30,277 nucleotides of DNA. Source: Candidatus Latescibacterota bacterium (GTDB taxonomy: Bacteria; JAAXHH01; JABIQT01). Shown piece by piece: positions 1 through 30,277 of the stretch (within the stretch, counting starts at the first letter, position 1; each line of letters opens with the position of its first letter). The translations under genes were made by a program, and so were the position numbers. Under the pieces are notes generated by a model that was not told the origin of the DNA, made no database searches, and was given only the letters and a program-made list of their open reading frames with translations. The stretch is taken from contig JABIQT010001039.1 in assembly GCA_018667995.1 (NCBI GenBank), positions 1 to 30,277 of the forward strand, read 5' to 3'.

Positions 1-1047
1 GAGTTCGTCAGCATTCGGGGCGGGGGCCTTCTGATGTTGGGGGGAGACGGATCCTTTGCTGAGGGAGGCTACGGGGGAACGCCGGTGGAGGATGCCCTGC
101 CGGTTCGTCTGGACACATCACTCGGTGGGGGGACGTGGGGTATTGGTCTCGTCGACCGCGTTTTTCGGATGGGCCCGACAGCTGATGGACGCTCACATCC
201 TTTGATGAGAATTACCACAGACATTGAAACCAGCGCTAAAATCTGGGATAGACTGCCCGAACTAACGGGATACAATCGGGTCGGGGACATTAAGCCCGGA
301 GCATCGGTGCTGGCCATCGATCCATCTGCGGACTTGCTCGAGGGATCGAACGTAATTCTGGCCGTCCAAAGGTACGGTGAAGGGCGCTCCATGGCATTTA
401 CATCTGCTAGCACGTGGCGCTGGCAAATGTTCATGGAATCGGAGGATGAGTCGCACGAGAGGTTCTGGCAACAGATGGTACGCTGGCTATCACTTACTTC
501 GACGAGTCAGGTTGCCGTAGCGTTGAACAAAGAATCCTATACGGAGAACGAGCCGGTCATTATCACTTCGCGTGTGCTTGACAAATCCTTTAAACCGGTG
601 AATGACGCTTCGGTGTGGGCACAGGTAACCGGACCCACCGGTAAAGCCGAACCCATCGAACTCGACTGGACGTTCGGCGACGACGGTACTTACAGGGCGG
701 AGTATGTCCCCAAGCTGGGTGGAATGCATCGTGTTGACGTTTCCGTACGTTCACCCGATGACATAGGAGCCAGGGACCAGAGCGGATTCAGTGTTGCCGA
801 ATCGGTGGCCGAATTTACCGATGCCACACTGCACAGCGATGTGCTCAAACGTATTGCCTCAAATACCGGAGGGGAGTATCTTCAGCCTTCAGAGGCGAAC
901 TCACTGCCAGATCTGATCCCTCCGGTGAAGCAAACATCATCTATGGTGCATGAAGAGGACCTTCGCGACACACCGCCCCTATTCACCGCAGTGCTTCTCT
1001 TCCTGGCGCTCGAGTGGTTCCTGCGGCGGCAGAAGGGTTTGGCCTAA
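1..1047 (+). CDS. Membrane protein with glutamine-amidotransferase-like domain, C-terminal part (5' truncated by window)
   Basis: The reading frame is open to base 1, so the N-terminus lies outside the window; about 348 residues are visible. The first part (GGGLLMLGGDGSFAEGGY and following) resembles the class-I glutamine-amidotransferase-like domain of large membrane proteins found next to BatA/VWA genes. A beta-rich, Ig-like stretch follows (about residues 170-260), then a segment of the type VLKRIASNTGGEYL that commonly precedes the C-terminus in this family. The last 25 residues are one hydrophobic helix followed by a basic tail (FLRRQKGLA), so most of the visible protein should lie outside the cytoplasm, anchored at its C-terminus. 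Catalytic residues of true amidotransferases are not evident, and a binding or structural role is as likely as enzymatic activity. The family assignment is from pattern recognition only. Confidence 0.7.
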   Translation, partial: EFVSIRGGGLLMLGGDGSFAEGGYGGTPVEDALPVRLDTSLGGGTWGIGLVDRVFRMGPTADGRSHPLMRITTDIETSAKIWDRLPELTGYNRVGDIKPGASVLAIDPSADLLEGSNVILAVQRYGEGRSMAFTSASTWRWQMFMESEDESHERFWQQMVRWLSLTSTSQVAVALNKESYTENEPVIITSRVLDKSFKPVNDASVWAQVTGPTGKAEPIELDWTFGDDGTYRAEYVPKLGGMHRVDVSVRSPDDIGARDQSGFSVAESVAEFTDATLHSDVLKRIASNTGGEYLQPSEANSLPDLIPPVKQTSSMVHEEDLRDTPPLFTAVLLFLALEWFLRRQKGLA

Positions 1048-1080
1048 CTGCTAAGCAGAAAGCAGGAAACGGAGGGACCT

Positions 1081-1108
1081 TTGATAGTAGTCTCTCCAGT
1101 GATTTAAC
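1081..1108 (+). promoter_or_regulatory. Possible sigma70-like promoter upstream of glmS
   Basis: TTGATA (1081-1086) and TTTAAC (1103-1108) are separated by 16 bases, in the 131-base gap between the membrane-protein gene and glmS. The -35 matches 5/6 and the -10 matches 4/6 of the consensus. No glmS ribozyme-like structure was recognised in the leader. Assignment is tentative. Confidence 0.35.
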
Positions 1109-1178
1109 ATCATTAAAAAGGCCAAATAGGTCTTCCAGATGTGTATACGAATGGTTTCTAATCAGAGGAAGATAGTCC

Positions 1179-3008
1179 ATGTGCGGAATCGTTGGCTACA
1201 TCGGAAAACGAGAGATTACTCCCATCATTCTAGGCGGTTTGAAACGGCTAGAATACCGAGGTTATGATTCATCAGGAATAGCTGGCCTGAAAGCTCATAA
1301 TCTACACACGGTCAAGTCCGTCGGGCGTCTTGAAAACCTCGAATCTGATCTCAAAGAGGAACAGTTCGATGTTGGCTTTGGAATCGGCCACACACGCTGG
1401 GCTACACACGGCGAGCCGAATGCCGTAAATGCCCATCCACATGTGGACGGCGAGTGCACTATTGCAGTAGTGCACAATGGTATTATTGAGAACTTCGAGG
1501 TCCTGAAGACCTGGCTAGAAGCCAAGGGACATAAATTCGAGAGTTCGACAGACACAGAAGTGCTGGCACATCTCATAAGCGAATTCTACTACACCGGAGA
1601 TCTCGCAAAAGCGGTGCGTCTTGCGTTGCATCATGTGGATGGCACCTATGGACTGGCGGCAATAAGCAAGAATGAACCTGATACCATCGTAGCAGCACGC
1701 CAGGGAAGTCCCCTAGTTGTGGGTATGCATGACGAGGAACGCTTTCTTGCTTCAGACGTGGCTGCTCTTATCGAACATACGGATCGCGTCATATACCTTC
1801 AGGATGGTGAAATGGCGATTCTTACCGCCGATGATGTGAGAATCGAATCCATAGAGGGAGAGTCGCTGGAGTCTGAAGAGATCCAAGTTACCTGGGATCT
1901 CGACGCGATTGAACGCGGAGGTTTTGAGCATTTTATGCTCAAGGAGATATATGAGCAGCCAAATGCTATTACCAACTCCATTCGCGGGCGGCTTGATGTG
2001 GAACGGGGCACAGCGGTACTGTCAGGTCTCAATATGGATGACGACGAAATCAAGAAGATTAAGCGGATCGTACTTACCGCATGCGGAACCTCCTGGCACG
2101 CCGGGTTGGTAGCTGAGTACATGCTCGAGGAAATGACCCGCATCCCCGTCGAGGTCGACTACGCATCCGAATTCCGATACCGCAAACCAATCGTTGATGA
2201 AGAAACACTGGTATTCGCGATCAGCCAATCGGGTGAAACGGCAGACACCCTGGCCGCGGTAAAAGAGGCAAAGAAGTTGGGCGCCCGAACCCTGGGAATA
2301 TGCAACGTGGTCGGTTCCACCATTGCCCGCGAGTGTGACGCCGGTATCTATATTCATGCCGGACCAGAAATAGGTGTCGCATCCACCAAGGCGTTTACGG
2401 CACAAGTTTCGGTCTTCGCCATGATCTCTCTGATGCTTGGGCAGGTACGAGATAAATTCAAGGAACGTCGACAGGCAATTGCCGCTGATCTAGCCAAGAT
2501 ACCGGGCAAGATCGAGCAGATTCTCAGCCTGAATGACGAAATCAAAAAGATCGCCGAACAGTATGCCGACAGAAACAACGCGTTGTATCTGGGCAGATGC
2601 TTCAACTTCCCTGTTGCACTTGAGGGCGCGCTCAAGTTGAAGGAGATCTCATATATCCACGCTGAAGGTTACCCCGCTGCTGAAATGAAGCACGGACCAA
2701 TCGCTCTTATTGACAAAGATATGCCCGTGGTGTTTATCGCTACACAGGACCGAATCTACGACAAGATCATGAGCAATATTGAGGAGGTTCGCGCTCGTCA
2801 AGGCCGTGTCATTGCGATTGCGACCGAGGGCGACGCCTGGATAGGAAAGAAGGCCGACCATGTGATCTACATTCCAGATGTAGATCCCGTACTTGTCGCA
2901 CTGCTCTCCGTGATTCCTCTCCAACTTCTGGCCTACCATATTGCTGTATGCAGGGGATGTGACGTGGACAAGCCACGAAATCTGGCGAAGAGCGTAACTG
3001 TTGAATGA
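1179..3008 (+). CDS. glmS: Glutamine--fructose-6-phosphate aminotransferase (isomerizing)
   Basis: GlmS makes glucosamine-6-phosphate from fructose-6-phosphate and glutamine, the committed step to UDP-GlcNAc for peptidoglycan and other glycans; it is cytoplasmic. The protein has 609 residues, the normal length. It starts MCGIVGYIG, placing the N-terminal nucleophile Cys at position 2 after Met removal, and has the glutaminase motif HNGIIENF. Two SIS domains follow, with TACGTSWHAG, SQSGETADTLAA and the conserved STKAFTAQ stretch, and the C-terminus LAKSVTVE is the classic ending that folds over the active site. An AGAGGAAGA ribosome-binding site at 1166-1174 fixes the start. A GlmU-like gene begins 79 bases downstream, so the pair probably feeds the same pathway. 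No key residue is missing. Confidence 0.97.
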   Translation: MCGIVGYIGKREITPIILGGLKRLEYRGYDSSGIAGLKAHNLHTVKSVGRLENLESDLKEEQFDVGFGIGHTRWATHGEPNAVNAHPHVDGECTIAVVHNGIIENFEVLKTWLEAKGHKFESSTDTEVLAHLISEFYYTGDLAKAVRLALHHVDGTYGLAAISKNEPDTIVAARQGSPLVVGMHDEERFLASDVAALIEHTDRVIYLQDGEMAILTADDVRIESIEGESLESEEIQVTWDLDAIERGGFEHFMLKEIYEQPNAITNSIRGRLDVERGTAVLSGLNMDDDEIKKIKRIVLTACGTSWHAGLVAEYMLEEMTRIPVEVDYASEFRYRKPIVDEETLVFAISQSGETADTLAAVKEAKKLGARTLGICNVVGSTIARECDAGIYIHAGPEIGVASTKAFTAQVSVFAMISLMLGQVRDKFKERRQAIAADLAKIPGKIEQILSLNDEIKKIAEQYADRNNALYLGRCFNFPVALEGALKLKEISYIHAEGYPAAEMKHGPIALIDKDMPVVFIATQDRIYDKIMSNIEEVRARQGRVIAIATEGDAWIGKKADHVIYIPDVDPVLVALLSVIPLQLLAYHIAVCRGCDVDKPRNLAKSVTVE

Positions 3009-3087
3009 GAAGGCCCAGACCACATCTACCAACCGGCAATTCCGCGTATAAACTAAAATCCAGTATCTGAGCTGACCTCGGAGGCTC

Positions 3088-4347
3088 ATGTCGGCCCGTC
3101 GCCCCACGCTATGCATATTCGAAGACGATCTTCATCCTAACTTCGAACCTCTGGTCTACTCCCGTCCGGTTTTTGATCTACGATGCGGCATCAGAACCCT
3201 GCGAGAGAAGATCCTATCCCATTTCCCGGCCACCCCCTATAGCCTGTGGTGTCGACCGAATTTGAAGGGCCTTGTCGAAGAACGTAATCCAGAAATCCCT
3301 GTCAATGTGGTAGAGGCGGGGGTGACGCTTTACGTAAATGGCCGCGTCCTGATGGACGACTCCCTTGCCCGTACATTGACGCTCGATGGTCCGGATTGTG
3401 TCTTTCTAAATGGAGACACCCTTATTGCAGCGCGCATGCAGGATTCCCGATGGCCAATCCTCTTGTCCGGTTCCGAGGCCGCCTCGGTGGTGCGGGAGAC
3501 TATGGAGCAGATAGAGGTACCTGCCACATTGATCGAGTACTCCTGGGATCTGATCAGGCTCAATGGTGATGAATTAGACCGAGATTTTCAGGCAATGAAT
3601 CCCACACCTGCGGTGCCCGCGCAGATGGCTGGCTCACATCTGATCAATGAGCAGCAAATCTCGGTGGCACACGACGCAGAGATCCTTCCAGGTTCGGTAA
3701 TGGATGCCTCGAACGGTCCAGTATTCGTGGGAAGTGCAGTGCGGATTCTGCCCCACTGTTACATCCAGGGCCCAGCAAGTATCGGTGCCGGTTCTACAAT
3801 TCAAGCGGGGACATCGCTGTATGGCGGCACGAGTATTGGGGCCGTATGCAAGGTGGGCGGAGAGGTGGTCTCCTCGATAGTCCAGGGATATTCAAACAAG
3901 CAACATCATGGATTTTTGGGCCACTCCTACGTAGGAGAATGGGTGAACATCGGCGCCGGAACCACCAACAGCAACCTCAAGAATACCTATGGCTCGGTTT
4001 CAATAAAATTGGGTGGTGAAATGATCGATACCGGGATGACCTTTCTCGGTATTCTCATGGGTGATTACGCAAAGACTGCTATTGATACCACGTTCAGTAC
4101 GGGGTCGACGGTGGGTTTTTCAAGTAACGTCGTCAGCGGTGGATCACCTGTGCGGAATGTACCTTCCTTCTGCTGGTACGGCCCTGAAGGTATGACCGAC
4201 TATCAGCTGACCAAAGCCCTTGAAGTAGCTCAACGAATGATGACAAGAAGAGATCTTATCATGGGACCGATAGAGGCCAGCCGCTTCGTAAGCGTATTTG
4301 GTGAAACGGCTAGAGATCGGGCACACGAGTTTGATCTCGCCAAATGA
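3088..4347 (+). CDS. Alternative GlmU-like protein: sugar nucleotidyltransferase domain plus left-handed beta-helix acyltransferase domain
   Basis: The 419 residues split into an N-terminal nucleotidyltransferase-like domain and a C-terminal hexapeptide-repeat (left-handed beta-helix) domain at about residues 195-345. The N-terminal half lacks the usual GxGTRM loop of GlmU. It instead carries the SRPVFDLRCGIRTLREKI signature typical of the alternative GlmU family (NTP_transf_4 type) of FCB-group bacteria. The helix contains NIGAGTTNSN (287-296), like the GlmU acetyltransferase region. By family knowledge and its position right after glmS, it probably acetylates glucosamine-1-phosphate and/or uridylylates GlcNAc-1-phosphate to make UDP-GlcNAc; neither activity can be proven from sequence. 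GGAGG at 3080-3084 supports this start. Its end is 9 bases from the next gene, so they are likely co-transcribed. Confidence 0.85.
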   Translation: MSARRPTLCIFEDDLHPNFEPLVYSRPVFDLRCGIRTLREKILSHFPATPYSLWCRPNLKGLVEERNPEIPVNVVEAGVTLYVNGRVLMDDSLARTLTLDGPDCVFLNGDTLIAARMQDSRWPILLSGSEAASVVRETMEQIEVPATLIEYSWDLIRLNGDELDRDFQAMNPTPAVPAQMAGSHLINEQQISVAHDAEILPGSVMDASNGPVFVGSAVRILPHCYIQGPASIGAGSTIQAGTSLYGGTSIGAVCKVGGEVVSSIVQGYSNKQHHGFLGHSYVGEWVNIGAGTTNSNLKNTYGSVSIKLGGEMIDTGMTFLGILMGDYAKTAIDTTFSTGSTVGFSSNVVSGGSPVRNVPSFCWYGPEGMTDYQLTKALEVAQRMMTRRDLIMGPIEASRFVSVFGETARDRAHEFDLAK

Positions 4348-4356
4348 GGTGAAGAA

Positions 4357-5385
4357 ATGATCAAAACCATATCCTGCATCTTTGCGATCCTTCTGATCCA
4401 ATTGTCAATTTCGACAAACGCTCTGGCACAGGATACCGAGGGCAATAGGTATGCCTTGATTGTCGGTGGAATCGGCGGCGAAGAGAAGTATGAAGATCTC
4501 CACTGGACTTGGTCAAGCGGTACGTATAATGTGCTTCGGGAGGAACATCGTATCCCCGATGACCACCTCTATCTTTTGGTATCAAATCCAGCCGTGGATC
4601 CCGCTCTACCTGCCCGAAAATCTACGCTAACCATGGTGGAGCAGGTATTCGACGAGCTCAAGCAGAAGGTGACTGCCAGCGATATCCTGTTTGTAATTCT
4701 GATCGGACACGGCAGTGCAACCGGGTCTGGGGCGAGACTGAACATCCCAGGACCTGACCTTTCTTCGACCAGGTTGTCTGAACTGATGGATTCCATTTCC
4801 GCCGGACGCATTGTGGTGGTCAATGGGTCGAGTTCCAGTGGGCCATTTATCGACGCCCTTAGTGGGCAAGACAGAGTCATCATTACAGCCACCAAGAGTG
4901 GAGGCGAGCGCATCGCTACTGTGTTTCCCGAGCATTTCCTAGCTGCGCTATCCGTGGAGAATAGCGATCTCGACAAGGACGGTTTCGTGTCGCTACTTGA
5001 GGCCTTCACCTATTCAAGACTGAAAACTGAAGAATGGTACGAAGACCAGGGAAGATTGGCCACAGAACATCCGATGCTTGACGACAACGGCGACCAGAAA
5101 GGCAGTCGAGATCCGGGAGGGGAGGATATCGACGGCGCACTAGCTCGGACCATCACGTTCGGGAATCCAACGGCGTCCGCAACATTGAAACGGGCCCTGT
5201 CTCCTGAGGACAGCGCTAGAGTGGCATCTCTCGAACTACAGTCACGTGATCTCCAGAATACAATTGACAGCCTCAAACCAAACAGCGAGAGCCTCACTGA
5301 TGAAGAATACAATGCCCGTCTCGAGGATTTATTGATCGGCCTCGCCAGAGTGAATAGGGAAATAAGAACACTGACTTTACCATGA
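4357..5385 (+). CDS. Exported caspase/legumain-like (C13/C14-fold) protein lacking the catalytic cysteine
   Basis: A signal peptide is evident: hydrophobic core at residues 5-20, cleavage after ALA at about 24. The mature protein has the caspase-hemoglobinase pattern: a strand leading to ILIGHGS with the catalytic-type His at 118, then IVVVNGSSSSGPF, where active members carry Cys-x-Ser-Gly. Here Ser159 sits where the nucleophilic Cys should be, so the protein is probably proteolytically inactive or mechanistically altered. A Ca-binding-like DLDKDGFVSLLEAF segment and a second acidic loop, DDNGDQKGSRDP, follow, and a coiled-coil-like C-terminus ends the protein. A strong GAGGTGAA ribosome-binding site lies just upstream and overlaps the GlmU-like stop, so it likely shares that operon. 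Its role is unknown; periplasmic or surface binding or regulation is a guess. Confidence 0.75.
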   Translation: MIKTISCIFAILLIQLSISTNALAQDTEGNRYALIVGGIGGEEKYEDLHWTWSSGTYNVLREEHRIPDDHLYLLVSNPAVDPALPARKSTLTMVEQVFDELKQKVTASDILFVILIGHGSATGSGARLNIPGPDLSSTRLSELMDSISAGRIVVVNGSSSSGPFIDALSGQDRVIITATKSGGERIATVFPEHFLAALSVENSDLDKDGFVSLLEAFTYSRLKTEEWYEDQGRLATEHPMLDDNGDQKGSRDPGGEDIDGALARTITFGNPTASATLKRALSPEDSARVASLELQSRDLQNTIDSLKPNSESLTDEEYNARLEDLLIGLARVNREIRTLTLP

Positions 5386-5393
5386 TGATGTGC

Positions 5394-5423
5394 TTGACGT
5401 TTCGGGCCCGCAAAGTATATTAT
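5394..5423 (+). promoter_or_regulatory. Sigma70-like promoter for eno
   Basis: TTGACG (5394-5399) is followed after 16 bases by TATATT (5416-5421), or after 18 bases by TATTAT (5418-5423), in an otherwise AT-rich patch between the caspase-like gene and eno. The spacer holds an 8-base perfect palindrome, CGGGCCCG (5403-5410). This is among the best promoter-like sequences in the window and implies eno starts its own transcript with a leader of about 70 bases. Confidence 0.6.
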
Positions 5424-5478
5424 ATAGCCGCATTTAAACAGACAAAGATATGTGTCCACAAGTCCTTTGAGTTTCTGA

Positions 5479-6783
<1,305 letters not shown>

Positions 6784-6801
6784 TCACCGGAGGCAGAACA
6801 C

Positions 6802-7236
6802 GTGGCCAGATCCACGACTAAAAGCTCGCCACAATATTACGATGCCTCAAACGCGGCAGGCGCGCGCAAGCGCCCTCGTGCATCTCGAGGGGCGGGTCGC
6901 TGGATCCTCGGTATTGTTCTGATGTCCACCTTTACGTATGTGTACATAGGCGGACACTTTGGATGGTACAGCATGTGGGAACTGGAGCAGCGTAGATCCG
7001 AGTTGGAAATGTCTGTGAGCAAACTTGAAGCACAGAGGATGGACCTTACTTCCGAATTGGAGATGCTGAAGAAAGATCCTGTCAGCGATACGCAGCTGCG
7101 CATGAATATCGAACGCAAAGCTCGTGAAGAGCATGGCATGGCTCGTGATGGTGAGATGGTGTTTCGCTTCAGGGACGCTGAACAGGATAAGGTTGATGGT
7201 GATAGGAAAAACCCATTGGCCCCTAGGCCAGAGTGA
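6802..7236 (+). CDS. Septum formation initiator family protein (FtsB/DivIC-like)
   Basis: This 144-residue protein has a basic N-terminal tail (about 30 residues rich in Lys, Arg and Ser), a single membrane segment at about 32-52, a coiled-coil region at about 57-92 (ELEQRRSELEMSVSKLEAQ), and the family's closing motif NIERKAREEHGMARDGE. FtsB/DivIC proteins span the inner membrane once and form the FtsQBL bridge of the divisome. The start is GTG, chosen because GGAGG at 6789-6793 lies 8 bases upstream and no upstream alternative fits. The N-terminal tail is longer than in E. coli FtsB. It sits between eno and recO, 7 bases before recO, suggesting one transcript. The family is clear; the exact orthology (FtsB versus FtsL-like) is not. 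Confidence 0.85.
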   Translation: MARSTTKSSPQYYDASNAAGARKRPRASRGAGRWILGIVLMSTFTYVYIGGHFGWYSMWELEQRRSELEMSVSKLEAQRMDLTSELEMLKKDPVSDTQLRMNIERKAREEHGMARDGEMVFRFRDAEQDKVDGDRKNPLAPRPE

Positions 7237-7243
7237 GCTATGA

Positions 7244-8041
7244 ATGTCCATCAGTCAAACCCAAGCAATCGTATTGAACCGCTATGTCATGGGCGATTCA
7301 AGTCTGCTGGTTACCGTATACACGAGAGAATTTGGCAAAATTAAGCTTGTGGCTCGGGGCGCCAGGAAGTCCAAGAATCAGCGCGCCTCTGCTCTGGAGC
7401 CTTTTACCCACATTTCGATTACGTTTCGACACAAAGAGCAAAGGGATCTTCAGACTTTAAATCAGGTTGAGGTAGTTCAATCTTACCGATATCTCGGTGA
7501 AGACCTGACTCGTATGTCCTATGCCGGTGCGGTCTCGGAACTTGTCAATCGTCTCGTAATCGGCGAAGAGCCAAGCGTTGAACTGTTTGATCTGATATTG
7601 CAGGTGCTAGATGCGCTGAATCGCGAGCAACCAGTGGTAGCAGAATTACTGTTCTGGGGTTTTCAATTGAGGTTCGCTATGAGCTTCGGCTATGCCCCAC
7701 AGTTTGAGCAATGCGTAGCCTGTGGGGAGGGTCTTCAGGAAGAATCCCTTAGGTTTAGCGCACCGCTTGGTGGCATGCTTTGCAGAGGTTGCCGATCGCA
7801 AGATACGGACGCTATTCAAGTCTCGTTGGGAACGGTCCGAATGCTGGCACGCTTACAGGCGCACCCATTAGATCGACTCAGCATCATCCGCCCGTCCCGA
7901 CAGTCACGTCATGAGACAAACCGCGTGATACGGTCATTCTTCGCATATCACATGGACGACACGAGAGAGTTGAAATCGCTCAGGTTCCTGGACTCGATCG
8001 ATCCTGGTACCGATATAGCATCTAAAACGCTGGCACCATAA
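7244..8041 (+). CDS. recO: DNA repair protein RecO
   Basis: RecO, with RecF and RecR, loads RecA onto SSB-coated single-stranded DNA in recombinational repair. The 265-residue protein begins with the OB-fold (QTQAIVLNRYVMGDSSLLVTVYT, residues about 5-80), followed by a helical domain with a four-Cys zinc-binding site, CVACGEG...CRGC. The start ATG at 7244 follows closely on the ftsB-like stop. An ATG at 7240 is in another frame and is not used. recR, its functional partner, is also in this window at 19774. Confidence 0.93.
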   Translation: MSISQTQAIVLNRYVMGDSSLLVTVYTREFGKIKLVARGARKSKNQRASALEPFTHISITFRHKEQRDLQTLNQVEVVQSYRYLGEDLTRMSYAGAVSELVNRLVIGEEPSVELFDLILQVLDALNREQPVVAELLFWGFQLRFAMSFGYAPQFEQCVACGEGLQEESLRFSAPLGGMLCRGCRSQDTDAIQVSLGTVRMLARLQAHPLDRLSIIRPSRQSRHETNRVIRSFFAYHMDDTRELKSLRFLDSIDPGTDIASKTLAP

Positions 8042-8080
8042 GCTTGTATCCCGGAATCAATGTTTCAGTTGGAGTTGCTC

Positions 8081-8875
8081 ATGGATGGAAAAGCTCGAGG
8101 TTTTCTGGTCCTTTTTGTCTTCTTCATGGCTATTGCAGTTGGAACAGTCGTCGTTGGCTTCGTGGACCTGGGCAGCTCGTTCGATGCCGCACGTCTTCTG
8201 GCAAGTGAGGTTTTTCCCATGGGGGACGATGAGCAGACGCCAACATCCGTTGCTTCAGAAAGCAGCCTTGGTGGCGCGGAGTTCCTTACGGCGGCTGCAA
8301 TGCAGGCCCTGAAAGATGGAAAAGCAAAGCCCGGTGATATCCTGGAACTAGGGCAACTGTACGTGAAGGCCCAGAGTGATGGCCATGTGGACGAAGAAGA
8401 GACCAATGCAATATTCAGAGTCGCTGATCGAGCTGGCATCGTAGACGCCGTTATCGACAAGGCTCTGGAACCGGACAGTCCCCCCAAAGAATCCTCATCA
8501 GGTCAAGTTTCGGATGCACAAAGCACCAGACAGAGTGGTTCCGGCGTAGGACAGGAGCTCCGATCTCTCATATCAGATGTCGAGGCCGCTCGGAGTGATG
8601 GTAGTCTCAATCCTGGTGAACTTGTGAATCTCCTGGAGAAGGCAAAAAAGGCTCGACTGCAGGAACGAATACAAGCCATGATACCGCCCGGATACGACGA
8701 TTCCCGAGCACGCACCATAGCCAGGAATTTGGCAAAAGCGATGATTACGGGGCGTGCCTCGATTCAGGACGCGAGGACCATTGCAGACCTCTTCATCCAG
8801 GCTCAAGCCGATGGCCGTATCGACCACGCGGAAATCGACCGTATTGCTACTACCGCAGAACGACTAGCCCTGTAA
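8081..8875 (+). CDS. Unrecognised membrane-anchored protein with duplicated EF-hand-like/TerB-like helical repeat
   Basis: I do not recognise this gene. It has an N-terminal membrane helix (about residues 8-30), a polar linker, then a helical region with two copies of a roughly 44-residue unit: residues 77-120 and 221-264. Both units contain the same core, L-Y/F-x-x-A-Q-x-D-G-x-V/I-D-x-x-E, around Asp100-Gly101 and Asp244-Gly245. A weaker related DGSLNPGE segment lies between them. The pattern resembles EF-hand-like or TerB-like helical modules, so metal binding is possible but unproven. The start at 8081 is favoured by GGAG at 8071-8074; an in-frame ATG at 8060 would add seven residues. It lies between recO and the PfkB-like gene and is probably co-transcribed with them. 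Most of the protein should be outside the cytoplasm if the N-terminus is inside. Confidence 0.7.
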   Translation: MDGKARGFLVLFVFFMAIAVGTVVVGFVDLGSSFDAARLLASEVFPMGDDEQTPTSVASESSLGGAEFLTAAAMQALKDGKAKPGDILELGQLYVKAQSDGHVDEEETNAIFRVADRAGIVDAVIDKALEPDSPPKESSSGQVSDAQSTRQSGSGVGQELRSLISDVEAARSDGSLNPGELVNLLEKAKKARLQERIQAMIPPGYDDSRARTIARNLAKAMITGRASIQDARTIADLFIQAQADGRIDHAEIDRIATTAERLAL

Positions 8876-8896
8876 TACATTTCTTCCCGGAGTATC

Positions 8897-9901
8897 ATGA
8901 CCGAATCACAATCCCGATATGACCTTGTCACGTTCGGGGACGGATTTTTGCGCCTGGTGGCGCCGGGTTTTGGTAGAATTGAACAGGTTAATTCTGTCCA
9001 GGTCCATGTGGCCGGACAGTCCCTCGAGACGGCTGTGGCGGCCAGCAGGATGGGACTCTCCACAGCCTGGGTGTCTATCGTTGCAGACAATCCCCTCGGC
9101 CAAAAAATCATCAACAAGGCTCGAGAGCACAATGTGGATACCAGCTCGTCGCGACGGTCTGAGCAAGGTCGCGTTGGACTCGTTTACACCGAAAAGGGAA
9201 GCGCACCCAGAACAACGGTAGATATAGAGGATATGGCTGGCGCGACGTTTGGCAATGGATCTGAGTTTGAACTCGATTGGTCCATTTTGGACGAATCTCG
9301 CCTGTTGTACCTGGACCTCGATGCGGCTATCAGATATGCCGGCTCGCTCTCCCTGTTTCGGGCTGCAAGCGATAGAGCTCAAGCTTCGGACTGCGCGATC
9401 TGTGTGTCTTTAGGCGACTATTTCGCAGACGGCTCAGAAGAGTATGTCCAGGACATCCAGGAATTCTGTCAGCACGCTGAAATCATATTAACCACGAAGC
9501 GGGCGGCAATGCGGATGTGTCCTGACGAAATGGATTTGGAAACGCTTGCGGAGCGATTGAAGAGTGACCATGGAACTCCGATAGTCTCAGTTACCGACCA
9601 CAGGTTCGACACACCGAGAATCTGCAGCTGGAAAGCATCCGTTGTGATAGGAACCGGCACGAAAAACCGGCCGCTCGCAGACCAGGAATACAAGGTAGAC
9701 GTGGTTGACGCGGCCGGTGCCAACGGCGCATTTGCTGGTGGATTTCTGTATGGTTATCTCACGCACAATGCCCGCACCGGTCTGCAGTTCGGAAATGCCA
9801 CGGCGGCATTAGCACACTCGGTGCCTGGTAATATCTCCTGGGCCACTGCGGATGATATCGCATCTCAATTGACCGGATCAGGCACGAAACTACAGCGATA
9901 G
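8897..9901 (+). CDS. PfkB/ribokinase-family protein related to 2-keto-3-deoxygluconate kinase, active site degenerate
   Basis: Overall length (334 residues) and sequence follow PfkB sugar kinases of the KDG-kinase branch: an N-terminal LVTFGDGFLRLVAP strand, ADNPLGQKI, and VVDAAGANGAFAGGFLYGYL near the C-terminus. Two signatures are broken. The first signature (normally GG-A-x-x-N) reads AGQSLET at residues 39-45. The second (normally D-x-x-GAGD-x-F) reads DAAGANGAF at 271-279, so Gly277 replaces the catalytic Asp. Family knowledge says that Asp is the base that activates the acceptor hydroxyl, so kinase activity is doubtful. The frame is intact with good codon structure, so it is not a simple pseudogene; a regulatory or binding role is possible. 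GGAG at 8889-8892 supports the start. KDPG aldolase follows after 19 bases, the usual partner of a real KDG kinase. Confidence 0.8.
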   Translation: MTESQSRYDLVTFGDGFLRLVAPGFGRIEQVNSVQVHVAGQSLETAVAASRMGLSTAWVSIVADNPLGQKIINKAREHNVDTSSSRRSEQGRVGLVYTEKGSAPRTTVDIEDMAGATFGNGSEFELDWSILDESRLLYLDLDAAIRYAGSLSLFRAASDRAQASDCAICVSLGDYFADGSEEYVQDIQEFCQHAEIILTTKRAAMRMCPDEMDLETLAERLKSDHGTPIVSVTDHRFDTPRICSWKASVVIGTGTKNRPLADQEYKVDVVDAAGANGAFAGGFLYGYLTHNARTGLQFGNATAALAHSVPGNISWATADDIASQLTGSGTKLQR

Positions 9902-9920
9902 TGTGGACATGGAGCGTGTA

Positions 9921-10577
9921 ATGTCAGCAAACCAGGACAATATGGACCACATTCTCGACAGTGGTATCGTAGCAATTATCCGTGCAGATCGTTCCGATGT
10001 ATTGATCGATACGGTACACGCCATTCATGAGGGCGGAATAAGTGCGATTGAAATCACGCTGACCACGCCTGGGGCGTTGGATGCCATCACAACATGCAGC
10101 CGAGAAATGGCTGGCAAGATTCTTATTGGCGCAGGGACGGTACTAGACCCAGAGACGGCCCGGGCTTCAATCCTTGCGGGCGCGGAGTTCATTGTAGCCC
10201 CGGCCCTGAATCCCAAAGTGATTGAGGTATGCAGGCGGTATAGCACAATTGCCATACCTGGCGCCCTCACTCCTACAGAAATTCTCACAGCATGGGAATG
10301 TGGTGCCGATTTCGTAAAGGTGTTCCCGGCGACCACATTCGGCCCCGGGTATTTCCGCGATATAAAGGCTCCTCTACCCCAGGTCAACCTCATTCCAACA
10401 GGCGGCGTGTCCCTCGAGAATGCCGGGAAATTCATGGCGGAAGGTGCTAGCGCGGTTGCCGTTGGAAGCTGTCTGGTCGACAAGACCTGCATAGCGAACA
10501 AAGATTGGACTACAGTAACGAATCGAGCCAGAGATCTTGTGGAAACCGTACGCAAAGCCAGGCAGGAAATGACATGA
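9921..10577 (+). CDS. eda: 2-dehydro-3-deoxy-phosphogluconate (KDPG/KHG) aldolase
   Basis: KDPG aldolase splits 2-keto-3-deoxy-6-phosphogluconate into pyruvate and glyceraldehyde-3-phosphate, in Entner-Doudoroff or uronate degradation. The TIM-barrel pattern is clear: IVAIIRA, IEITLTTPGA with Glu44, GAGTVLDPE, the Schiff-base Lys in DFVKVFPA (Lys133), and IPTGGV followed by AVAVGSCLV, the phosphate-binding loop. With the ATG at 9921 the Lys falls at position 133, the same number as in E. coli Eda. GGAG at 9911-9914 supports that start over GTG 9903 or ATG 9909. The enzyme looks intact, in contrast to the degenerate kinase upstream. Its stop overlaps the next gene's ATG by four bases (ATGA), a sign of translational coupling. 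Confidence 0.92.
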   Translation: MSANQDNMDHILDSGIVAIIRADRSDVLIDTVHAIHEGGISAIEITLTTPGALDAITTCSREMAGKILIGAGTVLDPETARASILAGAEFIVAPALNPKVIEVCRRYSTIAIPGALTPTEILTAWECGADFVKVFPATTFGPGYFRDIKAPLPQVNLIPTGGVSLENAGKFMAEGASAVAVGSCLVDKTCIANKDWTTVTNRARDLVETVRKARQEMT

Positions 10578-11443
10578 TTCGAAAAGCGATTGTTCCCGTC
10601 GCCGGCCTCGGCACCCGCCTCCTCCCATTAACCAAGTCTCTGCCCAAAGAAATGCTGCCGGTGGGTCGCCTGCCTACCATTCATCATGTAATTGATGAAC
10701 TTACGGAAGCTGGGATCGACGAGATATTCCTCGTCACGGCTCGGCATAAACGCGCCATTGAGGACTATTTTGATCCGGATCCGGAACTCGACCGGAAATT
10801 AAGGGACACGAACCGAGCTGAGCTGGCGGATACACTCCAGTTCCCGGGAATCTCGTTTACCATGGCCCGGCAAAGCACGCCTGCAGGAAACGGGGATGCG
10901 GTTCGTCTCGCCCGTTCTTTTATGGGCACCGATAGCGCCCTCATGGCATGGGGTGACGCCATTATCAGCTCACCAACAGGTGAGAGTGTCGTTAGTCGCA
11001 TGATTGATGTACATGAGCGCACTGGCGCTGCATGTACCATTGCAGTCGAAGAAGTACCTCTGGAGAAAGTATCTCGATATGGGATCGTCCACCCCGTCAG
11101 CGGTCCGAGCGAAGAGTTTGCCATTGACGATATCGTGGAAAAGCCTGACTTGAAGGCAGCACCGAGCCGATTCGCCGTATCAGCTCGTTATATCTGTGCC
11201 CCCGAGATCATGAACGCCCTCGATCGCACCGTGCCGGGACACGGGGGAGAGATCTGGCTCGTGGACGCAATCAAAACCATGCTGCAGGACGGTTTGCCGG
11301 TTTGGTGTGTCAATCTGGGTCCGGAAAGCAAGCGTTACGATATCGGTAGTCCTATGTCCTATTGGGAAGCATGTGTAGATTTCGCGCTGGCCGACGTTGA
11401 AGACGGCGCGCTTTTTCGGACTTATTTGAAGAGCCGTGTATGA
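10574..11443 (+). CDS. galU: UTP--glucose-1-phosphate uridylyltransferase
   Basis: GalU forms UDP-glucose from UTP and glucose-1-phosphate for glycans, exopolysaccharide and uronates. The 289-residue protein opens with VPVAGLGTRLLPLTKSLPKE, the nucleotide-binding loop with Arg15 and Lys21, and contains the family stretches VEKPD and GGEIWLVDAI. The ATG at 10574 is chosen because it overlaps the upstream stop as ATGA, has AGGA at 10564-10567, and starts directly at the conserved strand; an upstream TTG at 10505 would add an unrelated extension. A GHMP kinase lies further down the operon, so this enzyme could act on another sugar-1-phosphate. GalU is the safest name. Confidence 0.9.
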   Translation: MIRKAIVPVAGLGTRLLPLTKSLPKEMLPVGRLPTIHHVIDELTEAGIDEIFLVTARHKRAIEDYFDPDPELDRKLRDTNRAELADTLQFPGISFTMARQSTPAGNGDAVRLARSFMGTDSALMAWGDAIISSPTGESVVSRMIDVHERTGAACTIAVEEVPLEKVSRYGIVHPVSGPSEEFAIDDIVEKPDLKAAPSRFAVSARYICAPEIMNALDRTVPGHGGEIWLVDAIKTMLQDGLPVWCVNLGPESKRYDIGSPMSYWEACVDFALADVEDGALFRTYLKSRV

Positions 11444-11477
11444 AACGAGAACACGGAATGCGAGCGGAGTTGAAGGC

Positions 11478-13175
11478 ATGACAAGAATTCTGGTGGTAGA
11501 TGATCGCCCTGAGAACATTGAACTACTAGAAGCCATCTTACAGAGCGCAGCCTACGATGTGTCATCCGCAGTTGATGGTGAGCATGGGCTTCAGCGCGCA
11601 GAATCCATTTTGCCCGATCTGATTATCTCAGATATTCTCATGCCCAATGTGGATGGGTTCCAATTCTGCCACATGGTCCGTAAGAATCCGGCATTGACCG
11701 ATGTTCCGTTCATATTTCTTACTGGCGCCTACGTGAGTGCGGATGATGAGAAATTCGCCTTTGAATTAGGTGCAAACCGATTCATTCGGAGACCTTTTCA
11801 GGCCGATGAATTACTGGAAAGCGTCAGGGAAGTATTGGAATCAAACCCCAACACTTCTCTGAAGATGCCCGCTGATCTCGACGAAGATGCGTATGTGAAG
11901 CAACACATGGGGCGACTCACCCAGACCCTTGAGGATAAGGTTGTTGAGTTGGAACAGGTCACTGAGGACAACACGAAGCTACTTCACGACGCACAGAGTC
12001 AGGAAGCGAAACTACAGCAAAGCCTGGACGAGCTTCAGGCTACGCAGGCTTACCTCGTTCAGTCCGAACGACTTTCTGCTGTAGGCCAGTTGGTAGCAGG
12101 TGTGGCCCACGAACTAAACAACCCGTTGGCTATCATCCTCGGATACTCTCAACTGATTCTCCGAATGCCGGAGGCGAGTACCCGAATGACAGAATGTTTG
12201 AAGAAGCTAGAAGATGCAGCGCAGCGATGTCAGAACATAGTGCACCATTTAACAATCTTCGCGCAGAAAAACAAGGTCGAGAAGAAGCCCCTGAACATAA
12301 ATGACGTCGTGCGAAGCGTTGTCGACATACGAAAAGATCAGTTCGATGTGGATGGAATCAGCATCGACATCACCCTCGACCCGCGTCTTCTGGTGGTCTA
12401 TGCCGACTACCAGCAACTACAACAAGTATTCTTGAGCTTAGTGAATAACGCCCAAGAGGCCCTCCTCGGAAAGTCTGAATCCGATCGAGCAATCGAATTG
12501 AAAACCAGATTGGTCGAGCAGAAGGTCTTCATCGACTTTGTCGATAACGGCGTCGGTCTCAAGGAAGAACTGCTTCCGAATCTTTTCGAACCATTCTTCA
12601 CAACAAAAGATTTTGGCCAAGGAATCGGCCTTGGACTTAGCGTCTGCTATGGGATCATAAAGGGTCACGATGGCGATATAACCGCAACCGGCAATCAGTC
12701 TGGCGGAGCCACATTTACTATTGAGCTGCCTCTTCACCGTGTAGGAAAAGAAGAGCCGCCCAAAGCCGACGGACCAAAGGATACCACTGAAATGGAACAG
12801 GTCAATCAGAGGATCCTCGTGATTGACGATGAAGCCGGTATACTAGACATTCTGTCTAGCTCGCTTGAGCAGGCAGGATATTCCGTGGATACGGCAATGA
12901 GAGCAGTTGATGGCCTACTCGCCCTTCAGAACGGAAAATACGACCTGATATTAATGGATATCCGCCTGCCCGATAGCGATGGTGGTACTCTCTTCCACAA
13001 AGTCAAAGCCATGGACCCTGAGGTCGCCGACCGTGTCATATTTATTACCGGTGACACGGTAAGTACGGAGACTCTTGCCTTTATCGAAGAAACCGGAAAT
13101 ATATACATCGCAAAACCATTTGATATCGAGAGTGTCAGACAATTGGTCGCTAGGCGATTGGATTCAGGAGACTGA
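11478..13175 (+). CDS. Soluble hybrid histidine kinase (REC - HisKA - HATPase - REC)
   Basis: The 565-residue protein has four modules and no membrane segment. Residues 1-120 form a receiver domain (ILVVDDRPEN, phospho-acceptor Asp52, LTGAY). A coiled coil (about 140-195) leads to a HisKA domain with the His211 motif VAHELNNPLA. The HATPase domain holds NNAQEAL, DNGVGL and GIGLGLSV. A second receiver at about 445-565 carries Asp494 and an intact KPF. In the first receiver the conserved Lys is Arg105 (RRPF). The start at 11478 follows GGAG at 11466-11469; an earlier in-frame GTG overlaps galU and seems unlikely. No dedicated output gene is adjacent. It sits inside a sugar-metabolism block and may sense a cytoplasmic signal or relay from another kinase; its target is unknown. 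Confidence 0.88.
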   Translation: MTRILVVDDRPENIELLEAILQSAAYDVSSAVDGEHGLQRAESILPDLIISDILMPNVDGFQFCHMVRKNPALTDVPFIFLTGAYVSADDEKFAFELGANRFIRRPFQADELLESVREVLESNPNTSLKMPADLDEDAYVKQHMGRLTQTLEDKVVELEQVTEDNTKLLHDAQSQEAKLQQSLDELQATQAYLVQSERLSAVGQLVAGVAHELNNPLAIILGYSQLILRMPEASTRMTECLKKLEDAAQRCQNIVHHLTIFAQKNKVEKKPLNINDVVRSVVDIRKDQFDVDGISIDITLDPRLLVVYADYQQLQQVFLSLVNNAQEALLGKSESDRAIELKTRLVEQKVFIDFVDNGVGLKEELLPNLFEPFFTTKDFGQGIGLGLSVCYGIIKGHDGDITATGNQSGGATFTIELPLHRVGKEEPPKADGPKDTTEMEQVNQRILVIDDEAGILDILSSSLEQAGYSVDTAMRAVDGLLALQNGKYDLILMDIRLPDSDGGTLFHKVKAMDPEVADRVIFITGDTVSTETLAFIEETGNIYIAKPFDIESVRQLVARRLDSGD

Positions 13176-13178
13176 ATA

Positions 13179-14159
13179 ATGGCAGTAGTCTGCTCAGCGC
13201 CGGGTCGAGCCGGAATCATCGGCAACCCAACGGACATGTATGGTGGCAGCGTAATATCCTGCTCCCTACAGGAGCGCGCCCGTGTTATTATAGAAGATTG
13301 GGACCATCTTGAACTGGAAACGGAAGGCGAGCGGCGACTTCTAAAGACATCTAACGATTTCTCCGTACGCGGCGATCATTTTGACATTGCACGTGCAGTC
13401 CTCACAGGAACCAATTCGCAAGATCTCTCCGTTCGTATCTCTTGGCAAACATCCATACCGTTTCAGGCCGGCCTGTCTGGCTCCACCTCTCTTCTAGTTG
13501 CGACGCTTGCGGCCGTAGAGTACTATCGCGGAATTAGTGACTCACGCTACCACCTGGCGGAACGTGCACGTATGATTGAGTATCAGCACCTAGGCGTCTT
13601 CTGTGGTTATCAAGATGCATATATGTGTACTTTTGGTGGGATGAACTATATGGATTTTCGCGGGAAGGAATTCCATCAGGATTTCGGATCGGATCCACTA
13701 GCCACGGTGGAGCCGCTCTCGGACTACAGTATAGCTCCATCTTTACTACTAGTAAACACGGCTGCACGCAAGGTTTCGGGTAAAGTGCATCGACCCATCC
13801 GTGACAGATGGGTCGATGGCGATAGGGAGGTAGTGGACGCATATCGCAATATCGAGGAAATAGCACGAGCCGGGAAGCGGGCATTGCTGAACGCTGATTG
13901 GGAGTGGCTGGGCACTCTAATGAACGAAAACCACAGTATATCAAGCGATCTGGGTGGCTCAAATCAGGAAGATGACGCCATAATAGAGACTGCACGAAGA
14001 AACGGAGCACTGGGGGCAAAACTCGCAGGAAGTGGTGGAACCGTCATCATCCTTCACCCCGAAGTTGAAGGGCTGAAGAATACTCTCACTGATGCCGGAG
14101 CACGATCTTTCATGAGACCGGCGCCCTGTCCCGGCGTCGTTATTGAGGAACAGAATTAA
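13179..14159 (+). CDS. GHMP-family sugar kinase, possibly glucuronokinase-like
   Basis: All three GHMP motifs are visible: the N-terminal APGRAGIIGNPTDMYGG (substrate region), the ATP loop PFQAGLSGSTSLLVA at about residues 93-107, and the C-terminal GAKLAGSGGTVIIL. The 326-residue length is typical. The GNPTD variant, rather than GEHTD of galactokinase, resembles glucuronokinase and heptose-kinase-like members, so phosphorylation of a sugar or uronic acid at C1 is a reasonable inference, not proof. With galU two genes upstream, a kinase-plus-uridylyltransferase salvage route to a UDP-sugar is possible. AGGAG at 13166-13170 sets the start, 3 bases after the histidine-kinase stop. The next gene begins immediately after its stop codon. 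Confidence 0.8.
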   Translation: MAVVCSAPGRAGIIGNPTDMYGGSVISCSLQERARVIIEDWDHLELETEGERRLLKTSNDFSVRGDHFDIARAVLTGTNSQDLSVRISWQTSIPFQAGLSGSTSLLVATLAAVEYYRGISDSRYHLAERARMIEYQHLGVFCGYQDAYMCTFGGMNYMDFRGKEFHQDFGSDPLATVEPLSDYSIAPSLLLVNTAARKVSGKVHRPIRDRWVDGDREVVDAYRNIEEIARAGKRALLNADWEWLGTLMNENHSISSDLGGSNQEDDAIIETARRNGALGAKLAGSGGTVIILHPEVEGLKNTLTDAGARSFMRPAPCPGVVIEEQN

Positions 14160-15455
14160 ATGGTCGTAAACCTCGCCTACGGCAGAGATGCGTTGCCCGT
14201 TGAGATACCGGACAGCAACCTGGCTGCCGTGCTCAACATGAACCCCGTTCCGCACCTGGCCGATCCTGCGATGACGACGCGGGAAGCCTTGTTATGTCCG
14301 ATCGATAGCCAACCTCTCTCCGAGCTGGCGCGTGTTAGGAAAGATGCATGTGTCGTGGTGTCCGACATAACGAGACCAGTCCCGCATGATGTGATCTTGC
14401 CGCCAATTCTTCAGACGCTCGAACTAAACGGTATTACCGCCGAGGACATCACGCTATTAGTAGCCACCGGCTTGCATGAGCCGATGGGAGAAGCCCAACT
14501 GCGGGAAACACTCACAGACCCCATTGTTGATCGCTATAACGTGGTAAACCATGTAGCACGGAATCCCGATGAACAGATGTACCTCGGGGATACGCCAGCC
14601 GGAATTCCGGCATATGTGGATCGTAGATACGTGCATTCAGATCTAAAAATCCTGACTGGACTCATAGAATCACATTTCATGGCAGGATACTCCGGCGGTC
14701 GAAAACTTGTAGCCCCAGGTCTGGTGGGAACCAAGACAATAGAATTGCTGCACGGCCCTACCGTGCTTGAAGATCCACGAGCTGCCAACGGAGTTCTCGA
14801 AGGCAATCCGCTTCATGAAGCATCTCTATCCATTGCCCGGATGGCGGGGGCAGACTTCATCGTGAATGTAGCTATGGATGAGGAGCGGCGTGTCACGGGA
14901 GTGTTTGCCGGCGAACTCGAGGCTGCCCATCTAGCGGGCGTGGCCGCTGTGGAGCAGATGGTTCAGGTATTCCTGGAAGAACCAGTAGACATCGTGATCA
15001 CCTCATCGGCGGGCTATCCATTGGACACCACCTTCTATCAAGCTGTAAAGGGAATGGTAGGAGTCCTGGACATTCTCAAGCAGGATGGCACGATAATCAT
15101 CGCGGCAAGCTGCATGGATGGCATAGGAAGCAAAGAGTTCGAAGAGCTCTTGAGGAATACATCCGATCTTGGTGCCTTCATACATGGCATTCAACAGCCC
15201 GGAGTTTTTACGATTGATCAGTGGGAGGTTGAGGAACTGATAAAAGCACTTCGCAAGGCCCATGTACTTCTCTACACCGATGGGTTGAGCCCTGACGACA
15301 TCCGTTCATGTCTTGTGGAGCCTGCCACATCCGTTGAATCAGGCATTTCGGCGGCCCTCACCCGGCATGGTGAAGACGCAAGAATTGCCGTGGTCCCAAA
15401 GGGGCCATATGTGATGCCCCGGTTGGCACAGAGAATCCATTCTGCGGCGGAGTGA
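14160..15455 (+). CDS. LarA-family nickel-dependent racemase/epimerase (DUF2088)
   Basis: LarA enzymes racemise lactate or related 2-hydroxy acids using a nickel-pincer (NPN) cofactor. This 431-residue protein keeps the hallmark positions: SDITRP at 68-73, His106 in ATGLHEP, and His172 with Lys182 in SHFMAGYSGGRK. His198 follows Lys182 by 16 residues, the same spacing as cofactor-tethering Lys184 and Ni-ligand His200 of Lactobacillus plantarum LarA. The active site thus looks complete. The substrate need not be lactate; family members act on various hydroxy acids, and the neighbouring sugar-acid genes hint at a sugar acid. The cofactor genes larB, larC and larE are not in the window. The start abuts the upstream stop; GAGGA at 14146-14150 lies inside the upstream gene. 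Confidence 0.88.
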   Translation: MVVNLAYGRDALPVEIPDSNLAAVLNMNPVPHLADPAMTTREALLCPIDSQPLSELARVRKDACVVVSDITRPVPHDVILPPILQTLELNGITAEDITLLVATGLHEPMGEAQLRETLTDPIVDRYNVVNHVARNPDEQMYLGDTPAGIPAYVDRRYVHSDLKILTGLIESHFMAGYSGGRKLVAPGLVGTKTIELLHGPTVLEDPRAANGVLEGNPLHEASLSIARMAGADFIVNVAMDEERRVTGVFAGELEAAHLAGVAAVEQMVQVFLEEPVDIVITSSAGYPLDTTFYQAVKGMVGVLDILKQDGTIIIAASCMDGIGSKEFEELLRNTSDLGAFIHGIQQPGVFTIDQWEVEELIKALRKAHVLLYTDGLSPDDIRSCLVEPATSVESGISAALTRHGEDARIAVVPKGPYVMPRLAQRIHSAAE

Positions 15456-15458
15456 CAT

Positions 15459-15998
15459 ATGGCAAACGGATACCTCGATATCCCACCGACAATTGATCCA
15501 ACAGCGTTTGTGGCCGACAGCGCTGATATCATTGGCGCCGTTACGATATCCAAGGATGCCAGTATCTGGTATCAGGTCGTACTACGGGCCGACGACGAAC
15601 CCATCACCATCGGTACCGGGAGCAACATACAGGACGGTACCATCGTCCATATCGACATTGGCTGCCCCACAGTCATCGGCGATCATGTCACGATTGGACA
15701 CCGGGCCATCGTCCATGGCGCGATAATCGCTGACGAAGCGCTGATATCCATGGGTGCCATCGTGCTAAGCGGAGCACGAATTGGCAAGAATGCCATTGTC
15801 GGCGCGGGGGCTCTCGTGACGGAACGGATGGAGGTGCCTGCAAACTCGCTTGTACTCGGTGTTCCAGGCCGAATCGTCAAAGAGGTGTCGCAAGAACAGA
15901 AAGATCGTATTCGGCAGACGACTGACGGATACGTGAAAAGAGGGCGTCTGTACCGAGCGAGAGCCCTGGCTAAAGACAGTAAAATAGCCCCTGAATAG
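15459..15998 (+). CDS. Gamma-class carbonic anhydrase-like hexapeptide-repeat protein
   Basis: The 179-residue protein is a left-handed beta-helix made of hexapeptide repeats with a C-terminal helix. Three zinc-ligand His residues appear at 64 (TIVHIDI), 81 (TIGHRA) and 86 (IVHG), in the spacing of the YrdA/CaiE/Cam-like short gamma-carbonic anhydrases, and Arg43-Asp45 and Gln58-Asp59 are at the usual positions. It may hydrate CO2 or act as a CoA-dependent hydrolase or transferase accessory; many members have no shown activity. GGAG at 15449-15452 sets the start, 3 bases after the LarA-like stop, so the two are probably co-translated. It appears to be the last gene of the 8.9-16.0 kb block. 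Confidence 0.88.
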   Translation: MANGYLDIPPTIDPTAFVADSADIIGAVTISKDASIWYQVVLRADDEPITIGTGSNIQDGTIVHIDIGCPTVIGDHVTIGHRAIVHGAIIADEALISMGAIVLSGARIGKNAIVGAGALVTERMEVPANSLVLGVPGRIVKEVSQEQKDRIRQTTDGYVKRGRLYRARALAKDSKIAPE

Positions 15999-16046
15999 GT
16001 ACGGGTACACACCTGTGAATGAGAGCGATCTCTGACCAGAATTCCC

Positions 16047-16075
16047 TTGACATAGGCAGCCTTCGCATGTACTTT
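16047..16075 (+). promoter_or_regulatory. Sigma70-like promoter for tRNA-Arg
   Basis: A perfect TTGACA (16047-16052) is followed after exactly 17 bases by TACTTT (16070-16075), about 29 bases before the mature tRNA-Arg end. The -10 is weak (3/6), but the -35, the spacing and the location before a stable RNA support it. Transcription could run on into tadA. Confidence 0.5.
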
Positions 16076-16103
16076 AAATCGTCTTTTGCGGTCCGAAAAC
16101 CTT

Positions 16104-16177
16104 GCGCCGGTAGCTCAATTGGATAGAGCATTTGACTACGGATCAGAAGGTTGGGGGTTCGACTCCCTCCCGGCGTA
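16104..16177 (+). tRNA. tRNA-Arg (anticodon ACG)
   Basis: The 74 bases fold into a full cloverleaf: acceptor GCGCCGG with CCGGCGT, D stem GCTC/GAGC, anticodon stem TTTGA/TCAGA around loop CTACGGA, variable loop AGGTT, and T arm GGGGG/CCCTC with TTCGACT. The anticodon is ACG, the only bacterial tRNA whose A34 must be deaminated to inosine by TadA; tadA is the next gene. CCA is not encoded. Discriminator base is A. Confidence 0.95.
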
Positions 16178-16194
16178 TTCTGGGAATGTTTGCC

Positions 16195-16680
16195 ATGGAC
16201 GCCAAGCAGATTGCGGTGCATGAACGGTGGATGCACGAGGCCCTCCAGGAAGCACGCGATGCTGGAGATGCGCACGATGTTCCTGTTGGTGCAGTCGTAG
16301 TTCGGGACGGCGAAGTCATTGGTCGTGGGCAGAACCTGGTTGAGAGACGGCATGACCCAACGGCCCACGCCGAAATTTGCGCCATTCGCGAGGCGACAGA
16401 GTCGGTTGGTTACCAACGATTAACAGGCGCACAACTGTACGTGACGCTGGAACCATGCGCGATGTGTGCGGGTGCCATCGTGCTGTCTCGGATTCAAAGC
16501 CTTATTATTGGCGCATCGGACCCGAAAACAGGCGCATGCGGCACGATAATGAATTTGGTACAGCATGAGCGATTGAACCACAGTGTCGATGTGGTGACGG
16601 GGATCCTGGTTGCCGATTGTTCTCTAATTCTGACGCAATTCTTTAGAGCAAAGCGCAGGGCCGGTAAATTGTCCTCTTGA
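16195..16680 (+). CDS. tadA: tRNA(Arg) adenosine(34) deaminase
   Basis: TadA converts A34 of tRNA-Arg(ACG) to inosine so that one tRNA reads CGU, CGC and CGA. The 161-residue protein has the cytidine/deoxycytidylate-deaminase fold with HAE (zinc ligand His58, proton shuttle Glu60) and PCAMC (Cys88 and Cys91). The ATG at 16195 is chosen because TGGGA at 16181-16185 gives workable spacing; ATG 16186 would sit directly on it. Translation cannot start further upstream because that region is the tRNA itself. It lies 17 bases after the gene of its own substrate, tRNA-Arg(ACG). TadA acts as a homodimer in the cytoplasm. Confidence 0.94.
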   Translation: MDAKQIAVHERWMHEALQEARDAGDAHDVPVGAVVVRDGEVIGRGQNLVERRHDPTAHAEICAIREATESVGYQRLTGAQLYVTLEPCAMCAGAIVLSRIQSLIIGASDPKTGACGTIMNLVQHERLNHSVDVVTGILVADCSLILTQFFRAKRRAGKLSS

Positions 16681-16746
16681 TGTTCCGATTTCAATGGGGC
16701 TCTTGGACGACATTCTCGAGCCTTGATCGTCTCATCGTTGGAACAG

Positions 16747-16831
<85 letters not shown>

Positions 16832-16900
16832 TAATGATCAATTCAAGCCCGAAGGAATATGAGCAGTAAGGTAAAATGATTAATAGTTAGTACAGTATTT

Positions 16901-16986
16901 GGAGAGATGCGAGAGGGGTTTAATCGGCACGCTTGGAAAGCGTGTGTTCACACTGTGAACCGTGGGTTCGAATCCCACTCTCTCCG
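16901..16986 (+). tRNA. tRNA-Ser (anticodon GGA)
   Basis: Acceptor GGAGAGA pairs with TCTCTCC, discriminator G. The anticodon stem CACGC/GCGTG encloses TTGGAAA, giving GGA (reads UCC and UCU). The variable arm GTTCAC-act-GTGAAC is long, as expected for Ser. It shares the acceptor and T arm with the tRNA-Ser 69 bases upstream, suggesting an old duplication followed by anticodon divergence. CCA is not encoded. Confidence 0.95.
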
Positions 16987-17018
16987 TTGAAGCATACAAT
17001 AGGTTGTTAGAACTACGA

Positions 17019-17091
17019 GGGGCAGTAGCTCAGTTGGGAGAGCGCCAGAATCGCACTCTGGAAGTCGGCGGTTCGATTCCGCTCTGCTCCA
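17019..17091 (+). tRNA. tRNA-Ala (anticodon CGC)
   Basis: Acceptor GGGGCAG pairs with CTGCTCC and includes a G3-U70 wobble pair, the main identity element recognised by alanyl-tRNA synthetase. The anticodon stem CCAGA/TCTGG encloses loop ATCGCAC, giving CGC (reads GCG). D loop, T loop TTCGATT and discriminator A are normal. CCA is not encoded. Confidence 0.93.
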
Positions 17092-17136
17092 TATTGAGAG
17101 GAATATACGCGAATCGACGTATGTCCCTTGCTTTTT

Positions 17137-17408
17137 GGTCGTGCTAGACGGGGAGTTAGCGGTGCCCTGTAACCCGCAATCCGCTATAGCGGGGTTGAAT
17201 TCCCATTCCGAGGTTCGATTCTGTATTATCGGTGTGCGAGTGCGCAGCGTTGAAAATCAGGTCCTGCGCAACGTGAGATTGCCGAACCCCGTCAGGACCG
17301 GAAGGTAGCAGCGGTAAGCGACCCCTCCCGTGTGCCGCAGGGTTACCTGGCTGGAGCCAGCGGTTCGTACATCCTGATACGGGACGATTCGAGGGTGGGT
17401 GCACGACC
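17137..17408 (+). ncRNA. ffs: Signal recognition particle RNA, large (Bacillus-type, with Alu domain)
   Basis: The stretch contains the Alu-domain consensus GGTGCCCTGTAACCCGCAAT near the 5' end (17162-17181) and the Ffh-binding apical hairpin GTCAGGACCGGAAGGTAGCA (17291-17310) with its GGAA tetraloop at 17300-17303 and the following asymmetric-loop sequence. Long helix 5 is formed by flanking arms. The ends pair exactly: GGTCGTGC (17137-17144) with GCACGACC (17401-17408), which I take as helix 1. At about 272 nt this is the long form with an Alu domain, not the short 4.5S form. It guides membrane proteins to the translocon with Ffh. The ends are inferred from pairing and may be off by several bases. 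Confidence 0.92.
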
Positions 17409-17494
17409 TTTCATTCTCTGCGGCATATTAACCCTCACAATGTATCGCCTCTCATAACGCTTCGTCACATTCAATGAACACCTCGTTCAAATAC

Positions 17495-17504
17495 GTCACG
17501 TGAC
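17495..17504. repeat. 10-base perfect palindrome upstream of dnaX
   Basis: GTCACGTGAC is a perfect inverted repeat 27 bases before the dnaX ATG and 13 bases before its ribosome-binding site. It could be an operator-like site in the dnaX leader, or chance; only one copy was noticed. Confidence 0.3.
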
Positions 17505-17530
17505 CATGCCCCAACCGGAGGCATATTGCC

Positions 17531-19399
17531 ATGGCATATGAAGTCACCGCCCGACGCTGGCGTCCCCAGGATTTTGAAAGCGTCATCGGCCAAGGCCACG
17601 TAACAACGACGCTTAAGAACGCCATTCAGACCGGCCAAATAGCCCATGCATACCTCTTCTCCGGTCCCCGAGGCGTCGGTAAGACGACCACTGCACGCAT
17701 CCTGGCCAAAGCACTGAACTGTGTCAACGGCCCAACCGTGACCCCATGCAATGAGTGTTCCTTCTGTCGTGAGATCTCAGAAGGAAGAAGTGTAGATGTA
17801 CTAGAGATCGATGGCGCCTCCAATAACAAGGTAGAACAGGTCAGATCTCACCTCGTCGAGAGTGTCAACTACACTCCGAGCCAGGGCAAACACAAGATCT
17901 ACATTATTGATGAAGTACACATGTTGAGCACTGCGGCATTCAATGCCCTGCTTAAAACGCTCGAGGAGCCTCCGGCGCATGTCTATTTCATTTTTGCGAC
18001 GACAGATCCACAGAAAGTCCTTGCAACTATTCTATCTCGGTGTCAACGATTCGATTTTCGAAGAATGTCCGGCCCAACAATTGTAGACCATCTTTCAGTC
18101 ATCGCTGAACGTAGCGGCTACACAGTAGACCAAGATGCTCTTTCGATCCTGGCACGCCGAGCAGATGGCAGCATGCGAGACGCCGAGAGTCTATTTGATC
18201 AATCGGTGGCCTTCGGCGGGACTACATTGACGGCATCAAATGTTGCCGCGGTCCTGGGACTCGTCGAACAGGATGTATACTTCGACTTGGTAGGTAGGTT
18301 TGCTGGTGGCGATGTGGCGGAAGGCCTAAAGCTGATCGAAGACATTGTACATCATGGATATAACGTCAATGAGATATCGATCGGAATTATTGAACATTTG
18401 CGAAACCTATTGATAACCAAAGCAGCTCCAGAGATACCCGACCTTTTGGGAGCGGCTGTGGTAGACCATGAAAAATACAAATCCCAAGCGGAGAGATTCA
18501 GTACAGACGACCTGGACCGCTTAATCCTTCTCGCCACAAACATGGAATCAGCCATAAAATCAAGTGCTCTACCGAAGGTCCAGCTTGAAATAGGAATCGT
18601 ACGCATGATTCGCATGGAGCAGTCTGTCCTCCTGGCCAGTGTCATGCAGCGCCTGACGGATATGGCTGCGCAGATCGCCGACCCGGAAGCTATGCCTGTC
18701 ACGCCTACGTTGACGAATGTCGAACCATCGCCAACCAATATTCGGGAGCCATCGTCTCAAGAGCAGAGAGCGTCGACCTCGCCAACCGAGGCACAGGAAG
18801 AGAGCACCAGTACGTTAGCAGTTCAGCAGGAGCCCGACACAACACCCTCTCAACCTGTTTCTGACCCAGAACCGAGTCCTGATCCGCCACAGGAAATCCC
18901 GGATGACGACGGAACGCTCCAGGATGCTAACAACACAGAAATCAAGTTGTCGGAGCAGTCACAGGCCTTAGAGGATGTTGTTGAACAGGATAAGACGCAA
19001 CAACATGATCTGAATCTCCAAGTCGCCCAGAACGCTTGGCCGACAGCCGTATCGCAGATCAAAGAGCAGAGGCCGGCGATAGGTAGCTTTGCGGCGGCGG
19101 CCATGGTTTCGGCTTGCGACGGTAGCCTGATAACCCTTGCGTTCTCAAGCCAGCACGATTTTCATCAACAACAGGCAGATAAGAATTCTAAGGTGATTGA
19201 GGATGCCCTTGGCGTGGTATTGGGGATGCCCGTTAAGATAAAGATTACCACATCGGAACACGACGGGGAAGAGGCTGGTACCTCCCTACTACCGACTGAA
19301 CCATTAACCGAGGTAAACGCCAATACCATCACCGGCCAGGACCCAGTGGTAAAGCGCTTCATAGATGCATTCGATGGCAAGATTATCAGTGATAGCTAG
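17531..19399 (+). CDS. dnaX: DNA polymerase III subunit tau/gamma (clamp loader)
   Basis: DnaX is the ATPase of the sliding-clamp loader. The 622-residue protein has Walker A GPRGVGKT at 45-52, a four-Cys zinc module at Cys64, 73, 76 and 79, Walker B IIDEVHML, sensor 1 FATTDPQKV, the arginine-finger motif SRCQRF, and sensor 2 GSMRDAESL. After the collar domain a Pro/Glu/Ser-rich linker (about 395-480) leads to a C-terminal domain of tau type. No obvious slippery A-run is seen for frameshifting to a short gamma form. GGAGG at 17517-17521 defines the ATG. It lies between SRP RNA and ybaB as in B. subtilis. The preceding 120 bases contain no other gene. Confidence 0.96.
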   Translation: MAYEVTARRWRPQDFESVIGQGHVTTTLKNAIQTGQIAHAYLFSGPRGVGKTTTARILAKALNCVNGPTVTPCNECSFCREISEGRSVDVLEIDGASNNKVEQVRSHLVESVNYTPSQGKHKIYIIDEVHMLSTAAFNALLKTLEEPPAHVYFIFATTDPQKVLATILSRCQRFDFRRMSGPTIVDHLSVIAERSGYTVDQDALSILARRADGSMRDAESLFDQSVAFGGTTLTASNVAAVLGLVEQDVYFDLVGRFAGGDVAEGLKLIEDIVHHGYNVNEISIGIIEHLRNLLITKAAPEIPDLLGAAVVDHEKYKSQAERFSTDDLDRLILLATNMESAIKSSALPKVQLEIGIVRMIRMEQSVLLASVMQRLTDMAAQIADPEAMPVTPTLTNVEPSPTNIREPSSQEQRASTSPTEAQEESTSTLAVQQEPDTTPSQPVSDPEPSPDPPQEIPDDDGTLQDANNTEIKLSEQSQALEDVVEQDKTQQHDLNLQVAQNAWPTAVSQIKEQRPAIGSFAAAAMVSACDGSLITLAFSSQHDFHQQQADKNSKVIEDALGVVLGMPVKIKITTSEHDGEEAGTSLLPTEPLTEVNANTITGQDPVVKRFIDAFDGKIISDS

Positions 19400-19442
19400 T
19401 GATTCAAAATTACAGAATGTTTAGCGAGAGGACGGAGACACT

Positions 19443-19760
19443 ATGGCTAAGGGTATGGGTGGTATGATGAAGCAAGTCCAGAAGATGCAGAAGAAGATGA
19501 TGCAGGTTCAGGAGGAGCTTGAGCAGAAGAGAGTAGAGGGATCGTCTGGTGGTGGCGTTGTCACGGTAGTGGCCAATGGACGACAGGACGTGCTTGAAAT
19601 CAAGATCAGTCCAGACGTTGTAAATCCTGATGACGTGGAAATGCTGGAGGATTTGATCCTTGCAGCGATCAATCAGGCGCAACAACGAGCTCAAGAGATG
19701 ATGCAGGAAGAAATGGGTGAACTGACGGGGGGCTTACAGATCCCCGGATTGACGATGTAG
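19443..19760 (+). CDS. ybaB: Nucleoid-associated protein YbaB/EbfC family
   Basis: The small 105-residue protein starts with a Met/Lys/Gln-rich helix ([15 protein letters not shown]), followed by the conserved [25 protein letters not shown] core and a C-terminal helix ending near GGLQIPGL, all typical of YbaB/EbfC. These dimeric proteins bind and bridge DNA; their precise role in recombination or nucleoid structure is unsettled. GGAG at 19434-19437 sets the start. It stands between dnaX and recR, the conserved trio, with only 13 bases to recR. Confidence 0.95.
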
Positions 19761-19773
19761 CCCGGAATCGATC

Positions 19774-20373
19774 ATGGCACAGCATAGTTCTCAAGCGATT
19801 GCAACCTTAATAGACGAGTTGGCTCGATTGCCCGGCGTAGGCAAGAAGACCGCCCAGAGGTTCGCTTTCCATCTGCTAAGGGCTCCTGGCGAGCGTGTCC
19901 TGGCATTATCCGAAGCGGTTCGTGCAATCAAGGAGAAAGTGTGGCATTGCAGTACATGCTGGAATTTTACGGAATCTGAAATCTGTGAATTCTGCACGGA
20001 TCCACGCCGAGATCACTCACTGATCTGCGTCGTGGAGCAGCCCAATGATGTTCTGATCATCGAGAAGACTGGCCACTTTCGCGGATTGTACCATATTCTG
20101 CACGGATCACTTTCGCCTATGGACGGTATTCATGCTGAAGATCTCAAGATTCAGGAACTCGTAAGCCGCCTGAACGAATCCGTACGTGAAGTAGTCATAG
20201 CAACGAATCCCAATATCGAGGGAAACGTCACAGCGCAATACCTTGCCCGACTGATCAAGCCCCTCAACATACTTGTAACGAGACCGGCACAGGGGCTTCC
20301 CATGGGCGGGGATCTGGAGTATGCCGACGACGTCACCATTTCCCGAGCTTTTGAAGGTCGAACTGAACTGTAG
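19774..20373 (+). CDS. recR: Recombination mediator protein RecR
   Basis: RecR, with RecO, helps load RecA at single-stranded gaps. The 199-residue protein has the N-terminal helix-hairpin-helix LPGVGKKTAQRFAFHLL, a four-Cys zinc finger CSTCWNFTESEICEFC at about residues 57-72, and a Toprim domain starting ICVVEQPNDVLIIEKT and ending in PMGGDLEYADDVTISRAFEGR. All features and length are standard. It forms a conserved cluster with dnaX and ybaB, and pgsA begins 14 bases after its stop. Confidence 0.97.
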   Translation: MAQHSSQAIATLIDELARLPGVGKKTAQRFAFHLLRAPGERVLALSEAVRAIKEKVWHCSTCWNFTESEICEFCTDPRRDHSLICVVEQPNDVLIIEKTGHFRGLYHILHGSLSPMDGIHAEDLKIQELVSRLNESVREVVIATNPNIEGNVTAQYLARLIKPLNILVTRPAQGLPMGGDLEYADDVTISRAFEGRTEL

Positions 20374-20387
20374 GCGATGGGCACCCC

Positions 20388-20972
20388 ATGAATTTACCCA
20401 ACAAGCTGACGATCTCGCGCATTATTCTCAGCCCGATTTTCATGGTCTTCTTCCTGATCGAAAACCTGTACACGCGATATTTTGCTCTCCTTATCTTCTC
20501 AGCTGCCTCCCTAACGGATCTCTATGATGGCTATCTCGCGAGAAAGACTGGTGTCCATACTAGCTTCGGTAAGTTCATGGATCCTTTGGCAGACAAGATC
20601 CTCACTTCGACAGCCCTGATTTCATTCGCGTCCCTTGGTGTGATCCAAACCTGGATGGTGCTGACGATCATTGCCAGAGATTTCATCGTCACTGGGTTGC
20701 GAAGCATCGCTGCATACCGTGGTTTGATAATCTTACCCACCCAGGTGGCGAAATGGAAAACCGCTTCACAGATGGTCGTTATTGTGCTCATTCTCCTATA
20801 CATAATCGTACGAATGACTTATCAGGAATACGGTGTTTGGGACAACAGTATTGACCCAATTGCAGGTATCGCTTTGAACAGTCTCCTCTTTGTCTCTATG
20901 GTGATGACCGTGGGATCAGGACTGGATTACGTCGTCAAAAATCGAGCGATCGTTACCAGTTTACTCAAGTGA
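20388..20972 (+). CDS. pgsA: CDP-diacylglycerol--glycerol-3-phosphate 3-phosphatidyltransferase
   Basis: PgsA joins CDP-diacylglycerol and sn-glycerol-3-phosphate to make phosphatidylglycerophosphate in the inner membrane. The CDP-alcohol phosphatidyltransferase signature is complete: DLYDGYLAR, then eight residues, G, three, D, three, D (MDPLAD), at about residues 44-69. The 194-residue protein has several hydrophobic segments, as expected. Its stop overlaps the pgpA start (TGATG), placing the next enzyme of the same pathway directly downstream. Confidence 0.95.
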   Translation: MNLPNKLTISRIILSPIFMVFFLIENLYTRYFALLIFSAASLTDLYDGYLARKTGVHTSFGKFMDPLADKILTSTALISFASLGVIQTWMVLTIIARDFIVTGLRSIAAYRGLIILPTQVAKWKTASQMVVIVLILLYIIVRMTYQEYGVWDNSIDPIAGIALNSLLFVSMVMTVGSGLDYVVKNRAIVTSLLK

Positions 20973-21421
20973 TGAAATCATCTCTCGTAAAGCTGATCGC
21001 AACCGGATGTTACACAGGCTATTTGCCGAAAGCTCCAGGCACCGCCGGAAGCGCATTGGCCATACTCATTCTGTGGGTCATTGGACCAGTCGAGCCCCTG
21101 TATTATTTGGTAGCCACCGGGCTGCTTATCCTGGTTGGAATATGGGCTGCCAATCAGGCCGAGCTTGAATTCGGCCACGATGCCGGTCCCATAGTGATCG
21201 ACGAGATAATCGGAATCTTCATAGCATGCGCGCTGCTGCCGATTACGCCACTCATCCTCGGATTAGGCTTCGTTCTATTTCGGATTCTGGATATCGCCAA
21301 ACCATTCCCGATCAACAAATCGCAGAGCTTACCGGGAGGCCTGGGGGTAGTGGCGGACGACGTACTCGCCGCAGTCTACGCTCACGTGATATTGCGGGCC
21401 ATTATCATTTTTGTTCTTTGA
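20972..21421 (+). CDS. pgpA: Phosphatidylglycerophosphatase A
   Basis: PgpA removes the phosphate from phosphatidylglycerophosphate to give phosphatidylglycerol. The protein has the family motifs GYLPKAPGTAGS, VIDEIIGIF and FRILDIAKPFPI...GGLGVVADDVLAA, whose acidic residues make the Mg-dependent active site, and several membrane helices. ATG 20972 overlaps the pgsA stop by one base; a GTG codon precedes it directly in frame, giving one extra residue if used. The pgsA-pgpA pairing makes a two-step module for anionic phospholipid synthesis. Length (149 residues) fits the family. Confidence 0.93.
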   Translation: MKSSLVKLIATGCYTGYLPKAPGTAGSALAILILWVIGPVEPLYYLVATGLLILVGIWAANQAELEFGHDAGPIVIDEIIGIFIACALLPITPLILGLGFVLFRILDIAKPFPINKSQSLPGGLGVVADDVLAAVYAHVILRAIIIFVL

Positions 21422-21477
21422 TAGAATCGGCACGGGATCCGATATTGGCGTGCGCAGCCATCTATTGGGAGTGAATC

Positions 21478-22728
21478 ATGATTACTGCGGAAATCATAAC
21501 TATCGGTGATGAGATTCTCTACGGATCCATTGTGGATAGCAATGCTGCATATATGGGTCAGTGTCTCACTGAAATGGGTATTCAGCCAGCTTGGTCCACG
21601 ACTGTTGGAGATGATCGAGAGCATATCCGACAGGCATTGGATATGGGCATCAGCAGAGCCGATGTAATATTGGTCACAGGCGGACTGGGACCTACGCACG
21701 ACGACATTACAAAGGACGTTATTGCCGACGTAATTGATAGAAGACTGATCTTCCATCAGGAGTTGCTCGATGTGGTGGAAAGGATGTTTGCTGCTCGAGG
21801 CATCCTCATGCCTGAATCCAATAGGGTACAGGCATTTATACCAGACGGAGCGACGATTCTCGACAACCCGATAGGCACGGCTCCAGGTTTTGCAGTCACT
21901 TCTGGTCGAGCGACCATATTTGTAATGCCGGGAGTGCCAAGAGAGATGAAGAAAATGATGGTCGAGCAGGTTACTCCCCGTCTGCAGGATCGATCCGGAG
22001 GGCATGTGATCCTACACAGAATGATTAAAACCAGTGGCATTGGCGAATCAAGTTTGTCAGAGTATGTGGGTGAAATCATTGCTGGCGCGACGAATGTCAA
22101 GGTGGCCTCCCTACCACAAGCGACAGGTGTTATGCTACGTCTTACGACATCTGCACCAAATGTGGAGCAGGCCAGGGAACAAATTGGGACCCTTGAGTCA
22201 GAGATTTATTCCCGGGCCGGTGCCTTCATATACGGGACAGATGATGATACCATGGAGCAGGTTGTTGGCCAACTTCTGGCGCAGCGAAATGAAACCATTG
22301 CTGTGGCTGAGTCCTGCACGGGCGGCCTGATTTCGGATCGACTGACGGATGTTTCAGGGAGCTCATCCTACTTCCAGCAGGGCATTATAACCTACAGTAA
22401 CGAGGCAAAAATAGCACATCTCGGCGTCCCGGCCCAGACCATCGAGCAGCACGGCGCAGTCAGTGCCGAAACAGCAGAAGCCATGGCTGAGGGCATTAGG
22501 CGTGTCGGCAAGAGTACATACGGCCTGTCGACCACGGGAGTGGCGGGCCCAACAGGCGGATCAGATGCCAAACCGGTAGGGCTGGTCTATGTGGGACTGG
22601 CGCACGAGACAGGCGTATTCGTAAGAGAATTTCGATTCAGCACCGATAGGCGCGCCAACAAAACAAGAAGCATGCTTGCGGCGCTGAACATGGTACGGCT
22701 GCTCATCACCAACCCGAAGCATCTATAG
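21478..22728 (+). CDS. cinA: CinA-type competence/damage-inducible protein (ADP-ribose pyrophosphatase plus NMN deamidase)
   Basis: The 416-residue protein has both domains of full-length CinA. The N-terminal MoCF-like (COG1058) domain shows AEIITIGDEILYGSIVDSN and LVTGGLGPTHDDITKD; the C-terminal PncC-like domain shows VAESCTGGLISDRLTDVSGSS and STTGVAGPTGG. Together they recycle pyridine nucleotides: one domain hydrolyses ADP-ribose, the other deamidates NMN. GGGAG at 21467-21471 sets the start. CinA is often grouped with recA; here thpR and recX follow but recA is absent. Confidence 0.94.
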   Translation: MITAEIITIGDEILYGSIVDSNAAYMGQCLTEMGIQPAWSTTVGDDREHIRQALDMGISRADVILVTGGLGPTHDDITKDVIADVIDRRLIFHQELLDVVERMFAARGILMPESNRVQAFIPDGATILDNPIGTAPGFAVTSGRATIFVMPGVPREMKKMMVEQVTPRLQDRSGGHVILHRMIKTSGIGESSLSEYVGEIIAGATNVKVASLPQATGVMLRLTTSAPNVEQAREQIGTLESEIYSRAGAFIYGTDDDTMEQVVGQLLAQRNETIAVAESCTGGLISDRLTDVSGSSSYFQQGIITYSNEAKIAHLGVPAQTIEQHGAVSAETAEAMAEGIRRVGKSTYGLSTTGVAGPTGGSDAKPVGLVYVGLAHETGVFVREFRFSTDRRANKTRSMLAALNMVRLLITNPKHL

Positions 22729-22744
22729 TCGACTCTGGGTTTCT

Positions 22745-23314
22745 ATGGACATAGAACGCGTTCGAACGTTTATTGCGATTGAATTACCGGATTCTGTTAA
22801 GGTCCAGATAGGGAATTTAGAAGCCTCGTTAATGAAGGCCCGAGCCGATGTTAAGTGGGTCGACCCGGCGAACATGCATATTACGCTTAAATTCCTTGGC
22901 GAAATCGCTCTCGAGCGCGTCACAGTAGCCCAGAGCGGTGTCAGAGATGCACTTGTTGGTTTGAGACCATTTACCCTATCTCTCAGTCAGCTTGGTGCTT
23001 TTCCTGATCTTGACCGACCTCGAGTATTGTGGATCGGTTGCTCGAACGGGATAGACATATTACTGAATCTGCAGGAAGAGATTGAAAGCTGTCTGATCGC
23101 ACAAGAATTCGTCAGGGAAGCTAGGCCATTCTCACCACACCTGACCATAGGCAGGATCCGCTCCCCTAAGGGATTAGGTACGCTGACGGATATAGCAAAA
23201 GAAATGGCATTTGAGGTATCCGATTTCCGAGTCGAGAATGTTGCGGTGGTTAAGAGCCAGTTGAAACCTGGCGGGCCTGCTTACTCTGTGATTGAACGGG
23301 TGGCACTGGGGTAG
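22745..23314 (+). CDS. thpR: RNA 2',3'-cyclic phosphodiesterase (2'-5' RNA ligase family)
   Basis: The two HxTx catalytic motifs of the 2H phosphoesterase family are present: HITLKFLG at about residues 45-52 and HLTIGRIR near 130-137, in a 189-residue protein of normal length. ThpR opens 2',3'-cyclic phosphates on RNA ends and can act as a weak 2'-5' RNA ligase; its physiological substrate is uncertain. It lies 16 bases after cinA and about 28 bases before recX, a common grouping. Confidence 0.92.
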   Translation: MDIERVRTFIAIELPDSVKVQIGNLEASLMKARADVKWVDPANMHITLKFLGEIALERVTVAQSGVRDALVGLRPFTLSLSQLGAFPDLDRPRVLWIGCSNGIDILLNLQEEIESCLIAQEFVREARPFSPHLTIGRIRSPKGLGTLTDIAKEMAFEVSDFRVENVAVVKSQLKPGGPAYSVIERVALG

Positions 23315-23342
23315 ACGCCATTTTTGCGAGAGAATGCAAGAC

Positions 23343-23981
23343 ATGCCCGAAATCAAAACCATCGATTCCGTACGCAAAGGAAGAATCAGGCAGCGAATTA
23401 TCCGATTTGAGTCGGAACCTGGATTTACGATTTCTGAGGAAACCTATCTCCGGTTCGGCTTGTCGACCGGCCAGGAACTCAATGAATCCGAGCAGCATGA
23501 AATCGTTACCGAAGACGGCGTCGCCATTGCACGAGGGGCAGCAATACGACTTCTAAACACGCGAATGCGATCTCGAGCGGAGCTATACCAGCGGCTTTTG
23601 AAAAAGGATTTTCAGGCTGACACCGTTGAGCGGGTTCTGGATGGCCTGACCGGCGCCGGGCTTGTGAACGACGAACGGTTTGCCCGAGCATGGGTGAACG
23701 ACCGACTTCGCTTACGACCGTCAGGTTTGATCCTGCTTAGGCGGGAGTTGAAAAAGCGCGGGATTGCGGAGAGCATCATCGCTCAGATTTTATCTGAGCA
23801 TAATGAAGATGATGAAATCGAGCGCGCTTGGCTTCTCCTGAGCCGGAGAAGAGCACAATTCGAGGGATTGGATTACCAGACTTCCCGACGCCGTATGTCT
23901 GGATACCTGGCTCGTAGGGGATTCAACGGACATACGATGTACACTGTAGTCAGCAGATTACTGGATGATATGAAGGAGTAG
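23343..23981 (+). CDS. recX: Regulatory protein RecX
   Basis: RecX binds RecA filaments and modulates recombination. The protein of about 212 residues has an N-terminal beta-rich region (KGRIRQRIIRFESEPGFTISEETYLRFGL...) and then the three-helix RecX repeats: AIRLLNTRMRSRAELYQRLLKK, GLVNDERFARAWVNDRL, LRRELKKRGIAESII, and a final YLARRGFNGHTMYTVV. Start choice is uncertain between ATG 23343 and ATG 23334; upstream GAGAG fits the later one better. The stop is three bases from the alaS GTG. recA, its usual upstream neighbour, is not here. Confidence 0.9.
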   Translation: MPEIKTIDSVRKGRIRQRIIRFESEPGFTISEETYLRFGLSTGQELNESEQHEIVTEDGVAIARGAAIRLLNTRMRSRAELYQRLLKKDFQADTVERVLDGLTGAGLVNDERFARAWVNDRLRLRPSGLILLRRELKKRGIAESIIAQILSEHNEDDEIERAWLLLSRRRAQFEGLDYQTSRRRMSGYLARRGFNGHTMYTVVSRLLDDMKE

Positions 23982-23984
23982 GAC

Positions 23985-26609
23985 GTGAGAAGTCATGAGG
24001 TGCGGCAGTCTTTTATTCAGTTCTTTGCCGATCGGGATCACGAAATCGTTCCGCGGTCAAGCGTCGTACCTTGGGACGACCCATCCCTCCTGTTCACAAA
24101 TGCTGGTATGAACCAGTTCAAAGATGTATTTCTGGGAGCTGGCTTCCGTCCATACAAGAGGGCTACTGACGCACAGACGGTGATAAGAGCGGGAGGGAAG
24201 CATAACGACCTGGAAGACGTCGGCAAAGATACATACCACCAGACGCTATTCGAGATGCTCGGCAACTGGTCCTTCGGTGACTATTACAAGCGTGAGACAA
24301 TCACTTGGGCTTGGGAGCTCCTGACCGATGTTTGGCAGATCCCCAGCGAGAGGCTGTGGGCTACCGTTTATCGGGATGATGACGAAGCTGAGGAACTCTG
24401 GCTGGAATGCACAGACATCGACCCGGCACAGGTCTTGCGTTTCGATGAGAAGGACAACTTCTGGGAAATGGGAGAAACCGGCCCATGCGGTCCCTGCTCT
24501 GAGATACATTATGATTACGGAGCTGATCGATGCGCGCTGCAGAACGATCCGGACCATAGATGCGGGGTGAACGCCGACTGTGGGCGATTTATGGAAATCT
24601 GGAATCTGGTCTTTATCCAGTACAATCGCGATAGGGCCGGCAACCTCTCACCCCTACCTGAAAAGCATGTGGATACGGGTATGGGTTTCGAGCGTGTGGT
24701 CGCCATCAAGCAGGGGGTTGCCTCGAATTACGATACAGACCTCTTCCTCCCGCTAATCGCACATATTTGTGATGTAACCGGTCAACCGTACGAAGAAGAG
24801 AGCACGGCAGTTGCCATGCGCGTACTGGCAGATCATGTGCGAACCCTCACGTTCGCCATTTCTGACGGGGCACTACCCTCGAATGAGGGTCGAGGATACG
24901 TCCTCCGTAGAATACTGCGTCGCGCAGCTAGATTTGGAAGAACATTGAATCAACATGAGCCCTTCTTATATCGTCTTGTCCCTGCGGTAGTTGATGTTAT
25001 GGGGGCAGCATATCCTGAAATCTGCGATTCCCAAGAGAGAGTCGCCAAGATCATCAAGTCTGAGGAGGAAGGCTTTGGAAGGACCTTGGACCGCGGCATC
25101 GAACTGTTCGATGATACTGTCGAGAGTGCACGTGCCGATGACAGATCCGAGATTACAGGTAAGGAGGCTTTCAAGCTCTACGATACGTATGGCTTCCCGG
25201 TCGACCTGACAGAGGTAATGGCGGAAGAAGTGGGTATGACTGTCGATCTGCTCGGATTCGATAGCGAAATGCGGGTACAACAGGATCGATCGCGCAGTGG
25301 TTCATCGGTTAGTCTGGGAACAAATACTGAGCGGCCTGTTATTCCCGATTTTGCCACCAACCATTCCGATTTCGTAGGTTATTCTGAAACCGAGGTCTCC
25401 AATTCACGTATTCTGGCAGCCGAAGGAAACTGGGTAGTCCTGACCACAACGCCGTTCTATGCCGAATCTGGTGGCCAGATTGGGGACAGCGGCTGGTTGA
25501 TTGATCAGGGGGGTGTAAAATATCGGATCGTAGACACACAGAAACAGGGCGACACGATATTGCATATGCGTGATTCCGATGATGGAAGGTCACTCACTGT
25601 AGACTCCTCAGTTATCGCCTCGGTGGATGTAGAACGTCGTACCGCTATCCAGCGTAATCATACGGCAACGCATCTGCTTCACGCTGCACTACGCAATGTC
25701 CTGGGAACGCACGTCCACCAGACGGGATCGCTCGTAGCCGAAGACCGACTCCGATTCGATTTTGCTCATTTTTCGCCCATGACTGATGAGGAATTGATTC
25801 GGGTGGAACGGTCCGTAAATGAGGGGATCTGGAAAGATGCAAGCGTCAATTACTCAACCATGAGCCTCGATGATGCTAAAAGTGCTGGCGCAATGGCGCT
25901 GTTTGGGGAGAAGTACGGTGACGAGGTCCGTGTGGTCAAGATCGATGAGCTCAGTAAGGAACTTTGTGGCGGAACACATTTGCGCGCCACCGGAGAAACT
26001 GGTAACTTCCGGCTGGTTCGGGAATCAAGCATAGCTTCCGGGATACGGCGAATCGAAGCCATAACTGGTGAGGCGGCCTATCTGTCCGCCAAACACGATG
26101 AGGAGACGCTCTCGGCTCTGTCGAGCATATTGAAGACGGACCGTGAGGAACTCATCAATCGGGCGGAAACGCTCCAGGTGAAAGTCCGGGAACTCGAAAA
26201 AGAGATAAAGCGACTCAATAGTTCAGTGGCACAGGACTGGCTGGAAGACGCCCTCGCTCAATCAGTCTCGATTGAAGGGGTCACGGTGGTAACTTCACTC
26301 GTTGACTGTGCAGATGCGGGGACATTGAGAGATATGGCCGACAATCTGCGAGACCGTCTACCAGGTGCGGGTATCGGCGTTCTTTTTGCCGTATTGAAAG
26401 ACCGTCCGATGCTGATTGTCGTCTCGACCGACACCGCTATCTCTAGCCGGAAGCTGACTGCCGGTGAACTCGTGAAGGATATTGCTGGTCTCATTGGAGG
26501 TACTGGCGGCGGTAAAGCACACTTGGCTCAGGCTGGCGGCAAAGATGTATCTCGGATTCGGGAAGCCATCAGCATCGTACCTGAAATCGTCAAAGAACAT
26601 CTTCAGTAA
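23985..26609 (+). CDS. alaS: Alanine--tRNA ligase
   Basis: AlaRS charges tRNA-Ala, recognising its G3-U70 pair. The 874-residue protein has the class II catalytic core (SLLFTNAGMNQFKDVFLG, KHNDLEDVGKDTYHQTLFEMLGNWS), the tRNA-binding middle region, the editing domain with HTATH (His559, His563) and CGGTH (Cys661, His665) that form its zinc site, and a C-terminal C-Ala domain with IGGTGGGKAHLAQAGGKD. It starts with GTG at 23985, three bases after the recX stop, with AAGGAG at 23973-23978. All required motifs are present. recX-alaS adjacency is common. A cognate tRNA-Ala(CGC) lies 7 kb upstream. Confidence 0.97.
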   Translation: MRSHEVRQSFIQFFADRDHEIVPRSSVVPWDDPSLLFTNAGMNQFKDVFLGAGFRPYKRATDAQTVIRAGGKHNDLEDVGKDTYHQTLFEMLGNWSFGDYYKRETITWAWELLTDVWQIPSERLWATVYRDDDEAEELWLECTDIDPAQVLRFDEKDNFWEMGETGPCGPCSEIHYDYGADRCALQNDPDHRCGVNADCGRFMEIWNLVFIQYNRDRAGNLSPLPEKHVDTGMGFERVVAIKQGVASNYDTDLFLPLIAHICDVTGQPYEEESTAVAMRVLADHVRTLTFAISDGALPSNEGRGYVLRRILRRAARFGRTLNQHEPFLYRLVPAVVDVMGAAYPEICDSQERVAKIIKSEEEGFGRTLDRGIELFDDTVESARADDRSEITGKEAFKLYDTYGFPVDLTEVMAEEVGMTVDLLGFDSEMRVQQDRSRSGSSVSLGTNTERPVIPDFATNHSDFVGYSETEVSNSRILAAEGNWVVLTTTPFYAESGGQIGDSGWLIDQGGVKYRIVDTQKQGDTILHMRDSDDGRSLTVDSSVIASVDVERRTAIQRNHTATHLLHAALRNVLGTHVHQTGSLVAEDRLRFDFAHFSPMTDEELIRVERSVNEGIWKDASVNYSTMSLDDAKSAGAMALFGEKYGDEVRVVKIDELSKELCGGTHLRATGETGNFRLVRESSIASGIRRIEAITGEAAYLSAKHDEETLSALSSILKTDREELINRAETLQVKVRELEKEIKRLNSSVAQDWLEDALAQSVSIEGVTVVTSLVDCADAGTLRDMADNLRDRLPGAGIGVLFAVLKDRPMLIVVSTDTAISSRKLTAGELVKDIAGLIGGTGGGKAHLAQAGGKDVSRIREAISIVPEIVKEHLQ

Positions 26610-26629
26610 CCGAGGAGAGCTACCTTTCC

Positions 26630-27370
26630 ATGTCAGTCTTCGAACATCTCCTCGCTGTGCAGCAGGCCCAAGGCGCCGGATATCTGGCGCTTCTGGATCC
26701 TGACAAGTTAGACCGGGCCGCTCTCGTCAGACGTGCCGTTCAATGTGCAGAGAATGGTGTTGATGCTTTGTTGATCGGTAGCAGCCTTCTATTTTCTTCA
26801 GACCTGGATAAAGCAGTAGGCCAGGTGAAAGAGGCAGTAGACATTCCGGTGATACTATTCCCCGGAGATGCAGATCATCTGTCGAGGCATGCGGACGCCA
26901 TCCTTTTCCTTTCCCTGCTCAGTGGACGTAACCCGTACTACCTGATCGGCGCGCAGTGCCGGGCAGCACCACTCATAAAGAACTTGCAGATCGAACCGAT
27001 TCCCACAGGATATCTGTTAATAGCCTCGGGACACACCACCTCGGCAGAATTCATGAGCGATACGAGCCCTATTCCTCGGGAGAACAATGCGATCGCTATG
27101 GCTCACGCGCTAGCCGCTGAATACCTGGGCATGCGAATGGTATACCTTGAGGCCGGTAGCGGTGCCGATATGTCGGTTCCAGCAGAGATGATACGGGATG
27201 TAAAGGGGTACACGACAATTCCGCTGATCGTCGGAGGCGGAATCCGGGACGTTGAATCAGCTTCCGAGAAAGTCGAGGCCGGTGCAGACTTCATTGTTAT
27301 TGGTACCGTTTTGGAAGAGGAAGATTCGGTTGAACTTATCCGAGAATTCGCAGACGCCATCCACAGATAA
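26630..27370 (+). CDS. Geranylgeranylglyceryl phosphate synthase (GGGPS/PcrB family)
   Basis: GGGP synthase joins an isoprenyl diphosphate to sn-glycerol-1-phosphate by an ether bond, the first step of archaeal membrane lipids; bacterial homologues exist in FCB-group bacteria and Bacillales (PcrB). The 246-residue TIM barrel shows LLDPDKLD, the LLIGSSL strand, LSGRNPYYLIG, VYLEAGSGA (Tyr172-Ala179), and the phosphate loop IVGGGIRD...GADFIVIGT. These fit the larger group II GGGPS enzymes, so geranylgeranyl-type substrate is plausible; chain length cannot be read from sequence with certainty. GAGGAG at 26613-26618 sets the start, about 20 bases after alaS. No glycerol-1-phosphate dehydrogenase or DGGGP synthase gene is in the window. 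Confidence 0.88.
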   Translation: MSVFEHLLAVQQAQGAGYLALLDPDKLDRAALVRRAVQCAENGVDALLIGSSLLFSSDLDKAVGQVKEAVDIPVILFPGDADHLSRHADAILFLSLLSGRNPYYLIGAQCRAAPLIKNLQIEPIPTGYLLIASGHTTSAEFMSDTSPIPRENNAIAMAHALAAEYLGMRMVYLEAGSGADMSVPAEMIRDVKGYTTIPLIVGGGIRDVESASEKVEAGADFIVIGTVLEEEDSVELIREFADAIHR

Positions 27371-27419
27371 CCCTCGTTCAACCACCCCCCGGAACCCACC
27401 TGCACATCACAGAAATTGA

Positions 27420-27448
27420 TTGACAGACTAGAGCTTAGCCGTTTTATT
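27420..27448 (+). promoter_or_regulatory. Sigma70-like promoter upstream of the PorV-like gene
   Basis: A perfect TTGACA (27420-27425) is followed after 17 bases by TTTATT (27443-27448, 4/6 match). It lies in the 159-base gap after the GGGP synthase gene, about 80 bases before the next start. The location at an operon boundary supports it. Confidence 0.5.
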
Positions 27449-27529
27449 AAGTGCTCTTTCTCTGTTCTGAAATAGACATATTCAATTCCGTGACAGAGAT
27501 CATCGCCCGGGCAAGCAAGTTGGGATATT

Positions 27530-28537
27530 TTGTTAGACGAGATAAGAAATTCTACTATTCGAGCCTATATTCAGGCGTGCGTCATCTGCCTGGTTTTTTT
27601 GTGCCCGGATGAATCAATCGCCTCCGACAACCTTGGAGCGTCTTTTCTCAGACTGGCTTCGGGAGCCAGAGCACTTGGCTTTGGTGGCACGTTTATTTCA
27701 TTGGCCGATGACGGCTCTGCTGCGTACTGGAATCCTGCGGGTTTGGCACAGATCACTAAACCTCAGGTCACGCTAAATTATGCATCTCTATTTGAATCGC
27801 TCGCGGAGCACAGATTCTTCAATGCGGCATTTCCGATAAACGAGAAAACTGTTCTCGGCGTTAGTGTGATGCAGTTGGACGTCGACGACATACCCGGAAT
27901 CAATAGTAATATAGGCAGCCGTGGGAGCGTAGGTGTACCGTTACCAGGTTCTCCATTGAAGGATCGCGAAACGGCCTACGTCATTACGGTTGCCCGAATG
28001 AATCGATACCAGCCCGTCCCCTTGCCAGGAAGCGGTTATGTTCCTATCGAGATGCCCTATGCCGTGAATGTGAAATTAGTACGACAGACATTTGGGAACG
28101 ACAGGTCTACAGGTATTGGCGTTGATGCAGGCTACATGCTGAAGGTAGGCTTGGTCGATGCGGTGGGCTCGTCTCACGCTGGGCACGTTGCCCTGGGCGT
28201 AACTGGAAAGGACATCATCGGAACAAGGATATACTGGAAGAACCGACCGAATGAAACTATTAAGCCGAGTTTTCGAATGGGGTTCAGTTACACGCAACCG
28301 TTGAAACCCCTGAATAGTACCTTTGTAATCGCTCAGCAAAACAGTATTTACAACGGGGACTCATTTAGATTAGGTGTGGAGTACTGGTATCGGAACGCAA
28401 TAGCCCTACGCATCGGCGAATCCGAAGAGTTAACAGCCGGCGCCGGAATCATCGTCTGGCGTACCATGCTTGACTATGCCTTCCTGAACCAGGGAAACGG
28501 CGGTTCACACCACGTCAGTGTATCATTGAATTTCTAA
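27530..28537 (+). CDS. Outer-membrane beta-barrel protein, PorV/UPF0164 (FadL-like) family
   Basis: A signal peptide is visible (hydrophobic segment at about 13-26, cleavage near IAS at 32). The mature start GASFLRLASGARALGFGGTFISLADD followed by GSAAYWNPAGLA is the signature of PorV/UPF0164 proteins, and the alternating hydrophobic strands plus a C-terminal Phe (VSLNF) fit an outer-membrane barrel. PorV takes part in type IX secretion in Bacteroidota; many homologues outside that group have unknown roles, so no secretion function is claimed. The start is a TTG with only a weak GGGA upstream; an in-frame stop at 27491-27493 and no ATG nearby force this choice. At 335 residues it is of usual size. 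Confidence 0.8.
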   Translation: MLDEIRNSTIRAYIQACVICLVFLCPDESIASDNLGASFLRLASGARALGFGGTFISLADDGSAAYWNPAGLAQITKPQVTLNYASLFESLAEHRFFNAAFPINEKTVLGVSVMQLDVDDIPGINSNIGSRGSVGVPLPGSPLKDRETAYVITVARMNRYQPVPLPGSGYVPIEMPYAVNVKLVRQTFGNDRSTGIGVDAGYMLKVGLVDAVGSSHAGHVALGVTGKDIIGTRIYWKNRPNETIKPSFRMGFSYTQPLKPLNSTFVIAQQNSIYNGDSFRLGVEYWYRNAIALRIGESEELTAGAGIIVWRTMLDYAFLNQGNGGSHHVSVSLNF

Positions 28538-28561
28538 GATTATACTTGCATTGGGGATCAG

Positions 28562-29542
28562 GTGCGTAAACAGTTCGTGATAGGTATTGGCATCAGTATT
28601 GTTTTGCTCGTAATTGTGTTCTGGCAGACGGACCGTCAGGCGTTGTGGGAGGCCTGCCTGGCGGCCAACTATTGGTACATTGTGCCAAGTGTGGCGGTCA
28701 CCTTTGTCTGTATGTGGCTAAGAGCACTCAGATGGCGCTTACTATTCGCTCCTATTAAGAAAATAGGGATTCATTCCTTATTTTCCGCGACTATGATAGG
28801 TTTCATGGCAAACAATCTTCTACCAGCACGCCTGGGAGAATTCGTACGCGCCTACGTCATAGGACGCCATGAAAACGTCCCCAAAACGGCATCGTTCGGG
28901 ACGATCGTAGTTGAACGTGTATTCGATGGTCTTGTACTGATCAGTTTTCTCATTTTGAGTGTGCTGACGAACTCGGAGCTACCAGACCTGGTCGTCTATA
29001 GCGGTTATATCTTCGGTACCATATACCTTCTTGCCTTGGCCTTTCTGATGATGCTTGTTCTCAAACCAGACACTGGATTGAGAATCCTGGATCTGTTTCT
29101 TAATCTCGTATCTGATAGCTTGGCCACGAGAGTCAGGGGGTTAATTCGCTCTTTCATGGCAGGCTTGGAAGCGCTCCGGAGCTTTACCAGGATTGTCATG
29201 ATCTTATTGATGTCCTTTCTCCTCTGGTGCGTATTTGCCCTATCCATCCACTATGGTCTTCTGGCCTTCAATCTGGAGCTTCCGTTCATGGGCTCGTTGT
29301 TGATGATGGCTATTCTAGGGTTCGGAGTTACCATACCTTCCTCGCCCGGCTATGTAGGCACCTTCCAGGCTTCCTGTGTCATTGGGCTGGCCATTTTCTC
29401 CGTCTCTCGATCAGAGGCGCTCAGTTTCTCGATTGTATACCACGCCAGCCAGTATATCCCAGTTACATTAGTTGGTCTCGTATACTTATGGATGGATCAC
29501 CTGTCTCTAAGGGATCTTCGACAGGCGGAAGTGGTATCCTGA
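28562..29542 (+). CDS. Flippase-like / lysylphosphatidylglycerol-synthase-TM family inner-membrane protein
   Basis: The 326-residue protein has about eight hydrophobic helices and the conserved GFMANNLLPARLGEFVRAYVIGR motif after the second or third helix, plus the late FGVTIPSSPGYVGTFQ motif. Both mark the LPG_synthase_TM (UPF0104/AglD-like) family. Members are associated with lipid or polyprenyl-sugar translocation, but activity is rarely proven. The soluble synthase domain of MprF is absent. GTG is the start, with GGGGA at 28553-28557. Its stop overlaps the next gene, which encodes polysaccharide export, so a role in glycan or lipid-linked sugar handling is a reasonable inference. Confidence 0.85.
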   Translation: MRKQFVIGIGISIVLLVIVFWQTDRQALWEACLAANYWYIVPSVAVTFVCMWLRALRWRLLFAPIKKIGIHSLFSATMIGFMANNLLPARLGEFVRAYVIGRHENVPKTASFGTIVVERVFDGLVLISFLILSVLTNSELPDLVVYSGYIFGTIYLLALAFLMMLVLKPDTGLRILDLFLNLVSDSLATRVRGLIRSFMAGLEALRSFTRIVMILLMSFLLWCVFALSIHYGLLAFNLELPFMGSLLMMAILGFGVTIPSSPGYVGTFQASCVIGLAIFSVSRSEALSFSIVYHASQYIPVTLVGLVYLWMDHLSLRDLRQAEVVS

Positions 29543-30277
29543 TGTTAAAACGTCGGCCTGGATGTGCGCCAGATGTGAATCTATCTCTACATCGTGGAAG
29601 CAGGATCCGTTGGGCCCTCTCAATCATGCTCATAGCCATTTTGGCGAACAACACCTTTGCCCAGGAACGGCGCATCGAGGTTGGCGATCGTATTCAGATC
29701 ATGGTAATCGGTAACGAAGAGCTGTCCAGATTTGTGGTCGTTAGGCCAGATGGCACAGTCTCGTATCCATTCCTCGATGAAGAACGCGTTACGGGATATT
29801 CTCTTTTTGAACTACGGCTTCTTGTACGGACTACCTTGAGTCAATTCCTAGATGCCGAAATCCAAGCTGTAGACGTGCTTTGGGTAGAAGAGGGCGGCAC
29901 CGCTGAAGAGATAACCGTCGCGGTACTCGGCCAAGTCATGAATCCCGGCGAATACACCGTGCCAAGGACGGCTGGCCTGCAAGCCGCATTGACGGCCGCA
30001 GGCGGGACGTTGTCGGGAGCTCTTGAAAGGTCGATCAAGATTCACAGAACCAATGCCGATGGCCTTGCGGTATTGATGGTGGACCTGGAGAGGTTTTACG
30101 CGACTGGCGATGTGCGTTACATTCCGGATATCCACCCGGGCGATGTTATCGTTGTACCAGGAGGCACTGCTGCCACGGCCATACGTGTGGTTGGAGCGGT
30201 GGAGAATCCCGGAAACTACCAAGCGCCACCAGGCGCCAAGGTTTTTGACCTGATTATCCAGGCCGGAGGATTCACGC
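29542..30277 (+). CDS. Polysaccharide biosynthesis/export protein (Wza-like, SLBB domains), 3' truncated by window
   Basis: The frame starts at an ATG overlapping the flippase-like stop (TGATG) and stays open to the window end; 245 codons are visible. A signal peptide (WALSIMLIAILANNTFA, then QERR) leads to a polysaccharide-export domain with IEVGDRIQIMVIG and VRPDGTVSYPFL. This is followed by SLBB repeats, VAVLGQVMNPGEYTVPRTAG and VVGAVENPGNYQAPPGAK, each with LTAAGG or IIQAGGF. Such proteins form outer-membrane or periplasmic channels for capsule and exopolysaccharide. No lipobox Cys is seen. GGAAG at 29527-29531 is the likely ribosome-binding site. The rest of the gene and any polymerase/copolymerase genes are beyond the window. 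Confidence 0.9.
   Translation, partial: MLKRRPGCAPDVNLSLHRGSRIRWALSIMLIAILANNTFAQERRIEVGDRIQIMVIGNEELSRFVVVRPDGTVSYPFLDEERVTGYSLFELRLLVRTTLSQFLDAEIQAVDVLWVEEGGTAEEITVAVLGQVMNPGEYTVPRTAGLQAALTAAGGTLSGALERSIKIHRTNADGLAVLMVDLERFYATGDVRYIPDIHPGDVIVVPGGTAATAIRVVGAVENPGNYQAPPGAKVFDLIIQAGGFT

Follow-up and report, generated by a model that had tools for sequence, protein, structure and literature searches.

A KDG kinase descendant without the catalytic aspartate is conserved in sampled genomes of Candidatus Latescibacterota

Introduction

What does a sugar kinase gene encode when the residue held to be its catalytic base is gone, and why is such a gene retained? In human ketohexokinase, the GAGD motif supplies the anion hole that receives the gamma-phosphate, and its Asp has been proposed as the base (PMC2651755). 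In the window, which is the whole stretch of 30,277 nucleotides that was analysed, a PfkB-family gene with a replacement of this Asp is directly followed by eda, the gene for a KDPG/KHG aldolase. A first-pass annotation of the locus had described GANG for GAGD with Gly277, an altered first signature AGQSLET and a full-length frame, and all three are read in the ORF as described. The product was suggested to be a pseudokinase or a sugar-acid sensor, or to have acquired a different chemistry, and, in case of inactivity, the aldolase was expected to need another source of KDPG. The features of the gene itself are as follows.

8897..9901, plus strand: predicted PfkB-fold pseudokinase, derived from KDG kinases, 334 aa (Pfam PfkB, AlphaFold, VIA-align, 16/16 orthologues without the catalytic Asp)
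9026..9028, plus strand: codon of E44, at the site of the former Asn of the PfkB GGxxxN motif; Glu in 16/16 orthologues
9407..9430, plus strand: residues 171-178, remnant of the sugar-acid motif DxNxRxxLW; Asp171, Asn174 and Arg176 lost, D174 invariant in the clade
9716..9727, plus strand: GANG instead of GAGD (GGT GCC AAC GGC); Gly277 for the catalytic Asp, Asn276 for the anion-hole Gly

Fold and Loss of the Active Site

The ORF starts with ATG and contains no internal stop codon. The Pfam PfkB profile (PF00294) matches residues 25-313 with an E-value of 2e-22 and 80.4 bits (cut-off 25.8), and the NCBIfam equivalog for KDG kinases, NF041332, is not reached, with 135.4 bits against a cut-off of 440; an intact paralogue from the phylum, described below, also stays below it with 275.5 bits. 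An AlphaFold2 model calculated from the alignment of the 16 orthologues (A1) has a pLDDT of 85 and a pTM of 0.90. Its best match among solved structures is the TM0067 KDG kinase (PDB 2afb), with a VIA-align Z of 40.8 over 317 residues at 23% identity, and Foldseek gave TM-scores of 0.86-0.88. According to the model, the PfkB kinase fold is kept.

For the comparison of the active site, 27 kinases were used, comprising 13 intact paralogues of the same phylum and 14 kinases of other lineages, and active-site positions were assigned by sequence alignment, not from superposed coordinates. The C-terminal motif of the window's protein is D271-A-A-G274-A-N-G277-A-F, while G-x-G-D is present in 27/27 of the kinases; the first signature is A39-G-Q-S-L-E44-T, for which the kinase form is (G/A)G-x-x-x-N, with the Asn in 26/27. 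DxNxRxxLW, SGIT, the Arg of YDR and the ATP-side TxxD are likewise absent, so that the extent of motif loss read from the sequence is larger than had been noted before. The absence is shared by the whole clade: at the position of the catalytic Asp, Gly is found in 11 and Ser in five of the 16 orthologues and Asp in none, the motif variants being GANG, GALG and GTLS. Residues invariant or nearly invariant in the 27 kinases and lost in the clade are Asn44, Gly141-Ile142-Thr143, Asp171, Asn174, Arg176, Asp203, Arg272, Gly276, Asp277 and Asp312, and also Trp87 and Arg113 with one exception each; the orthologue of G001 has both W87 and R113, though not the Asp. The ATP loop has kept its conserved Thr (T233) in 2/16 pseudokinases, one of which is the window's own. 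In the 14 outgroup kinases, 41 columns are invariant; of these, the pseudokinases keep 16 and lose 21, and in the intact paralogues, which served as a control for evolutionary distance, 39 are kept and one is lost.

The loss of the general base alone does not prove that kinase activity is zero. Judged from its sequence, however, the protein belongs to PfkB by fold and descent and not to the PfkB kinases, being devoid of the general-base Asp of GxGD. It can be called a pseudokinase, a conserved and selected kinase homologue without essential catalytic residues. The pseudokinase reading of the first-pass annotation is thus borne out by an Asp absent from 16/16 orthologues, by the loss of many other residues invariant in kinases and by the constraint on the gene described below.

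For the Sulfolobus solfataricus enzyme, the residues recognising KDG were identified as Gly34, Tyr90, Tyr106, Arg108, Arg166, Asp258 and Asp294 (PMC5334617). By sequence alignment, the Gly is kept in the clade, the equivalent of Arg108 is present in 1/16, and those of Arg166, Asp258 and Asp294 in 0/16; the equivalent of Tyr106 is retained in 14/16, though not in the window's protein. New residues were fixed across the clade: E44 and D174, both Asn in kinases, are invariant (16/16), and R87 and T142 are fixed in 15/16, the exception at T142 being Asp142 of the window's protein. Further residues fixed in the clade at former kinase positions are G16, K70, K74, E77, A103 and F118. Since the two Arg recognising the sugar acid have been lost, together with the GAGD Asp and a further Asp used for KDG recognition, and two invariant acidic residues have been gained in the pocket, KDG is an unlikely ligand. 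The old site therefore lends no support to the earlier proposal of a sugar-acid sensor, and sensing of KDG through it appears unlikely.

Conservation across the Phylum and Origin

Besides the genome of the window (G000), 58 further genomes were searched for orthologues; by their titles, most of the genomes are metagenome assemblies. Syntenic orthologues with 35-41% identity to the window's protein were identified in 15/15 other genomes of the same order, and a search across Candidatus Latescibacterota covered the same 16 genomes, all of them positive. The matching contigs are labelled mostly as Candidatus Latescibacterota and in some cases as Gemmatimonadetes or Zixiibacteriota. A scan of the genome contigs with the single window protein revealed no relative, and a scan with the alignment revealed 11 loci. 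In the 16 genomes, the gene order eno-divIC-recO-(TerB-like)-pseudokinase is conserved. The neighbours in the window are the following.

7244..8041, plus strand: recO, upstream syntenic neighbour in 16/16 genomes
8060..8875, plus strand: protein with a membrane anchor and stretches weakly similar to TerB/DUF533; its gene separates recO from the pseudokinase gene
9903..10577, plus strand: eda, KDPG/KHG aldolase, apparently intact (TIGR01182, 198.6 bits against a cut-off of 156; Pfam 1.5e-45)
10574..11443, plus strand: GalU-like UTP--glucose-1-phosphate uridylyltransferase (TIGR01099, 9.8e-71, below its cut-off)

The adjacency of eda reported before is correct, with its product above the TIGR01182 cut-off; eda may start with GTG at 9903 or with the in-frame ATG at 9909. 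The TerB/DUF533-like gene is present between recO and the pseudokinase gene in the deep lineages G000, G001, G011 and G013 and absent in genus g3. Downstream, eda-galU follows in G000, G011 and G013, and in G001 eda is followed up to the contig end. In genus g3, eda is located away from the locus, the pseudokinase gene still being found beside recO, which implies that linkage with eda is not needed; the adjacency of eda and galU was kept at the other site in the two g3 genomes examined (L109 and L110). In the window, galU is followed by a receiver-histidine kinase-receiver hybrid regulator (11436-13175), found in the same place in G011 and, as a shorter ORF, in G013. Next, at 13179-15998, are genes for a GHMP-type kinase, a LarA-like nickel-dependent lactate racemase and a gamma carbonic anhydrase-like protein, all below the NCBIfam cut-offs.

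In the tree, the pseudokinases form one branch with a support of 100/100. The copy of the window has the longest branch (1.09), so its function could differ from that of the rest of the clade. Close homologues with a restored GAGD, which had been named as the observation that would overturn the pseudokinase reading, were not found at this locus within the phylum, and those with the Asp are more distant. An Asp-less relative was likewise not found outside the phylum, GxGD being present in every hit read among the stronger hits in sampled genomes of other phyla. The nearest homologues outside the phylum often adjoin eda, and outgroup kinases with a kdgK-eda adjacency were identified in G223, G385, G116, G295, G158, G296, G055 and G200. 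Since the nearest active relatives mostly lie beside eda, the ancestral state was most simply a kinase-aldolase pair, of which the kinase would have lost its activity near the base of the phylum. Fusions of a KHG/KDPG aldolase with a sugar kinase form the named family NF041633, which shows that a physical link between the two enzymes is possible.

Selection on the Gene

Values of dN/dS were obtained by Nei-Gojobori counts from 45 pairs of ten g3 genomes. The median is 0.34 for the pseudokinase and 0.28 for the intact paralogue, compared to 0.11 for recO and 0.14 for eno, so that the constraint on the pseudokinase is weaker than that on the latter two. By region, dN/dS amounts to 0.16 for residues 1-107, 0.41 for residues 108-160, 0.60 for residues 161-265 and 0.27 for residues 266-332; the lid region and the C-terminal region are thus constrained and the ATP side is relaxed.

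8897..9217, plus strand: residues 1-107, the N-terminal part with the beta-sheet lid, most constrained (dN/dS 0.157 against 0.60 in residues 161-265)

Among the deep lineages, residues 1-107 are 0.57-0.63 identical, which is the level found in active TM0067-like kinases, whereas residues 108-265 show an identity of 0.28-0.32 compared to 0.41-0.55 in the active enzymes. Dimers of the ribokinase family make contact via the beta-sheet lid (PMC2651755), and the strands of the model would place the lid in the N-terminal part of the window's protein.

Supply of KDPG to the Aldolase

A single eda is present in each of the 16 genomes, G001 containing an additional short partial match. An intact KDG-kinase paralogue with the motifs VDRLGAGDAF and DINYRAKLW was identified in 15/16 genomes, including that of the window (G000:C697, L038), and is cut by the contig end in G011 and G014; it was not found in G009, a genome that is 93% complete. 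It sits on a different KDG-kinase branch of the tree from the pseudokinase. Its neighbours in G000 and G013, named from the sequence and not from profiles, are a folC-like gene and a pair of ATPases resembling those of oligopeptide transporters. In genus g3, the intact KDG kinases (L041-L047, L103-L105) carry a variable, repetitive insertion of low complexity just before the R-x-G-x-F-F-x-E lid strand, which is missing from the copies of G000, G001 and G013.

A classical Edd was considered as the source of KDPG and rejected, with none above the cut-off in the 16 genomes. Among the four IlvD/Edd-type dehydratase classes, the lowest score in the window's genome is that of the YjhG/YagF D-xylonate dehydratase. 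With no Edd above the cut-off and an intact paralogue at hand, the KDPG cleaved by Eda is most likely produced by this paralogue, and the expectation of a separate KDPG source agrees with its presence in 15/16 genomes.

Possible Functions

We consider it probable, though far from certain, that the protein is a descendant of a KDG kinase which was kept as a non-catalytic protein, either regulatory or a scaffold, and which acts by binding. The starting point would have been a TM0067-type KDG kinase beside eda, whose catalytic Asp would have disappeared in the ancestor of the phylum along with most of its motifs for the sugar acid and the nucleotide. The gene would then have been retained for a non-catalytic protein in which phosphoryl transfer is presumably absent. 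Binding may take place via the surface of the conserved lid, which serves as the dimer interface in the ribokinase family, and via the rebuilt pocket with E44 and D174. In this way a partner like Eda or the active KDG kinase may be modulated or scaffolded, or a ligand other than KDG may be sensed; a product of the adjacent recO operon is a further candidate partner. The choice of Eda or KdgK in particular as the partner is the weakest step and is doubtful. A strict Eda subunit is made less likely by the relocation of eda in genus g3, while the single eda per genome is compatible with one. In a narrower form, the protein would pair with the active paralogue via the lid common to both and regulate it as a subunit of the heterodimer. 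The lid-bearing region is conserved as in active kinases, the lid is the dimer contact of the family (PMC2651755), and the two proteins co-occur in 15/16 genomes; however, the genes are unlinked, the paralogue stems from a different KDG-kinase branch and was not detected in G009, which makes this form quite unlikely.

It is also conceivable that the old pocket was remodelled, either as a new active site or to accept another ligand of lower acidity, and that the protein catalyses a non-kinase reaction or senses a neutral or cationic metabolite. E44 and D174 in 16/16 and T142 in 15/16 are maintained in an otherwise relaxed middle region, all three are placed by alignment to KDG kinases in former sugar-site motifs, acidic residues are found instead of Asn, and the carboxylate-binding Arg residues are gone. 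However, the remaining residues 108-265 evolve fast (dN/dS 0.41-0.60), which is not typical for an active site, and we know of no PfkB protein with another chemistry; this explanation is held to be unlikely. The related proposal of a phylum-wide conversion of an aldolase-linked KDG kinase to a non-kinase, whose pocket with the invariant Glu44 and Asp174 would bind or convert a new ligand, is likewise rather doubtful. That the protein is still a kinase, acting on a different substrate or using a base other than the Asp, would agree with the intact fold, and for genus g3 an Asp at 273, two residues past D271 (DxDG), is imaginable as the base. This candidate was rejected for lack of conservation, since Asp 273 is missing in the window's protein and in those of G001, G011 and G013; with the anion-hole Gly (G276), the ATP-side D203 and R272 lost as well and T233 left in only 2/16, remaining kinase activity is very unlikely. 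Finally, it is scarcely credible that the gene is a pseudogene in decay or that the finding stems from an error of sequencing or assembly. The orthologue of G010 (L028, 7105-8043, minus strand) contains an in-frame TAG close to the C-terminus, after PGPLN, which may be an error or a recent nonsense change, and the gene evolves faster than recO. However, full-length open frames are present in 15/16 genomes from three families and five genera, dN/dS is well below 1, the location is conserved and the clade is monophyletic; a frame could not have remained open at 35-41% identity without selection, so that a pseudogene is in practice refuted. A sequencing error was rejected with 15 independent orthologues that also lack the Asp, which answers the call for orthologues with the same kind of substitution.

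Comparison to Known Systems and Conclusions

The closest known system is represented by TM0067 from Thermotoga maritima (2afb) and the kinase part of NF041633, with which the pseudokinase has the fold, the lid region, the C-terminal region and the ancestral adjacency to eda in common. However, the catalytic Asp, the anion-hole Gly, the Asn of GGxxxN, DxNxRxxLW and TxxD are all missing from it. In plants, the PfkB proteins FLN1 and FLN2 have no fructokinase activity and are part of the RNA polymerase complex of plastids (PMC5864856, PMC3409070); they share with the pseudokinase a retained PfkB fold and, presumably, the loss of the ancestral activity and a non-metabolic role. FLN1 retains GSGD and FLN2 (A/Q)SGD, so that the Asp is still present (PMC5864856). 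In contrast, the Latescibacterota clade is bacterial, is derived from KDG kinases and lacks the Asp; the FLN-type signature of GSGD or (A/Q)SGD with a long N-terminal extension is not found in it, its motifs being GANG, GALG or GTLS and the extension being absent. A transfer of the FLN1/FLN2 function was rejected, since these proteins are too distant (about E 1e-5 in a sequence search of solved structures). Yeast Gal3p, a galactokinase-like sensor, is a regulator derived from a kinase and works without catalysis (PMC3409070). It comes from the galactokinase family, which is unrelated, and has retained the binding of ATP and galactose, whereas the pseudokinase has lost residues of the KDG and ATP sites. 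Few bacterial pseudoenzymes that descend from metabolic kinases seem to have been documented, and a literature search with little coverage of subscription journals identified no bacterial PfkB pseudokinase or pseudoenzyme.

For the annotation of these genomes, it would be wrong to assign a sugar kinase or KDG kinase function to the pseudokinase gene, and the KDPG supply should be traced to the other copy. The protein has lost the Asp and 20 further outgroup-invariant residues and yet appears to be under selection in every sampled member of the clade; with the intact paralogue as a built-in control, its function would be accessible to testing.
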